This document shows, one piece after another, positions 1-64,000 of a stretch of DNA of 64,000 nt; within the stretch, counting starts at the first letter, position 1; the number at the start of each line of letters is the position of its first letter. This DNA is from Maribacter thermophilus (lineage in GTDB: Bacteria; Bacteroidota; Bacteroidia; Flavobacteriales; Flavobacteriaceae): positions 3,496,520-3,560,519 of the forward strand of contig NZ_LDAS01000001.1 of assembly GCF_001020565.1 (NCBI RefSeq), given 5' to 3'. The position numbers were made by a program, and so were the translations under genes. The notes under the pieces were generated by a model. It had not been told where the DNA came from. It did not search any database and was given only the letters and a program-made list of their open reading frames with translations.

Positions 1-740
1 AAATCGACATTTGGGGTTACACCTGCGGTTAAGCCTACTACATTGCATGGTATAGTGTCTCCCTTGTCCGTAACAACGGCTTTGGCCTGCCCGTTTTCAT
101 CAGCCAATATTTCTTTTAAATTGGTGTTTAATCGAAGATCTATATGGTGTTCGGCAATATGCTCGTTGATCATTTGAGATTCGCCGGCCGGTAAAACGCC
201 ATTCCAAAAACTGGTTTCACGCACTAGAAACGTAACCGGAATTTTTCGGCTTCTCAACATTTCGGCCATTTCTATACCTATAAGTCCACCACCTACGATA
301 ACCGCTCTTTTGCACTGCTTGTTGTTTGGGGCGTATTTCTCTAAGTTATCTAGGTCTTGCTTCGAATATAGACCTTGTACTGCTTTTAGGTCTTGACCGG
401 GCCAACCAAACTTATTGGGTTTGGAACCTGTTGCGATTACTAATTTGTCATAGGCAACGAATGTTCCGTTGGAGAGTTCCACCTTTTTATCGGAAGTATG
501 TACCTTTTGCACAAATCCCTTAACCAAATGGATCCTATTTTTTTTCCAAAACCAGTTTTCGTAAGGTTGTGTATGTTCAAATTTCATATGGCCCATGTAG
601 ACATACATTAGTGCCGTACGGGAGAAAAAGTAATCGGTTTCTGATGATATGACCGTAATTTGTTTGTCGGATAACTTTCTTACGTGTCTTGCCAGAGTAA
701 TGCCAGATATACCATTTCCAATTATTAGAACGTGCTCCAT
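1..740 (-). CDS. FAD-dependent pyridine nucleotide-disulphide oxidoreductase, N-terminal part (cut by window edge)
   Basis: About 246 codons are visible, starting at the ATG complementary to 738-740 and running off the left edge. The protein opens with an FAD-binding Rossmann motif (GNGISG, residues 8-13), has the ATG motif of the flavoprotein fold (VIATGSKPN) and a second, NAD(P)H-binding Rossmann motif (VGGGLIG) about 50 residues later. This is the architecture of nitrite-reductase/rubredoxin-reductase-like FAD oxidoreductases. No redox-active CxxxxC pair is present in the first Rossmann region, so it is not a glutathione- or lipoamide-reductase type. The electron acceptor cannot be inferred because the C-terminus is missing. 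It is transcribed divergently from the gene at 907. Confidence 0.8.
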   Translation of the reverse strand, partial: MEHVLIIGNGISGITLARHVRKLSDKQITVISSETDYFFSRTALMYVYMGHMKFEHTQPYENWFWKKNRIHLVKGFVQKVHTSDKKVELSNGTFVAYDKLVIATGSKPNKFGWPGQDLKAVQGLYSKQDLDNLEKYAPNNKQCKRAVIVGGGLIGIEMAEMLRSRKIPVTFLVRETSFWNGVLPAGESQMINEHIAEHHIDLRLNTNLKEILADENGQAKAVVTDKGDTIPCNVVGLTAGVTPNVD

Positions 741-850
741 AGATTAATTTTAATACATCATGTGTCGATTATAAAGGTAGTTACTTAACAATCATAGTTT
801 ATTTAGAATGATTTTAAATACGTTACCGTTTAATTTTTTTGTTCCTAAAG

Positions 851-858
851 TAGGTTTG
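851..858 (+). promoter_or_regulatory. possible -7 promoter element for the DUF547 gene
   Basis: TAGGTTTG matches the Bacteroidetes -7 consensus TAnnTTTG exactly and lies about 50 bases before the ATG at 907. No TTG sits at the usual 17-23 base distance upstream, so the -33 element is weak or absent. Confidence 0.3.
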
Positions 859-906
859 GAAGGCTATTTGCGACCTAGAATTAAATGGTAACTTAAATTA
901 AAGGGC

Positions 907-1626
907 ATGGTTAAATTTTTATGTAGTAGTATTTGCGTGTTCATGATCGGTTGTATTGTTAGGGGGCAAGAACTAACGGACTATATTGACCATGCCGATA
1001 AATTCTTAAAAACACATGTAAAGGACGGTAGGGTGAAGTATGCCGACATTAAAAAAGATCCTAGGGAGTTACTAAACTTATTGGAAATGGCAAGTGTAAT
1101 TTCTGTTTCAAAATCGGAGAAGTACAATTATCAGGCATTCTGGATCAATACCTATAACTTATTGGTTATTGATGGTATTGTAAAAAATTACCCTCTAAAA
1201 TCCCCTTTGGACGTTCCTGGTTTTTTTGATAAGATAATATATAATGCGGGAGGAACATACTTTACCTTGAACGATATAGAAAACACAATGCTTAGAGACA
1301 ATTTTCCGGACGAAGCAAGATTTCATTTTGTTCTGGTATGTGCCGGGTTGGGTTGCCCACCTATAAAGAGTGGGGCGTACAAGCCATTATTATTAAAAGA
1401 ACAATTGCAAGAACAAACGGTAAAGGCGCTCAATGACCCCAATTTTATAAAAGTGGATAATAACCAAGTGCAGGTATCACAAATTTTTGAATGGTACCAT
1501 GATGATTTTGTTAAAAACGCCTTTTCTTTAAAAGACTTTATCAATCTCTATAGAAAAGAACAGCTTCCAGAAAATAGCGTACTGTCTTACTATACGTACG
1601 ATTGGAGTCTAAACGAACTGCATTGA
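907..1626 (+). CDS. secreted DUF547 domain protein
   Basis: A 239-residue protein with an N-terminal hydrophobic segment (residues 1-20) suggesting export, followed by a DUF547 domain. The domain is recognised from FWINTYN (78-84), the LDVPGFFDK segment (101-109) and CAGLGCPP (145-152), which is the conserved cysteine-containing core of DUF547. DUF547 proteins are widespread in bacteria and plants and have no established biochemical function; the conserved Cys/His residues have led to suggestions of an enzymatic role, which I cannot confirm. It stands alone between a divergent oxidoreductase and a same-strand glycosidase 97 bases downstream. Confidence 0.8.
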   Translation: MVKFLCSSICVFMIGCIVRGQELTDYIDHADKFLKTHVKDGRVKYADIKKDPRELLNLLEMASVISVSKSEKYNYQAFWINTYNLLVIDGIVKNYPLKSPLDVPGFFDKIIYNAGGTYFTLNDIENTMLRDNFPDEARFHFVLVCAGLGCPPIKSGAYKPLLLKEQLQEQTVKALNDPNFIKVDNNQVQVSQIFEWYHDDFVKNAFSLKDFINLYRKEQLPENSVLSYYTYDWSLNELH

Positions 1627-1723
1627 ACCTTTATGTCTTGTGGCAAGTTTAACATAGTATTCTCTTTTTTGTCGTAAAAAGGCATTTGAAAAAAGGCTAT
1701 TTTAGAAGGCATAATGTTTTAGT

Positions 1724-2731
1724 ATGAAAAGGTTAGGACTTCTTTTTTTATGCTGTATCCAATTTTGTTGTTCAGGAAAGGCACAGAAAAAAATAAACGG
1801 GGTAAGTTTTGTGGCATCAAGAGAAGAAGTGGCACAGTCCCATGTAGATGAGATTATAAAGATAAATGCGAACAGTGCCGCCGTTATGCCCTTTGGTTTT
1901 ATAAGAGACCTAGATTCCCCAGAAATCATTTTTGATACAGAACGGCAGTGGTTTGGAGAAACAAGAAAGGGTGCCGAACAGTATATAAAAATGCTTCAGA
2001 AAAATGGAGTAAATGTGATGTTAAAGCCTCAAATATGGATAGGTCATGGTCAATTCACAGGTGCTATAAAAATAGAATCGGAAGAAAGTTGGAGGCAATT
2101 GGAGTCTTCATATAGCAAATTTATATTGAGTTATGCGGAGCTTGCCCATGAAACGGCAGTGCCCATTTTTTGTATTGGTACCGAATTGGAAACCTTTATT
2201 GCCAATAGACCTGAATATTGGCAATCGTTGATAAAAAAGATTCGAAAGATGTATAAAGGAAAATTAACCTATGCCTCTAACTGGGACGAGTTCGGAAAAA
2301 CACCGTTCTGGAAAGAACTGGATTATATTGGTATAGATGCTTATTTTCCTTTATCGGAGTCAAAAACACCCTCTGTTAATGAGTTGAAAGAGGGTTGGCA
2401 ACCGTGGAAAAAGAAGATTATAGCGATTTCTACAAAGTTTGAAAGGCCGGTTTTGTTTACCGAATACGGTTATCGCAGTATGGACTATACGGCGAAAAAA
2501 CCGTGGTTGGTAGATAGGAAAGAGGAAGGGGTTAACCTAAAAGGGCAGACCAATGCCAAAAAGGCGATTTTCGAAGAATTTTGGGGCGAAGAATGGTTTG
2601 CTGGTGGTTATGTGTGGAAATGGTTCATAAAACATGAGAAGTCCGGTGGTGCTTCCGATAATAGGTTTACGCCCCAGAACAAACCGGCACAACAGGTAAT
2701 ACAGGAACATTATGGTTCTTACATGAATTAA
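1724..2731 (+). CDS. secreted GH113-like glycoside hydrolase (candidate beta-mannanase)
   Basis: A 335-residue single-domain TIM-barrel-like protein with an N-terminal export signal (a Cys pair at 15-16 could act as a lipoprotein site, but the lipobox is poor). The fold pattern resembles glycoside hydrolase family 113: MLKPQIWIGHGQ (99-110), then IGTELETF (151-158) holding the likely acid/base glutamate E154, and FTEYGY (245-250) holding the likely nucleophile E247. These match the two catalytic-Glu strands (beta4 and beta7) of clan GH-A enzymes. GH113 enzymes characterised elsewhere cleave beta-1,4-mannan; the substrate here is inferred only from family. No polysaccharide-utilisation partners (SusC/SusD) lie nearby. 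Confidence 0.7.
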   Translation: MKRLGLLFLCCIQFCCSGKAQKKINGVSFVASREEVAQSHVDEIIKINANSAAVMPFGFIRDLDSPEIIFDTERQWFGETRKGAEQYIKMLQKNGVNVMLKPQIWIGHGQFTGAIKIESEESWRQLESSYSKFILSYAELAHETAVPIFCIGTELETFIANRPEYWQSLIKKIRKMYKGKLTYASNWDEFGKTPFWKELDYIGIDAYFPLSESKTPSVNELKEGWQPWKKKIIAISTKFERPVLFTEYGYRSMDYTAKKPWLVDRKEEGVNLKGQTNAKKAIFEEFWGEEWFAGGYVWKWFIKHEKSGGASDNRFTPQNKPAQQVIQEHYGSYMN

Positions 2732-2778
2732 TATGGTCGTATTTGGTCGTTGCCATTTGTTTAAAGTGTGGTTTCTTT

Positions 2779-2810
2779 TTTGTTGACGATATAATTTTTG
2801 GTAATATTTG
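2779..2810 (+). promoter_or_regulatory. possible promoter for the LysM-amidase paralogue pair
   Basis: TTTG at 2779-2782 is followed after 19 bases by TAATATTTG (2802-2810), one base longer than the TAnnTTTG consensus. The ATG at 2829 lies 18 bases downstream. The spacing is right but the -7 element is imperfect. Confidence 0.4.
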
Positions 2811-2828
2811 TATAAGGAACACTATACT

Positions 2829-3776
2829 ATGTACATTAAAATTTTTCGCCACCCTTTTTTTATTTTTCTATTTGTTTTAAACTCCATTTCTGCCCAATTT
2901 TCTAATGATACTATTGTGGCCGAAAAAGGAGACGGTATTTTCTCTATCCTGAGGAAATCTGGTATGGACCCCGTAAAGTATTACGAAAAATTCTTGCTGC
3001 TAAACGAAGACAATATTAAAAATGGTAGTGAATTGATTGTTGGTAAAAAGTACTTATTGCCTTCCGCCCCAGATTCGTTCAAAAATATGGGTATAAAAAT
3101 ATCGGTCAATAACTTGCAAGAAGAGCCAATATTCGATAAAAACAGGCTAATGTTGATGAAAGTTAAGGACAGTAGCTTAAAAAACACAGTTTATTACTTG
3201 GTAAACTCTAGTAAAAGAGAGGGTGAAGATAGTTTTGAGGGTCTGGTGCAACATTTGTCAAAAGATCTGTTAGAGAGAGGGGCAAGGGTATATGTGTTAG
3301 AGAACGATCCTTTAGAAGAAAGTATTGAAGGGGATAGTATGGACCCTAATAGTAAAAAGACCATGTATGGGGAGTATTCCAGCATCGTAAATAAAAAATA
3401 TATAAAGCATAATGGTAGTTATCAGCGCTTGTTGTTGTTCGAAGATCAACTTAAAAATGAAAAGAACATGAACGTTTCGGTGCACTATTTCAATGAAAGC
3501 GAACAAGGGGAGAAACTGGCCAAGAACCTTCAAAAGGTGATAAGAAAAAATGCCATGAAAAGTTCGGAGGCCAAAGACGGCATCTCTTCTTTTAATGATG
3601 GGGTACGTGTTTTTTTTGCTAAGAATGTACTTCCTCCGGTTATAACTTTAGGTTTTAAAGAGTCTTCTAACCCGTCTGAAAAGGGCATTAAGGTAAAGAC
3701 CGACAAGAAGTCGTTGGTAGATATTTTAAAAGATGGTATTCTGCAAGACCATGCGAGTTTAAATTTTGAAAAATAA
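2829..3776 (+). CDS. LysM-like protein with degenerate amidase domain (probable pseudoenzyme)
   Basis: A 315-residue exported protein. I chose the ATG at 2829 over an upstream in-frame TTG at 2808 because it begins a clean signal peptide ending near SAQ (residues 21-23). Residues 29-78 form a LysM-like domain (AEKGDGI...). The rest aligns along its length with the amidase encoded immediately downstream, but the zinc-binding and catalytic positions are gone: the SGHGG loop is replaced by NSSKR (126-130), the VTHVD histidine by LFEDQ (203-207), and the FIEIGN glutamate by VITLG (271-275). It is intact, with no frameshift, so it is likely a non-catalytic paralogue rather than a decaying gene. 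Confidence 0.75.
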   Translation: MYIKIFRHPFFIFLFVLNSISAQFSNDTIVAEKGDGIFSILRKSGMDPVKYYEKFLLLNEDNIKNGSELIVGKKYLLPSAPDSFKNMGIKISVNNLQEEPIFDKNRLMLMKVKDSSLKNTVYYLVNSSKREGEDSFEGLVQHLSKDLLERGARVYVLENDPLEESIEGDSMDPNSKKTMYGEYSSIVNKKYIKHNGSYQRLLLFEDQLKNEKNMNVSVHYFNESEQGEKLAKNLQKVIRKNAMKSSEAKDGISSFNDGVRVFFAKNVLPPVITLGFKESSNPSEKGIKVKTDKKSLVDILKDGILQDHASLNFEK

Positions 3777-3827
3777 TATATTTTTTGCCCTTTTGTTCGG
3801 CATGAACTTTGTTTTCAATTTTTTGTG

Positions 3828-4862
3828 ATGTATAAACTTTTTATAATTTGTTTTTTGTGTTTAGGGCAGATCCATGTGGTATGCTCTCAAGATACATTGG
3901 CTACCGTAACGGCAGAAAAGGGAGACGGTATTTTATCGCTGTTAAGAAAACATGGTGTGGACCCTTACCAATATTATGATGAGTTTGTAAATGTTAATAT
4001 AGATAACCTTAGAGATAGTGTCCACCTGTACGAAGGGCAAACCTATGCGATTCCGAAAGTAACATTGGATACCGTGCCCATTGAAAGTTCTTTGCAAGAA
4101 CAGTCTAAGGAAATAAAGAAAATAGAAGGCAAGACCTATGATATTTTTGGAGAGGACCATAAGACGGTCTTACCAAAAAGTGAGCGGTTAAAAGAGGCCG
4201 TTTATTATCTGGTTTCGGGTCACGGAGGTCCCGACCCCGGTGCTATGGCAGTGTATAAAGGTAAACCTATTGCCGAAGACGAGTACGCCTATGATATAAC
4301 GTTGCGTTTGGCAAAAGAGCTGTTGGCCCATGGTGCTAAGGTATACATCATTATAAGGGATGAAAACGATGGTATCCGAGAAGAACGGATTTTGGATTTG
4401 GATAACGATGAGGTTGCTTACCCTGACAAGACCATACCCTTAAACCAATTGGCCAGATTGCGACAAAGGGTAGATATCGTTAATAATCTTTATAAAAAGA
4501 ACAAAGGAGCTTACCAACGGTTGATCGTAACCCATGTAGATAGTAGAAGCAAGGGGCAAAATATAGATGTGTTTTTCTACCACCACGAAAAAAGTAAAAA
4601 TGGAAAACGGTTGGCCGAGAACATTCACAAGACCTTTCAGTCCAAATATAAAAAGTATCAGCCCAACCGGACCTATTCGGGTACTTTTGAAGATCGTACC
4701 TCTTTGTACTTGGTTAAAAAAACACATCCTGCCATGACCTTTATAGAAATAGGCAACATACGCAACAAGAAAGATCAACGCAGAATTTTGGAACCTGACA
4801 ATAGGCAGGCATTGGCCAAATGGATATCTGAAGGGGTAATACTGGATTATGAAGAAAGGTAG
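3828..4862 (+). CDS. LysM-like domain N-acetylmuramoyl-L-alanine amidase (amidase_3 type)
   Basis: A 344-residue exported zinc amidase predicted to cleave the bond between MurNAc and the stem peptide in peptidoglycan. The ATG at 3828 directly follows an in-frame GTG at 3825 and is preferred. A signal peptide (1-21) is followed by a LysM-like segment (28-77) and an amidase_3 domain. Candidate zinc ligands are H132 in SGHGG, E150 or E152, and H236 in VTHVD; the catalytic glutamate is E307 in FIEIGN. The motifs deviate from the textbook amidase_3 set (THVDS in place of SIHAN) but all key residues are present. It is a tandem duplicate of the preceding gene, 51 bases away. Confidence 0.8.
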   Translation: MYKLFIICFLCLGQIHVVCSQDTLATVTAEKGDGILSLLRKHGVDPYQYYDEFVNVNIDNLRDSVHLYEGQTYAIPKVTLDTVPIESSLQEQSKEIKKIEGKTYDIFGEDHKTVLPKSERLKEAVYYLVSGHGGPDPGAMAVYKGKPIAEDEYAYDITLRLAKELLAHGAKVYIIIRDENDGIREERILDLDNDEVAYPDKTIPLNQLARLRQRVDIVNNLYKKNKGAYQRLIVTHVDSRSKGQNIDVFFYHHEKSKNGKRLAENIHKTFQSKYKKYQPNRTYSGTFEDRTSLYLVKKTHPAMTFIEIGNIRNKKDQRRILEPDNRQALAKWISEGVILDYEER

Positions 4863-4863
4863 G

Positions 4864-5556
4864 TTAAAGGGCGATATGCTTTTTGTAATAGTTGAACAAG
4901 GTTTGTGGTCCACTGCCCAAATAATACTTTAGGTGTATCATTGCAAAATGGTACTGTAACCTTACATTTCCGTGCTTTTTATATCTTCTAGTGGAAGTTT
5001 CGATAAAGTCGTCTATGACCTTGAAAGAGGTCACTTTATAGATACGTCGAATAAACTCATTGTCCTCATAAATTACGAACTCCTCATTAAATCCTTTCAA
5101 TTTTTTAAAAAGTTCTTTTGTTATGAACAAGGACTGGTCTCCACCACGGCATATAGGTTGGTTGATCTTTGTGAACCAAGCAAAGAACCCTAGAAAATAG
5201 CTTTGGGTGTCAAATTTAAGCCGGAAGCATCCTGTTTTATACCCTTCATTATAAGATTGAACGATCTTTTGGTCAAAACCCAAAGGAGGAAGGCTGTCAA
5301 CATGTAAAAAATAAAGAATTTCACCCGTAGCTTTTTGGGTGCCTATATTCATTTGTTTGGCCCTGCCCGAGGGGCATGATATTGTTTTGACACCAAACTT
5401 TTTGGCAATGGACAAAGTGTTGTCGGTACTGCCACCATCCACTACCAATATTTCCTTTATTTGGTTTGAGGTTGAATGTTTCAAGATGGTTCTAAGTAGC
5501 TTTTCAATGTATGCTTCTTCATTTAGTACGGGGATAATAATGCTAATGCTGGCCAT
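4864..5556 (-). CDS. GT2 glycosyltransferase, TIGR04283 family (rSAM/selenodomain-associated transferase 2)
   Basis: A 230-residue cytoplasmic GT-A glycosyltransferase. I take the ATG at 5556, which starts right at the family's first beta strand (ISIIIPVLNEE), over an upstream TTG at 5589. Visible features are the nucleotide-binding VVDGGSTD (38-45), the CPSGRAKQMN segment (61-70) and the HVDS metal-site equivalent (85-88), typical of TIGR04283, a family named for co-occurrence with radical-SAM/selenodomain proteins. It is the last gene of a leftward set with the PNP, the DUF2064 transferase and perhaps the rhodanese. The sugar donor and acceptor are unknown. Its stop is one base from the stop of the convergent amidase. 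Confidence 0.8.
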   Translation of the reverse strand: MASISIIIPVLNEEAYIEKLLRTILKHSTSNQIKEILVVDGGSTDNTLSIAKKFGVKTISCPSGRAKQMNIGTQKATGEILYFLHVDSLPPLGFDQKIVQSYNEGYKTGCFRLKFDTQSYFLGFFAWFTKINQPICRGGDQSLFITKELFKKLKGFNEEFVIYEDNEFIRRIYKVTSFKVIDDFIETSTRRYKKHGNVRLQYHFAMIHLKYYLGSGPQTLFNYYKKHIAL

Positions 5557-5596
5557 TGAAAAACTACTAGAACCTATTGTTGTTACCAATATTGAT

Positions 5597-6412
5597 TTAT
5601 ATCTGTTTTATCAATTCTTTGAACAATTTTACCATTTTTGGTTCTGTTTTCTCTGCAATGGAGATAATTTCGTTAATATCTACCGGCTTAAGATTGGCCG
5701 GGTCGCACTCGTCCGTTAAAACGGATACCGCTATCATGGGAAGGTTCAGGTGATTTGCCACAATTACTTCGGGTACGGTGCTCATTCCTACCGCATCTGC
5801 ACCCAATATCTTTAGCATACGGTATTCAGCTTTTGTTTCTAATTGTGGCCCTACGACAGAGGCATAGATTCCCGATTTTAATGAAATGCCATTATCTTTA
5901 GCTATCTCAATAAGCTTGTTTCTCATGTTTTGGTCGTAAGGCTCCGACATGTCTACAAACCGCTCACCAAATTCGGAGACATTTTTAAATGCCAATGGAG
6001 ACCCACCTTGAAGGTTAATGTGGTCCTCTATCAACATCATATCACCTTTTTTAAAATTGGTGTTGATGGCCCCTGCGGCGTTGGATATGAATAATTTGGT
6101 AATGCCCAGCATGTGCATTACTCTAATGGGGTAGGTAATATCTAGAAAATCGTATCCTTCGTACAAATGAAAACGGCCCTGCATTACCACCACCTTTTTG
6201 TCCTCTATGGTACCGAAGACCAATTTACCGGTGTGAAATTCTACCGTGGCCAATGGAAAGAAAGGAATATGGTTGTAATATGCATCTATGGGGTTTTTGA
6301 TTTCGTCTACCAATCTCCCCAGGCCGGTGCCAAGTACAATTCCTATTTCAGGTTTATCAAATCCTTTTGATACTAAATATGCTACTGATTCTTCAAGTTG
6401 TTCTTTTATCAT
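5597..6412 (-). CDS. purine nucleoside phosphorylase, class I trimeric type
   Basis: A 271-residue enzyme that splits purine nucleosides with phosphate into base and (deoxy)ribose-1-phosphate. Motifs in order: VLGTGLG (26-32, phosphate loop), GRFHLYEGY (79-87), SNAAGA (110-115), GPQLETKAEY (188-197) with the base-binding glutamate E192, and GMSTVPE (209-215). The position equal to human PNP Asn243 is Asp234 (VLTDECDP), the residue found in methylthioadenosine phosphorylases, so an adenine-type substrate is plausible. The start codon overlaps the stop of the upstream transferase (ATGA), implying translational coupling. The neighbourhood suggests a role beside the two selenodomain-associated transferases rather than, or in addition to, general purine salvage. 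Confidence 0.9.
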   Translation of the reverse strand: MIKEQLEESVAYLVSKGFDKPEIGIVLGTGLGRLVDEIKNPIDAYYNHIPFFPLATVEFHTGKLVFGTIEDKKVVVMQGRFHLYEGYDFLDITYPIRVMHMLGITKLFISNAAGAINTNFKKGDMMLIEDHINLQGGSPLAFKNVSEFGERFVDMSEPYDQNMRNKLIEIAKDNGISLKSGIYASVVGPQLETKAEYRMLKILGADAVGMSTVPEVIVANHLNLPMIAVSVLTDECDPANLKPVDINEIISIAEKTEPKMVKLFKELIKQI

Positions 6413-7086
6413 TTTGTTATATGTTTTAAAAAAGGAGCAAAAACGGGTACGTCTTTGATGTCCTCATAATAATCTATATCGTTTCTAGTTTCCAATAACT
6501 CCGTCTTTTCGTTTTTTAGGTCGGCAAGAGTGTCTTTTAGCACACTGTCGGTGCCCCAATTTTTGTTTTCAAAAAGCTCGGGCTTTAATTTCTTCATGCC
6601 AAGTAAATAATACCCGCCATCTTCTGCGGGGCCTATTACAAAATCGTTTTGGGTGAGCTGTTTAAAGGCGTTTTCCAAATCCTCTTGATCTAGGTCGTAC
6701 ATGTCGCTGCCAATAATAATGATTTTTTCAAATCCTCTTTCAAAACCATCCTTAAAAGCATTGGCCATACGTTGGCCTAGATCTTTGCCCTGTTGTACTT
6801 TCTTGTCGTATATGGTATTTTTCCAAATATCGTTCTCCCAAATTTCTTCAGAATAATATACTGTTTTCTCAGCATAGAGTTTTGAGGTTATACTGACCGT
6901 ATGCTCTAACAGAAATTTGTAGATGTTCAGGGCACATTCATCACCAACGGTTGCCGCCAAACGTCTTTTCCCTTTACCCAATTCTGGGTTTCGGGTAAAG
7001 ATGAGCAATAGGTTTTTAGAACTTGCCAATGTAAAATCTATCGTTTTTTCGTCTTTTTCTGTCTTATTGGTCTGTAATATTCCCAA
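6409..7086 (-). CDS. DUF2064 / TIGR04282 transferase (rSAM/selenodomain-associated transferase 1)
   Basis: About 225 residues with a nucleotidyl/glycosyl-transferase-like Rossmann fold. Key segments are LLLIFTRNPELGKGKRRLA (26-44), the acidic IGSDMYDL (125-132) and GPAEDGGYYLLG (152-163), which together define the DUF2064/TIGR04282 family. No in-frame ATG precedes the domain: the frame is closed by TAA at 7099-7101, so the start is the TTG at 7086 or a second TTG at 7029. The family regularly neighbours TIGR04283 transferases and radical-SAM/selenodomain proteins. The reaction is not established. Its stop overlaps the PNP start by four bases. Confidence 0.8.
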   Translation of the reverse strand: MGILQTNKTEKDEKTIDFTLASSKNLLLIFTRNPELGKGKRRLAATVGDECALNIYKFLLEHTVSITSKLYAEKTVYYSEEIWENDIWKNTIYDKKVQQGKDLGQRMANAFKDGFERGFEKIIIIGSDMYDLDQEDLENAFKQLTQNDFVIGPAEDGGYYLLGMKKLKPELFENKNWGTDSVLKDTLADLKNEKTELLETRNDIDYYEDIKDVPVFAPFLKHITK

Positions 7087-7160
7087 GGTAAAAGAAGTTT
7101 AGTTTATTGTTTCTTGCGAAAGGTTCAATGCTTTTATTGGTCGTATATAATTAGGTGTCC

Positions 7161-7667
7161 TTAATATACTATAATCCCTTTTTTCAAAAATTTGCTCCAA
7201 TGTTTGTTATACGCGTGTACACTATCGGTGGCAACGCCTTTGAGGTTGTAAACCTCCCCGTCTAGATTTTTCCATTCAAAAATACCACCAAAAAGGTTTT
7301 TTACATTGGTGTAGCCCAGTTTTAAGAGTTTTTCTCCAATATGCTCTGAACGCACCCCTATAGAGCAATAAACAACGATGGGCGTTGCCTTGTTCATAAT
7401 AGTATCAAGGACCCTTTGTTCGTCAAATTTTTTGTGCCCCACCCATATGGCCCCTTTTAAATGGCTTACTTCAAATTCTTCCTTTTTTCTGGTGTCCAAT
7501 AGTATTAATAGCCCATTCATTTTTAAATTTTGTGGATACACATAGGGTACCGATTCTTTGTTCCATTTTTTTAGGGTTTTTTCTATACTACGTTGTGCTA
7601 CTGTGGGTTGCGTAAATAGTACTGTGCTAGCTATGAGGTAAATAATGGGTAAAGAAAAACGAAACAT
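7161..7667 (-). CDS. exported rhodanese-like protein
   Basis: A 168-residue single-domain rhodanese homologue with a signal peptide (1-24, ending near VAQ). Visible are LDTRKKEEFEVSHLKGA (57-73, the usual DVR...EY..GHI.GA region) and the active-site loop CSIGVRS (101-107) with the persulfide-accepting cysteine C101. The six-residue loop after the cysteine is the size seen in sulfurtransferases rather than Cdc25-like phosphatases. It would act in the periplasm. It lies 74 bases upstream of the DUF2064 gene on the same strand and may be co-transcribed. Rhodanese domains are often found near rSAM/selenodomain genes, which fits the neighbours. Confidence 0.8.
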   Translation of the reverse strand: MFRFSLPIIYLIASTVLFTQPTVAQRSIEKTLKKWNKESVPYVYPQNLKMNGLLILLDTRKKEEFEVSHLKGAIWVGHKKFDEQRVLDTIMNKATPIVVYCSIGVRSEHIGEKLLKLGYTNVKNLFGGIFEWKNLDGEVYNLKGVATDSVHAYNKHWSKFLKKGIIVY

Positions 7668-7731
7668 AGGTGTAAATGTAGTATTTTTAAAGAGGAAGCT
7701 CTTTATGTAAAACCTTGATAAAAGTTATAAA

Positions 7732-9300
7732 ATGTTAAAACATATAGTAAGAAGTGTAATTGTTTTTATTGTGTTGGGCAGTATTGGATGCAAAGAAAAA
7801 TCGACGGAAAAGGCAATGGATAAAAAAAATGAGGTGGTCTATTATACAGAAGAATATAGGCCCCAGTTTCATTTTTCGCCTAAAGAGAAATGGATGAACG
7901 ATCCCAATGGGTTGGTATATCACGGAGGAAAGTATCATTTGTTTTATCAACATTATCCTGAAGATATTGTTTGGGGGCCAATGCATTGGGGGCACGCGGT
8001 AAGTGAAGATATGATACATTGGCAACATAAACCTATTGCGCTATATCCGGACCGGCACGGGTACATTTTTTCGGGAAGTGCGGTTGTGGATACAGAAAAT
8101 ACTTCTGGTTTTGGAACAGCGGAAAATCCGGCTATGGTGGCCGTTTTTACATACCATGACGATACACTTCTGAAGAAGGGCGAAAATAATTTTCAGACCC
8201 AGGGTATTGCATATAGTTTGGATAATGGCGATAGTTGGACGGTATATGAGGGGAACCCGGTAGTGGGAAACACGGGAATCAAGGATTTTAGGGATCCAAA
8301 GGTTTTTTGGAACGATATTAAAAATAATTGGACCATGTTATTGGTGGCCGGAGACCATTTGCAAATATGGGAATCCGATGATTTGAAGAAGTGGGAAAAA
8401 GTAAGTGAATTTGGCCGTGACAAGGGTGCCCATGGGGGTGTTTGGGAATGCCCCGATTTATTTAAACTAAAAGTAGAAGGGCATGATGAGGAGAAGTGGG
8501 TATTACTTATCAGTATAAATCCAGGTGCCCCAAACGGGGGTAGTGGTACCCAATATTTTATTGGAGAGTTTGATGGGGATACTTTTACTACAGACCAAGA
8601 GGAGACAAAATGGATAGATCTGGGAAGGGACAATTATGCCGGGGTAACGTATAACAATGTACCGAACCAAGATAGAATTTTTATTGGTTGGATGAGCAAC
8701 TGGGATTATGCTGCCGATACACCTACAAAAGTTTGGAGAAGTGCTATGACCTTGCCCAGAAAATTATCTTTACATAGAAATAATGGGCAATTGGAGCTGT
8801 ACAATTATCCATTGGAAAACTTTGATAAGATTGTTGGTAAGTCTTATGAACAGCCTCTCATCTCACTAAAGAAAAATGAACTAAAACAGCTAGACCTGCA
8901 ATTTGGAAATAGATCGGAAATAAAATTCAATATGGGAGCACATAATGCCAATTGGGTTTTTAGTAATGAACAGGGTGATAGCTTAAAGGTCTCAGTGGAT
9001 ATTAAAAATAAAAAGGTGTTATTGGATCGTTCTAAGTCCGGCCTTACAGATTTTAGTCCGAAATTTAGCGACGGCTTACAAGAGATGAATATTCCAAACC
9101 TTAAAGATGGTAATATAGAAGTGCGCATGATACTCGATCACTCGTCTTTAGAGCTGTTTTTTAATAAAGGACAATATGTAATGACCAATCAAATTTTTCC
9201 TACCAGTGCGTATACCAAATTGACCATAGAAAATTTGTCGGACGGGGTACTTGAAATAAAGAGTTTTACCGAAGGCGAAGTAGAACGAATTTGGGATTGA
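7732..9300 (+). CDS. GH32 fructosidase lipoprotein (levanase/inulinase/invertase family)
   Basis: A 522-residue glycoside hydrolase family 32 enzyme, with an N-terminal five-bladed beta-propeller and a C-terminal beta-sandwich. The three catalytic residues are visible: nucleophile D57 in WMNDPNG, transition-state stabiliser D188 in FRDP, and acid/base E239 in WECPD. The N-terminus is a lipoprotein signal with lipobox SIGC, lipidated C20, so it is probably surface- or periplasm-anchored and hydrolyses beta-fructosyl bonds of fructans or sucrose. It has no SusC/SusD or fructokinase next to it. It ends in a strong bidirectional hairpin shared with the tRNA on the other strand. Confidence 0.92.
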   Translation: MLKHIVRSVIVFIVLGSIGCKEKSTEKAMDKKNEVVYYTEEYRPQFHFSPKEKWMNDPNGLVYHGGKYHLFYQHYPEDIVWGPMHWGHAVSEDMIHWQHKPIALYPDRHGYIFSGSAVVDTENTSGFGTAENPAMVAVFTYHDDTLLKKGENNFQTQGIAYSLDNGDSWTVYEGNPVVGNTGIKDFRDPKVFWNDIKNNWTMLLVAGDHLQIWESDDLKKWEKVSEFGRDKGAHGGVWECPDLFKLKVEGHDEEKWVLLISINPGAPNGGSGTQYFIGEFDGDTFTTDQEETKWIDLGRDNYAGVTYNNVPNQDRIFIGWMSNWDYAADTPTKVWRSAMTLPRKLSLHRNNGQLELYNYPLENFDKIVGKSYEQPLISLKKNELKQLDLQFGNRSEIKFNMGAHNANWVFSNEQGDSLKVSVDIKNKKVLLDRSKSGLTDFSPKFSDGLQEMNIPNLKDGNIEVRMILDHSSLELFFNKGQYVMTNQIFPTSAYTKLTIENLSDGVLEIKSFTEGEVERIWD

Positions 9301-9360
9301 TGCTCTTTTTAAACATGTAATAAGTTAAGCAATAGTGTTTGCGAATACCGTAGAACAAAA

Positions 9361-9389
9361 AAATCCTTACCGTTAGGTAAGGATTTTTT
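9361..9389. terminator. bidirectional Rho-independent terminator
   Basis: A perfect 11-bp stem (9361-9371 with 9376-9386) and a GTTA loop, with an A-run before and a T-run after, so it works in both directions: for the GH32 gene on the plus strand and the tRNA-Phe on the minus strand. Confidence 0.85.
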
Positions 9390-9390
9390 G

Positions 9391-9463
<73 letters not shown>

Positions 9464-9483
9464 AGATGCTCTGTAAGCGGCTG

Positions 9484-9514
9484 CAAATATAATTTCAAAT
9501 TTGAGATATACCAA
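9484..9514 (-). promoter_or_regulatory. consensus Bacteroidetes promoter for tRNA-Phe
   Basis: On the minus strand TTG (9512-9514) is followed after 20 bases by TATATTTG (9484-9491), an exact match to TTG-N17-23-TAnnTTTG. The predicted start is near 9477, about 14 bases before the mature tRNA. Confidence 0.7.
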
Positions 9515-9876
9515 CTAAAATTTAAAAAAAGCATGTTTTTTTGTTCCTTACAGATAGGGTTAGACTAAGGTATATGGTTGTAGAGGTTTAAAAAATAGAA
9601 GGTTATGTTCTTTTTTCGAGGAATTATTTTTCTTTTTCGGATTAAAAGTGTTTCTAAATTGTGAATATCATAAAATCTTCTTAATAAAATCTAAATACGG
9701 ATATGATGTATGTGTATAATTCTGTATTTTTAAGAGCATCACGGGTGAAATATGTCCATCATATTTTTTGTTTGAAACATGTGATTAATAGTGTGCATAA
9801 ATTTTAAAGTCTAGTGAAAACCTTGGTAAAAGTGTTTTAAGCTAGATAATACTGACCAAAATATAAATACTAATAC
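9515..9876. other. AT-rich intergenic region upstream of tldD
   Basis: About 360 bases without a credible reading frame, repeat or RNA. It should hold the tldD promoter, but I find no clean TTG-N17-23-TAnnTTTG match; near-matches such as TATTTTTTG around 9771-9780 are not convincing. Confidence 0.5.
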
Positions 9877-11517
9877 ATGAAAAGAAGAGACTTTGTACAA
9901 TTATCCGGAATGGGTGCAGCATCCTTGTTGGTGCCTGCGAGCATGATGGGGAATACGATTCCGACAGAAGCCCTGTTAGCTCCAGGGATGGATGTTGTTG
10001 TAAAAAAACGAATGGCCGATGTTGCCTTGAACACAGCCAAATCTTTAGGGGCCACCTACGCAGACGCCCGTATTGGAAGGTATTTGAACCAATATGTCTT
10101 TACAAGGGAAGACAAAGTGCAAAACGTGGTTAATACCGAATCTTTTGGTATTGGTATACGGGTTATAGCCAATGGCACTTGGGGATTTGCCTCTACCAAC
10201 AGTGTTACCGAAGACGGAATCAAAAAAGCCACTCAACAGGCAGTGGCAATAGCAAAGGCAAACTCTAAAATTCAAAAAGAACCGGTGAAACTTGCGCCTG
10301 TTCCATCGTACGGTGAAGTATCTTGGAAAACACCCATTAAAAAAGACTTTAAGGAAGTACCCGTTTCAGAAAAGGTAGATTTATTATTGAGTGCCAATGC
10401 CGCTGCAATGGAAAGTGGTGCCAATTTTGTGAATTCTGCCCTGTTTATGGTAAATGAGCAAAAATACTTTGCTTCTACCGACGGTTCGTATATAGATCAA
10501 GATGTGCATCGTATCTGGCCAACGTTTAGCGTTACGGCCGTAGATAGGGGTGCTGGTAAGTTTAAGACCCGACAGGCCATGAGTGCCCCCATGGGAATGG
10601 GGTATGAGTATATGGACGGTCTTGCCTCTGAAAAAAAGGAAGGTCCGGCCGGAATAACCCTTTACAGCAAAAGTTATGATATTGTCGAGGATGCCGTGCA
10701 AGCGGCCAAACAGGCAAAAGAAATGCTGACCGCAAAATCTGTAGATCCAGGCAAATATGACTTGGTATTAGAACCTAATCATTTGGGGCTTACCATTCAT
10801 GAATCTGTTGGTCATCCATTAGAACTGGATCGTGTATTGGGCTATGAAGCTAATTATGCAGGAACAAGTTTTGCAACCCTTGATAAATGGAAATCGGGTA
10901 ACTTTAACTACGGTAGTGAGATTGTTAACCTAGTGGCCGATAAGACCCAAGTAGGTAGTTTAGGTGCGGTTGGTTATGACGATGAAGGGGTTAAATGTAA
11001 GAAATGGGACTTGGTAAGGAACGGAACCTTGGTAAACTACCAAGCAATTAGAGATCAAGTGAATATTCTTGGCCAAAATGAATCGCATGGCTGTTGTTAT
11101 GCTCAAAGCTGGAACGACGTTCAGTTTCAGCGTATGCCTAACGTTTCGTTAGAACCGGGTAAAGAGAAATACTCCATTGCCGAGATGATCAAAGATGTTG
11201 AAAAAGGGATATATATTGCAGGTCGTGGATCCTACTCCATAGATCAGCAGCGTTATAACTTCCAATTTGGGGGAACTATTTTTTATGAGATAAAGAATGG
11301 CGAGATCGTAGGTATGTTGAACGATGTTGCATATCAATCCAATACCCAAGAGTTTTGGAATTCTTGTGTAAAAATATGTGACGAGAACGACTATCGTTTG
11401 TTTGGTTCTTTCTTTGATGGAAAGGGGCAGCCTTCTCAGGTAAGTGCGGTATCACACGGTAGTGCTACTTCAAGATTCAATGATATTAATGTAATTAATA
11501 CTGGTCGTTCCATTTAA
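9877..11517 (+). CDS. tldD: TldD-family metallopeptidase with Tat-type signal
   Basis: A 546-residue member of the TldD/PmbA family. The metal-binding HExxxH motif is present as HESVGH (H308-H313), followed by the conserved PLELDRVLGYEANYAGTSFA-type segment; family enzymes are zinc-dependent peptidases that act as TldD/TldE heterodimers on small peptides. The N-terminus (KRRDFVQLSGMGAASLLVP) looks like a twin-arginine signal, which would place it in the periplasm, unlike cytoplasmic E. coli TldD. Compared with E. coli TldD (about 480 residues) the extra length is mainly N-terminal. It is followed 27 bases later by the tldE homologue. Confidence 0.88.
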   Translation: MKRRDFVQLSGMGAASLLVPASMMGNTIPTEALLAPGMDVVVKKRMADVALNTAKSLGATYADARIGRYLNQYVFTREDKVQNVVNTESFGIGIRVIANGTWGFASTNSVTEDGIKKATQQAVAIAKANSKIQKEPVKLAPVPSYGEVSWKTPIKKDFKEVPVSEKVDLLLSANAAAMESGANFVNSALFMVNEQKYFASTDGSYIDQDVHRIWPTFSVTAVDRGAGKFKTRQAMSAPMGMGYEYMDGLASEKKEGPAGITLYSKSYDIVEDAVQAAKQAKEMLTAKSVDPGKYDLVLEPNHLGLTIHESVGHPLELDRVLGYEANYAGTSFATLDKWKSGNFNYGSEIVNLVADKTQVGSLGAVGYDDEGVKCKKWDLVRNGTLVNYQAIRDQVNILGQNESHGCCYAQSWNDVQFQRMPNVSLEPGKEKYSIAEMIKDVEKGIYIAGRGSYSIDQQRYNFQFGGTIFYEIKNGEIVGMLNDVAYQSNTQEFWNSCVKICDENDYRLFGSFFDGKGQPSQVSAVSHGSATSRFNDINVINTGRSI

Positions 11518-11544
11518 AGGATACGCAATTCAAAAAATTCGAAA

Positions 11545-12861
11545 ATGGCAATATATACAGAAGAAGAAGCTAGAAAAATAATGGAAAAAGCCCTAAGCTT
11601 TTCCACAGCCGACATCTGCGAAATAAATTTGAGCGGTAGTGAAAGTGGTAATATCCGTTATGCAAGAAATTCCGTTTCCACATCGGGTCATAGATCAAAC
11701 CAGACATTGGCAGTACAGTCCAGTTTTGGAAAAAAATCGGGAACGGCAACAATTGACGAGTTTGACGATGCCTCTTTGGAAAAAGTGGTAAAAAGGGCAG
11801 AGGAGTTGGCAAAGTTATCGCCCGAAAACCCCGAATTTATGGATCCCTTAGGTCCGCAAACCTATGACAAGGCAATAAATTATGTGGAGGCAACGGCAAA
11901 TATTACACCTGAATACAGAGCGTCTGTGGCCAATGACAGTATTGAGCCGGCTACCAAACAAGATGTTACCGCAGCAGGGTTTTTAGATGATTCGTATGGT
12001 TTTAGTGCCATGCTTAACTCTAAAGGGTTGTTTGCCTATAACAAGTTTTCAAATGTTGATTTTACGGTGACCATGAGAACCAACGATGGTACCGGATCTG
12101 GTTGGGTATCCCGTGATTATAACGATGTTACCAAATTTAATGCCGCGGAAGCTTCTAAGATAGCAATAGACAAAGCCGTAATGTCCAGAGAGGCAAAGGC
12201 AATAGAGCCAGGTAAATATACAGTTATTTTAGAGCCTGCGGCTGCCGAAAATCTTATAAGAAACATGGGGCGGTCTTTAAATGCACGTACAGCGGATGAA
12301 GGTCGTAGCTTTATGTCCAAAGAAGGCGGTGGTACAAAAATGGGAGAGAAGATTTTAGATGAGAGGGTCAATATTTGGTCCGATCCATTACATCCCGAAG
12401 TGCCGACCTCCACATGGAACGGTGCAGGGCAGCCTCTTAAAAAAACTACTTGGATAGAGAACGGTGTAGTCAAAAATTTGGCGTACAGTAGATATTGGGC
12501 AGAGCAGAAAGGAGTAGAGCCTGTTCCTTTTCCAAGTAACCTGATCATGAGCGGTGGAGATGCTTCATTGGAAGATTTGATCAAGGGCACCAAAAAGGGG
12601 ATTTTAGTGACCAGATTATGGTACATACGCTCGGTAGATCCCCAAACATTGCTCTACACAGGTTTAACAAGGGATGGAACTTTCTATATCGAAAACGGAA
12701 AAATTAAACACCCTGTTAAAAATTTCCGCTTTAACGAAAGTCCTATTATCATGTTGAATAATTTGGAAACCCTAGGTAAGCAAGTAAGGATCAATGGTAA
12801 CCTAATACCGTACATGAAAATCAGGGACTTTACATTCACCAGTTTGTCTGATGCAGTTTAA
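11545..12861 (+). CDS. pmbA: TldE/PmbA-family protein
   Basis: A 438-residue paralogue of the preceding gene lacking the HExxxH motif, as expected for the TldE (PmbA) subunit that supports TldD in the heterodimeric peptidase. Homology is clear in the N-terminal segment (RYARNSVSTSGHRSNQTLAV) and in the C-terminal region (TREWYIRSVDP-like TRLWYIRSVDPQTLLYTGLTRDG and IENGKIKHPVKNFRF). No signal peptide is visible, in contrast with its partner. It forms a two-gene operon with tldD, closed by a hairpin terminator 16 bases after its stop. Confidence 0.88.
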   Translation: MAIYTEEEARKIMEKALSFSTADICEINLSGSESGNIRYARNSVSTSGHRSNQTLAVQSSFGKKSGTATIDEFDDASLEKVVKRAEELAKLSPENPEFMDPLGPQTYDKAINYVEATANITPEYRASVANDSIEPATKQDVTAAGFLDDSYGFSAMLNSKGLFAYNKFSNVDFTVTMRTNDGTGSGWVSRDYNDVTKFNAAEASKIAIDKAVMSREAKAIEPGKYTVILEPAAAENLIRNMGRSLNARTADEGRSFMSKEGGGTKMGEKILDERVNIWSDPLHPEVPTSTWNGAGQPLKKTTWIENGVVKNLAYSRYWAEQKGVEPVPFPSNLIMSGGDASLEDLIKGTKKGILVTRLWYIRSVDPQTLLYTGLTRDGTFYIENGKIKHPVKNFRFNESPIIMLNNLETLGKQVRINGNLIPYMKIRDFTFTSLSDAV

Positions 12862-12877
12862 AGGATAGTAATTTTAT

Positions 12878-12920
12878 AAACTGGTTGCAATTGAAGATGG
12901 TTGTAACCAGTTTTTCTTTT
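12878..12920 (+). terminator. Rho-independent terminator of tldD-pmbA
   Basis: A 13-bp stem (12878-12890 with 12901-12913, one G-U pair), a 10-base loop and a T-rich tail (TTTTTCTTTT). It separates the tldDE pair from the next operon, which starts only about 20 bases later. Confidence 0.8.
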
Positions 12921-12942
12921 AACATAATAGAATAGTATACCG

Positions 12943-13563
12943 TTGAGCAATGCCTTTTTTTTTACCCGTCTTCAATACGAATCCGGCGATTGGGATGTAG
13001 ATCAGCGAATGCCCTCTAATCTGCTGAACTCTTTGGTAGAGTATACCACGTTGCAAGTGAACACTGTTGAGAATATAGTGCCACTGGCCAGTGACGATAT
13101 TTTTAAATGTCCTTTTTGTTATTTGTCGGGCCATAAGCTGGTGCAGTTTTCAAAAAAGGAAAAAGAGAATTTTAAAAAATATGTGGATAACGGTGGGTTT
13201 GTTTTTGTAGATGATTGTAACCACGATATAGACGGTCTTTTTGCAAAGTCTTTTGAGCGGCAAATGGAAGAGTTGTTCGGTAGTGAAGCTCTTAAAAAAA
13301 TACCTAACGATCACGAATTGTATTCTGTTTTCTTCGATTTTGAAGATGGTCCGCCTACGACCTCACAAGAACTCAATGGTTGGGGCGATGATTTGGTGCA
13401 CGAATATTTGAAAGCTATTGAAGTAAAGGGTAGAATTGGTGTTTTGTACAGTAATAAGGATTATGGTTGTGAATGGGACTATGACTTTAGAAACAAAAGA
13501 TGGTATAAGATAGATAATACAAGATTTGGAGTAAATATTGTGATGTACGCATTAACTTCTTAA
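12943..13563 (+). CDS. DUF4159 domain protein
   Basis: A 206-residue protein matching DUF4159: an N-terminal FFFTRLQYESGDWDVDQRMPSNLL segment, a central Rossmann-like core (CPFCYLSGH, then NGGFVFVDDCNHD) resembling the class I glutamine-amidotransferase-like fold of this family, and a C-terminal GRIGVLYSNKDYGCEWDYD. No signal peptide is visible. The start is the TTG at 12943; an in-frame stop at 12928 leaves no ATG option. DUF4159 proteins are typically encoded with MoxR ATPases, DUF58 and BatA proteins, exactly as here. Function is not known. It is the first gene of the six-gene operon ending at 20729. Confidence 0.8.
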   Translation: MSNAFFFTRLQYESGDWDVDQRMPSNLLNSLVEYTTLQVNTVENIVPLASDDIFKCPFCYLSGHKLVQFSKKEKENFKKYVDNGGFVFVDDCNHDIDGLFAKSFERQMEELFGSEALKKIPNDHELYSVFFDFEDGPPTTSQELNGWGDDLVHEYLKAIEVKGRIGVLYSNKDYGCEWDYDFRNKRWYKIDNTRFGVNIVMYALTS

Positions 13564-13572
13564 ATACATAAA

Positions 13573-14580
13573 ATGGATAATAATTTGGCAACGGCCGAAA
13601 AGGAGATAAAGGCATTAACGGATAAACTACCGTTATTAAAAAAGGAAATAGGCAAGGTGATCATTGGGCAAGAAGAGACCATTGAACATTTGTTGATTAC
13701 TTTCTTGGCAGGTGGCCATGCGCTTTTGGAAGGTGTGCCCGGTCTGGCAAAAACCTTATTGATAAAGACAATTTCGCAAGCTATTGACCTAAAGTTCAAT
13801 AGAATTCAATTTACCCCGGACCTAATGCCTTCTGATATTGTGGGTACCGAGATATTGGAAGAAGACCATACTACTGGCAATAAGTATTTTAAATTTAACA
13901 AGGGGCCCATATTTGCGAACATAGTACTGGCCGATGAGATCAATAGAACGCCGCCCAAGACCCAAGCCGCACTATTGGAGGCAATGCAAGAATTTGAGGT
14001 AACGTACTCTGGTAAAACATATAAGATGGACAGGCCGTTTTTTATTTTGGCGACCCAAAACCCCATTGAGCAATCGGGCACTTTTCCATTACCAGAGGCA
14101 CAACAAGACCGTTTTCTGTTTTACATAAAAATATCCTATCCTTCCGCATCGGAAGAAGTCACTATTTTAAAAAGTACTACAGGCTCCAATAAACCAAAAA
14201 TAGAAAAGATAATCGGTGGCCCGGAAATTATAAAGCTACAAACATTGGTGCGCGATGTACCTATCAGCGATGATCTTATCGCTTATGTAAGTGATATAGT
14301 AAGAGCTACTAGACCAGAAACTTCTACAAATGAATTTGTGAAGAATTGGGTGAGTTGGGGAGCAGGGCCAAGAGCCGGACAGGCAATGATATTAACGGCA
14401 AAGGCCAGGGCTTTGCAAGAAGGACGTTTTTCAGTTACCCTAGAGGACATAAAAAGAGTGGCTTACCCCGTATTAAGACATCGAATTATAGTCAATTTTA
14501 GAGCCGAGGCAGAGGGCATAACTTCCGATAAGGTAACGGAAAACTTATTAGAAAATATAAAAGTGAACATTAAGCGCTGA
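13573..14580 (+). CDS. MoxR-family AAA+ ATPase
   Basis: A 335-residue AAA_3 ATPase. Walker A is GVPGLAKT (54-61) and Walker B is VLADEINR (118-125); a sensor-like ILATQNPIEQSGTFPLPEAQQDRF follows, characteristic of MoxR proteins. The C-terminal helical lid covers roughly residues 255-335. MoxR ATPases are thought to act as chaperones that mature partner proteins carrying von Willebrand A-like domains; the DUF58 product five bases downstream is the obvious partner. Cytoplasmic. Confidence 0.92.
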   Translation: MDNNLATAEKEIKALTDKLPLLKKEIGKVIIGQEETIEHLLITFLAGGHALLEGVPGLAKTLLIKTISQAIDLKFNRIQFTPDLMPSDIVGTEILEEDHTTGNKYFKFNKGPIFANIVLADEINRTPPKTQAALLEAMQEFEVTYSGKTYKMDRPFFILATQNPIEQSGTFPLPEAQQDRFLFYIKISYPSASEEVTILKSTTGSNKPKIEKIIGGPEIIKLQTLVRDVPISDDLIAYVSDIVRATRPETSTNEFVKNWVSWGAGPRAGQAMILTAKARALQEGRFSVTLEDIKRVAYPVLRHRIIVNFRAEAEGITSDKVTENLLENIKVNIKR

Positions 14581-14584
14581 CCCA

Positions 14585-15481
14585 TTGAAAAACGATTATA
14601 GGCAATTACTACAACCTCAAATTATCAATAGTGTGTCTGGTTTGGCATTGATTGCCCGTGTGGTCGTAGATACTTTTCTGGCCGGGTCGCATCAAAGTAG
14701 AAGGATCGGTACCGGATTGGAATTTAGCCAATATAGAGGGTATCAGCCAGGGGATGACATGAGGCTGTTGGATTGGAAAATGTTGGCGCGATCCGGTAGG
14801 TACTACATAAAAGAGTCCGATATAGACACCCATGTCACTGTTAAGTTTATTGTAGATACCAGCGCCTCAATGTTACATGAAGAAGATGGTCTTAAGAAAA
14901 TGGATTATGTGCGTGTACTGGTGGCGTCGCTGGCTTACTTATCGCAAAATCAAGGGGATTCGGTGGGTCTTTTTGCATTGAATAATATTAATTTGCAAAG
15001 CCTTTTTCCTTCTTCAAATAGAAAGCATTACAATCGTTTATTGCATGAACTTATCCATATGAAGGTGGGGGGGGTGTGGCCTTCCGATCAGAACGATTTG
15101 GATAAAATTCATCAAAGAACCCAAAAAGAGCTATTGTTTCTTGTGACCGATATGCACGAGAACAATGCGGAGTTGACCAATTGGGTGCTTAGCCTAAAGA
15201 CTTCAAAAAACGAAGTTTGTGTGTTACATGTGTTAGGTAAAAATGAAATAGCGTTCGATTATAAGGGAGCCATTGTTTTTGAGGACCTGGAAACCGGGGA
15301 GAAGGTAAAAGTAAATGCAAAAAATGCAAAGGAAGCCTACCTTAAGGCTATGCAAGGCAGCTTAAAGGAAATTAAAGAAGCTTTTTTGACCAAAGATGTC
15401 GGGTATGAACTCTTTAGATTGGACCGCCCCATAGAAGAGGCATTGCAGTTTTTTTTAAAGAAAAGAGCACGTTTAAGTTGA
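14585..15481 (+). CDS. DUF58 protein (vWA-like partner of MoxR)
   Basis: A 298-residue DUF58 protein without a transmembrane region. The signature YQPGDDMRLLDWK (53-65) is followed by a vWA-like fold whose metal-adhesion (MIDAS) motif reads DTSASM (91-96). In MoxR systems this protein is the usual client or effector of the ATPase. It starts at a TTG five bases after the moxR stop; there is no closer ATG. Its stop is separated from the BatA-like gene by one base, so the two are surely co-translated. Confidence 0.85.
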   Translation: MKNDYRQLLQPQIINSVSGLALIARVVVDTFLAGSHQSRRIGTGLEFSQYRGYQPGDDMRLLDWKMLARSGRYYIKESDIDTHVTVKFIVDTSASMLHEEDGLKKMDYVRVLVASLAYLSQNQGDSVGLFALNNINLQSLFPSSNRKHYNRLLHELIHMKVGGVWPSDQNDLDKIHQRTQKELLFLVTDMHENNAELTNWVLSLKTSKNEVCVLHVLGKNEIAFDYKGAIVFEDLETGEKVKVNAKNAKEAYLKAMQGSLKEIKEAFLTKDVGYELFRLDRPIEEALQFFLKKRARLS

Positions 15482-15482
15482 T

Positions 15483-16769
15483 ATGACATTTACACATCCA
15501 ACATATCTCTGGGGGTTATTTTCGTTATTGTTGCCAATAATAATTCACCTTTTAAACCAAGGCGATGTAATAACGCTCAAAGTTGGTAGTATCAAATATC
15601 TTTCTGAGCATGATACAAAGCAATCTAGAAAAATAAAGATCAATGAGATTTTATTGTTGATTCTTCGTTTGCTTTTGCTAGTACTTGTGGTATTGGTGAT
15701 GGCCGGACCAAAATGGAAAACGCCGTCGAATAATACATCTATAACTTATTTAATAGAGCCTTCTTTACTTCAAAATGCACAAATAAAGTCTTTATTGGAT
15801 TCTTTGCCGTCTTCCGATTTAAAATTATTGGCCGACGGTTTTCCCGATATTGAAGATTATGGTGGGGGTAATGAAGAGACAAATTATTGGAAATTGGCAC
15901 AAGAGATGCCCGTGTTGGGGTCAGATAGTATCGTAGTCTTCTCAAAAGGGCTGGTCAGAGGTGTTAAAGGAAAAAGGCCTACCATTTCTGAGCATATTAA
16001 TTGGATGGTCTTGGATGATGGGGAAGCACAAAGTAAATATGTTGGGGCATGGGTAGTTAATGATTCTGTGGAATTACTTCAGGTCAATAGCGATAATAGA
16101 TTAACGGATATAGCTAAACGGAATATTTCTAAAGCTGATGAGGAAATTAAAAGATTGGATAATGATAGTCTGTTTTTTTCTTCGGAAAAAGGACACTTTA
16201 ATATTCCTGTTTGGAAAAAAGATACCATTGGGGCAGGTATCTTTTTTGATACCGATTTTGAGAAAGAAAAGTTCTTTATGGAAGCGGCTCTTAAAGCGGT
16301 AGAGGCATATGGTGGACATGCGGTAAACATCGTTAGTTATAGAAAAGGGGAAAGTGTGAGGGCTTTTGATTCTGTAATGGACCTTTCGGTGTGGTTGGGG
16401 GTGGACCCCCATTTAGAAACCCCTGTTACCATTATTTTTAATCCCGATTCTTTAGCGGGCAAATTACTAGTGCCGACAGAAAGAAAAAATTTATACTCGC
16501 TTACACAAAGGTTGAATATAGAATCTGCTATAGACATGGGGCTGACCAAGGATTTGGCTCATATCTTGTTAAAAAATGATAGTATTCAAAACCTAGTGGA
16601 TTCATACGATCTAAGGGTTTTGGCCGAAGAAGAGATAGTTCCCGTCTTTGAAGATATAAATAGATCATCGGTCCGTATGGGTACTATGGATGTTTCTCCT
16701 TGGTTGTGGTCGTTTATAGCGCTGCTGCTGTTGTTCGAAAGAATGTTGTCAAAAATGAAAAAACAATGA
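15483..16769 (+). CDS. BatA-type membrane protein (aerotolerance-regulator N-terminal domain)
   Basis: A 428-residue protein. Residues 1-75 are the BatA N-terminal domain (HPTYLWGLFSLLLPIIIHLL, then a short basic cytoplasmic loop and a second membrane helix LLLLVLVVLVMAGP). A large soluble region follows and a C-terminal membrane helix (WLWSFIALLLLFERML) ends the protein. The central region should carry a vWA- or amidotransferase-like fold, but the MIDAS motif is not obvious. In Bacteroidetes, Bat proteins were linked to aerotolerance, although that role is disputed. The stop overlaps the next start (ATGA), indicating translational coupling. Confidence 0.8.
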   Translation: MTFTHPTYLWGLFSLLLPIIIHLLNQGDVITLKVGSIKYLSEHDTKQSRKIKINEILLLILRLLLLVLVVLVMAGPKWKTPSNNTSITYLIEPSLLQNAQIKSLLDSLPSSDLKLLADGFPDIEDYGGGNEETNYWKLAQEMPVLGSDSIVVFSKGLVRGVKGKRPTISEHINWMVLDDGEAQSKYVGAWVVNDSVELLQVNSDNRLTDIAKRNISKADEEIKRLDNDSLFFSSEKGHFNIPVWKKDTIGAGIFFDTDFEKEKFFMEAALKAVEAYGGHAVNIVSYRKGESVRAFDSVMDLSVWLGVDPHLETPVTIIFNPDSLAGKLLVPTERKNLYSLTQRLNIESAIDMGLTKDLAHILLKNDSIQNLVDSYDLRVLAEEEIVPVFEDINRSSVRMGTMDVSPWLWSFIALLLLFERMLSKMKKQ

Positions 16770-18997
16770 CAGAGGCAAAGAAGATACTATATCGACTTTT
16801 AGTGAAGTGGAGGGCTATTAAAATCTCCGAGATACTCTTGTTTGGTATAGGGCTGTCCGTATTGTCCTATTTTATCTTTTTTAATTTTTGGGGGGCTTTT
16901 ACAGTCTTACTGACCTTGTTGGCGGTTGGTCTAGTGCTAGCAAAACCATGGCGTATGTCTTTAAAAGACGTGTGTGGTTATGTAGATGCACATATCTCAC
17001 AGATGGAAAACAGTACAGGTCTTTTGCTTAAAAATAAAGAAGATCTTAGTATCCTGGCCAAAATTCAACAGTCCAAAATAAGTAAAGAACTAGGCAATTA
17101 TAAAGGGGAGGTACGCTTCAAAAATAATTTGGGTTCATGGTTTCTTTTTGCTTTGGGGTGTACGGCTGTTGGAGTGTTTTTGTATTCATTGGGCCTTGTA
17201 GTGCCAAATTCTCAGAACAACGGTATTCCAGAAGATGAGGTGATCAATTTTCAATTGCTGGATTCGGTTGCTTCGACCGTTACAGTTCCTAAAATTATAG
17301 AGCAAAAGGTAAGTGTACAATATCCCGATTATACCAATAAATCAACTTTGGTGACTTCTAAAATGAATATAGAGGTTTTAGAAGGGTCTCGGGTCAACTG
17401 GAAAATTCAGTTCGATAAAACGGTAAACCAAGTGTTGCTTCAAAAAGGAGGTGATTCTTTGCCCATGGTTTCAAATGGCAATACTTATTCAGTTTCTATA
17501 ACACCCGATTATTCCGATTTTTACACCTTCACATTTTTTGACTCCGTTGAAAATAAATATGTATCCGATTTATATGTGTTGGAAGTTTATAAAGATGAAC
17601 CCCCTATTATTAGGGTAGAAGAACTTCCGCAGTTTAGCTCCTTTGATTTTGATGGTCCGCAATTGTTGGAGTTTAGTACTGGGCTAAATGACGATTTTGG
17701 GGTGTCTGAGGTTGCTATTGTGGCTACGGTTAGCAAGGGTACGGGAGAATCGGTAAAGTTTAGGGAAGAAAGGTTAGGTTTCGACACATCTTTTAAAAAG
17801 AACTCGAAAAACCAAGAGTTGTATAAAAAGTTAGACTTGCACGATTTAAAGATGGAACCTGGGGATGAGCTCTATTTTTACATTGAAGCGACCGATACGA
17901 AACGGCCCGAGCCAAATATCGCCAGAACCGAAACCTATTTCTCGGTCATCAAAGATACGGTGACCGATCTCTTTGCGGTAGAAGGAACATTGGGGGCCGA
18001 TTTGATGCCCGATTATTTTCGCAGTCAACGTCAATTGATAATAGATACCGAAAAACTGATATCCGAGAAATCTAAGATAGATAAGAAAGAATTTAACTTT
18101 AGAAGTAACGAACTGGGGTTTGATCAAAAAGCGCTACGGTTAAAATATGGCGAATTTATGGGGGATGAGTCAGAGTCCGCGCCCGCGCCGGCCCAAATAA
18201 ACGAAACGTCATCGGAAGAAGGGAATCTTTTGGCCGGGTATGCACACGATCATGATGGTGACAATGAACACAATCTGGTGGCAGATGAAGATCACGGCCA
18301 TGAGCATGAGCATGAACATGAAGGTGATAGTGATACGGAAGAACAAGAAGATCCTCTTGAGGCGTATGTACATAATCATGAAGACCCCGAAGCTTCTACC
18401 CTGTTTGCCAATTCTTTGAAAAGTAAATTGAAGCAGGCGATGGCAGAAATGTGGGAAGCCGAATTATATCTGAGACTTTTTCAGCCAGAAAAATCACTTC
18501 CGTATCAATACAAAGCACTTAAACTGATTCAGGAAATAAAGAACAGTGCTCGTATATATGTGCATCGCATCGGTTTTGACCCTCCTCCAATTAAGGAAGA
18601 TAAACGTTTAACGGGCGATTTAAAAGAGATAAACAATTATACCAAGAACGAGAGCTTAAAAAGTGATGTGGCATATCCATATATAAAGAAGGCGATAGCC
18701 AGATTAGAAATATTGCGTCTTTCCCCAGATGTATTGGTGAGCGGTGATAGGGAGCTTTTTGCAAAAGCCGGGTCCGAGTTGGCAGTAAAGGCCATTGCAC
18801 AGCCCGGAAAATACCTTGGTACATTACAAGAACTTAAATGGCTTTCAGAGTCGGGGAAGGTTTCTGTAGAGCAAATAAATCTCGTATTAAGGGGGTTAAA
18901 CAATGTTTTGCCGGATCAAAAGCCTTTGCCCAGTGCAAAAAAGAGTGGGGTCGATAAGATCAATGAACTTTTTATAGAAGCCTTGAATGATGATTAG
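16766..18997 (+). CDS. large membrane protein with histidine-rich loop (DUF4175-like)
   Basis: I do not recognise a characterised family with certainty; length and context resemble DUF4175-type proteins of MoxR operons. The start is the ATG at 16766 overlapping the BatA-like stop; a longer frame to 16700 would overlap the previous gene. The 743-residue product has two N-terminal membrane helices (about residues 20-60), a third helix near 130-155, a long extracytoplasmic region with beta-rich Ig-like segments, and an acidic His-rich stretch (18243-18384: DHDGDNEH, DHGHEHEHEHEG, HNHED). The C-terminal 200 residues are helical. The His-rich loop could bind divalent metals, which is inference. 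Confidence 0.65.
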   Translation: MTEAKKILYRLLVKWRAIKISEILLFGIGLSVLSYFIFFNFWGAFTVLLTLLAVGLVLAKPWRMSLKDVCGYVDAHISQMENSTGLLLKNKEDLSILAKIQQSKISKELGNYKGEVRFKNNLGSWFLFALGCTAVGVFLYSLGLVVPNSQNNGIPEDEVINFQLLDSVASTVTVPKIIEQKVSVQYPDYTNKSTLVTSKMNIEVLEGSRVNWKIQFDKTVNQVLLQKGGDSLPMVSNGNTYSVSITPDYSDFYTFTFFDSVENKYVSDLYVLEVYKDEPPIIRVEELPQFSSFDFDGPQLLEFSTGLNDDFGVSEVAIVATVSKGTGESVKFREERLGFDTSFKKNSKNQELYKKLDLHDLKMEPGDELYFYIEATDTKRPEPNIARTETYFSVIKDTVTDLFAVEGTLGADLMPDYFRSQRQLIIDTEKLISEKSKIDKKEFNFRSNELGFDQKALRLKYGEFMGDESESAPAPAQINETSSEEGNLLAGYAHDHDGDNEHNLVADEDHGHEHEHEHEGDSDTEEQEDPLEAYVHNHEDPEASTLFANSLKSKLKQAMAEMWEAELYLRLFQPEKSLPYQYKALKLIQEIKNSARIYVHRIGFDPPPIKEDKRLTGDLKEINNYTKNESLKSDVAYPYIKKAIARLEILRLSPDVLVSGDRELFAKAGSELAVKAIAQPGKYLGTLQELKWLSESGKVSVEQINLVLRGLNNVLPDQKPLPSAKKSGVDKINELFIEALNDD

Positions 18998-20729
18998 CGA
19001 TTTGAATTTTTTAAATATCCATTGGCTTGTGCCTCTATTAACGGGGGCTATATTGGTTTTTGTTGTTTTTATCTGGAAAGAGTGGTCCGGTAGTTTCGGT
19101 AAAAGATTTATGGTGAACGTTGTAGTTGGGTTTGTGGCACTTGTTTCTTTGTTGTGTCTGTTTTTGAAGCCTACTTTACAGAAAGAAATTAATGGGGAAG
19201 CCGTTTTAATTACCCAAGGTTTTGAGAAAGAGCAGCTCGATAGTGTAAAAAAATTAAATAAGGGACGAAAGTTTATAAAATACTTTCCCGGTATGGATTT
19301 GTCCGCTCCATTGGATTCCGTCTCAAATGTGGTCGTATTGGGTTATGGACTTAAGGGATATGACCTTTGGCAATTAAGAAACAAAGAAGTGGTGTTCAAG
19401 GCTGCAAAAGTACCCAAAGGTATTACAAGGTTAAATTATGTAGTGGAAAATAGGGTAGGCAATGAACTGGTAGTGCAAGGGCGCTTTGAAAGCCCTACCC
19501 CAAAAAATAGATTGGTGTTGCGGAATTCGGGCGGATCGGGATTGGACTCCCTTGTTTTTGAGAACAATAAATTTGAGACTTTTCAACTTAAGGCCAACCT
19601 AAAAGTAGAGGGTAAGTATGTTTATAGTCTTGCCGAAAAGGATAGTACCGGAAAAATAATCAATGTAGAGCCTTTGCCAATCTCGGTTAAAGGGGTTGAT
19701 GTCATGAAAATACTAATGGTTAATGAGTTCCCTTCTTTTGAGACCAAGTATTTAAAGAACTTTTTGGCGGAGAACGGACATGAAATCGTAGTCAGAAGCA
19801 AACTTACCAAGCAAAAGTACAAGTTCGAATATTTTAATACCGACCGTTTACCGGTAGCATCGCTTAATCAAGAGAATTTAAAGAAGTTCGATGTACTCGT
19901 CTTGGATGACCTTACATTGTTTAACTTATCTAGGGCCGAAAAAAATGAGATATCAAAAAGTGTAAGTGAAGATGGCTTGGGGGTTTTTGTGCAACCAGGG
20001 GATCAATTGTTTTCTTCATCAAATTCGATGGTAGATTTTGATGTTAAAAAAGAAAATAAGGGGGAGTTGTTTATAGTTTGGTCTGACCGTAATCTCGAAA
20101 AATACCCCTACCGTTTTAATAATAGCCGGTTAAGGGGTGTTCCGGTAGAGAATTATGCGTATGTTTTGTTGAACGGTAAAGGTAAGTTCGGTACCAGTTT
20201 GTTGAAGAATACATATCAGTTGGTCTTAGAGGGCAAGAGCAATGTGTATGAAAGGGTGTGGTCTACTATAATAGATAAAATGGGCAAAAAATATAAAGAA
20301 TCGTCATCTTTTAGTTCTCCAGACTACACAGTGTATGTGAACGAACCCTATAAATTTATCTTGAATACGGATGCGGAAAATCCCGGGACGATTCATTCTA
20401 AAGGGTATCAAATTACTTTAAAAAGAAGTTTGATTATGAAAGAGGATTGGGAAGGCATCACGTATCCGAGAGAAAAGGGTTGGCAAACCCTCTATTCGAG
20501 CAAAGATAGTACGGTGATGTTGAATTATTTTGTATTGGATACTACAGAATGGAAGTCACTGGCATACAATAAGATGCTAAGGCATAATAAATTGTTTTTT
20601 AATGATATTACGGGGCAGGCACCCATAAAAAAGTTTTCCCAAGAATTAAATCCCCTATGGTTTTTTGTTGCTTTTATCTTGGGCATGGGGTATTTATGGT
20701 TAACGCCAAAGCTAAGAAGTTTAAACTAA
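18987..20729 (+). CDS. membrane protein with amidotransferase-like domain (last gene of the MoxR operon)
   Basis: A 580-residue protein with two N-terminal helices (about 13-30 and 43-62), a soluble middle and a C-terminal helix (LWFFVAFILGMGYLWL). The middle contains a Rossmann-like stretch (MKILMVNEFPSFETKYLKNFL, then FDVLVLDDLTLF, then GLGVFVQPGDQLF) like the class I glutamine-amidotransferase-like domains found in membrane proteins of MoxR/DUF58 clusters; I see no catalytic Cys-His-Glu set, so it is probably non-enzymatic. It overlaps the previous gene by 11 bases. Two adjacent ATG codons start it (18987, 18990). Exact function unknown. Confidence 0.6.
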   Translation: MMISDLNFLNIHWLVPLLTGAILVFVVFIWKEWSGSFGKRFMVNVVVGFVALVSLLCLFLKPTLQKEINGEAVLITQGFEKEQLDSVKKLNKGRKFIKYFPGMDLSAPLDSVSNVVVLGYGLKGYDLWQLRNKEVVFKAAKVPKGITRLNYVVENRVGNELVVQGRFESPTPKNRLVLRNSGGSGLDSLVFENNKFETFQLKANLKVEGKYVYSLAEKDSTGKIINVEPLPISVKGVDVMKILMVNEFPSFETKYLKNFLAENGHEIVVRSKLTKQKYKFEYFNTDRLPVASLNQENLKKFDVLVLDDLTLFNLSRAEKNEISKSVSEDGLGVFVQPGDQLFSSSNSMVDFDVKKENKGELFIVWSDRNLEKYPYRFNNSRLRGVPVENYAYVLLNGKGKFGTSLLKNTYQLVLEGKSNVYERVWSTIIDKMGKKYKESSSFSSPDYTVYVNEPYKFILNTDAENPGTIHSKGYQITLKRSLIMKEDWEGITYPREKGWQTLYSSKDSTVMLNYFVLDTTEWKSLAYNKMLRHNKLFFNDITGQAPIKKFSQELNPLWFFVAFILGMGYLWLTPKLRSLN

Positions 20730-20777
20730 GGGTGATAAATAGATGCAAAAACAGGTTTGGTTTTATAACTTTACGGT

Positions 20778-21506
20778 ATGAATCTCGTAATAGATATTGG
20801 TAATACACTGGTCAAGACTGCGGTTTTTGAAAAAAACAAGATAGTTTTTGATGATAGTTTCTCAAAAGACTTGTTTGTTGTCAAAATAAAGGAGTTTTTT
20901 GGTCTCTATCCAAAAATAGAGAGGGCCATTGTGTCTTCCGTTGGGGAATTAAAAAGAACGGAAATGGCAGTGCTTTCGTTATTTTGCAAAGTTCATTTAT
21001 TGTCCGCCGATTCTAAAGTGCCTTTTAAGAACAGTTATGCAACGCCCCAAACCCTAGGGAATGATAGGATTGCTTTGGCAACCGCTGCTTTCTATCGTAG
21101 ACCACATAAGAATACCTTGGTCATAGATGCCGGTACCTGTATCACATATGATATGCTCAATGATTTTGATGAATATTTAGGAGGTGCCATTTCACCTGGT
21201 ATACAGATGAGGTACAATGCCATGCATGATCAAACTGCTCGGTTGCCACTGTTAAAAAAACAAGACCCATTAGACCTTATTGGCAACTCTACAGAAAATT
21301 GTATACACAGTGGTGTTGTCAATGGTGTGTGCAGTGAAATAAACGGAGTTATTGAACAATATGCTAGCAGATTTGAAGATTTAACAGTTATTTTAACAGG
21401 GGGTGATACACAATTTTTGTCTAAACGGCTAAAAAATACCATCTTTGCGGATTCCAAATTCCTTCTAAAAGGACTTAATTATTTGCTGGAATACAACAAG
21501 CACTAA
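20778..21506 (+). CDS. coaX: type III pantothenate kinase
   Basis: A 242-residue cytoplasmic kinase that phosphorylates pantothenate, the first step of coenzyme A synthesis. It belongs to the ASKHA fold: phosphate-1 motif DIGNT (6-10), GNDR (94-97) contacting pantothenate, DAGTC (117-121) and a C-terminal adenosine motif LTGGDTQFL. The length is usual for CoaX. It begins a run of same-strand envelope genes; the stop abuts the start of the barrel protein with no gap. Type III enzymes are insensitive to CoA feedback. Confidence 0.93.
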   Translation: MNLVIDIGNTLVKTAVFEKNKIVFDDSFSKDLFVVKIKEFFGLYPKIERAIVSSVGELKRTEMAVLSLFCKVHLLSADSKVPFKNSYATPQTLGNDRIALATAAFYRRPHKNTLVIDAGTCITYDMLNDFDEYLGGAISPGIQMRYNAMHDQTARLPLLKKQDPLDLIGNSTENCIHSGVVNGVCSEINGVIEQYASRFEDLTVILTGGDTQFLSKRLKNTIFADSKFLLKGLNYLLEYNKH

Positions 21507-22793
21507 ATGATCAAAAAAATTGTAATTGCACTAGTGTTCATGGCCTCATTAGGTTTGAGCGCTCAAAATGGCACCATATCTCCCTATTCCTTTTTTGGTA
21601 TCGGTGACATTAGGGCCTCTGGCACGGTTGAAAATCAGATGATGGGGGGCATCGGTATGTATGCCGATAGTATCCATGTAAATTTAAAAAACCCGGCCGC
21701 GTATGGGGAACTTGGTATGGATGTTTTAAATAAAGTGGGTACGGTAGTGTATACTGCAGGTATATCGCGTAACAATTACAGGTTAAAAAGTTATACCGAA
21801 GAAGAAAGCCCTTCAGTTACTACACTAGATTATTTGTCACTAGGCTTTAGTTTGGGAAAAGGACTGGGAATGGGTTTTGGTGTTATGCCCTATTCTTCTG
21901 TAGGTTATAATTTTTTGAGTGAAAGGGAGGTTGATGGTCAGACGGTTACAAACAATTTTAACGGTGATGGAGGGTTAAATAGAGTCTATTATTCCATTGG
22001 ATATGAAATAATCGAAAATTTAAGTATCGGGGCTACTGTCAATTTTAATTATGGTACTCTGAATAGTGAAAGACTTCAACAAGCGGACGACGTGCAATTT
22101 GGTGCTTTTGATAGAAGAAGTTCTGAAATTCACGGTTTCGATTTTAACTATGCCCTTAATTATACCCCTACCATAAAAGAAGGTTATACGTTGCATGCTT
22201 CGGTAAGGGTAAACACACAAGGAAACCTTGTTTCTGAAAATGAAAGAAAAATAGGTTCCTTTTCTAATGTCAACGGGGTGAATATTGAAGAAATAGAAGT
22301 GGATTTATATGCTCAAAACCTTGCAAATACCGAGCTTAAGATACCTACGACTACCACTGTTGGTCTTGGGTACGGTAAAGATTTAAAGTGGTTTTTAGGT
22401 GCAGAATACAGTTATCAGGGCCTAAGCTCTTTTGAGAACTCTTTTATGGGGGTCGATAACGTGCAATATAAAGATGCAAGCTCTTTTGCTTTAGGAGGTT
22501 TTTATACGCCAAATTATAACTCTTTTAATAGTTATTTTAATAGAATTACCTATAGGGCTGGCCTACGTTTGGACAAGACAGGAATGGTCGTTAACGATGT
22601 TGATATAAATAACTTTGGCATAACTTTTGGACTAGGGTTGCCACTGGGACGTAGTTTCTCAAATCTTAATATTGGTTTTGAAATGGGAAGAAGAGGTACT
22701 ACCAAAGCAGATTTGATAGAGGAGAGTTACTATAAGATCAACCTTGGTTTGTCTTTAAATGACAGATGGTTCCGAAAACGAAAAGTAGATTAA
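21507..22793 (+). CDS. outer-membrane beta-barrel protein (FadL/OmpP1-like)
   Basis: A 428-residue exported protein (signal peptide 1-19, ending SAQ) made almost entirely of alternating amphipathic strands, with NLKNPAAYGEL near the N-terminus, a segment typical of FadL/OmpP1-like barrels of Bacteroidetes. The C-terminus ends in RKRKVD and lacks the usual terminal aromatic residue, which is common in this subgroup. Ligand unknown; FadL relatives take up hydrophobic compounds. It directly follows coaX and precedes a TPR protein and lptC, a conserved flavobacterial order. Confidence 0.7.
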   Translation: MIKKIVIALVFMASLGLSAQNGTISPYSFFGIGDIRASGTVENQMMGGIGMYADSIHVNLKNPAAYGELGMDVLNKVGTVVYTAGISRNNYRLKSYTEEESPSVTTLDYLSLGFSLGKGLGMGFGVMPYSSVGYNFLSEREVDGQTVTNNFNGDGGLNRVYYSIGYEIIENLSIGATVNFNYGTLNSERLQQADDVQFGAFDRRSSEIHGFDFNYALNYTPTIKEGYTLHASVRVNTQGNLVSENERKIGSFSNVNGVNIEEIEVDLYAQNLANTELKIPTTTTVGLGYGKDLKWFLGAEYSYQGLSSFENSFMGVDNVQYKDASSFALGGFYTPNYNSFNSYFNRITYRAGLRLDKTGMVVNDVDINNFGITFGLGLPLGRSFSNLNIGFEMGRRGTTKADLIEESYYKINLGLSLNDRWFRKRKVD

Positions 22794-22831
22794 TAAAATT
22801 TTAGTACTTTAACCACTTTAAAAATAGCAAA

Positions 22832-24202
22832 ATGAAAACGAAACTTTACTTCACGGCAATAATGTTCCTTGGAATGATGGGGGTAAGTAATGCACAGGCA
22901 CAGAACCCTGAATGTATGACCAATCTGTCCATCTTCTCGGAACATGCAAAAGTTAAAAACTATGATGCGGCTTATGAGCCATGGAAAAAGACTTATGAGA
23001 CTTGTCCTCAGCTTAACAATGCCATCTATGTATATGGTGAAAGAATATTGAAGGATAAGATAGAGAAGGCTGGAGCAGGCGAAAAGGAAAGTTACGCTAA
23101 TGAGCTAATGGGGCTGTACGATAATAAATTAAAGTACTTTTCTTCTAAAACCAGCCTTGGTGAAACAATAGTGGACAAGGCTTTGGTTAAGTATGACAAT
23201 AAAATGGCCGATGATGCGGAAATGTATGAAATGCTATCGGAGGCTTTTGCCAAGGACAAAGAAAACTTTACCAATCCTAAGGCATTATATATCTATTTTT
23301 CGAGCTTGGTAGATTTACACAACGCCGGGAAAAAAGATTTGCAAGAGGTGTTTGACGTATATGATGACGTAACCGGTAAAATTGAGGAAGAGAATGATAA
23401 GTTGACCGATAAAATTGCCAAGTTGCTTCCAAAAGAAGAGGCAGGTACTTTAACCTCTAAAGAGAAAAGGTCATTAAAGGTTTACAATTCTTATTCTGTC
23501 AACTACGGTAAAATATCCAGTAGTATAGACTCTAAGTTAGGGGCCTTGGCAGATTGTAGTAACCTTATTCCTTTATACGAAAAGAATTTTGAGGAGAAAA
23601 AGAACGATGTTAATTGGGTAAAAAGAGCGGTAGGAAGAATGTTCAGCAAAGAATGTACGGACGACCCCATGTTCAAAAAATTATTCGAAGCCCAGTTAGC
23701 TTTAGACCCATCCGCGGATGCGTATGTTTATGGCGGTACCTTAAAGAAAAAGGCTGGTGATACCAAAGGGGCCGTTGAAGATTTCAACAAAGCTTTGGAG
23801 TTGGAGACCGATCCTAAAAAGAAATCCAATATTGCTTATAAGATTGCGACCAGTTATGCTAAAACAAGCAAATCAAGCGCTAGAAGTTTTGCTCAAAAAG
23901 CGATAGATGCCAATCCTGCAAACGGAAAAGCTTATTTGCTGATTGCCAGTTTGTATGCAAGTAGTGCCAATGCTTGTGGTAGTACTCCTTTTGAAAAGAG
24001 AGCTATTTACTGGAAAGCTGAAAACTTGGCAAGGCAAGCTGGTAGGGTTGATCCTGCATTGAGCAGTAGGGCAAGTCAGGCTGCGGCAAGTTATTCAGCT
24101 AAAGCACCTACTAAAGAAATGATCTTTAGTTCTGGAATGGCAGGTAAAACTGTATCCTTTTCATGCTGGGTAGGTGGTAGCGTAAAGGTTCCTAGTTTAT
24201 AA
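22832..24202 (+). CDS. exported TPR-repeat protein
   Basis: A 456-residue protein with signal peptide (1-23) and helical repeats. The clearest TPRs lie in the C-terminal third (ADAYVYGGTLKKKAGDTKGA, VEDFNKALELETDPKKKSNI, PANGKAYLLIASLYASS). A mature N-terminal cysteine (PECMTNL) and a CGS segment near the end could form a disulfide. The last 40 residues (SFSCWVGGSVKVPS) are beta-like. It is co-directional with coaX and ends one base before lptC. TPR proteins in this position are conserved in flavobacteria but uncharacterised, probably acting as an envelope scaffold. Confidence 0.7.
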   Translation: MKTKLYFTAIMFLGMMGVSNAQAQNPECMTNLSIFSEHAKVKNYDAAYEPWKKTYETCPQLNNAIYVYGERILKDKIEKAGAGEKESYANELMGLYDNKLKYFSSKTSLGETIVDKALVKYDNKMADDAEMYEMLSEAFAKDKENFTNPKALYIYFSSLVDLHNAGKKDLQEVFDVYDDVTGKIEEENDKLTDKIAKLLPKEEAGTLTSKEKRSLKVYNSYSVNYGKISSSIDSKLGALADCSNLIPLYEKNFEEKKNDVNWVKRAVGRMFSKECTDDPMFKKLFEAQLALDPSADAYVYGGTLKKKAGDTKGAVEDFNKALELETDPKKKSNIAYKIATSYAKTSKSSARSFAQKAIDANPANGKAYLLIASLYASSANACGSTPFEKRAIYWKAENLARQAGRVDPALSSRASQAAASYSAKAPTKEMIFSSGMAGKTVSFSCWVGGSVKVPSL

Positions 24203-24203
24203 G

Positions 24204-24812
24204 ATGAACAAACGTTTTTTAGAAATATTAAAAGGCATTGCCATGGTTTTTTCCATCGCAATGCTTTTTTTTTCTTGTAAGGACAATTATAAAAGAGTCG
24301 GAGAAGAGGCAAAGAGAGAGGTTTTTCCCCAGGGAGTGGCTAAAAATTTTGTGCTTACCTATACCGAAACACCGGAGAAGGTAGTGACCGATGGTGAATC
24401 TGATTCTAAAATATTGGCCGTTCTTTCCGGACCTTTGCGTAAAGATTTTGAAAATCTCGATTTTCCGTATCAAACTTTTCCAGAAGGGCTGTTGGTTGAA
24501 ATTTTTGACGAAGAAAGTAAAAAAACGACCATTGAGGCCGATTATGGTATTTATTATGCCTCGACGGCATTGATAGATCTACAGGGCAATGTTATAATTA
24601 AAGGGCACGATGGAAAAAAATTAGAGGCCCCGCAATTATATTACGATAGAGAAAACGAATGGGCATTTACCGAAGAAAAGTTTAAGTTTACAAATCCTGA
24701 GGATGGTACGGTGATGGATGGTGAAGGAATGGACATAAAAAAAGACCTTAGCTTTTTAAATGCACGTAAAACGTATGGCTTAATGCTAATTAAAGAAAGT
24801 AAAGATGATTAA
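24204..24812 (+). CDS. lptC: LPS export protein LptC (lipoprotein form)
   Basis: A 202-residue LptC/OstA-like protein of the Lpt bridge that carries lipopolysaccharide from inner to outer membrane. Instead of the single membrane anchor of proteobacterial LptC it has a lipoprotein signal (lipobox FFSC, lipidated C25), usual in Bacteroidetes. The body shows LptC beta-jellyroll patterns: IEADYGIYYASTALIDLQGNV (110-130) and GKKLEAPQLYYD. Start one base after the TPR stop. The next gene overlaps its 3' end by 8 bases. LptE and LpxB occur elsewhere in the window. Confidence 0.85.
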   Translation: MNKRFLEILKGIAMVFSIAMLFFSCKDNYKRVGEEAKREVFPQGVAKNFVLTYTETPEKVVTDGESDSKILAVLSGPLRKDFENLDFPYQTFPEGLLVEIFDEESKKTTIEADYGIYYASTALIDLQGNVIIKGHDGKKLEAPQLYYDRENEWAFTEEKFKFTNPEDGTVMDGEGMDIKKDLSFLNARKTYGLMLIKESKDD

Positions 24813-25008
24813 AATTTTAAAATATACCGAGTACCTATACCTAATCGTAGCTGTTTTTTCTATTTATAGAATTTTTACGGATTGGAATACAGATAGGAAC
24901 ATGGCATATCTTTTTGTGTTTTTTGCGGTTATTTCGGTGGGTATGTTTTTCTTTCGAAGAAAATATCGTAAAAAATTTGAACAACGGGTTAAGGATAATC
25001 AAAATTAG
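24805..25008 (+). CDS. small two-helix membrane protein
   Basis: A 67-residue protein with two hydrophobic segments (about residues 8-24 and 32-50) and a strongly basic C-terminus (RRKYRKKFEQR). It overlaps lptC by 8 bases and ends two bases before the CNNM/CorC-type gene, so it is translated as part of the same operon. I do not recognise a family; the conserved position suggests a small inner-membrane partner of either neighbour. Confidence 0.65.
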   Translation: MIKILKYTEYLYLIVAVFSIYRIFTDWNTDRNMAYLFVFFAVISVGMFFFRRKYRKKFEQRVKDNQN

Positions 25009-25010
25009 TT

Positions 25011-26297
25011 GTGGATCATAGTGTATTAATTATTGTTCTCTCCCTTGTCTTTTCAGCCTTTTTCTCAGGGATGGAAATAGCCTTTGTTTCCGCGAACAAG
25101 ATCCATATCGAAATAGAAAAAAAACAAATAGGTTTTTTGGCGAAAGTTTTGACAAGGCTTACCAAAAAACCATCCAAGTTTATTGCTACCATGCTAATAG
25201 GTAACAATATAGCGTTGGTAGTATATGGTCTTTTTATGGGGGAGTTGCTCATGAACTGGTTTTCTGGTCTGTCTCCCGAGAACAATGTGTTTAGAATGTT
25301 GTTGACAGACTTTAGTCTGCTTACCCAAACCATAATATCTACCTTGGTAATTCTAATCTCCGCAGAATTTTTGCCCAAGGTCCTTTTTCAGATTTATGCC
25401 AATAGTTTATTGAAACTTTTAGCTATACCGGCCTATTTCTTTTATTTGGTTTTTTCCCTGATTTCCGATTTTGTGATCTATGTGTCCGATTTTATTTTAA
25501 AATATATATTCAGAACCTCGGGAGACGAGGTTCAGTTGGCCTTTTCCAAAATTGAGTTGGGCGATTATATAAGTGAGCAGATGGAGACCGTAGAGGAAGA
25601 AGATGAAGTGGATTCGGAAATTCAGATTTTTCAGAATGCTCTGGAATTTGCCGAGGTTAAGGCGAGGGAGGTTATGGTGCCCAGAACCGAGATTATGGCG
25701 GTAGAAATGCACGAGACACCAAAGAACCTTGCAAAGCTATTTACGGAGACTGGGTATTCCAAGATATTGGTGTACAAAGAAACGGTAGACAATATAATCG
25801 GGTATGTGCACTCTTACGAACTTTTTAAAAAGCCAAAAACGATTAAAAGTATTCTGTTGCCCGTCGAGTTTGTGCCCGAGACCATGTTGATACAGGATAT
25901 ACTTAATGTGCTTATAAAGAAAAGAAAAAGTATGGCTGTAGTGTTGGATGAATACGGAGGTACTTCTGGCCTTATGACGGTCGAGGATATTGTAGAGGAG
26001 TTGTTCGGGGAGATAGAGGACGAACATGACACCACCGACCTTAAAGAAGAACAAATAGACGAAACCCATTTCTTGTTCTCGGCCCGTTTAGAGGTAGATT
26101 ATATTAACGAAAACTATAAACTGAACCTACCTAGTGGTGATGAATACGAAACATTGGGAGGGTTGCTGGTACAGACCGTAGGGGAGATACCCGAACGCGA
26201 TTCAGAGATTGTAATAGGTCGTTTTAAGTTTATGGTTTTAGAAGTGTCCAACACCAAAATAGATTTGGTTTCATTAGAGCTTTTAGATGAAGACTAA
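25011..26297 (+). CDS. CNNM/CorC-type membrane protein with CBS domains (hemolysin-C family)
   Basis: A 428-residue protein starting with GTG. Residues 1-170 form the DUF21 (CNNM) membrane domain with FFSGMEIAFVSANK, followed by a paired CBS domain (about 205-330, with VPRTEIMAVE and VVLDEYGGTSGLMTVEDIVEELFGEI) and a CorC_HlyC domain (about 345-425). Homologues export or exchange magnesium or cobalt, or act in membrane stability; the hemolysin label is historical. GldE of the gliding machinery is a related paralogue, but no gld gene is adjacent here. It is the last gene of the lptC operon. Confidence 0.88.
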   Translation: MDHSVLIIVLSLVFSAFFSGMEIAFVSANKIHIEIEKKQIGFLAKVLTRLTKKPSKFIATMLIGNNIALVVYGLFMGELLMNWFSGLSPENNVFRMLLTDFSLLTQTIISTLVILISAEFLPKVLFQIYANSLLKLLAIPAYFFYLVFSLISDFVIYVSDFILKYIFRTSGDEVQLAFSKIELGDYISEQMETVEEEDEVDSEIQIFQNALEFAEVKAREVMVPRTEIMAVEMHETPKNLAKLFTETGYSKILVYKETVDNIIGYVHSYELFKKPKTIKSILLPVEFVPETMLIQDILNVLIKKRKSMAVVLDEYGGTSGLMTVEDIVEELFGEIEDEHDTTDLKEEQIDETHFLFSARLEVDYINENYKLNLPSGDEYETLGGLLVQTVGEIPERDSEIVIGRFKFMVLEVSNTKIDLVSLELLDED

Positions 26298-26391
26298 CTA
26301 CATTGTTATCTATTATTTACAAGTGTTTTTAGTTTTTATTATTTCAATTAAAAATGGTAATTTCGCCAACTGATTTTAATTTTTTGATAGA

Positions 26392-28512
26392 ATGGCAGTT
26401 TTAGAAAATATAAGAAAACGTACTACGGTTTTAATACTGATTATAGGTTTGGCCCTTTTTGCGTTCGTAATCTCCGGAGTATTTACCAGTAGTAATTTTG
26501 GAGCGGGAGGTAAAGTGGGTACTACCGTTGCGGAAATTAATGGACATGAGATTTCCATTGATGAGTTTAGGCAAAAGGTAGAAACTGCCTCTAGAAGAGT
26601 AGGTCCTACGGTATCTTCTATGCAAGTAATGAATCAGGTGTGGGAAAATGAAGTTAGAAATACCATTTTAGGAGAACAGTTCGAAGATTTGGGAATAGGA
26701 ATAGAACAGGATCAAATAGTCGATTTTCTAAGAACTACAGGGTATGCTCAAAGTCCTGAATTTCAAAATGAAAACGGTGTTTTCGATGCTAACAAGTTTA
26801 GACAGACCGTTCTGGACTGGAAAACAAACAATCCATTGCAATATGAAGCTTGGTTGGAAACCGAAAAAGAGATAATTGAATTGGCCAAGGAGCAAACTTA
26901 TTTCAATCTTGTAAAAGCAGGTGTAGGGGCTACTTTAAAAGAAGGGGAATTGGACTATAAACTTGCCAATGAGAAGATGGATATTAAATACGTGCGCGTA
27001 CCTTATTCTTCTATACCAGACAGCACCATTACGGTTACAAAAAGTGAAATTGCCGATTATATAAGCAAGCACAAAGAAGATTACAAGCAAGAGCCCGCTA
27101 GGGATATTAGGTTTGTTTATTTTGATGAGAAACCTTCTGAGGCCGATGAGTTGGCCATTAAAAAAGCGATCACCGATTTGTTGGACGATACTGTTGAGTA
27201 CAATGCACAAACAGATCGTAACGATACTATACTAGGATTTAGGAATACAAAGGACGTAGCTGCATTTTTAGACAGAAATTCAGATGTAAAATTTGATACT
27301 ATCTATAAAGCGAAAAAGAACTTGCCATCTAGCGTTGCAGATTCATTAATGAATTTGAAAGTTGGTGAATTTTATGGGCCCTATAAAGATGCCGGTTCGT
27401 ATAAGATTTCTAAAATGATGGGAAGAAAAGCGAACGGGTCGGTTAAGGCCAGTCATATCCTTATCTCTTACGAAGGGGCTACAAGGGCTAGTGCAGATGT
27501 TAAAAGAACAAAAGAAGAAGCGAGGGAAGAGGCGAACAGGTTGTTGAGGGAAGCAAAAAAATCAGATGTTGTTTTTGCCGAACTTGCAAGAGATAATTCA
27601 GATGGCCCATCTGCTCCAAACGGTGGAGACCTTGGGTATTTCCAGGAAGGTACAATGGTTCCTAAGTTCAATGATTTTGCTTTTGGAAATCCTGTAGGAA
27701 CAATTGGTATGGTAGAAACCGATTTTGGGTTTCATGTAATTAAAATTGACGATAAAGAGGATATTGTTCAAATTGCTACCTTATCAAGAGAGATTATTGC
27801 TTCTGAGGAAACTACGAACAAGTTATTTACCGATGCCACTAAATTTGAAATGGAAACCATGGAGAATGAAAGTGCGTTTTCTGAAATTGCAGAAAAGAGC
27901 GATTACTTGGTAAGACCTGTGAATAAGATCAAGGCGTTGGACGAAAACCTTCCGGGTCTTGGTGCACAACGTAGTATTGTTCAGTGGGCCTTTAACGAAG
28001 ATACCGAAGTAGGTGATATTAAAAGGTTCAATGTAAACAACGGTTATGCCGTGGTTCAGGTAACGGGAAGCTATGAAGAAGGGTTAATGAGTCCTGAAGA
28101 TGCATCGGCAACCGTACTTCCAATAATTAGAAAAGAACGTAAGGCAGCTCAAATTATGGCGGCCAATAAGGGCAAGGCAATGGATGCCATTGCTTCAAGC
28201 AATAATGTTTCCGTTTCTACTGCCAGTGCGTTAACCGTGAAATCACCGACCATTCCTGGTGCGGGTAGTGAGCCTGTTGTAGTAGGTACTGCTTGCGGTA
28301 TGAAAGAGGGGGAAACATCAGATTTAATAGAAGGAAATACGGGTGTGTTCATGATCCAACTTACAAAAAGAACAGAAGCGCCTAAATTGCAGAACTATAG
28401 TACTTATGCCAATACTTTAAAGAACAATGCCGCTAATAGGGTAAATATAGAGGTGTACAATGCATTAAAGGAATCTTCTGAAATTGAGGATAAAAGAGCT
28501 GTATTTTATTAA
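26392..28512 (+). CDS. PpiD/SurA-like peptidyl-prolyl isomerase
   Basis: A 706-residue inner-membrane-anchored periplasmic foldase. An N-terminal membrane helix (about 12-30) is followed by a SurA_N-type chaperone region (about 40-200), and a parvulin (PPIC) domain is visible around 345-450: KASHILISYEG, FAELARDNSDGPSAPNGGDLGYF, GFHVIKI. The C-terminal 200 residues form a second, more divergent region. PpiD proteins help secreted and outer-membrane proteins fold after translocation. A second, possibly degenerate isomerase domain could lie at about 240-345 (YKAKKNLPSSVADSLMNLKVGEF). Ends in a bidirectional terminator. Confidence 0.85.
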   Translation: MAVLENIRKRTTVLILIIGLALFAFVISGVFTSSNFGAGGKVGTTVAEINGHEISIDEFRQKVETASRRVGPTVSSMQVMNQVWENEVRNTILGEQFEDLGIGIEQDQIVDFLRTTGYAQSPEFQNENGVFDANKFRQTVLDWKTNNPLQYEAWLETEKEIIELAKEQTYFNLVKAGVGATLKEGELDYKLANEKMDIKYVRVPYSSIPDSTITVTKSEIADYISKHKEDYKQEPARDIRFVYFDEKPSEADELAIKKAITDLLDDTVEYNAQTDRNDTILGFRNTKDVAAFLDRNSDVKFDTIYKAKKNLPSSVADSLMNLKVGEFYGPYKDAGSYKISKMMGRKANGSVKASHILISYEGATRASADVKRTKEEAREEANRLLREAKKSDVVFAELARDNSDGPSAPNGGDLGYFQEGTMVPKFNDFAFGNPVGTIGMVETDFGFHVIKIDDKEDIVQIATLSREIIASEETTNKLFTDATKFEMETMENESAFSEIAEKSDYLVRPVNKIKALDENLPGLGAQRSIVQWAFNEDTEVGDIKRFNVNNGYAVVQVTGSYEEGLMSPEDASATVLPIIRKERKAAQIMAANKGKAMDAIASSNNVSVSTASALTVKSPTIPGAGSEPVVVGTACGMKEGETSDLIEGNTGVFMIQLTKRTEAPKLQNYSTYANTLKNNAANRVNIEVYNALKESSEIEDKRAVFY

Positions 28513-28532
28513 AATATAGAAGATAGATATAA

Positions 28533-28564
28533 AAAAAAGCCTCCTTTTTTAGGAGGCTTTTTTT
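28533..28564. terminator. bidirectional Rho-independent terminator
   Basis: Stem of AAAAAAGCCTCC with GGAGGCTTTTTT around a seven-base T-rich loop. It terminates the PpiD gene on the plus strand and the convergent GHMP kinase on the minus strand; the kinase stop codon lies within the hairpin tail. Confidence 0.85.
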
Positions 28565-29468
28565 ATAGTATCATTTCACTAAAAGGTAATATGGTGGTGT
28601 ATCCTTTGTTCTTAAAATATGACATCTTATCAATATTACCGGTTGTCATTACAAAATCTCCGCCCCATGCCCCCAAGCTTTTTATGCTATTAGGGTAATG
28701 GTGGAATAGTTCTTCTTTGATCGTGGCAATGCCCAATGTTTCTGAAATCAATGATTCGTGGGTGTCTATGAGCTTTTCAAATTCAGGAAGATTGTTACAG
28801 TTGAGCATGGAGGTAGTGATCCGGTTTATCTGCGAAATTAAATCCACTTTGTCTAGCGCAAGCTTCCGATAGGCATCAATGGCATCTCTACTGTTTTTTT
28901 TCTGGTTTAGATAAATAAAGAAAATACTATTCTTGAATTTAGGATTGAACGTTACTTCCCGAATGTACGGTTGGTTTTGTTTTTTGCTATAGACTATTGC
29001 AGAATTATGCTGCGCGCATGCAATATCGTAGCCACTTCCGCCAAAAGTGGCGTCCAATAACCTATAGGGGTCAATGTTGGCCCATTTAGAAATATTATTG
29101 ATCAAGGTAGAAGAAGAGCCTAGCCCCCAGTTTTTTGGAAACGTTAATGTGCTGTCGGCGAACACCCCTTTTGACTTTTCTAAAAACTTTGGGTTTGCCG
29201 TTTTCGCCTCGTTTAAAATTTCACTCAATCTATGTGCAATGGCTGTATCGGAAGTTTCTATAATTTTAAAGGTTTGCAGGTCAAAATCGGCAGTAAACCA
29301 GACCGTGTTGGTTTCGTCTATACTCCTCCAGTTAACAGCCCCTGTGCCAGAATCTCTAATAGAAAGATATTGGCCAAATTTTGTGGGTAATGCCAAGCCT
29401 TCTGCGCCATCTAAAATGGCGTATTCACCAGATAGTAATAGTTTGCCATTGCTATAGAATTTTTTCAT
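28563..29468 (-). CDS. GYDIA-family GHMP kinase (mevalonate-pathway kinase)
   Basis: A 301-residue GHMP kinase. The family name motif is present as SGYDIA (145-150), and the ATP-binding loop as PKNWGLGSSS (111-120), together with an N-terminal GKLLLSGEYAILDG segment (8-21) shared with mevalonate and phosphomevalonate kinases. It is encoded with HMG-CoA reductase, overlapping it by four bases (29465-29468), so a role in mevalonate or phosphomevalonate phosphorylation for isoprenoid synthesis is very likely. Which of the two substrates it uses cannot be decided from sequence. Confidence 0.85.
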   Translation of the reverse strand: MKKFYSNGKLLLSGEYAILDGAEGLALPTKFGQYLSIRDSGTGAVNWRSIDETNTVWFTADFDLQTFKIIETSDTAIAHRLSEILNEAKTANPKFLEKSKGVFADSTLTFPKNWGLGSSSTLINNISKWANIDPYRLLDATFGGSGYDIACAQHNSAIVYSKKQNQPYIREVTFNPKFKNSIFFIYLNQKKNSRDAIDAYRKLALDKVDLISQINRITTSMLNCNNLPEFEKLIDTHESLISETLGIATIKEELFHHYPNSIKSLGAWGGDFVMTTGNIDKMSYFKNKGYTTILPFSEMIL

Positions 29469-30787
29469 GGCTGTTTTCTTAAATCTTCCAGAGCATTAAG
29501 AACCCCTCTATGGGTGACCGTTTGTGTTTTAAATATTGAAATGATCTTAGCTTTTTCTTCTTCGGTGGCCCCGTTCTGGTTCAAGATGTTCATTAAATGC
29601 ATTTTCATGTGGCCTTTTTGTATACCGGTAGTCACTAAAGAACTAACTGCGGCAAAGTTTTGGGCGAGTCCGGCAACGGCCATGATTCTCATTAACTCTT
29701 TGGCAGAAGGGTTACGAAGTATCTCTAAGTTCATTTTTACCAAAGGGTGCAGTTTGGTGAGTCCTCCTACAGTGCCCAGGGCAAGAGGGATCTCTATCCA
29801 AAATTTAAAAATACCGTTGGTTATCTCTGCATGTGTGAGACTACTATAACGACCGTTTTTGGATGCATAGGCATGTACACCTGCTTCCACGGCCCTAAAG
29901 TCGTTGCCTGTGGCCAAAACAACAGCGTCTATACCATTCATGATGCCTTTGTTATGTGTTACGGCACGGTAGGGTTCTACTTTAGCTATTTCGATGGCCC
30001 TTACCATTTTTTCCGCAAAGGTTTTCGGCGAAACCTCGGTAGATATGTTTAACTCCTCTATAGGGCAACTTACTTCGGCACGAACTAGGCAATTGGGAAC
30101 ATAATTTGATAATATGCTCATTATCAGTTCTATGTTTCGTTCTTCTTCCGTAAAAGAAGCATATTTGAGAGCTTCGCTTTTAAGAGTGGTCGCAAATTGT
30201 TCTAGGCAACTATTTATAAAATTCGCTCCCATGGCATCTTGCGTGTCAAAAGTACAGTGCAATTGAAAATAGTTTTCCAGATCGGCCGTTTTGTCCCTTA
30301 ATTCTATATTCAGAATGCCTCCACCTCGTTCAGACATGCTTTTTGTCAAGCTTTCGGTCTCCAATAATAATTTGGGTTTTACGAAGTCGAAAAATTGGGA
30401 TAGACTTGTATAAGATCCTTTAAAGATAAAATGTACTTGTCCTACTTTTTCAGTACCCAGCACTGTAGTTTTAAACCCTCCTTTTTTAAGCCAAAATTTA
30501 GCGGCCTTACTTGCTGCCGCGACTACAGAACTCTCTTCTATGGCCATTGGGATGGCATAAAGTTTTTCGTCTATCAAGAAATTTGGAGCGATCCCCAATG
30601 GCATATAAAGATTTGAGATGGTATTTTCTATAAACTCGTCATGCAATTTTTGTAATTGAGAATCGGAGTTCCAATAGGCTTCGATAACGTGTTTCGACTG
30701 CTCGGGATTATGGGTGTAGTTGTTAACTATCCAATCTATTTTTTCTTCTTTGGAAAGTTTTGAAAAACCACTGATCGGCTTTGTCAT
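29465..30787 (-). CDS. mvaA: class II hydroxymethylglutaryl-CoA reductase
   Basis: A 440-residue soluble class II HMG-CoA reductase of the mevalonate pathway. The catalytic glutamate lies in EESSVVAAASK (84-94), the catalytic lysine and aspartate region in HNKGIMNGIDAVVLATGNDFRAVEAG (about 268-293), a GTVGG cofactor loop follows, and the histidine-bearing flap near the C-terminus is in GHMKMHLMNI. Class II enzymes are often annotated degradative, but beside the GYDIA kinase a biosynthetic direction is expected. It is the first gene of the two-gene operon. A dyad lies in its upstream region. Confidence 0.92.
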   Translation of the reverse strand: MTKPISGFSKLSKEEKIDWIVNNYTHNPEQSKHVIEAYWNSDSQLQKLHDEFIENTISNLYMPLGIAPNFLIDEKLYAIPMAIEESSVVAAASKAAKFWLKKGGFKTTVLGTEKVGQVHFIFKGSYTSLSQFFDFVKPKLLLETESLTKSMSERGGGILNIELRDKTADLENYFQLHCTFDTQDAMGANFINSCLEQFATTLKSEALKYASFTEEERNIELIMSILSNYVPNCLVRAEVSCPIEELNISTEVSPKTFAEKMVRAIEIAKVEPYRAVTHNKGIMNGIDAVVLATGNDFRAVEAGVHAYASKNGRYSSLTHAEITNGIFKFWIEIPLALGTVGGLTKLHPLVKMNLEILRNPSAKELMRIMAVAGLAQNFAAVSSLVTTGIQKGHMKMHLMNILNQNGATEEEKAKIISIFKTQTVTHRGVLNALEDLRKQP

Positions 30788-30825
30788 TTATATTAGGTTT
30801 CCGAATTTAAGTTGGTATGTTTTAG

Positions 30826-30851
30826 TACTTGTAAATTTAAGCGTACAAGTA
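30826..30851. repeat. inverted repeat upstream of HMG-CoA reductase
   Basis: Perfect 8-base arms TACTTGTA (30826-30833) and TACAAGTA (30844-30851) around a 10-base spacer, 39 bases before the start codon on the minus strand. It could be an operator for a dimeric regulator or a 5' UTR hairpin; no T-run follows it. Confidence 0.5.
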
Positions 30852-30935
30852 TCAAGTGGTAAAGATAAAGGATATTGTGCAGAATCTAAATCAACGTGAA
30901 AGCATCGTTAAAATTGCCCTCTTTTTTACGCTGAA

Positions 30936-30968
30936 TTGAGGTTTTTTACAGAAATAGTGGTAAACTTG
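30936..30968 (+). promoter_or_regulatory. possible promoter for the DPP-IV/POT operon
   Basis: TTG (30936-30938) followed after 22 bases by TAAACTTG (30961-30968), one mismatch to TAnnTTTG, ending 26 bases before the ATG at 30995. Confidence 0.35.
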
Positions 30969-30994
30969 ACAGGTTTAACAAATTTCATTCATTT

Positions 30995-33160
30995 ATGCGA
31001 AAATTATACATTTTAGCAATATTTTTCTTGATTATTCAACCTGTAGTGGTTGCACAACAGAAGCAGGTTACCGTTGAAGATATTTATGCAGGGGCCTTCA
31101 GGACAGAAGGGATGGAAGCCCTACGTTCTATGAACAATGGAAAGCAGTATACGGTGTTAAATTTTGATAGGGCGACCAGGGCTACATCTATTGACAAGTA
31201 CGATTATCGCACCTTAAAAAAGGTGGAGACCATTGTTTCTTCCGAAGATCTGGATGCCATAGATAATTTTATGTCGTACCAGTTTAGTGACGATGAATCG
31301 CAGATAATTTTATCCACTGAAGTAGAACCTATTTTTAGAAGGTCTACCTTAGGTATTTTCTATGTGTATGATATTGCGTCTAAAAAATTGACCAAGATCA
31401 GTGACGAAAAGATCCAAGAGCCTACATTGTCTCCCAATGGAGAAAAAGTGGCGTATGTAAAGGATAACAACCTTCATGTGATGGACTTAAAAAGTAATAG
31501 CACAAAACAAGTAACCACCGATGGTGAAAAAAATAAAATAATCAATGGTATTACCGACTGGGTGTACGAAGAAGAGTTTGCTTTTGTAAGAGCTTTTCAA
31601 TGGAATTCCAACGGTACTAAAATTGCCTTTTTAAGGTTCGATGAAACAGATGTGCCCGAGTTTTCGATGGATGTATATGGTACCGAACTGTACCCTCAAC
31701 AACATGTTTTTAAATACCCAAAAGCTGGAGAGAACAATGCGGTGGTAACATTGCATATGTTAGATGTAGCGACCGGTAATATCTCGAACATAGATTTGGG
31801 AGATGCTTATTATGTGCCACGAATCAAATGGATGAACGATCCAAATTCTTTAAGTGTACAGACGATCAATAGGCATCAAAATCATTTAAAGCTTCATATG
31901 GTGAACGCGAAAACAAACGCTGTAAAGCTTTTGTTGGAAGAGAATGATGCGGCCTATGTAGATGTAACCGATAACCTTACCTTTTTGGCAGATGACAGTT
32001 TTATCTGGACGAGTGAAAAGGATGGTTGGAACCATATATACCTGTACGGTTCGGACGGTAAATTAATGAACCAGATTACGAAAGGTGATTGGGAGGTGAC
32101 CAAGTACTATGGTTATGATCAAAATGAAGACAAGATATACTATCAATCTACCGAAAACGGGTCTATTAACCGTGGTATCTATAGTATAGAGAGCAATGGG
32201 GAGAACAAAAAGGCCTTAGCGGTATCCGCAGGAACCAATTCAGCTTCTTTTAGTTCAGATTTCACCTATTTTATAAATACTTTTTCCAGTGCCGATACAC
32301 CACCCGTTTTTACTTTGCACAAAGCATTGAGCGGTAAAAAAGTGAAGGATATCAAAGATAATTCTGCTTTATTGGATAAGTTAAAGGGCTACGCCATAAG
32401 TGCTAAGGAATTCTCCACGATTTCCGTTAATGGTAATGATCTAAACATGTATATGATCAAACCTGTAGATTTTGACCCCTCAAAAAAATATCCCTTGTTC
32501 ATGTACCAGTACAGTGGTCCCGGTTCTCAGAATGTTTCGAATAGTTGGATGGGCACCAATGATTACTGGCACCAAAGTTTAGTGGCCCAAGGGTATATTG
32601 TTGCTTGCGTAGATGGCCGTGGAACCGGATTTAAAGGAAGGGATTTCAAGAAAGTCACTCAAAAGGAGTTGGGTAAATTTGAAGTGGAAGACCAGATTGC
32701 CGCTGCCCAAAAATTAAGTGAATTGCCCTATATCGACGAGGAAAGAACCGGTATATGGGGTTGGAGCTATGGAGGCTTTATGTCTACCAACTGTATATTA
32801 AAAGGAAACGATACCTTTGAAATGGCCATTGCGGTAGCACCGGTAACATCGTGGGCTTTTTATGATACGATCTATACAGAACGCTATATGCAGACACCAC
32901 AAGAAAACCCAAGTGGTTACGATGACAATTCGCCCTTTAATTATCCTGAAATGTTAAAAGGAAAGTATTTGTTGATACATGGTTCTGGAGATGATAATGT
33001 ACATGTGCAAAATACAATGAGAATGGTAGAAGCCTTGATACAGGCGAACAAACAATTTGAATGGGCCATTTATCCAGATAAGAACCATGGTATTTATGGT
33101 GGTAACACCAGAGTACACCTCTTTAATAAAATGACAAACTTTGTAAAGGATAATCTGTAA
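30995..33160 (+). CDS. S9B family dipeptidyl peptidase IV-like protease
   Basis: A 721-residue exported serine peptidase: signal peptide (1-20, ending VAQ), an N-terminal beta-propeller (about 40-470) containing the DPP-IV glutamate motif DWVYEEEFAF (190-199) that binds the substrate N-terminus, and an alpha/beta hydrolase domain. The catalytic triad is S591 in GWSYGGF, D666 in GSGDDNVH and H698 in KNHGIYGG. It should release Xaa-Pro dipeptides (or tripeptides, as in the prolyl-tripeptidyl peptidases of this phylum) in the periplasm. Its 34-base proximity to a peptide transporter implies a joint role in peptide feeding. Confidence 0.93.
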   Translation: MRKLYILAIFFLIIQPVVVAQQKQVTVEDIYAGAFRTEGMEALRSMNNGKQYTVLNFDRATRATSIDKYDYRTLKKVETIVSSEDLDAIDNFMSYQFSDDESQIILSTEVEPIFRRSTLGIFYVYDIASKKLTKISDEKIQEPTLSPNGEKVAYVKDNNLHVMDLKSNSTKQVTTDGEKNKIINGITDWVYEEEFAFVRAFQWNSNGTKIAFLRFDETDVPEFSMDVYGTELYPQQHVFKYPKAGENNAVVTLHMLDVATGNISNIDLGDAYYVPRIKWMNDPNSLSVQTINRHQNHLKLHMVNAKTNAVKLLLEENDAAYVDVTDNLTFLADDSFIWTSEKDGWNHIYLYGSDGKLMNQITKGDWEVTKYYGYDQNEDKIYYQSTENGSINRGIYSIESNGENKKALAVSAGTNSASFSSDFTYFINTFSSADTPPVFTLHKALSGKKVKDIKDNSALLDKLKGYAISAKEFSTISVNGNDLNMYMIKPVDFDPSKKYPLFMYQYSGPGSQNVSNSWMGTNDYWHQSLVAQGYIVACVDGRGTGFKGRDFKKVTQKELGKFEVEDQIAAAQKLSELPYIDEERTGIWGWSYGGFMSTNCILKGNDTFEMAIAVAPVTSWAFYDTIYTERYMQTPQENPSGYDDNSPFNYPEMLKGKYLLIHGSGDDNVHVQNTMRMVEALIQANKQFEWAIYPDKNHGIYGGNTRVHLFNKMTNFVKDNL

Positions 33161-33193
33161 CAAAAATCTTTAGATAATCAAACTAAATATATA

Positions 33194-34546
33194 ATGACAA
33201 ATTCAATACCAGCTAATCAAAAACAACTTTTTGGACATCCTGTAGGGCTTTATATACTATTTTTTACCGAAATGTGGGAGCGCTTTTCTTACTATGGAAT
33301 GCGTGCATTGTTTACCTTGTTTTTGGTTGCTGAAACTACTTCGAGTAACGCCGGTTTTGGGTGGTCAAACGATGAAGCCTTGGCATTGTACGGTTGGTAC
33401 ACCATGTTGGTTTATGTGTCTTCTATCCCTGGCGGATGGGTGGCCGATAAATTATTGGGGCAAAAGAAAACCGTAATGCTTGGAGGGGCGCTCTTGTGTA
33501 TAGGGCACGCAGTATTGGCCTTAAATTCTGAGACTTCTTTTTATATTGGTTGTCTCTTTATCATTTTAGGTGTAGGGTGCCTAAAGCCCAATATTTCGTC
33601 TATGGTCGGGGGACTTTACCAACCTAAGGATGAAAGACGTGATTTAGGGTTTTATATTTTTTATATGGGTATTAATATTGGTGGTTTTTTAGCCCCTATC
33701 TTATGTGGTTATGTAGGTGAGAATATTAGTTGGCACTATGGATTTGGACTTGCCGCCATTGGAATGTTTATAGGTCAGGCAGTGTATATGTGGGGGCAAA
33801 AATATTTGGTTCACGTAGGAAACTTGATTAGCCGTAAAAATGAAAAAGATAGGGAGTTGTTGGATAGACCATTATCAAAAATAGAAAAAGACCGTATAAA
33901 AGTTCTGCTGATCTCCTTTTTATTGATAATTCTTTTTTGGGCCGCTTTTGAACAGGCCGGTGGTTTAATGAATCTGTATGCTTCTCAAAAAACAGATCGT
34001 AATTTCTTCGGGCTGTTTGAAATTCCTGCTTCGGTATTTCAATCTGTCAACTCATTTTTTATTATAACCCTTGCAACAGCTGTTGGCGCGTTTTGGTTAA
34101 AATGGCGTAAAAAAGGGAAAGAATCGTCCTCGATGTTTAAAATTGCGGTAGGTATGATCATTATGGCATTAGGTTTTGGGTTTATGAGTGCGGCGTCATT
34201 ACAATATGAGGCAAACGGCTCATCGGCCATGTATTGGCTAATTTTGGCATATTTGCTCCATACTATTGGTGAACTGTGCGCCTCTCCCGTTTCATTGTCC
34301 TACATAACCAAGTTGGCGCCGTTGAAATACGCTTCAATTATTATGGGACTTTATTGGGCGGCAACAGGTCTAGGTAATAAGGTGGCCGGTCTAATTGGGC
34401 AAGCTTCCCAAGAGATGGGAGAATTCGAAATATTCACAGGTATTGCCGTAATATGGTCCTTGATAGGTATTTTGGTTATTTTATTGCTAAAACCTTTAAA
34501 ACGTTTGTCGCACGGGGCGGAAGATGGCGAGACTAAGATTGCCTAA
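33194..34546 (+). CDS. POT/PTR-family proton-coupled di-/tripeptide transporter
   Basis: A 450-residue major-facilitator-family membrane protein with about 12-14 helices. The POT signature ExxERFxYY is present as EMWERFSYYGMR near the N-terminus, and the second PTR2 signature as FYIFYMGINIGGF. The conserved lysine/glutamate of the central cavity cannot be assigned without alignment. It imports di- and tripeptides with protons and lies directly downstream of the DPP-IV-like peptidase that could generate them. A hairpin follows the stop. Confidence 0.93.
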   Translation: MTNSIPANQKQLFGHPVGLYILFFTEMWERFSYYGMRALFTLFLVAETTSSNAGFGWSNDEALALYGWYTMLVYVSSIPGGWVADKLLGQKKTVMLGGALLCIGHAVLALNSETSFYIGCLFIILGVGCLKPNISSMVGGLYQPKDERRDLGFYIFYMGINIGGFLAPILCGYVGENISWHYGFGLAAIGMFIGQAVYMWGQKYLVHVGNLISRKNEKDRELLDRPLSKIEKDRIKVLLISFLLIILFWAAFEQAGGLMNLYASQKTDRNFFGLFEIPASVFQSVNSFFIITLATAVGAFWLKWRKKGKESSSMFKIAVGMIIMALGFGFMSAASLQYEANGSSAMYWLILAYLLHTIGELCASPVSLSYITKLAPLKYASIIMGLYWAATGLGNKVAGLIGQASQEMGEFEIFTGIAVIWSLIGILVILLLKPLKRLSHGAEDGETKIA

Positions 34547-34552
34547 TAGAGC

Positions 34553-34586
34553 ATAGGTCCTTAAAGTAACAGGATTCTATTTTTTT
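34553..34586 (+). terminator. probable terminator of the DPP-IV/POT operon
   Basis: Imperfect stem (ATAG-TCCT with AGGA-CTAT, small internal loop) followed by seven T residues. It is located between convergent genes. Confidence 0.5.
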
Positions 34587-34590
34587 AAAA

Positions 34591-36609
34591 TCAATATAAA
34601 GTATAAACTCCCTTTTCGCCCGTGTGGTGAAAAGGGATGTTGTTTTTTTGGCAGGTTGCTTTCCAGCTTTGAACATAACTGTGGTAATTACTGCCATCCG
34701 CAATTATTATTTGTGGCATGGTGTCCGTTATTAAACGATCAAGGTTTATTTTAGGAGAATCTGTTAGCAGCACAATGTGCCCTTTATTTTCTTTTAGGTA
34801 TAACCCAGAGCTGTCTATTCTAGAAAATAATATATCGTTGATATGATAGCTGTTTTGAAGTGCGTCGTATTTTATAATATCTATTCTTTCCTTAACAGCG
34901 TAGTTTTCTATTAATTTAGCAGAACGCTCAGGTTTGGAAGTATATACATACAGTTGTTTACCTGCTTTATGTGCGACGATAGAATTTTTGGTCTGATGAA
35001 AAATCAATAGACCATTGGTGGTGCTTGCCTTGTAGTTTGAATAAATGGTCCATGACTGAAAACAAAGCACGGCCACTAAAAAATGCACTGTTCTTTTAAA
35101 ACTTATGCTCGTTAGCATAACTATCATTGCCCCGATAGCGATATAGCTCAATACAAGTTGTACGCCGTCAAAAGATATAGATGTAAAAAGGAAGGCTTCT
35201 TGTTCGGCTACCCAAGCCACTATACTGTTCATGATTCCTATCATTTCATTATATATCCATACAAGTGGTTTGGGCAACATATCAATAAGTGATAATGAGA
35301 TGACCAGTATACCTGTACCTAAAACCAAACCTAAGAAGGGTACAATAAGTAGGTTGGATATAAAGAAAAGACCTGGAAATTGATGAAAGTAAAACAGGCT
35401 TATGGGCAATACACCCAATTGCGCCGCAATGCTTACCGATAAAAGTTGCCATATATAACGAACAATCTTGTTCTTTGGGGTCCAAAGTTTTTGTAATAAG
35501 GGGTAACACCAAACAATGGCAAAAACTGCCGCATAGCTCATTTGAAACCCTACTTGAAATAGTAGGTTGGGGTCAACAAAAAGCAATAAAAAGAACATGG
35601 ATAAGGCCAAAATGTTAAAGGTATTGCTCGGCCTGTTTAGATATAGGGCGTAGGCAACGAATGTAAACATAGCGCAAGCGCGGATAATGGAGGGAGAAAA
35701 ACCTGCCAAGAAAGCGAATCCCCAAAGCAAGAGAACCGTACAGCACAGAATAATGGTACGACCATTGGGCATATTTCTTAACGGGCGCAACAGAAACTGA
35801 ATTAATAATAACAAAACGCCCACGTGTAGCCCGGAGACAGCTAGTATGTGTACGGCACCGGCATTTTTATAATCGGAATAGGTAACTTCGGAAATATCTG
35901 ATCTTTGTCCTAGTATTAATGCTTGAATGATCGATAATTGTTCTTTTTCGAAATCTGCCGATTTTAACTTTTTAATAATATGATTTCTTGCTTTTTGGGC
36001 ATATCCAAAAATGGTTCTGGTTCCATTCTCAGATTTAAAGTGGTTTGCGTTGTTAAGTTTTATTTGGTCGTAAACCCCCAACTTTTTCATATAATTTTTA
36101 AAATTGAACTGATGTGGGTTCAATGCGGGTTTTATGGGTATATATTTTGAATGGACCAAGACTTGGTCATCGATCTTTAATCTTGTAGAATCGGGAGCGG
36201 GTTTTTCGCTAAGAAGAATTTTGCCGGTAACATGTTGTTCGTTTACACTTATAACAGAGGCAATATAGTTTTGTGAAAATTGATTGGGTTTAAGAACATC
36301 GGTTATTGTTAATTTCCAGGTAGCTTCTTGTTCAATATTTAGATGCCGGTAGTGAGAGGAGTGGTTTATAGGTTGTGCATAAGTACCGATAAAAGCTCCT
36401 AAAGAAATGGTGGTGCATGCAGCTATGGCACCAAACAGTATAGATTTGTTGTTGTGGTCGTAGAACCTAAATAAGATTCCTAGACAACAAAGGAAGGCCA
36501 ATGTTAAGACCAACAATAGGTTTAAGGGTATTGTAAAAAAGTGTCCTATTAATATTCCAAAAATGAGTAATAGCGTTAGTTTGATCGGAACGAACGCCAG
36601 TAGTTTCAT
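34591..36609 (-). CDS. ComEC/Rec2-family DNA-uptake channel protein
   Basis: A 672-residue inner-membrane protein with many helices. N-terminal membrane segments and a DUF4131 region (about 1-190) precede the Competence domain (about 220-500), recognised from IQALILGQRSDIS and HILAVSGLHVGVLLLL, the most conserved ComEC motif. ComEC forms the channel for single-stranded DNA in natural transformation. The C-terminal metallo-beta-lactamase-like domain found in Bacillus is short here and its HxHxDH metal motif is absent. The start is one base after the NlpC/P60 stop, so the two genes are co-transcribed. Confidence 0.85.
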   Translation of the reverse strand: MKLLAFVPIKLTLLLIFGILIGHFFTIPLNLLLVLTLAFLCCLGILFRFYDHNNKSILFGAIAACTTISLGAFIGTYAQPINHSSHYRHLNIEQEATWKLTITDVLKPNQFSQNYIASVISVNEQHVTGKILLSEKPAPDSTRLKIDDQVLVHSKYIPIKPALNPHQFNFKNYMKKLGVYDQIKLNNANHFKSENGTRTIFGYAQKARNHIIKKLKSADFEKEQLSIIQALILGQRSDISEVTYSDYKNAGAVHILAVSGLHVGVLLLLIQFLLRPLRNMPNGRTIILCCTVLLLWGFAFLAGFSPSIIRACAMFTFVAYALYLNRPSNTFNILALSMFFLLLFVDPNLLFQVGFQMSYAAVFAIVWCYPLLQKLWTPKNKIVRYIWQLLSVSIAAQLGVLPISLFYFHQFPGLFFISNLLIVPFLGLVLGTGILVISLSLIDMLPKPLVWIYNEMIGIMNSIVAWVAEQEAFLFTSISFDGVQLVLSYIAIGAMIVMLTSISFKRTVHFLVAVLCFQSWTIYSNYKASTTNGLLIFHQTKNSIVAHKAGKQLYVYTSKPERSAKLIENYAVKERIDIIKYDALQNSYHINDILFSRIDSSGLYLKENKGHIVLLTDSPKINLDRLITDTMPQIIIADGSNYHSYVQSWKATCQKNNIPFHHTGEKGVYTLY

Positions 36610-36610
36610 T

Positions 36611-37174
36611 TTATAGTATTCTGGTTGCTTTTACAAAAGCTTGGTTCCAAAAACCTTCTCTTAGAGAAGAAATGGTTACACCTCTTGAAGTGGATGCATG
36701 AATAAATTTGATTTCGTCCTTTTCTACTTTTACGACCATACCCACATGGTTGATGCGCTTGGCGCCTTTACTGGTTTTAAAGAAAAGTAAATCGCCCTTT
36801 TCTACATCTTTGATCCTTATTTTTTTGCCTTGCTGTGCCATACTAGCCGAAGTTCTGGGCAATTGTATGTCATGTTCACCGAATGAAACATAAAGTAATC
36901 CAGAGCAGTCCATTCCCTTTTTGGTGGTGCCCCCAAACTTATAGCGCACGCCAGAAAATGTAAGGGCGGTATTAATAACTTCATCGGCCTTTGTCTTCTT
37001 GGGGGATCTTGGTTTTGTTCGGTTGGTATTCTCTTTGGGTGGCGTATCTATTCCCCTGCGTTCTTTGTCGGCCGCAGCCACCGACACCGTGCGATCTTTT
37101 ATTGAAACACTTTTTTTAGAGGTTCCGCAACTGGCAACCAAAGTAAGAAGAATAATAACTGTTAATGTACGCAT
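36611..37174 (-). CDS. NlpC/P60 (C40) cell-wall peptidase lipoprotein
   Basis: A 187-residue lipoprotein (lipobox VASC, lipidated C16) with a basic linker and an NlpC/P60 cysteine peptidase domain. The catalytic Cys is in GMDCSGLLYVSFG and the His in NHVGMVV, with PRTSASMAQQG and GDLLFF between them as usual. Such enzymes cut peptide bridges in peptidoglycan (gamma-D-Glu-diaminopimelate). I use the ATG at 37174 since the in-frame codon three residues upstream is TTG. A good -7 element sits about 32 bases upstream. Confidence 0.88.
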   Translation of the reverse strand: MRTLTVIILLTLVASCGTSKKSVSIKDRTVSVAAADKERRGIDTPPKENTNRTKPRSPKKTKADEVINTALTFSGVRYKFGGTTKKGMDCSGLLYVSFGEHDIQLPRTSASMAQQGKKIRIKDVEKGDLLFFKTSKGAKRINHVGMVVKVEKDEIKFIHASTSRGVTISSLREGFWNQAFVKATRIL

Positions 37175-37205
37175 GTATATCAAGTAGTATCTTATACTTG
37201 AACAT

Positions 37206-37213
37206 CAAAATTA
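37206..37213 (-). promoter_or_regulatory. possible -7 promoter element for the NlpC/P60-ComEC operon
   Basis: Reads TAATTTTG on the minus strand, an exact TAnnTTTG match placed about 32 bases before the ATG. I see no TTG at 17-23 bases upstream. Confidence 0.4.
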
Positions 37214-37243
37214 TAGAATTATTTTATAACCTGTTCATTTCGT

Positions 37244-38362
37244 TTATGATTTGGCATTTTCTATAATGTGTGCAGCTGCTTTTTTACTGGCTCCTTCCCC
37301 TCCCAATTTTGTTTTTAAGAGGGTGTAATTTTTTAGTATTTCTTCTCTTTTTGGACCTTCTAAAATGGAAGAAAGTTCTTGTTTTAGCATATGATGGTTC
37401 AGGTCCGATTGTATCAATTCTTTGACTACTTCTTTTTTCATGATTAAATTGACCAAAGAAATGTATTCCAATGTAATAATGCGTTTTGCAATTTGATATG
37501 AAATCCAATTGGCTTTGTAGCAAACAACCTGTGGCACTTCGAACAGGGCAGTTTCCAGAGTTGCGGTACCACTTGTTACCAAGGCTGCTTTTGCTAGGGT
37601 AAGTAGGTCGTAGGTACAATTGTATACAATTTTTACGTTCTGGTCCTTTAAAAAAGGAGTGTAAAAATCAAGATCCAAACTTGGGGCACCCGCAATTACA
37701 AATTCATAATCGGAAAAATCAGAGGTAATGGAAAGCATAATGGACAACATTTTCTGTACCTCTTGCTTTCTGCTTCCTGGTAAAAGTGCTATTATGGGTT
37801 TGTTCGGATCAAGGTTATGTGTAGACCTAAACTTGTCATCGTCCAATGTAGGTCTATTGGAAATAGCATCTATTAACGGATGCCCTACAAAATTGACGGG
37901 AAAACCATGCTTTTCTTCATAGAATTCTTTTTCGAAGGGGAGAATTACATGCATGGCATCGATGTCTCTCTTAATTTTTTCGATTCGGCCCTCACGAGAG
38001 GCCCATATTTGTGGAGAGATGTAGTAATTTGTCTTGTAACCGTTTTCTTTGGCCCATTTGGCAATTCGTAAATTAAAGCCGGAATAGTCTATAAAAACAA
38101 TGATATCGGGGTCAAAGTTCGCAATGTCAGTCTTGCAAAAACTTATATTCTTAAAAATGGCATTAAGGTTCATCAATACCTCTATGAATCCCATAAAGGC
38201 CATTTCTTTATAATGCTTGACCAGGTCGCCACCTGCTTGTTGCATTAAATCACCTCCCCAACATCTAATATTTGCTTCGGGGTCTTGCAGTTTTAATGCT
38301 TTTATAAGGTTCGAACCATGAAGGTCTCCAGAAGCTTCACCTGCGATGATGTAATATTTCAT
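37244..38362 (-). CDS. lpxB: lipid-A-disaccharide synthase
   Basis: A 372-residue GT19 glycosyltransferase that joins UDP-2,3-diacylglucosamine and lipid X to form the lipid A disaccharide. Typical segments are IAGEASGDLHGSNLI (5-19), RCWGGDLMQQAG, the SPQIWASREGRI loop and LLPGSRKQEV (about 193-202), with a SGTATLETALF near the C-terminal half. Peripheral inner-membrane enzyme. It is the third gene of a leftward surE-small-protein-lpxB set, one base after the small membrane gene. Confidence 0.94.
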   Translation of the reverse strand: MKYYIIAGEASGDLHGSNLIKALKLQDPEANIRCWGGDLMQQAGGDLVKHYKEMAFMGFIEVLMNLNAIFKNISFCKTDIANFDPDIIVFIDYSGFNLRIAKWAKENGYKTNYYISPQIWASREGRIEKIKRDIDAMHVILPFEKEFYEEKHGFPVNFVGHPLIDAISNRPTLDDDKFRSTHNLDPNKPIIALLPGSRKQEVQKMLSIMLSITSDFSDYEFVIAGAPSLDLDFYTPFLKDQNVKIVYNCTYDLLTLAKAALVTSGTATLETALFEVPQVVCYKANWISYQIAKRIITLEYISLVNLIMKKEVVKELIQSDLNHHMLKQELSSILEGPKREEILKNYTLLKTKLGGEGASKKAAAHIIENAKS

Positions 38363-38363
38363 C

Positions 38364-38648
38364 TTAAAAAACCTTGTAGTAAAGAATTATAAAAGCGGTC
38401 AAAATAGTGGCAATAAGAACCCCCTTGGCCCTTTGGTCTCTTTTTATTCTTAAAAAACCAAAAAAAGCTACGAGGTTTAAAATGGCCCCCAAAGCCAAAA
38501 GACTTCCAACATGACCTTGGGCGATGGCAGCACTAAAAGTTTCTGGAATGTTCATGTCAGAGAACAACAATATATATGCCAATGTGCCAATGGTATTGGC
38601 GATGACGCCTACTATGAAGCCGATGGCCAATTCTTTTTTAGTGTTCAT
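38364..38648 (-). CDS. small three-helix membrane protein
   Basis: A 94-residue, strongly hydrophobic protein with about three transmembrane segments (residues 7-28, 40-63, 72-93) and a basic loop RIKRDQRAKG before the last. It overlaps surE by 11 bases and precedes lpxB by one base. I do not recognise a characterised family; its fixed position between surE and lpxB in flavobacteria suggests an envelope role. Confidence 0.7.
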   Translation of the reverse strand: MNTKKELAIGFIVGVIANTIGTLAYILLFSDMNIPETFSAAIAQGHVGSLLALGAILNLVAFFGFLRIKRDQRAKGVLIATILTAFIILYYKVF

Positions 38649-39420
38649 TTAGTTTCCAATTATTAATATCAGGTATAACATGGTGGGCCGTAAGGTCGAA
38701 TTGAGTGGGAACAACCGAAACATAGCCGTTGGCCAGTGCCCATTCGTCGGTATCCTCACCTTTGTCCAGTAGTTCGAACTCGCCCGTGAGCCAATAGTAA
38801 TCTTTGCCCATTGGATTGGTTCGTTTGTCGAATTTCTCTTTCCAATTCGCCTTTGCCTGTCTACAGATTTTAATTCCCTTGATTTGTGATTTATCCAAGT
38901 TGGGAATATTTACGTTCAAGACTACACCTTTTGGCATGCCATTGTTCAAAGCTTCTCTCACAATACTTTTAATATGTTGTTCCGCTTGTGAAAAATCTGC
39001 ATCCCAATTATAGTCGCACAAAGAAAAACCGATGGCGGGCACTCCTTCTATTCCGGCCTCTATTGCCGCGCTCATTGTGCCTGAGTAAATAACGTTGATT
39101 GATGAGTTGGATCCATGGTTTATGCCGCTGACACATATATCTGGTTTTCTGTCCAACAGCTCTTGCAGGGCAAGTTTTACACAATCGGCAGGCGTGCCGC
39201 TACAGCTATATTCTTCTGTTCCCGTATGGCTTAGGTCAACAAGCATTTTTTTTGAATAAATGGTGCTGTCGAGAGTAATGGCATGTCCCATACCGGATTG
39301 TGGACTGTCAGGGGCAACGACAACTACATCTCCCAAGTCTTTCATATACGATACCAATGCCCGAACTCCCGGAGCGGTAATTCCGTCATCATTGGTGACC
39401 AATATCAAAGGTTTTTTCAT
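38638..39420 (-). CDS. surE: 5'/3'-nucleotidase SurE
   Basis: A 260-residue metal-dependent nucleotidase acting on nucleoside monophosphates. The N-terminal signature LVTNDDGITAPGV (7-19), the SGMGHAITL loop, PADCVKLAL and ISGINHGSN are all present. The acidic DD pair binds a divalent metal. It is linked to survival in stationary phase in other bacteria. Cytoplasmic, and first gene of the surE-lpxB set. Confidence 0.94.
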   Translation of the reverse strand: MKKPLILVTNDDGITAPGVRALVSYMKDLGDVVVVAPDSPQSGMGHAITLDSTIYSKKMLVDLSHTGTEEYSCSGTPADCVKLALQELLDRKPDICVSGINHGSNSSINVIYSGTMSAAIEAGIEGVPAIGFSLCDYNWDADFSQAEQHIKSIVREALNNGMPKGVVLNVNIPNLDKSQIKGIKICRQAKANWKEKFDKRTNPMGKDYYWLTGEFELLDKGEDTDEWALANGYVSVVPTQFDLTAHHVIPDINNWKLNEH

Positions 39421-39608
39421 CAGATATACTTTCTAGGGTAAAAATACGTTTTTAAATAGGATTGAACGATTTCGGCGTTTAACAAAAAATTAATCTCCTG
39501 TGTCCCTGTTGGCATGGTTTTTTCTTTATCTTAGAGGATTATGGCTTGTAAAAAGGCCTCGAAATTTCAAATTCCAAGATTTTGAAAAATAGATTTAAAA
39601 TGATTTTT

Positions 39609-41750
39609 ATGAAAAGAAATTTAGCCTACGTTTTAACGGTGATGCTTATAGCGGTCGCCTCATGTAGCTTCACCAATAAAACTTTTGAAAATGACGACAA
39701 GGACAAGTTACTTCTAGATCTGATTACCTATGTATTAGAAAAGGGGCATTACGAACCCAAAGACATAGATGACGATTTTTCGGTAAGTGTTTTTGAGGAT
39801 TTTATAGATGTCATTGATCCTACAAAACGTTATTTTCTGGCATCTGATATCGAAGAATTTGAACAGTATAAGTTTCAAATAGATGATCAGATCAAGAATA
39901 CCGATATTACTTTCTTTAATGTGGTCTATGAAAGATTGATGCAAAGAATGGACGAGGTTAAGTCTATTTATAAAGAAATTCTGGAAAGGCCCTTTGATTA
40001 CAATGAAAACGAAAGTATCAATATAAAGTACGACGAACAGCCTTTTGCCGGTAACAAGGAAGAGTTGAAGGAAAGATGGCGAAAGCAGTTAAAATATGCG
40101 ACCTTGGGTACTTACGACTCTAAATTGTCCCATTTGGAAAAATCCGCATCGGACTTTTCGGATGACCATGACCATGAGGCCCACACTCCTGAAGAGGCGG
40201 AAATGGAAGCCCGAAAATCTACGGAGACCACTTTGGATGAATTCTTTGATTTTATAGAAGATCTAGAACGTAAAGATTGGTTTGTACAGTACATTAATAC
40301 CATTGTTGATGAGTTTGATCCACATACATTTTATTTTGCTCCAGAAGACAAAGAAAGATTCGATGTTAGTATGTCGGGTAAATTTGAGGGTATAGGGGCA
40401 AGGCTTCAAAAGAAACCTGAAGGGGCCAAGATAGTAGAAATTATATCTGGGGGACCTGTATGGAGAGATGGTAGATTGGAAGTTGGGGATGAAATCGTTA
40501 AAGTAGGCCAAAACGGACAAGAACCTATAGACATTGTTGGTATGCGTTTAGACGATGCCATTAAATTAATAAAGGGAGCACAAGGTACTGTTGTAGATTT
40601 GACAGTTAGAAAAGTGGATGGTTCCTTTGAGGAAATTTCTTTGGTAAGGGATGTAGTGGAGCTAGAAGAATCTTATGCAAAATCGGCTTATATTCTTAAA
40701 GGCGATGAAAAATTTGGGTTGATCAACCTACCTAAGTTTTATGTTGATTTTGAAGATTATAGTGAAAGAAATGCCGCTACCGATGTTGCCAAGGAAGTAG
40801 AGCGTTTAAAACAAGAAGGTGCGGAAGGTTTGATCTTGGATTTAAGGGACAATGGTGGTGGATCATTGAAAACAGTCGTGGAAATGGCGGGTCTGTTTAT
40901 AAAAGAAGGACCTATCGTGCAGGTAAGATCTGGTAACAAGGAAAAAGAGATCTATGATGATAAGGATGAAAGAATACAATGGGACGGACCTTTGGTAATA
41001 TTGGTGAACGAGCTTTCGGCCTCGGCGTCCGAGATTTTGGCAGCTGCAATGCAAGATTATAAAAGGGCCATAGTTATTGGTAGTAAGCAGACCTTTGGTA
41101 AGGGTACGGTACAAAATGTAATTCCCTTGGCAAATATGCTCAGAAGTAACGAGCATGGTGATTTGGGAGCTATTAAATTGACAACTCAGAAATTTTACCG
41201 AATCAACGGTGGTTCTACACAGTTAGAAGGTGTAAAGAGTGATGTTGTTGTACCAGATAAGTACAGTTACATTGATTTAGGAGAAAAGGATCAAGCCAAC
41301 CCTTTAAAATGGGATAAGATTACCCCTGCCGAGTATGAAGCTTGGGACGGTTATATAGATTATGAGCAAACTATAGAGAACAGTAAAAAGAGAATGGCGA
41401 ACAATCCACAGATCAAACTCATCGAAGAAAATGCCAAGTGGATAAAATCTGAACAAGACGAAACAGAGATTCCTTTAAACTATACCGCTTATAAAGAGGA
41501 AAAAGAAAAGGATAAAAAACAATCGGATTATTACAAGAAATTATCGGAATATGATTCTAAATTGACTTTTGGGTCATTGAAATACGAGCAAGAGCTATTT
41601 ACCAAAGATTCTGTGTTAAGAGAGAAAAGAGATCGTTGGCATAAGAATTTGGCGAAGGATATTTATGTAGAGGAAGCTGTGAACGTATTGGAGGATTTAA
41701 AAATGAACAACATTAAAAACATTAAGTTGGCCAGTAGGGCTAAAAACTAA
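39609..41750 (+). CDS. tail-specific (carboxy-terminal processing) protease, S41
   Basis: A 713-residue periplasmic lipoprotein protease of the Prc/Tsp type. I take the ATG at 39609, which gives a clean lipobox (VASC); a TTG at 39582 and an ATG at 39600 are in frame. Domains: N-terminal helical region (about 25-220, with DPTKRYFLASDIEEF), a PDZ domain (about 245-330), the S41 core with the catalytic serine in ELSASASEILAAA and the lysine in GSKQTFGKGTVQ, and a C-terminal DUF3340-like helical region. It degrades or trims envelope proteins from their C-termini. Ends in a bidirectional terminator shared with msrA. Confidence 0.92.
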   Translation: MKRNLAYVLTVMLIAVASCSFTNKTFENDDKDKLLLDLITYVLEKGHYEPKDIDDDFSVSVFEDFIDVIDPTKRYFLASDIEEFEQYKFQIDDQIKNTDITFFNVVYERLMQRMDEVKSIYKEILERPFDYNENESINIKYDEQPFAGNKEELKERWRKQLKYATLGTYDSKLSHLEKSASDFSDDHDHEAHTPEEAEMEARKSTETTLDEFFDFIEDLERKDWFVQYINTIVDEFDPHTFYFAPEDKERFDVSMSGKFEGIGARLQKKPEGAKIVEIISGGPVWRDGRLEVGDEIVKVGQNGQEPIDIVGMRLDDAIKLIKGAQGTVVDLTVRKVDGSFEEISLVRDVVELEESYAKSAYILKGDEKFGLINLPKFYVDFEDYSERNAATDVAKEVERLKQEGAEGLILDLRDNGGGSLKTVVEMAGLFIKEGPIVQVRSGNKEKEIYDDKDERIQWDGPLVILVNELSASASEILAAAMQDYKRAIVIGSKQTFGKGTVQNVIPLANMLRSNEHGDLGAIKLTTQKFYRINGGSTQLEGVKSDVVVPDKYSYIDLGEKDQANPLKWDKITPAEYEAWDGYIDYEQTIENSKKRMANNPQIKLIEENAKWIKSEQDETEIPLNYTAYKEEKEKDKKQSDYYKKLSEYDSKLTFGSLKYEQELFTKDSVLREKRDRWHKNLAKDIYVEEAVNVLEDLKMNNIKNIKLASRAKN

Positions 41751-41768
41751 ACAGTGTTGTTACCGTAT

Positions 41769-41798
41769 AAAAAAACCGCTCGAAAGAGCGGTTTTTTG
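41769..41798. terminator. bidirectional Rho-independent terminator
   Basis: A 12-bp stem (A-run plus CCGCTC with GAGCGG plus T-run) and a GAAA tetraloop between the convergent tail-specific protease and msrA. Confidence 0.85.
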
Positions 41799-41878
41799 TT
41801 TTTATGACCTATGAATTTTAGGCTTATGGAATAAGTTGTTTTTTGTGTGATCGCAATAAGCGGTTGCCGATAATTGTT

Positions 41879-42418
41879 TTACGCCAATTTCTCGTAATGA
41901 AGTTTTCTTAATTTGGCCAATTTAGGATTGATTACTACTTGGCAATAACCCTGTTCCGAATTGTTTTTGTAATAATCTTGGTGATAGTCCTCAGCTTCGT
42001 AAAAGGGTCCTAAGGGACTAATTTCAGTAACAATGGGGTCTTGATAGAAAGAAGCCATTTTATTCACGACCTCTATTGCGGTCTTCCGTTGATCTTCGTT
42101 GTTGTGATAGATTACGGAACGGTATTGGGTTCCAACATCGGCCCCTTGCCTGTTAAGTGTGGTAGGGTCGTGTGTGGTCATAAATATTTCCAATATGTCG
42201 GTTAACGAGATTATGCTTGGGTCAAAAGTAATTTGTACCACTTCGGCATGCCCGGTTAGTCCCGAGCATATTTCTCTATAGGTGGGTTTGCCAGGTGCCG
42301 TGCCCCCGGTATAACCAGAGATTACCGAGGAGACTCCCTTGACCTTTTGGAATACAGCTTCTGTACACCAGAAGCATCCTCCACCCAAGGTGATGGTTTC
42401 CGGGTTGTTAGTGTTCAT
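41879..42418 (-). CDS. msrA: peptide methionine-S-sulfoxide reductase
   Basis: A 179-residue MsrA that reduces the S-epimer of methionine sulfoxide in proteins. The catalytic cysteine is C15 in [10 protein letters not shown], and family segments [20 protein letters not shown] and [10 protein letters not shown] follow. No signal peptide, so cytoplasmic. It overlaps msrB by 11 bases and is translated after it from the same message, giving a pair that covers both sulfoxide epimers. Confidence 0.95.
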
Positions 42419-42872
42419 TAGTGGTCTCTTTTTGCATTTTTAAAGATTCTGAGTTGATACAATAGCGTAATCCACTTGGGGGAGGGCCGTCGGGGAACAC
42501 ATGTCCCAAATGGGCGTCACAAGTATTGCAAAGTACTTCTACCCTGATCATTCCAAATGAGGAATCTTTAATGTATTTTATGGCATTGTCCTTTATGGGT
42601 TGTGTAAAACTGGGCCAACCGGTGCCCGACTCAAACTTTATGGTCGAATCGAATAAAGGTGTACCGCAACAAACACATTCGTATTTTCCTGCATCGTGGG
42701 CACTACATAGGGCTCCTGAATGTGGAGCTTCGGTTCCCTTTTTTCGGGTAATTCCATATTGCTCTGGAGTTAATATCTCTTGCCATTCCACTTCACTTTT
42801 TTCAACTCTTTTATCGGGAACGGGATTGCCGTTCACCGTATAATGAATAATATCTTTCCAAGTTATAGCCAT
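42408..42872 (-). CDS. msrB: peptide methionine-R-sulfoxide reductase
   Basis: A 154-residue MsrB with a structural zinc site from two CxxC pairs (CVCCG and CNTC), the core [25 protein letters not shown] and the catalytic cysteine in RYCINSESL. Cytoplasmic. It is the first gene of the msrB-msrA pair and complements MsrA on the R-epimer of methionine sulfoxide. Confidence 0.95.
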
Positions 42873-42959
42873 GTTTTTGTCTTTCTTAAAGTGTTTTCAG
42901 AATTAGTCCTTAGTCGATATAAGCGTCTAAATCTTACAAATTTGAACTAAATTTGAACA

Positions 42960-43772
42960 ATGCGCATACCTAGTAAAAATAGAACAATTTATTCCATTTT
43001 AATACTGTTTTGTATTATTGGATTTTGGTTATTCGATAATTTTTATACCCCTAGTACTTATTCTGAATCTGATAAGGAAAGTACCAATAACGAGTTTCCG
43101 GCAGTCTTCTTGCCGAATACCACTACGGGAGAAGTTGTAAACCATTCTTATTATACACTTTCTTATAATGAGGATTATGAGCAGGCAGAGTGGGTGGCAT
43201 ATATTCTTAAAAAAGAACATTTGACCTATGACGATAGAAAGCGACCTTATTTTATAGAAGATCCGTGGGTAAGGACAAAATCTGCTGACTGGAGAAATTA
43301 TAAAGGTTCTGGTTATGATCGCGGGCATTTGGTGCCGGCGGGCGACCGTAGGTTTTCTGAACAGGCATATAATGAAACCTTCTATACTAGTAATGTGAGT
43401 CCTCAAAATAGGGAGTTTAATGCCGGTCTTTGGAACAGGCTGGAGAAGAAGACCCGGCAATGGGCAAAAAAACATGGTGTTTTATATGTGGTTACTGGCG
43501 GTGTACTGCAGCCCGGCCTAAAAGAAATAGGGAGTGAAGATGTAGCCGTTCCCGATTATTTTTACAAGATAGTGGCCCGTAAAAATAAAGGGACCGTTAA
43601 AGCAATAGCTTTTTTAATGCCCAATAAGGAGCAAAATACCCCCATGCAAAAATTTGTAGTATCGATAGACCATTTAGAACAATTGACGGGAATCGATTTT
43701 TTTCAAAAATTGGACAAAGAGAAACAGGCGATTCTTGAGTCTGGTGTAGCACTTGATAATTGGAAATTCTAA
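42960..43772 (+). CDS. DNA/RNA non-specific endonuclease (NUC1 family)
   Basis: A 270-residue beta-beta-alpha metal nuclease of the Serratia/NucA type, anchored by one N-terminal helix (about 10-26). The active-site motif DRGH is at 120-123 (catalytic H123), followed by LVPAGDRRF, TSNVSPQNREFNAGLW with the metal-binding asparagine, and VVTGGVL. It should cut DNA and RNA outside the cytoplasm, for nutrition or defence. It overlaps the convergent rodA gene by four bases, with no terminator between. Confidence 0.88.
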   Translation: MRIPSKNRTIYSILILFCIIGFWLFDNFYTPSTYSESDKESTNNEFPAVFLPNTTTGEVVNHSYYTLSYNEDYEQAEWVAYILKKEHLTYDDRKRPYFIEDPWVRTKSADWRNYKGSGYDRGHLVPAGDRRFSEQAYNETFYTSNVSPQNREFNAGLWNRLEKKTRQWAKKHGVLYVVTGGVLQPGLKEIGSEDVAVPDYFYKIVARKNKGTVKAIAFLMPNKEQNTPMQKFVVSIDHLEQLTGIDFFQKLDKEKQAILESGVALDNWKF

Positions 43773-45049
43773 AAACTTTCTTTTAACCTGTTGGTGTCAA
43801 GCTTTAGAAAGATAAACAATAAGACGGTAAAGAAAAGAAGCCCAGATCCCCCATAGCTAAAAAAGGGCAACGGAATGCCGATGGTAGGTAGAACACCTAT
43901 AACCATTCCGATATTAATGAAATAATGAATCAATAAAATTGAAATTACGCCATAACCGTACATTCTGGAGAATGCATTTTTTTGTCGTTCTGCAAGATAT
44001 ATCAACCTTAAAAAAAGTATCGAAAAAAGGAAGACAACGGTAGCCGTACCAATAAAGCCCCATTCTTCGCCTACAGAGCTAAATATGTAATCTGTGTGTT
44101 GTTCGGGTACAAAATTCCCTTTTGTTCTTGTTCCTTCCAAGAAACCCTTACCAAAAAAGCCACCGGATTCAATGGCCTTTTCCGATTGGTAGGTGTTGTA
44201 GCCTATGGTTTTGCGAATCTCTTCCAATTTGTCCGGATCTTTTTCTAGACGTAACCATAAACTAAAACGGTCTCTATGCCTTTGTTCAAAAACGTTGTTA
44301 AAAACAAAATCAACCGACAGAGAGAATAATATGATGGCGATAACCCCTAGAACAAGGGGTATAACCGGTAATTTGAACGACTTTCTTTTTAATAGATAAA
44401 ATAGGGCTATGAGCAGGGCAAGGCCTATGATGAGCCATGTGGTGCCGAACATAAGGGTAATGATAAAAATAAGGATTAAAGAAAAACCTATACCCAGATA
44501 AAATAAAGGTAAACCTTCCCTAAAAATCACGAATACCAAAGCAAAGAACACCAGGGCACTTCCGGGGTCGGGTTGAGGTATAATTAGTATTGCAGGTAGC
44601 AAAATTATTAATAAGGCATATAATTGATCTTTTCTTCTGCGTAGGTCTGTTTGTATATCGCTAAGGTATTTTGCCAATGCCAAAGCCGTTGTCACTTTGG
44701 CAAGTTCTGAAGGCTGTAGGTTAAAAAAACCAAGGCTGTACCATGAGGTAGCCCCTGCAATTGTTTTTCCAAAAGCAAAAAGTCCCAGGAGCAGCGCAAT
44801 CGAAATTAGGTAAAATAGGCTAGCAAACCGCTCGTAAAAGTTGGCTTCGAGTCCTAAAACTATAAAAATGGAGATCAGACTTGTTATAATGAAGAAGAGC
44901 TGTTTGCCGTGAAGTGTGCCAAAATCAAAAATAGAGGCATTTTCTTCGGTAAAAGTGGTAGAATAGATGCTGACCCATCCTATAGTGACAAGAGATAGGT
45001 ATATAAATATTGTAAGCCAATCTATTCTTTTTAGAATCTTACCAAACAC
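43769..45049 (-). CDS. rodA: rod-shape-determining protein RodA
   Basis: A 426-residue SEDS-family membrane protein with about 10-11 helices that polymerises lipid II into glycan strands during cell elongation. Family marks include SGDPGSALVF-like QPDPGSALVF, the extracytoplasmic loop and the C-terminal GIPLPFFSYGGSG. It overlaps mrdA (PBP2) by 11 bases, the usual pairing of a glycosyltransferase with its transpeptidase. Confidence 0.93.
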   Translation of the reverse strand: MFGKILKRIDWLTIFIYLSLVTIGWVSIYSTTFTEENASIFDFGTLHGKQLFFIITSLISIFIVLGLEANFYERFASLFYLISIALLLGLFAFGKTIAGATSWYSLGFFNLQPSELAKVTTALALAKYLSDIQTDLRRRKDQLYALLIILLPAILIIPQPDPGSALVFFALVFVIFREGLPLFYLGIGFSLILIFIITLMFGTTWLIIGLALLIALFYLLKRKSFKLPVIPLVLGVIAIILFSLSVDFVFNNVFEQRHRDRFSLWLRLEKDPDKLEEIRKTIGYNTYQSEKAIESGGFFGKGFLEGTRTKGNFVPEQHTDYIFSSVGEEWGFIGTATVVFLFSILFLRLIYLAERQKNAFSRMYGYGVISILLIHYFINIGMVIGVLPTIGIPLPFFSYGGSGLLFFTVLLFIFLKLDTNRLKESF

Positions 45050-46907
45050 GCTCGTTTATTTTAAATTCTTTACCGCTATAAGGTTTGGCATATTCATCTT
45101 CCAAGGTCTTTTCTAACATCCTTTTTTCAAGGTCTGTTCTGGTAATTTCGCCCTTTAAATACTTTTCTATCATTAAAGATGCAATATGGCCTGCGTACCT
45201 TGATCCAAAGTAACCGTTTTCTATATAAACGGCAATTGCAATTTTAGGGTCTTCCACCGGTGCAAAGGCTACAAAGACCGAATGGTCGGTAAGTTGGGTT
45301 CGTACGCCGTTTATTCTGGTGAAATTTTCGGCAGTTCCTGTTTTACCTGCAATTTCGATACCTGGTATCTGTAACCATCTAGCGGTTCCTTTGGTATATA
45401 CATTGGCCATTCCCTCAATTACTGGTTCAAAATATTTGGGATCTATCGTGGTGTGTTTTGGTTCTGTGTATTTTGGGTTTGTTATATCTTTTCCTTCGAC
45501 TTTTTTTAAGATATGTGGGGTGTAGTAGTACCCTCTGTTGGCAATGGCGGCGGTCATGTTTGCCAATTGAACGGGAGTGGCCAATATTTCCCCTTGCCCA
45601 ATAGAGTTAGAAATAATAAAGCTGGAACTCCATCTATTATCCCCGTACCACTTATCGTAATATTCTTTGTTGGGTATTCTTCCTTTTTGTCCAAAAGGAA
45701 GATCGTATCCAAGGTAGTCTCCCAATCCAAAACTTTTTATATGCTTTTCCCAGACATCCATTCCTTCGTCGGTGGTGTCGAACTTTTCGAATATCTTTCG
45801 AAAGGCACCGGCAAAATAAGCGTTACAGGATTTGTAGATGCCATCGTTCAATTTACGAAGGCCACCACCACAATGACAACCTCTTTTTGTTTTTCCGACA
45901 TAGAAGCCATTATAGCACCTTATTGTGGTATTTTCGTCTATTACCCCTTCTTGCAGGGCTACAAGGGCATTTAAGGTCTTAAAAGGGGAGCCTGGTGGTT
46001 GCTGTGCATGTATAGAGCGGTCCCAAGTTGGGTTGGCTATGGTGTCGTTATAAAGAGCGGTATAGTTTTTTGATCTTTGTCTTCCTACTAGTAATGAGGG
46101 GTCGTAGGTAGGGCCGGATATCATGGTCAAAATTTCTCCGGTTTTGGGTTCTATTGCAACAATGCCTCCTCTTTTTCCTACCATTAGGCGCTCTCCATAT
46201 TCTTGCAATGTTTTGTCTAGGGTGATGCTTATCTGTTTTCCAGGTTCGGGCAAGGTGTCCAATGATCCATTTTTATAAGGACCGATATCTCTGTTAAAAC
46301 GGTCTTTTTGTATGTATTTTACACCTTTTCTGCCTCTTAGTAAATCTTCATAATAACGCTCTACGCCCGTTCTTCCTTTTAATTCTCCTTGAACATAGTA
46401 CTTGTTTTTGGCCAAGTCTCCTTCGTTTACTTCGCTAATGTAGCCTAAGACATTTGCCGCACTTTTGGTGTCGTAATATCGTAATGAACGTTTTTGGATG
46501 TAGAACCCTTTGTATTTACGCATCTTTTCTTGTAACCGAGCATAATCGGTCTTCGATAATTGGGGCACAAGAACGGAAGGAAGCCTAGGGGAGTAGACTT
46601 TTGCCTTTCTTAACTTCTCTATAAACTTTTCTTTCTCTATTCCTAGCAATGTGCAAAACTCCAAGGTGTCCAATGGCTGAACCTCTCGTGGTATTACCAT
46701 GACATCGTAGGCTGGGTCGTTGCCTACAAGTAATTTTCCGTTTCTATCATAAATATAACCTCTCTCAGGGTAGCTATATACCCTTTTAATACTTGGGTCC
46801 TCTAAAACTTGGTCCGGTGAGAAGCTAAATATTTGAAGGTACGACAACCTACTTAAAAAAGTAATGCCTATGGTTATTATTATAGATGACAGAAGAATTT
46901 TTCTCAT
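45039..46907 (-). CDS. mrdA: penicillin-binding protein 2 (transpeptidase of the elongasome)
   Basis: A 622-residue class B PBP with one N-terminal membrane helix, a dimerisation domain (about 50-230) and a transpeptidase domain. The active-site motifs are SPFK (SxxK, in PPGSPFKTL), SNS (SxN, in IISNSIGQG) and KTGTAEN. It crosslinks peptidoglycan during elongation with RodA. It overlaps mreD by four bases and rodA by 11 bases. Confidence 0.94.
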   Translation of the reverse strand: MRKILLSSIIITIGITFLSRLSYLQIFSFSPDQVLEDPSIKRVYSYPERGYIYDRNGKLLVGNDPAYDVMVIPREVQPLDTLEFCTLLGIEKEKFIEKLRKAKVYSPRLPSVLVPQLSKTDYARLQEKMRKYKGFYIQKRSLRYYDTKSAANVLGYISEVNEGDLAKNKYYVQGELKGRTGVERYYEDLLRGRKGVKYIQKDRFNRDIGPYKNGSLDTLPEPGKQISITLDKTLQEYGERLMVGKRGGIVAIEPKTGEILTMISGPTYDPSLLVGRQRSKNYTALYNDTIANPTWDRSIHAQQPPGSPFKTLNALVALQEGVIDENTTIRCYNGFYVGKTKRGCHCGGGLRKLNDGIYKSCNAYFAGAFRKIFEKFDTTDEGMDVWEKHIKSFGLGDYLGYDLPFGQKGRIPNKEYYDKWYGDNRWSSSFIISNSIGQGEILATPVQLANMTAAIANRGYYYTPHILKKVEGKDITNPKYTEPKHTTIDPKYFEPVIEGMANVYTKGTARWLQIPGIEIAGKTGTAENFTRINGVRTQLTDHSVFVAFAPVEDPKIAIAVYIENGYFGSRYAGHIASLMIEKYLKGEITRTDLEKRMLEKTLEDEYAKPYSGKEFKINERVW

Positions 46908-47413
46908 TCTTTCTTGGTACTGAATAAAGAACTAAACAATAAGCACAAAATTATAGATGCGAGTCCAATAGTTAAAGTTTTTTGAATAATTAACAGGATA
47001 TTCGCGATGCTAAAAATTTCTAGCGTAAAATAAATAACATGATGGATTACAATTAATAACGCTAAAAAGGTGAATTGTTGTGCTTTGGTGGTGCTATTTA
47101 GTTTAAAACTTTGAAATTCATAGTTTACACCGAAAACGAATCTCATGATAGCAGGTCTTAAATAGGCGATAGATACCGTTGCAGCAGCATTTAAGGCCAG
47201 GGTGTCAGAGAATATGTCGATAAAAAAGCCCAATAAAAAGCTTGTTAAAATAAAGGAGGTCCTATTTTCTTTAATAGGGTACCAATAAATAAAAAGTACA
47301 TAGACCATAGGGTTTATGTAACCAAAGAAATTTAGTCTATTGAATACAAGAACCTGGACCAGGATAAGCAAGGTAAACCTTAAGATATTTATAAAAAAAG
47401 AACTATTGATCAT
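46904..47413 (-). CDS. mreD: rod-shape-determining protein MreD
   Basis: A 169-residue membrane protein with about five helices, including LLGFFIDIFSDTLALNAAA, a segment typical of MreD. It links MreC with the elongation machinery. Identification rests mainly on size, hydrophobicity and position between mreC and mrdA. It overlaps mreC by 11 bases. Confidence 0.85.
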   Translation of the reverse strand: MINSSFFINILRFTLLILVQVLVFNRLNFFGYINPMVYVLFIYWYPIKENRTSFILTSFLLGFFIDIFSDTLALNAAATVSIAYLRPAIMRFVFGVNYEFQSFKLNSTTKAQQFTFLALLIVIHHVIYFTLEIFSIANILLIIQKTLTIGLASIILCLLFSSLFSTKKE

Positions 47414-48233
47414 TGGATAAGGTTTCTTCTTGTAGTTCTAATATTTCTTGACGGTGTAAGTTCTTTATAATATAGACATTCTTAAGGTTTGTCATGTCAT
47501 TAAAAAGAGAAACGTCTATATAATAAAAACTTTTTGATTTGTCCAGATCGAATTTTTTGATGGTTCCTATGGGGATGTTTTCAGGAAAGATACTGCTCAT
47601 GGCGCCGGTAACAATAGTGTCCCCTATGGTAAGAGGTACTAATCTGGGGATATCTACAAGTTGTACCGTGTTGTAGTTTTTTGTGTCCCAGACCAAAGAA
47701 CCAAAGTGGTTCGAGTTTTTTATTTTGGCGTTGATATTGGATTTCTCGTTGAGAATGCTTTGAACGGTGGCAAAACCTTCTGAAGTATTTTCTATGATAC
47801 CAAGAATGCCTTTGGCCGTTATCACCCCCATATCTTGCTCTATGCTATCTTTACGGCCTTTGTTAATGGTGATGTAATTGCGTAGGTCCGAAAAGCTGTT
47901 CTTTATAACCCTTCCCCTTACCAAGGAGTAATTTTTTTCCAGCGAGTCTATTGGCGCGGGTATATCTGATAAGTTTGTTTTTTTGTTATATAGTTGATGC
48001 CTTAACCTTTCGTTTTCCTGTAGTAAACTCTCGTTTTCTTCCCTTAGACCAAAATAAGAAGTGGTATTGTCAAAAAATTCATAAATATTGCCAGAAAAAT
48101 AGTTGGCAGAATTTAGGAATTTAGACTGGTGGTACGAGTGTGATTGAAAAGTGAAGATAAATGAAACGAAAAGCAAAAAGAGATATAGCAAGAAGATTTT
48201 ATACCTAATAAGGAAATTGATAATCTGTTGCAT
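47403..48233 (-). CDS. mreC: rod-shape-determining protein MreC
   Basis: A 276-residue periplasmic scaffold protein anchored by one N-terminal helix (about 10-28). A coiled coil (EENESLLQENERLRHQL, about 63-79) is followed by the beta-barrel MreC core with GIIENTSEGFATVQSILNEKS and DTIVTGAMSSIFPENIPIG, the latter close to the family consensus TSGLGGVFPxGIPVG. It lies 41 bases downstream of mreB. Confidence 0.9.
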   Translation of the reverse strand: MQQIINFLIRYKIFLLYLFLLFVSFIFTFQSHSYHQSKFLNSANYFSGNIYEFFDNTTSYFGLREENESLLQENERLRHQLYNKKTNLSDIPAPIDSLEKNYSLVRGRVIKNSFSDLRNYITINKGRKDSIEQDMGVITAKGILGIIENTSEGFATVQSILNEKSNINAKIKNSNHFGSLVWDTKNYNTVQLVDIPRLVPLTIGDTIVTGAMSSIFPENIPIGTIKKFDLDKSKSFYYIDVSLFNDMTNLKNVYIIKNLHRQEILELQEETLSNDQ

Positions 48234-48274
48234 TCACTTTTAAATTTTCATTGTAGGTAATTCCTAATGGGCAA

Positions 48275-49303
48275 TTACTTTATCAAGATGCTCTTATACC
48301 TTTCCAAGTTTTTTAACGCTATTCCGGTGCCTCGAACAACCGCTCTAAGGGGGTCTTCGGCAATATAAACGGGTAAATCCGTTTTTTGTGAAAGTCTTCT
48401 GTCCAATCCACGAAGCATAGATCCTCCGCCCGCCAAGTAGATTCCTGTATTGTATATGTCCGCAGCCAATTCTGGAGGAGTTTGTGATAGGGTTTCCATT
48501 ACTGCATCCTCTACACGAAGAATGGATTTGTCCAAGGCCTTGGCTATTTCTCTGTAAGAAATCTGTACCTGTTTTGGCTTTCCTGTCAAAAGATCTCGTC
48601 CTTGAACGGATTTCTCGTCCGGAGGAGACTGTAAATCTTCTGTCGCAGATCCTATTTCGATCTTAATGGCTTCTGCCGTGCTTTCCCCTACATAAAGGTT
48701 GTGTTGGGTACGCATGTAGTAGATAATATCGTTGGTAAATACATCACCCGCAATTTTCACCGATTTATCACAAACGATACCACCAAGGGCAATTACCGCT
48801 ATTTCGGTAGTACCACCGCCTATATCTACGATCATGTTCCCCTTGGGTTGCATAATATCCAAACCAATACCTATGGCCGCGGCCATAGGCTCGTGGATCA
48901 AGTATACTTCTTTGCCGTTTACACGTTCTGCAGATTCTTTAACCGCGCGCATTTCCACTTCTGTAATACCGCTAGGAATGCATATTACCAAGCGCAATGC
49001 TGGTGGAAACCATTTTTTCTTTAATGCCGGAATGTTTTTGATGAACATCATCAACATCTTTTCAGATGCATCAAAATCGGCAATTACACCGTCCTTTAGC
49101 GGTCTAATGGTTTTTATGTTCTCATGGGTCTTTCCTTGCATCATGTTGGCCTCTTTGCCAACTGCAATAATTTTTCCGCTAATTCTATCTCTGGCAACAA
49201 TGGAAGGGCTATCGACAACCACTTTGTCCATGTGAATGATTAACGTGTTAGCGGTACCTAAATCAATGGCTATCTCCTCGGTTAAGAAATCAAAAAATCC
49301 CAT
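48275..49303 (-). CDS. mreB: rod-shape-determining actin homologue MreB
   Basis: A 342-residue bacterial actin. Phosphate-1 motif DLGTANTLI (14-22), VDIGGGTTEIAVI (phosphate-2) and the adenosine motif YLAGGGSMLRGLD are visible, together with EPMAAAIG. It forms membrane-bound filaments that direct wall synthesis and maintain the rod shape. It begins the mreBCD-mrdA-rodA set; a -7 element lies about 42 bases upstream and purH lies before it on the same strand. Confidence 0.96.
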   Translation of the reverse strand: MGFFDFLTEEIAIDLGTANTLIIHMDKVVVDSPSIVARDRISGKIIAVGKEANMMQGKTHENIKTIRPLKDGVIADFDASEKMLMMFIKNIPALKKKWFPPALRLVICIPSGITEVEMRAVKESAERVNGKEVYLIHEPMAAAIGIGLDIMQPKGNMIVDIGGGTTEIAVIALGGIVCDKSVKIAGDVFTNDIIYYMRTQHNLYVGESTAEAIKIEIGSATEDLQSPPDEKSVQGRDLLTGKPKQVQISYREIAKALDKSILRVEDAVMETLSQTPPELAADIYNTGIYLAGGGSMLRGLDRRLSQKTDLPVYIAEDPLRAVVRGTGIALKNLERYKSILIK

Positions 49304-49344
49304 ATAATAATTTTGGTTATGGATTAGGGGGTGTAATTCATCGA

Positions 49345-49352
49345 CAAAAGTA
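49345..49352 (-). promoter_or_regulatory. possible -7 promoter element for the mreB operon
   Basis: Reads TACTTTTG on the minus strand, exact to TAnnTTTG, in the short gap between purH and mreB. The same octamer lies in front of purH at 50925. Confidence 0.4.
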
Positions 49353-49358
49353 GTAAAA

Positions 49359-50891
49359 TTAATGCTTAAAATGACGTGTGCCCGTCATCACCATAGAAAT
49401 TTCGTTTTCATTGCAATAATCTACACTCAATTGATCTTTTATAGATCCTCCAGGTTGTATAACGCTGGTAATACCTGCTTTATGCGCAATTTCTACACAA
49501 TCGGGGAAAGGGAAAAACGCGTCACTGGCCATTACGGCTCCTTTTAGGTCAAAATTAAAGGATTGTGCTTTATGGATTGCTTGGTTTAAGGCATCTACCC
49601 TAGAGGTTTGTCCGGTTCCACTGGCACAAAGTTGTTTGTTCTTTGCCAAGACGATCGTGTTTGATTTTGTGTGCTTGCAAAGTTTGGAAGCAAACAACAA
49701 ATCTTCTATTTCCTGATCCGAGGGCGTAAGCTTGGTCGCTGTTTTTAAATCTTCGCGAGTATCGGTTTTTGCGTCTTTTTCTTGTAACAATATACCGTTT
49801 AGGCATGTGCGTACTTGGTTGTGAGGCAGTTCGATATCGTTTTGGATCAAGATAATCCTGTTCTTTTTGCCTTTTAATAGCTCAAGGGCCTCTTCTGAAT
49901 AGCTAGGCGCAATAACTACCTCGCAAAATAATTTGTGAATTTCCTCGGCAGTGGCCTTGTCTATCTCTTTGTTGCTAATGAGTACTCCCCCAAAAGCCGA
50001 TACAGGGTCACCTGCAAGGGCATCTATATAAGCTTGGTGTAGCGTATCTCGTTGAGCCAATCCGCACGCATTGTTGTGTTTTAGGATCGCGAAAGTAGGG
50101 GCGTCGTTTTTAAACTCACTCATTAAGTTTACGGCAGCATCAACATCCAATAGATTGTTGTATGAGAGTTCCTTACCGTGTAATTTTGAGAACATGGCAT
50201 CAAAATCCCCAAAGAAAAATCCTTTTTGGTGAGGGTTTTCCCCGTATCGAAGTACCTTCCCGTTGGTCTCACTTATTTTTAGTGCGGCCAAATCATGGTC
50301 TTGATTAAAATAATTGAAGATAGCCGTGTCATAGTGAGATGAAACGTTAAAAGACTTTGCGGCAAAACGTTTGCGTTCTTCTAAAGTGGTAGTACCGTTT
50401 CCGTTAGAGATGATCTCTAAAAACTCGGCATAATCTTCCATGGAAGAAACGCAGAGTACATCTTTAAAGTTTTTGGCTGCAGCGCGTATCAATGATATTC
50501 CTCCGATATCTATTTTTTCTATGATCTCTTGTTCCGAAGCTCCGCTTGCAACTGTTTTCTCAAAAGGATAAAGGTCTACGATGACTATATCTATCTGTGG
50601 AATTTCAAACTCGGTCAACTGCGCCATATCACTTTCATTGTCCTGTCTGTTCAAAATACCTCCAAACACCTTTGGGTGTAATGTTTTTACTCTTCCGCCT
50701 AAAATAGAAGGGTAGCTGGTCACCTCTTCTACCGGAACCACGTCTATCCCCAGGTCTTTGATGAATTTCTCTGTACCACCCGTAGAGTATATGGTGATAC
50801 CAAGTTCTTGAAACTTCTTGACAATGGGTTCTAGGCCATCTTTATGAAATACGGAAATAAGAGCCGAAGTGGCTTTTTTTGAGCTGCTCAT
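49359..50891 (-). CDS. purH: bifunctional AICAR transformylase/IMP cyclohydrolase
   Basis: A 510-residue enzyme for the last two steps of IMP synthesis. The N-terminal IMP cyclohydrolase (MGS-like) domain (about 1-195) contains STGGTEKFIKDLG and GGRVKTLHPKVFGG; the C-terminal transformylase domain carries LRYGENPHQKG, the KHNNACG motif with the catalytic Lys-His pair, and DAFFPFPD. Cytoplasmic. It precedes mreB on the same strand and may feed readthrough into the mre operon, a common gene order in flavobacteria. Confidence 0.96.
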   Translation of the reverse strand: MSSSKKATSALISVFHKDGLEPIVKKFQELGITIYSTGGTEKFIKDLGIDVVPVEEVTSYPSILGGRVKTLHPKVFGGILNRQDNESDMAQLTEFEIPQIDIVIVDLYPFEKTVASGASEQEIIEKIDIGGISLIRAAAKNFKDVLCVSSMEDYAEFLEIISNGNGTTTLEERKRFAAKSFNVSSHYDTAIFNYFNQDHDLAALKISETNGKVLRYGENPHQKGFFFGDFDAMFSKLHGKELSYNNLLDVDAAVNLMSEFKNDAPTFAILKHNNACGLAQRDTLHQAYIDALAGDPVSAFGGVLISNKEIDKATAEEIHKLFCEVVIAPSYSEEALELLKGKKNRIILIQNDIELPHNQVRTCLNGILLQEKDAKTDTREDLKTATKLTPSDQEIEDLLFASKLCKHTKSNTIVLAKNKQLCASGTGQTSRVDALNQAIHKAQSFNFDLKGAVMASDAFFPFPDCVEIAHKAGITSVIQPGGSIKDQLSVDYCNENEISMVMTGTRHFKH

Positions 50892-50924
50892 TTTAAAGGT
50901 GCTTAAAGTTTACTATTAAGGCAA

Positions 50925-50932
50925 CAAAAGTA
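50925..50932 (-). promoter_or_regulatory. possible -7 promoter element for purH
   Basis: Reads TACTTTTG on the minus strand, 33 bases before the ATG. No TTG is seen at 17-23 bases further upstream. Confidence 0.45.
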
Positions 50933-50984
50933 ATTTTTTTAAAAGTAGCAGAACACTGAGTTTATCAACAAAAACAATAAAGTT

Positions 50985-51434
50985 TTAAAGAATTTTGGCA
51001 ACCTCCTCGTTTACGAATTCTAAAAAGCTTTCGTCTTCTTCCGTAAAAGGGTTTGGAGTGTTCGAGTCAATGTCTATTTGACCAATGTTTTCTCCATTTA
51101 CAAATAAAGGGACAACAATTTCGGCTTTAACGGTAATACTGCAGGCTATATAATTGTCTTGGGCCTTAACATCGGGCACTACAAAGTTTTGGTTGCTTTC
51201 GGCTACCTGTCCGCAAATTCCTTTTCCGAATGGAATGGTAGTATGGTCTGTAGGTTCACCGGCATAAGGCCCTAGATTCAATTCGCGCTTGTCGCCATTT
51301 TTAAAATAAAAGCCTACCCAGTCATAATGTGGTACTTCAGATTTTAATAGGTCACAGATTTTCTGCATTATGGTTTTTGGGTCGTTATTCGATTCTATAA
51401 TAGAACTTATGCGAGGGCGTAAGGCATCAAACAT
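50985..51434 (-). CDS. GAF domain protein, free methionine-R-sulfoxide reductase family
   Basis: A 149-residue single GAF domain with the fRMsr pattern: HYDWVGFYF (37-45), the FGKGICGQ cysteine and DNYIACS, which holds the family's catalytic cysteine, then EIVVPLFVNGENIGQIDIDS. Of the three cysteines of the yeast and E. coli enzymes only two are present, as in many relatives. It would reduce free methionine-R-sulfoxide in the cytoplasm. A redox or signalling GAF role without reductase activity is the alternative. Confidence 0.75.
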   Translation of the reverse strand: MFDALRPRISSIIESNNDPKTIMQKICDLLKSEVPHYDWVGFYFKNGDKRELNLGPYAGEPTDHTTIPFGKGICGQVAESNQNFVVPDVKAQDNYIACSITVKAEIVVPLFVNGENIGQIDIDSNTPNPFTEEDESFLEFVNEEVAKIL

Positions 51435-51551
51435 GGCAATAAATTTATATTTGATGCAAAAATGGTGCTTAAAACCTATATCTACAATACCTTGCGTATA
51501 AATATTCGTTAAGAATTGCGGTTTGGTTAAAAATCCAATTTTTATATTTTG

Positions 51552-51559
51552 TAACTTTG
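51552..51559 (+). promoter_or_regulatory. -7 promoter element for the HYC_CC_PP gene
   Basis: TAACTTTG matches TAnnTTTG exactly, six bases before the ATG at 51565. This close placement implies a very short or absent leader. Confidence 0.45.
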
Positions 51560-51564
51560 CAGCG

Positions 51565-51978
51565 ATGAAAAATTTGCTTCACAAATTGTTTTCTGTATCA
51601 ATGGCATTGTTGCTGTTGTTGTCCACTATATCTTGGACGGTAGAAAAACATATGTGTATGGGGCGGATTATGGACATCGCCTTGTTCGATCAAGCGGAGA
51701 GCTGTTGTCCGGATATAGGTTTTGTTTCCTTGAAAGACGAAGGCATAAAAAAAGAACATTGTTGCCATAACGAGGCCTTTACCATGCAGGGTCAAGATAA
51801 TTTGACCCATAATTTTTCAGATGTAAGTTTTTCACAACAGGTGTTCTTGGTATCCTTTACCAGTTCTTACGTAGGTTTGTTTAGAGAGCCTATTTTGAAG
51901 AATACCGTTTTTAGGTCTTATCCTCCTCCTCTTCTGGATAAGGATCTAAATATTCTTCACCAAGTGTTTCTAATTTGA
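51565..51978 (+). CDS. HYC_CC_PP-type small exported protein of a copper locus
   Basis: A 137-residue exported protein with a hydrophobic N-terminal segment (8-24). I start at the ATG at 51565, right after the -7 element, and not at 51523. It shows a histidine-x-cysteine (KHMC, 28-31), two Cys pairs (CCPD at 47-50, HCCHNE at 65-70) and a C-terminal YPPPLLDKD, the pattern that gives the HYC_CC_PP family its name (HMC here for HYC). Family members sit beside heavy-metal transport genes in flavobacteria, as here. The Cys/His set suggests binding of copper in the periplasm. Confidence 0.7.
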   Translation: MKNLLHKLFSVSMALLLLLSTISWTVEKHMCMGRIMDIALFDQAESCCPDIGFVSLKDEGIKKEHCCHNEAFTMQGQDNLTHNFSDVSFSQQVFLVSFTSSYVGLFREPILKNTVFRSYPPPLLDKDLNILHQVFLI

Positions 51979-52077
51979 TTTGTTTTTAGTTTCGTTCTTG
52001 TTACACTTTTTTGAAGTGCTTTTGGCGTTTATATGCCATGGTATTTTAATAGTTTTCAATTTTCTAAAAACCATCAA

Positions 52078-52644
52078 ATGACAACTAAATTCCATGTTAA
52101 AAATATGGTCTGCGACCGATGTAAGATGATCGTTTCCCAGTCGTTACAGGAACTCGGCGTTTCTTTTCTGGATGTGGACTTGGGTGTTGTTACCCTTGCC
52201 TCCGAGCCTTCTTGGGATCTTGGGCGGGTACGTACTGTTTTAGAAAGTAAAGGTTTTGAATTGATTACCGACAAGGAAGAAATTATCGTAGAAAGGATAA
52301 AATCGGAACTGTTATCTTTTGTAGATGCCCAAATGAAGGACAACGAGGAGAATGTATCTGTCTATCTTTCAAAAAGACTGAACCGGGATTACTCTTTTTT
52401 GAGTAAGCTATTTAGTAAAAAGAAAGGTGTTTCTATAGAAAAATATGTCATAGGCCTAAGAATAGAAAAGGTGAAGGAGCTTATACAGATGAATGTCTTA
52501 AGTTTTTCTGAGATGGCCTATACTATGGGGTACAAAAGCAGTAGTCATTTGGCAAGGCAATTTAAGGCGGTTACCGGTTTGTCCATGACCGAGTACAAAG
52601 GTTTACGGAAACCGGATCGAAAACCTTTGGACCAAATTATATAA
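52078..52644 (+). CDS. HMA-AraC fusion transcriptional regulator
   Basis: A 188-residue protein joining a heavy-metal-associated (HMA) domain (about 1-65, CDRC at 12-15) to a C-terminal AraC-type double helix-turn-helix (about 105-182, with SFSEMAYTMGYKSSSHLARQF and the TGLSMTEYKGLR end). The ATG at 52078 opens straight into the HMA strand KFHVKNM; another ATG at 52033 would add 15 residues of no clear structure. The CxxC is suited to Cu(I) and suggests that metal binding is sensed in the same chain that binds DNA. It probably controls the following copper-ATPase genes. Confidence 0.8.
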   Translation: MTTKFHVKNMVCDRCKMIVSQSLQELGVSFLDVDLGVVTLASEPSWDLGRVRTVLESKGFELITDKEEIIVERIKSELLSFVDAQMKDNEENVSVYLSKRLNRDYSFLSKLFSKKKGVSIEKYVIGLRIEKVKELIQMNVLSFSEMAYTMGYKSSSHLARQFKAVTGLSMTEYKGLRKPDRKPLDQII

Positions 52645-52686
52645 GTCTTAACCATAACTAGTCAAAAGCCCTGGGTATTAGGGGTG

Positions 52687-52694
52687 TAATTTTG
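52687..52694 (+). promoter_or_regulatory. -7 promoter element for the copA operon
   Basis: TAATTTTG fits TAnnTTTG exactly, 23 bases before the ATG at 52718. No TTG occurs at the usual distance upstream, as expected for a promoter needing an activator such as the adjacent AraC-type regulator. Confidence 0.5.
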
Positions 52695-52717
52695 CAGTGT
52701 ATTTAAAGATTGTAGTA

Positions 52718-55210
52718 ATGAAGAAAACATATCATATACACGGAATGAGCTGTAACGGCTGTAGGACGCATGTGGAGCAGACTTTGTCCAATATTGAAGG
52801 AGTGAAGGGTGTTTCGGTAGATTTAGAAAAGGCCGAGGCAGTTTTGGAGATGGATGAGCGGTTGTCTTTGGGTGATTTGCAAGAAGCGATGAAAGCGGAT
52901 GGCGGACATTATTCCATTCATAAATTGGGTGAACATAAACATGAAGTTATCAAACCTAAAAAAGCGGAAAATGGCAACGGCACTTTTTATTGCCCCATGC
53001 ACTGCGAAGGTGATAAGACGTATACAGAGCCCGGAGACTGTCCGGTTTGCGGTATGGATCTGGTGGAAGAGGTAGGTTCGGTGGTCGGTGGCCCCCAAGA
53101 ATATACATGCCCCATGCATCCTGAGGTTGTAAGCGAAGAACCTGGTGATTGTCCTATTTGTGGTATGGATTTGGTGGCTAAACAGGCCGATGTATCCGCA
53201 GAGGAGAAAAGCTATAGAAGGTTATTGGGCAAGTTTAAGATAGCCGTTGCTTTTACCTTGCCAATTTTCATTATTGCAATGTCCGAGATGATACCTGGTA
53301 AGCCACTTCAAGGTATTTTAAGCTTAAAGCATTGGAACTGGGTGCAGTTCGTATTGTCTGTTCCTGTCATATTTTATGCTACTTGGATGTTCTTTGAGAG
53401 GGCTTACCGTTCTGTAAAAACATGGAATTTGAACATGTTTACCTTGATCGGTATTGGGGCGGGAGTTGCATGGTTGTTCAGTGTATTCGCTATTTTGGTT
53501 CCCGATTTTTTTCCTTCTCAATTTAAAACCGATCAGGGGACGGTACATGTGTATTTTGAGGCCGCTACCGTGATTCTTACGTTGGTGCTTTTTGGGCAGT
53601 TGCTGGAGGCCCGTGCCCATAGTAAAACAAATACTGCCGTAAAAGAGCTATTAAAACTAGCGCCTAACAGGGCTGTGCGGATTATAGACGGTAGAGAAGA
53701 GACCATTGCGATCGATAAAATTTCGAAAGGGGATTTACTTCGTGTAAAACCTGGAGATAAAATTCCGGTAGATGGGGTTATTGAGGAAGGTGAAAGTACG
53801 GTGGACGAATCTATGATTACCGGGGAGCCTGTTCCGGTTTATAAAGTAGTTGGTGACCATGTGAGTTCGGGAACCATAAACGGAAAACGTTCGTTTGTAA
53901 TGAAAGCCGAAAAAGTAGGTGCCGAGACTTTATTGTCCCAGATTGTGGATATGGTAAACAAGGCCAATAGAAGTCAGGCTCCTATTCAAAAATTGGCAGA
54001 TAAGATTTCTGGCTATTTTGTGCCTGCTGTGGTTTTTATAGCGATAGTTACGTTCATTGTTTGGGTTGTTTTTGGGCCAGAACCGGCTTATGTGTACGCC
54101 TTGGTGAACGCTATTGCCGTGTTGATCATTGCATGCCCGTGTGCTTTAGGTCTGGCAACTCCAATGTCGGTAATGGTCGGTGTAGGTAAAGGGGCGCAAT
54201 CGGGGGTCTTGGTCAAAAATGCCGAAGCTCTAGAACGTATGGATAAGATAAACACCTTGGTTGTAGACAAAACGGGCACCATAACCGAAGGTAGGCCGTC
54301 TGTGGAAATGGTTGGGAATGTGGGCGATGTTGATTCGAAAAAGGTGTTGCAGTACATTGTTTCTTTGAACCAGTATAGTGAACATCCCTTGGCCGACGCT
54401 ACGGTGAAATATGGCAAAGAGAAGAACGTGGCCTTTATAAAGGTAGACGATTTTGATTCTGTGACCGGTATGGGGGTTAAGGGGTATATCAATGGAAATT
54501 CTGTTGCGCTTGGTAACGAAAACATGATGTCTCGGATGAAAGCCACAGTACCGGATACGTTAAGATCAGAAGTTGTTTCCTATCAAAAACAAGGAAAAAC
54601 AGTATCCTATTTGGCAATTGGTGAAATGGCGGTAGGTTATGTGGTTATAGTTGACAAGATCAAGGATACCAGTAAAAAGGCAATAGCGGACCTTCAGAAA
54701 TATGGCATATCGGTGATAATGCTGACAGGTGATAATTATGATACGGCCAAGGCAGTGGCCGAGCAACTGAACCTATCCAGTTTTAAGGCAGAAATGCTTC
54801 CTCAAGACAAGTTAGAAGTGGTAGGGCGTTTACAAGAGGAAGGTAAAAAGGTAGCTGTTGCCGGCGACGGAATTAACGATGCCCCTGCATTGGCCAAAAG
54901 CGATGTGGGCATTGCTATGGGTACTGGTACCGATGTGGCCATCGAAAGTGCGGCTATTACTTTGGTAAAGGGTGATTTGCATGGTATTGTAAAGGCATAC
55001 CGCCTAAGCAATGCCGTTATGAAAAATATTAAGCAGAATTTGTTCTTTGCCTTGATCTATAATACGGTCGGTATTCCGGTTGCGGCAGGAGTGCTGTTTC
55101 CCTTTTTTGGGTTGTTGTTATCGCCGATGATAGCAGCATTGGCCATGAGTTTTAGTTCGGTTTCCGTGATAGCAAATGCATTACGGTTACGGGCTGCAAA
55201 AATTGATTAA
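52718..55210 (+). CDS. copA: copper-exporting P1B-type ATPase
   Basis: An 830-residue membrane ATPase. The ATG at 52718 starts directly at the HMA domain; an upstream GTG at 52697 falls between the -7 box and this ATG. Order: N-terminal HMA (CNGC at 12-15), two YHS-like heavy-metal-binding segments (FYCPMH...CPVCGMDL at about 89-117 and YTCPMHPE...CPICGMDL at about 130-157), eight membrane helices, the intramembrane CPC site (473-475), phosphorylation site DKTGT (D517) and [11 protein letters not shown] with these domains indicates export of Cu(I) from the cytoplasm. It leads an operon with a TonB receptor and a periplasmic HMA protein. Confidence 0.93.
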
Positions 55211-55231
55211 TAAAATTGAAGAAATAAATAG

Positions 55232-57469
55232 ATGAATAAATATATAGTATTACTAATAGTGACGGCGCTGCCTTGGTTTGCTTCTTCCCAGGAAAAAGTA
55301 GAAGGGGTGGTTTTGGATTCTGAAGGAGGTAACGCCTTACCGCTGTCCGGCGCAAATGTGTATTGGCAAGATTCCCAGACGGGCGTGGTGACCGATTTTG
55401 ATGGTAAATTTTCTATACCGTATTTAAAGGAATTCAATAAGCTGATAATTAGTTATGTTGGTTTTGAGCCCGACACGCTTGTTGTAAATGGCCCTAAGAA
55501 GTTACGCATTAGTCTAAGACCGTCAAATGAGTTGGAGGAGGTAGTGGTACAGCAAGAACGGGACGCTATCCAGAAAACATATTTTAGTCCGCAGAACGTA
55601 GTCTCTGTGAATAGTGATGAATTGCTGAAGGCGGCCTGCTGTAATCTGGCAGAAAGTTTTGAGACCAATCCGGCGATAGATGTAAATATGTCCGATGGGT
55701 TAACCGGTACCAAGCAAATACAAATGTTAGGGTTGACCAGTCCGTACCTATTAATAACCCAAGAGAATATTCCTATGGTGCGGGGTGCTTCCCAAGCCTA
55801 TGGCTTAACTTTTACCCCGGGTACTTGGATAGAGAGCATTCAGATCAGCAAAGGTGCGGGTAGTGTGGTGAACGGGTACGAAAGTATATCCGGACAAATA
55901 AACACTGAACTTGTAAAACCGTTGACGGATAAGGCTGTTTTTGTAAATGGATATGCAAATCAAAATGGACGTTATGAGCTAAATGTACATTTGAACAAGA
56001 AGCTTACCGAAAAGTGGAGTACCGGACTATATGTTCATGGCAACAAAAGAACCCAAAAAGAGGATGGTAATAATGATGGGTTTTTAGATGCTCCGTTGGC
56101 AGATCAGATCAATGTCATGAATCGTTGGCAGTATCAAGATCCCGAAAAGGGCTGGGTAAGTTTCTTCAATGTACGCTTTTTAAATGACGAGAAGCAGGTA
56201 GGGCAGGTAAATTTTAACCCCGATACCGATAAGTTTACGACCAATGCATGGGGCAGTGAAATAAATACCCGCCGTTTTGATACATCGGTAAAGTTAGGAT
56301 ATGTTTTTCCTGAACTTCCGTTTCAAAGCGTCGGATTTCAGACTTCTTATAGTTTGCATAAGCAAGATTCGTACTTCGGTTTTAGAACGTACGATATTGA
56401 TCATGAGAGCCTGTACAGTAACCTTATTTTTAATTCTATCATTGGTGATACCAGAAATAAGTTTAAGACGGGTATTACATTTGCCTATGATGGTTATGAT
56501 GAAAGGGTAACGGCGACGGACTATTCTAGGGAAGATGCTTCTGTTGGCGCTTTTTTTGAGTATAGTTATGAAAACCTTGAAAAGGTAAGTTTAACGGCAG
56601 GTCTTCGTGTGGATAACCATAATAGGTTAGGGACTTTCGTTACGCCAAGGTTTCATATTAGATATACCCCTTGGGAAAGAGGGAGTTTGCGAGGTTCTTT
56701 CGGAAGAGGTAAAAGAGCAGCCAATATTTTTGCGGAGAACCAACAGTTGTTTGCGTCGGCAAGGGTAATTAATATCGCCGATACCGGTGGTAGTGTATAC
56801 GGTTTGGAGCCTGAGGATGCATGGAACTACGGAGTGAGCTTTTTACAGGGGTTTACCTTTCTGAACAAAAAAGGGGATATTTCGTTGGATTATTATATTA
56901 CAGATTTCAGAAATCAGGTAGTGGTAGATTGGGAGAACCCGCTAGAAGTCTCTTTTTATAATCTAGAAGGGGATAGTAGTGCCAAGAGTTTTCAAGTAGA
57001 ACTCAACTATGAACTTTTGGCTCGTTTACATCTCAGGACTGCCTACAAGTTTTACGATGTCACGACCGATTACAAAAGCGGAAACTTGCAAAAGCCGTTA
57101 TTGGCGCAACATCGATTTTTTGTTAACTTAGGGTATGAAACCAAGGCCAAGGATAACGGGGCACAGTGGAAATTTGATTATACCTTGCACAGTATGGGTA
57201 AAAAGAGATTGCCGAATACCAGCTCTAACCCTGTGCAATACCAATTAGGAGAATATTCATCGCCTTACAATCACATGAATGCCCAGATAACAAAGGTGTT
57301 TTCTGAGAAGTTTGAAATATATATAGGAGGGGAAAACCTTAGTGAAGTACAACAAAATACCCCTGTTATAGGTGCGGATAACCCTTTTGGCCCTAATTTT
57401 GATACAGCAATCGTGTATGCGCCAATAATGGGAAGAATGTTTTATGGTGGGTTCAGAATTAAAATTTAA
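55232..57469 (+). CDS. TonB-dependent outer-membrane receptor (copper locus)
   Basis: A 745-residue receptor: signal peptide (1-19), carboxypeptidase-like regulatory domain (about 22-100, VEGVVLDSEGG...FDGKFSIPY), plug (about 120-225, with CCNLAESFETNPAIDVN and IQMLGLTSPYLLI) and a 22-strand-type barrel to the C-terminus (ending GGFRIKI). The CCN pair in the plug region is a candidate metal ligand. There is no SusD partner. Its place between copA and an HMA protein argues for transport of copper or a copper complex across the outer membrane; direction is not known. Confidence 0.88.
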   Translation: MNKYIVLLIVTALPWFASSQEKVEGVVLDSEGGNALPLSGANVYWQDSQTGVVTDFDGKFSIPYLKEFNKLIISYVGFEPDTLVVNGPKKLRISLRPSNELEEVVVQQERDAIQKTYFSPQNVVSVNSDELLKAACCNLAESFETNPAIDVNMSDGLTGTKQIQMLGLTSPYLLITQENIPMVRGASQAYGLTFTPGTWIESIQISKGAGSVVNGYESISGQINTELVKPLTDKAVFVNGYANQNGRYELNVHLNKKLTEKWSTGLYVHGNKRTQKEDGNNDGFLDAPLADQINVMNRWQYQDPEKGWVSFFNVRFLNDEKQVGQVNFNPDTDKFTTNAWGSEINTRRFDTSVKLGYVFPELPFQSVGFQTSYSLHKQDSYFGFRTYDIDHESLYSNLIFNSIIGDTRNKFKTGITFAYDGYDERVTATDYSREDASVGAFFEYSYENLEKVSLTAGLRVDNHNRLGTFVTPRFHIRYTPWERGSLRGSFGRGKRAANIFAENQQLFASARVINIADTGGSVYGLEPEDAWNYGVSFLQGFTFLNKKGDISLDYYITDFRNQVVVDWENPLEVSFYNLEGDSSAKSFQVELNYELLARLHLRTAYKFYDVTTDYKSGNLQKPLLAQHRFFVNLGYETKAKDNGAQWKFDYTLHSMGKKRLPNTSSNPVQYQLGEYSSPYNHMNAQITKVFSEKFEIYIGGENLSEVQQNTPVIGADNPFGPNFDTAIVYAPIMGRMFYGGFRIKI

Positions 57470-57493
57470 CAAACAATAAATAATACAATAACT

Positions 57494-57856
57494 ATGAAAA
57501 CTACGATTTTATCTATTGCGATGGTGTTTATTGCGGTATTGACATATGCTCAGGATAAGAATAAAAAACTGACATTTGATGTAAACGGCAAGTGTGCCAT
57601 GTGTAAAGAGAGGATAGAAAAAGCTGCCTTGAACGTAAAGGGGGTAAAATATGCCAATTGGGATATTCCTAGCCATCAATTGTCCGTAATTATGGACGAA
57701 CGCAAGACCGATGCCATGAAGATCAAAACGGCAATTGTTGCCGTTGGCCACGACACTAAAGAATTAAAGGCTACGGAAGAAGCGTATAACAGTGTTCATC
57801 CTTGCTGTAGGTACAGAGAGGATAATTCCGATGATGGCGCGACGCATAAGATGTAG
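57494..57856 (+). CDS. periplasmic HMA-domain metal-binding protein
   Basis: A 120-residue exported protein: signal peptide (1-19, ending YAQ), an HMA ferredoxin-like fold with the metal site CAMC (34-37) and a C-terminal HPCCRYRED tail offering additional Cys/His ligands. It is probably a periplasmic copper chaperone or sponge that works with CopA and the TonB receptor, whose stop is 24 bases upstream. Confidence 0.85.
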   Translation: MKTTILSIAMVFIAVLTYAQDKNKKLTFDVNGKCAMCKERIEKAALNVKGVKYANWDIPSHQLSVIMDERKTDAMKIKTAIVAVGHDTKELKATEEAYNSVHPCCRYREDNSDDGATHKM

Positions 57857-57977
57857 TCTGTGAGTTGGTTAGGGTTTTTACGGGCGCTCAAAAATTTTAG
57901 TTAATTTTTTGCCAATATAATTATCACGGATCAAAATCTGAAATACATTAGCGTAGATTTATTTTAATTCGATATCA

Positions 57978-58076
57978 ATGGCACAAGCAAAATCAGCAGG
58001 GAAACCAGCTGCGAAGCCCGCTCCGGCAAAAGCTGGAAAAAAGGCTGCTCCAAAAGCTGCTCCTAGAAAGAAGTAG
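57978..58076 (+). CDS. 32-residue Lys/Ala/Pro-rich peptide, histone H1 tail-like
   Basis: ATG at 57978 to TAG at 58076 encodes 32 residues: MAQAKSAGKP, then repeated PA/AK units (PAAKPAPAKAGKKAAPKAAP), ending RKK. Ten of 32 residues are Lys or Arg and none is acidic, like the C-terminal tails of histone H1 or bacterial H1-like DNA-binding proteins. It is a separate gene, with about 120 bases of upstream DNA and its own terminator 43 bases after the stop. The third codon positions vary for Ala and Lys, as expected for a translated frame. A nucleoid- or RNA-binding role is inference. Confidence 0.6.
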   Translation: MAQAKSAGKPAAKPAPAKAGKKAAPKAAPRKK

Positions 58077-58118
58077 TAGCATAGATCTATAAGATAGATC
58101 CGGCGTTTTTGGACAATG

Positions 58119-58154
58119 AAACCATCTTCTGTAAATAAAGAAGGTGGTTTTTTT
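58119..58154 (+). terminator. Rho-independent terminator of the Lys/Ala/Pro-rich gene
   Basis: A 12-bp stem (58119-58130 with 58139-58150, one G-U pair), an 8-base loop and a run of seven T residues, located just past the micro-gene. Confidence 0.75.
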
Positions 58155-58172
58155 GTTGATGTACGAACATAA

Positions 58173-58207
58173 AAAACCGCTCTTGATATTTTTCCAAGAG
58201 CGGTTTT
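58173..58207. terminator. bidirectional terminator downstream of groEL
   Basis: A 13-bp perfect stem (58173-58185 with 58195-58207), a 9-base loop, A-run and T-run at both ends. It closes the leftward groES-groEL operon and backs up the preceding rightward terminator. Confidence 0.85.
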
Positions 58208-58257
58208 ATTTTTAGTAGGGCAAACAAGCTAATAATAGCTTGTCGGCGCTGCCTGTC

Positions 58258-59928
<1,671 letters not shown>

Positions 59929-59947
59929 CTAATGACTATAGGTTTAC

Positions 59948-60226
59948 TTAGATAATTGCTAAAATGTCACTTTCGCGCATCATCAAGTAATCAGTGCCTT
60001 CTAACTTTAATTCCGTACCGGCATATTTTCCATAAAGAACAGTATCGCCAACTTTAACAGTTACCTCTTCGTCTTTTGTTCCAGGGCCTACGGCAACAAC
60101 TTTTCCTTTTTGTGGTTTTTCTTTAGCCGTATCTGGAATATAAATTCCTGACGCAGTTTTTGTTTCAGCGGCCATTGGCTCAATAAGAACTCGGTCAGCC
60201 AATGGTTTGATGTTAACTTTAGCCAT
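59948..60226 (-). CDS. groES: 10 kDa co-chaperonin GroES
   Basis: A 92-residue co-chaperonin, the lid of the GroEL chamber. It starts [16 protein letters not shown] and includes the mobile loop ([11 protein letters not shown]) and the roof segment ([10 protein letters not shown]). First gene of groES-groEL. A sigma54-like -24/-12 element lies about 45 bases upstream of the ATG. Confidence 0.97.
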
Positions 60227-60270
60227 AATATTAAAATTTTAAATTGATTTTTAAGTTTCGCTTTTTATGG

Positions 60271-60285
60271 GCAGAAATTATGCCA
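60271..60285 (-). promoter_or_regulatory. candidate sigma54 (-24/-12) promoter for groES-groEL
   Basis: On the minus strand TGGCATAATTTCTGC has GG (60283-60284) and GC (60271-60272) separated by exactly ten bases, matching TGGCAC-N5-TTGC with two mismatches. The predicted start is near 60259, giving a leader of about 33 bases. No TAnnTTTG element is present in this gap. Confidence 0.4.
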
Positions 60286-60315
60286 TTGCCTAAAAACTGA
60301 CACATTGTAAAACAA

Positions 60316-60345
60316 AAATGCCAGCTTGTCACTAAGCTGGCATTT
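60316..60345 (-). terminator. Rho-independent terminator downstream of secG
   Basis: A perfect 12-bp stem (60316-60327 with 60334-60345), a 6-base loop and a T-rich tail on the minus strand. It separates the miaB-secG operon from groES. Confidence 0.85.
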
Positions 60346-60368
60346 CTTATATTGTTTTGAACTTCCAA

Positions 60369-60728
60369 TTATAAACTGTCGGAAGGTGTGGCTTCGTTCG
60401 TGGCAGGTGGAGTAGTCTCCACTGGAAGTGTTTCCGGAACGGTGGTTTCTATATCGTCACCTTGTAATAATTTTGAATCCGCATCTCCAAAATTACCTTT
60501 TAGTGCAATGTTGGAAGCTAAAATTAGAATAACCAATAATCCTGCTAAGGTCCAAGTACTCTTATCCAAAAAGTCACCTGTCTTCTTAACACCACCTACT
60601 ACTTGGTTGCCTCCTCCACCAAATGAAGAAGAAAGTCCGCCACCTTTTGGGTTTTGTACCATGATTACCAATACCAATAAAAAACAAACGATGATGATCA
60701 GTATCAGGAATATTGAAAATGTACTCAT
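60369..60728 (-). CDS. secG: preprotein translocase subunit SecG
   Basis: A 119-residue inner-membrane protein with two helices (about 3-22 and 55-75) and between them the SecG loop VMVQNPKGGGLSSSFGGG (22-39). The C-terminal tail is Pro/Thr-rich and low in complexity. It is part of SecYEG, which exports unfolded proteins. Last gene of the leftward miaB-sigma54 activator-lptE-TPR-secG set, five bases after the TPR gene. Confidence 0.92.
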   Translation of the reverse strand: MSTFSIFLILIIIVCFLLVLVIMVQNPKGGGLSSSFGGGGNQVVGGVKKTGDFLDKSTWTLAGLLVILILASNIALKGNFGDADSKLLQGDDIETTVPETLPVETTPPATNEATPSDSL

Positions 60729-60733
60729 TTTAC

Positions 60734-61603
60734 TTACTTGTTTTCTTGTTGAATTTTTTGTACCGCTTTAATTCGGTCTGCAAAGAAACCACTTTTTTCC
60801 GGATATTTCAAACTTAAAATTTTGTAGGCTTGTATCGCCTTTTTATACTTTTTCTGTTCTAAATAGACTTTGGCCAAAGTCTCTGTCATCAACTCTTTTT
60901 TATCGATTTTGATGGAGTCTTTGATGTTGACCGGTGACGCTGTGCTTTCTTTGGGGACTATTTTAGGGTTTTTGGCTATAAACTCATCGATTCGGTCAAA
61001 TTTCTTTTTCTTAAGAAGGGTTTTATCTGCCGAAGTATTTTTGGAATCTTTTTCTTTTCCTGGTTCTTTTTCTCTGTGGATGGGTTTTTTAGAGGTTAGT
61101 TGAAGCCATTCGGAAAAAGAATATTTTTCTTTTTTGTCAAAGGTAAGAGGGGTTCCCAATTGCAGTTCATCCGTTTCGTCCTTCTCGGGTTCTTTTGAGA
61201 TAAAGAGTTTGGGGTCTAAAATGTTTTCTGCATCCTTGGTGTCTTGTGGCAAGGGTTCGTCTTCCGATTTCTCTATCAACGGTTTCTCTTCTTGGGGCTC
61301 TGGAGCTATAGAAGGGGTGGGGGTGTTGATCTCTTTTGACGGATGGGGAGGGTTGTACTGAAGAAAATCTTTTGATGTTATAAAATCAAAAAGTACGTCC
61401 CTATCCGTTGTGTAGGCGGCCGTGGTTTTTAGTGCCTTGTTGTATTTGTAGCTGTTTAGGTTTTTTAAGCCTTTTAGATGAAGGGCCCTTGCAGCCTGAA
61501 AATAGGGGTACTCGTCCAGAATATCCTCTAACTGTTTGGTCTGTAACGGGTCTACCACTTTGGTAGGGTGTTCTAGAAAATATGTAAAATCCGCTACTGT
61601 CAT
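60734..61603 (-). CDS. conserved TPR-type protein of the lptE-secG operon
   Basis: A 289-residue cytoplasmic protein. The N-terminal part (LEHPTKVVDPLQTKQLEDIL, then YFQAARALHLKGLKN) and the C-terminal repeat (TETLAKVYLEQKKYKKAIQAYKILSLKYP) are helical and the latter is a clear TPR. The middle (about 95-215) is charged and low in complexity. I do not know a function. Its constant place between lptE and secG in flavobacteria suggests a role in envelope or secretion. Confidence 0.7.
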   Translation of the reverse strand: MTVADFTYFLEHPTKVVDPLQTKQLEDILDEYPYFQAARALHLKGLKNLNSYKYNKALKTTAAYTTDRDVLFDFITSKDFLQYNPPHPSKEINTPTPSIAPEPQEEKPLIEKSEDEPLPQDTKDAENILDPKLFISKEPEKDETDELQLGTPLTFDKKEKYSFSEWLQLTSKKPIHREKEPGKEKDSKNTSADKTLLKKKKFDRIDEFIAKNPKIVPKESTASPVNIKDSIKIDKKELMTETLAKVYLEQKKYKKAIQAYKILSLKYPEKSGFFADRIKAVQKIQQENK

Positions 61604-61609
61604 TTTAGT

Positions 61610-62137
61610 TTACCAATCTGCCAATGATGCATTAAAAATATCTTGTGTAATACGTTCAAAAATAACCTCGTGAGCTTCACTCTTTATTGAGGAGAAAGCG
61701 GTGTCCGCATCATAGTCATAAAAGAAAGAAAAGCTTTGGTCAAAGTCAGAGTCCGGGTCCGTTTTATTGTAAAACCTCACTTTTACCCTTACTGAAAGCC
61801 TGTTTTGGGCAGCAGTCTGATTGGCCGTGGCGGACATCGGGGATATTTTGTATTCCGTAATTTCACCTTCGTACAATAGGTCTGCGTTGTTGTTGTTTAC
61901 CAAATCTAAACTAGTTTGGTCACGTATTCTTTCTTGCAGTGCAATAGTGAAATCGCGATCCATACCAGGTTCAAATGTAGATCCTGGGCTTTGGGTTGCA
62001 TAGTTCTGGAAGTAATTTACTTGGAATGTTTTTGCATCCCCCACGTTACCACCCGTAAAGTTGTATATGCCACAACCGTTTAGCGAAAATGTAATCGCCA
62101 AAAAGACAAAACCTATAAGAACTTTCCTTGTTTTCAA
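61610..62137 (-). CDS. lptE: LPS-assembly lipoprotein LptE
   Basis: A 175-residue outer-membrane lipoprotein (lipobox LNGC, lipidated C22) with the GIYNFTGG start and the LptE-like alternating fold ending in VIFERITQDIFNASLADW. LptE plugs the LptD barrel and helps insert LPS in the outer leaflet. Bacteroidetes LptE is divergent, so identification rests on lipobox, length, the N-terminal segment and the operon. It lies 20 bases after the sigma54-activator gene. Confidence 0.82.
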   Translation of the reverse strand: MKTRKVLIGFVFLAITFSLNGCGIYNFTGGNVGDAKTFQVNYFQNYATQSPGSTFEPGMDRDFTIALQERIRDQTSLDLVNNNNADLLYEGEITEYKISPMSATANQTAAQNRLSVRVKVRFYNKTDPDSDFDQSFSFFYDYDADTAFSSIKSEAHEVIFERITQDIFNASLADW

Positions 62138-62157
62138 TTTAAGAATTTTATTTGGGT

Positions 62158-63426
62158 CTATAAATCGTATTGTTTTATTTTTCTGTAAAGGGTGCGTTCC
62201 GATATTCCTAGTTCGGACGCAGCGGCTTTTCTCTTTCCTTTGTTTCTTTCCAACGATTTTTTGATCAGTTCAATTTCTTTTTCTTGTAAAGATAACGTTT
62301 CCTCTTCTTCAATTTCTTCGGCGAAATGATATTTGTCTTCAGGTGGTGCGGGAGTAAAGGTTCTTTCTACCGTTGGTTCCGGTAGGTGCAAGACTTCTAA
62401 AGGAGAGCTGTCGTGATCTTCGATATCTTCATCTTTATCGCCATATATTTTGCGGATCAAGTTTTTGTTTTCTTCCTGTACCTTTTGCGAATCGTTGTTT
62501 TTTAAAAGTTCCATAGTCAACTTTTTAAGGTCGTTCAGGTCTCCCTTCATGTCAAAAAGAACTTTATAAAGAATTTCACGTTCGTTACTAAAATCACCTT
62601 CAGTTTTTTTCGCATTAACGACCGCCGGAAGATTATTGCCCACGTTATGGGGCAGGTAGCTGTTTAGTGTACTGGCGGAAATAGACCTGTTCTCTTCCAG
62701 TACCGAGATTTGTTCGGCAATGTTGCGCAGCTGTCTTATGTTTCCGGGCCATCGATATTTTACAAGTAGTTCTACGGCATCCTCATCTAAACGTATTGTG
62801 GGCATCTTATATTTTTGGCCAAAGTCGGATGCGAATTTGCGAAACAACAAATGAATATCTTCACGTCTTTCCCGTAAAGGTGGAATGTTTATTTCTACCG
62901 TGCTTAAGCGGTAGTAAAGGTCTTCCCTAAACTTTTCTTTCTTAATGGCCTCGAACATGTTTACGTTTGTTGCCGCTACGATCCGTACATTGGTCTTTTG
63001 GACCTGCGAAGAACCTACTTTTAGAAATTCGCCGTTTTCCAAAACCCTTAAAAGCCTTACTTGGGTCGTAAGTGGCAGTTCGCCAACTTCGTCTAAAAAA
63101 ATGGTACCTCCGTCCGCTACTTCAAAATAACCGCTTCGGGTCTGGGTGGCTCCTGTAAAGGCGCCTTTTTCGTGGCCGAAAAGTTCACTGTCTATGGTTC
63201 CTTCAGGAATGGCTCCACAGTTTACCGCGATATATTTTGAGTGTTTTCGGTGCGATAGCGAATGTATTATTTTAGGAATGGATTCTTTACCTACCCCACT
63301 TTCCCCCGTAACCAATACAGATATGTCGGTGGGCGCAACTTGCATCGCTTTTTCTATAGCCCTATTGAGCTTTGGGTCTTGACCAATAATCTCAAACCGT
63401 TGTTTTATACTTTGTATACTTTCCAT
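62158..63426 (-). CDS. sigma54-dependent transcriptional activator (no receiver domain)
   Basis: A 422-residue AAA+ activator of RpoN holoenzyme. Walker A is GESGVGKE (41-48), the sigma54-contacting loop GAFTGAT is intact (88-94), and Walker B is TIFLDE (108-113). A Fis-type helix-turn-helix closes the protein (KGKRKAAASELGISERTLYRKI, about 393-414). The N-terminus has no receiver, GAF or PAS domain, so the activity must be controlled by expression or by an unknown partner; residues 265-380 are a long charged linker. It sits in the miaB-lptE-secG operon. Confidence 0.92.
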   Translation of the reverse strand: MESIQSIKQRFEIIGQDPKLNRAIEKAMQVAPTDISVLVTGESGVGKESIPKIIHSLSHRKHSKYIAVNCGAIPEGTIDSELFGHEKGAFTGATQTRSGYFEVADGGTIFLDEVGELPLTTQVRLLRVLENGEFLKVGSSQVQKTNVRIVAATNVNMFEAIKKEKFREDLYYRLSTVEINIPPLRERREDIHLLFRKFASDFGQKYKMPTIRLDEDAVELLVKYRWPGNIRQLRNIAEQISVLEENRSISASTLNSYLPHNVGNNLPAVVNAKKTEGDFSNEREILYKVLFDMKGDLNDLKKLTMELLKNNDSQKVQEENKNLIRKIYGDKDEDIEDHDSSPLEVLHLPEPTVERTFTPAPPEDKYHFAEEIEEEETLSLQEKEIELIKKSLERNKGKRKAAASELGISERTLYRKIKQYDL

Positions 63427-63447
63427 CTGTAATCTATGCTTTAGGCC

Positions 63448-64000
63448 TTAGTTGTTTTCGGAGTACCCTATTGCTTTTCCGATTAGGGTGGCAGAGGTAC
63501 AATCGTTTATTTGTACGTTTACAAAATCTCCGATCTTATAATGTTCTTTGGGGAAAACGACTACTGAACTTTGTGAGTTTCTTCCCATCCATTCATTTTC
63601 AGATTTTTTAGAGGTTCCTTCGATCAATACTTCTTGAACTTTCCCTAAATGCTGTTCGGTTCTATATTGGCAGTGTTCGCGTTGAAGGGCTATAATTTCC
63701 GATAGCCTTCTTTTTTTTATGGGTTCGGGTATGTCGTCTTCCATTTTTCTTCCTGCGAGGGTCCCTGGCCTTTCCGAATAAGCATACATATACCCAAAAT
63801 CGTACTTTACATATTCTAGAGCTTTTAGGGTGTCTTTATGGTCTTCTTCGGTTTCCGTAGGAAATCCAGCAATAATATCTTGCGAAATGGCACATTCAGG
63901 AAGGATATCTCTAATATCATCGATCAACTTAAAATATTCTTCGATGGTATGTAACCTGTTCATTTTTTTTAGAATACGGTTGCTACCGCTCTGTAGTGGG
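63448..64000 (-). CDS. miaB: tRNA methylthiotransferase MiaB, C-terminal part (cut by window edge)
   Basis: The frame runs off the right edge and continues into the window as PLQSGSNRILKKMNRLHT, a MiaB hallmark. The visible part covers the end of the radical-SAM domain (DIIAGFPTETEEDHKDTL, FGYMYAYSERPGTLA) and the C-terminal TRAM domain (about the last 60 residues). MiaB adds a methylthio group to N6-isopentenyl-A37 of tRNAs. The cluster-binding CxxxCxxC region lies outside the window. First gene visible of the operon ending in secG. Confidence 0.95.
   Translation of the reverse strand, partial: PLQSGSNRILKKMNRLHTIEEYFKLIDDIRDILPECAISQDIIAGFPTETEEDHKDTLKALEYVKYDFGYMYAYSERPGTLAGRKMEDDIPEPIKKRRLSEIIALQREHCQYRTEQHLGKVQEVLIEGTSKKSENEWMGRNSQSSVVVFPKEHYKIGDFVNVQINDCTSATLIGKAIGYSENN

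Follow-up and report, generated by a model that had tools for sequence, protein, structure and literature searches.

Among the described bacterial proteins closest to the product considered here, the chlamydial-type H1-like proteins Hc1 and Hc2 are lysine- and alanine-rich and far longer than 32 residues, and very small basic ribosomal proteins such as bTHX resemble it in size and charge. Two further proteins carry basic tails with an ascribed role, each taken here from an excerpt of the source: the KPAA tail of the H1-like protein AlgP from Pseudomonas aeruginosa works in polyphosphate-granule association (PMC9239181), and the PAKK/KAAK tail of mycobacterial HupB works in DNA association (PMC5676037). 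The micro-gene analyzed in the present study encodes a lysine-, alanine- and proline-rich peptide of 32 residues in the intergenic gap between an HMA-domain gene (stop at 57856) and the end of groEL (58258). Coordinates refer to the window, the whole 64-kb stretch of DNA that was analyzed, and the features of the region are as follows.

57494-57856, + strand: HMA-domain gene (Pfam HMA), with a Cys-containing end
57895-57915, + strand: upstream box, consensus about TTTTRGTTAATNTTTTNCCAA (alignment of 20 members), a possible activator or upstream-element site by inferred role
57944-57951, + strand: predicted -7 promoter box TACATTAG, TAnnTTTG with one mismatch
57978-58076, + strand: micro-gene, ATG 57978 to TAG 58076, 32 residues MAQAKSAGKPAAKPAPAKAGKKAAPKAAPRKK and the stop TAG
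58084-58100, + strand: small hairpin GATCTAT-AAG-ATAGATC after the stop, from per-member folds
58118-58155, + strand: Rho-independent terminator of the micro-gene, 13-pair stem (hairpin 58118-58151) and T run
58173-58207, - strand: separate terminator of the convergent groEL, belonging to this neighbor and outside the micro-gene
58258-59889, - strand: groEL (Pfam Cpn60_TCP1), convergent

Copper-type genes, including the one for the HMA-domain protein, occupy positions 52697-57856 of the window; among their products are what we take to be a heavy-metal P-type ATPase and a TonB-dependent receptor.

The peptide consists of twelve Ala, nine Lys, five Pro, two Gly and one each of Arg, Gln, Ser and Met; 26 of the 32 residues are thus Ala, Lys or Pro, Cys and His are absent, and the charge is +10. 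An earlier note on this DNA had described a basic peptide without acidic residues in a gap of about 400 bases between the copper locus and groEL, and both statements agree with our values (no Asp or Glu, calculated pI 11.5, gap of 401 bases). By length alone the frame is unremarkable and no more than chance would give, since an ATG frame of at least 32 residues, on either strand, is present in 1193 of 2000 dinucleotide shuffles of the 401-base gap. Unlike the length, the composition is beyond chance expectation; no frame of at least 25 residues with at least 70% Lys, Ala, Pro or Arg arose in 2000 shuffles of the gap, and the micro-gene is the sole such frame in the 64-kb window. That the micro-gene is a chance open frame, as the many shuffles with a frame as long would allow, is hardly credible given this composition and the conservation and substitution pattern in 38 members.

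These 38 loci constitute the full member set. The start codon is ATG in all of them, and the stop lies at a common position in 37, the exception being L024 (G016), where it is lost at 1597-1599 (TAT) and six residues are added until the next stop. Ten positions are invariant over the 38 members, each of which has 8-11 basic residues and none an acidic residue, while the extensions of the frame upstream of the ATG vary between members in length and sequence. In 30 members with 29 distinct sequences, a count leaving out L029, L067 and six loci from the genus g2 (presumably Zobellia), dN/dS is 0.139, and the two other forward frames are interrupted by stops and have the opposite substitution pattern. 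On the groEL tree, changes at codon positions 1, 2 and 3 number 19, 13 and 72 with 28 tips, and 28, 24 and 98 by parsimony with 35 tips, L016, L026 and L029 having no groEL in the locus; the third-position excess (98/150) corresponds to p ~1e-15, which is only a guide because the members are related. Both length changes, of four residues in L029 and one residue in L067, are in frame. An antisense frame (58082-57993) was rejected: it is free of stops and gives a weaker echo of the substitution pattern (pS 0.238, pN 0.064) because the two frames have their third codon positions at the same bases, and by eye its start triplet is present in few alignment rows. Judged from the comparison, the 32-residue frame is a real gene kept by purifying selection, with start and frame maintained as in a conserved small protein-coding gene, and its coding status is close to certain. 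The micro-gene for a 32-residue peptide proposed in the earlier note is thereby borne out, and the condition that the note named against it, a lack of conserved frame or start in related genomes, turned out in favor of the gene.

Selection on the lysines appears to go beyond charge. Leaving position 30 aside, the nine lysine codons show 17 third-position and two second-position changes on the groEL tree, the latter both in L028 (Lys to Met and Lys to Ile). Replacement of Lys by Arg, which likewise needs only one base change, is seen in none of the 38 members outside position 30; position 30 itself has Arg in 21 members, Lys in 16 and Thr in one. A purely charge-based tail would not need this absence of arginine, which therefore suggests a role more specific than charge alone, and the retention of lysine argues for a partner or a modification that needs lysine, or else for codon or composition constraints, which our counts do not set apart from it. 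The observation bears on the main rival to the polyanion-binding view developed below, namely that the peptide serves the ribosome or another specific complex as a small accessory protein, with one partner instead of a general coating of nucleic acid. Basic proteins of 25-45 residues are typical of ribosome-associated factors, and the sequence of the peptide, not just its composition, is conserved (the ten invariant positions; Lys and not Arg outside position 30). Against this, no chain sequence in the PDB matched the peptide at E up to 10, whether searched with the single sequence or with a profile, and with occurrence in four of the 237 genera of the family sample it would have to be a lineage-specific addition. 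We consider a specific partner of this kind unlikely, though worth keeping in mind.

The region upstream of the ATG carries promoter-like signals in all members. A TANNTTNG box ends 23-29 bases ahead of the ATG in 38 of 38 loci and occurs in only three of 114 control windows further upstream; it has the form TANNTTAG in 35 members and TACATTCG in three, always with one mismatch to TAnnTTTG, the flavobacterial primary-sigma consensus at -12 to -5 according to an excerpt of PMC9723704. From this box the transcript start is predicted near 57956, and no -33 element was recognized by eye in the alignment of 20 members. The upstream box, centered ~50 bases 5' of the predicted transcript start, is present in a simplified form in 36 of 38 members and altered in L006 and L028. 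Adenines at -3 and -6, which favor initiation in Flavobacterium johnsoniae (PMC6847099, in excerpt), are found in 17 and 28 of the 38 members, respectively, and the micro-gene of the window has T at -3, so that the context for initiation is moderate.

The 19-base core of the upstream box has one exact occurrence in the genome that contains the window, and two further sites, C1:1217375 (L076) and C1:1551444 (L077), each match it with two mismatches. One of the two overlaps a gene end ~90 bases before another frame and the other lies inside a long frame; we take the former frames to be glycosyltransferase-like followed by OmpA-like, and the latter to be synthetase-like. The idea of a regulatory box shared elsewhere in the genome was set aside.

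Downstream of the stop, the small hairpin has stem letters that vary between species with pairing mostly kept and several pair types per stem position. With the best stem chosen for each member, a procedure that favors pairing, 36 of 38 members have such a stem (L029 and L073 gave none, and the best one in L006 is a different stem), and in 24 of the 38 it beats 95% of 200 mononucleotide shuffles. The terminator folds in 38 of 38 members with -12.1 to -20.2 kcal/mol; nine terminator-like sites occur in the 4.5-kb region scanned, compared with a mean of 4.1 in shuffles. Its hairpin starts 41 bases after the stop, and not 43 as the earlier note had it. The accompanying claim that the terminator supports an independent transcript stands in part: terminator and promoter-like region are both conserved, but the terminator outlasts the gene in two genomes (L031 and L040), which means that it can also serve the upstream copper operon and weakens the argument.

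Together with the terminator, the 3' hairpin with its changing stem letters would fit a functional RNA, in this case a small regulatory RNA ~200 bases long that contains two hairpins and acts with or without the peptide, and so would the highly conserved 5' region. An RNA-only role does not, however, predict changes structured by codon (dN/dS 0.14; 98 of 150 at third positions), and most of the conserved 5' block precedes the predicted start of transcription. Rfam at gathering score finds nothing in the micro-gene region, its only match in the window being a tRNA at 9391-9463. Relaxed searches returned 25 matches, of which the best have E 0.0097 and 0.02 and those listed are all below the gathering score; the first, a trpB motif spanning the two terminators, reaches 32.3 bits relative to a gathering score of 59, and these matches were discarded. 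An RNA as the functional product is decidedly improbable.

A groEL was found in the locus (~1.5 kb either side) for 35 of 38 members, and 32 loci were tested for the HMA gene, with a match in 24. Among the eight loci without an HMA match, L013 is cut short and L007-L011, L025 and L026 give no match; other genes lie upstream in the five read for frames (L007, L008, L011, L025 and L026). In L016 and L029 the HMA gene is kept and groEL was not found, and in L026 neither was found. As regards INDEPENDENCE from neighbors, the micro-gene, the -7 box and the terminator are all present in the loci where a neighbor was not found. Because the signals persist without the copper operon or groEL next to them, the micro-gene is, by this comparison, an independent unit. 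The frequent proximity of groEL and of the HMA gene could also mean that the peptide is a component of the copper operon or takes part in regulating groEL. We regard this as very improbable, since the micro-gene retains its own signals where one neighbor or, in L026, both were not found, Cys and His residues that might bind metal are missing from the window's peptide, and groEL, encoded on the other strand, is ended by a terminator of its own.

Two observations concern groEL itself. In L025 (G009, ~1046-1248) it was matched in three pieces in different frames, perhaps owing to a sequencing error. In the groEL tree, three g2 genomes (L072-L074, set against L014 and L015) lie inside Maribacter with high support, and their micro-gene and terminator look g2-like; groEL may have been exchanged between Maribacter and g2.

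Matches at E up to 10 were obtained in 30 of 100 genomes searched (the window's own and relatives): 27 of 36 Maribacter genomes (M. sedimenticola, M. stanieri and M. litoralis are among those searched), two from other genera, and G059. The match in G059 (L030, E 0.39) is ~69 kb away from groEL in that genome and was dropped before counting members. Pseudozobellia thermophila (G046) carries the micro-gene, as do nine of nine genomes searched in the second genus, g2, and one of twelve in genus g57, the last in a 31-residue form; in the other eleven g57 genomes, some of them incomplete, there was no match and no similar frame downstream of groEL. A sample of 397 genomes from the family gave eight matches in four of 237 genera. 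Samples of 395 genomes each from the order and the phylum added no further member, giving four matches, all to previously found members, and three matches, two known and one by chance, respectively. This chance match (G883, L093, E 0.0018) falls within a long frame, presumably of a histidine kinase, but in a different reading frame, and was dropped. The micro-gene is thus restricted, in the samples searched, to a few related genera, bearing in mind that divergent members can escape searches with a query this short and simple.

Within this range the gene has also been lost, and six presence changes are required on the tree. Nine Maribacter genomes gave no match, and groEL was found in seven of them. 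Two of the seven are G018 (L040) and G023 (L031); the groEL tree places G023 as sister to the window's genome. Both keep the HMA gene and the terminator, and by eye the frame and promoter-like region are gone; the small hairpin is retained in L031 and not evident in L040, likewise by eye. G005, G011 and G032 have different sequence downstream of groEL without such a frame, G031 ends 49 bases past the groEL match, and the two genomes outside these seven, G007 and G024, have no groEL match. In G008 (L039), a transposase/integrase-like stretch adjoins groEL by eye. In L028 (G036, 1501-1599), two lysines are lost, several other residues are replaced and the upstream box is altered; this copy is probably decaying, and L069, a close relative, carries an intact one. 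The losses in at least two Maribacter genomes indicate that the micro-gene is not essential and is dispensable in some species, and those in the close relatives G018 and G023 provide ready natural comparisons. In L052 (G038), a Cys/Lys-rich repetitive protein, possibly metal-binding, ends by eye at the position of the Maribacter micro-gene.

Our results are consistent with a one-gene transcription unit that would be expressed from a primary-sigma-type promoter (box 57944-57951), perhaps with the help of an activator at 57895-57915, to give an mRNA of ~200 bases with a 22-base leader, ended by the terminator and translated without a Shine-Dalgarno site. The product would be a free-standing, probably disordered, lysine-rich and acid-free polycation (+10) whose most likely ligand is a cellular polyanion, in the first place nucleoid DNA or ribosomal or other RNA and next polyphosphate; such binding is proposed by likeness to the lysine-alanine-proline tails of H1-like bacterial proteins. 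Of this proposal, expression, disorder in the cell and polyanion binding are what we infer, and coding capacity, purifying selection, conserved signals and neighbor independence are what the comparison of loci shows. We consider it probable that this is a genuine one-gene unit encoding a disordered polycation that binds a cellular polyanion. A variant in which the peptide acts on the phase separation of polyphosphate or RNA, as driver or as modulator, draws on the ability of polycationic peptides to form condensates with polyphosphate and on the location of AlgP on polyphosphate granules (PMC9239181, in excerpt); with 32 residues the peptide is short for such a role, which we find quite unlikely. 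More tentatively, the polyanion-binding peptide could be pictured as a lysine-selected, free-standing "linker-histone tail", the product of an orphan gene originating in one marine Flavobacteriaceae lineage, that acts as a factor of the nucleoid, of ribonucleoprotein or of condensates and can be tuned through modification of its lysines; this picture is possible, if rather doubtful. Small orphan genes are often dismissed, and selection on the micro-gene is demonstrable from sequence alone.

Database searches place the product outside described families. Neither Pfam (E up to 1) nor NCBIfam (E up to 10) contains a family matching the peptide, a 32-residue low-complexity query having little power in family-model searches, and the gene is therefore probably unnamed in annotation. 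A single PHROGs match (E 8.5) is meaningless and was set aside, and among the matches listed from the open-licence PMC literature there was nothing on the micro-gene. AlphaFold2 on the single 32-residue sequence gave no secondary structure with pTM 0.14 and mean pLDDT 76.7, a result that says little, this pLDDT not being the low value that would itself indicate disorder. By the libraries searched, the micro-gene thus represents a new small-protein family.

Compared with H1-like proteins of the Hc1 and AlgP type, the peptide has the Lys/Ala/Pro-rich, acid-free composition and lacks both a match to a curated family model and an N-terminal domain followed by a long tail. The "histone H1 tail-like" label of the earlier note accordingly holds for composition and fails for family: on this evidence the product is H1-tail-like in composition only and is no member of the H1 families tested. 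Unlike Hc1 and Hc2, it has no Pfam or NCBIfam match, and it differs from proteins of the bTHX type in having no matching PDB chain and in occurring in few genera of the samples searched. With AlgP, as described in an excerpt of PMC9239181, it shares a very basic Lys/Pro/Ala tail predicted to be disordered; AlgP, however, consists of a helical N-terminal domain (124 residues) and a C-terminal domain (195 residues), whereas 32 residues leave no room for a separate domain and contain no regular KPAA repeat. The C-terminal domain of HupB (PAKK/KAAK) is likewise Lys/Ala/Pro-rich and basic, like eukaryotic H1/H5 (PMC5676037, in excerpt), but HupB has an HU domain and the peptide, without a Pfam match, has none. 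By this comparison the micro-gene encodes an H1-tail-like peptide standing alone, and it offers a minimal case in which to ask how a bare lysine-rich tail functions when no folded domain accompanies it.
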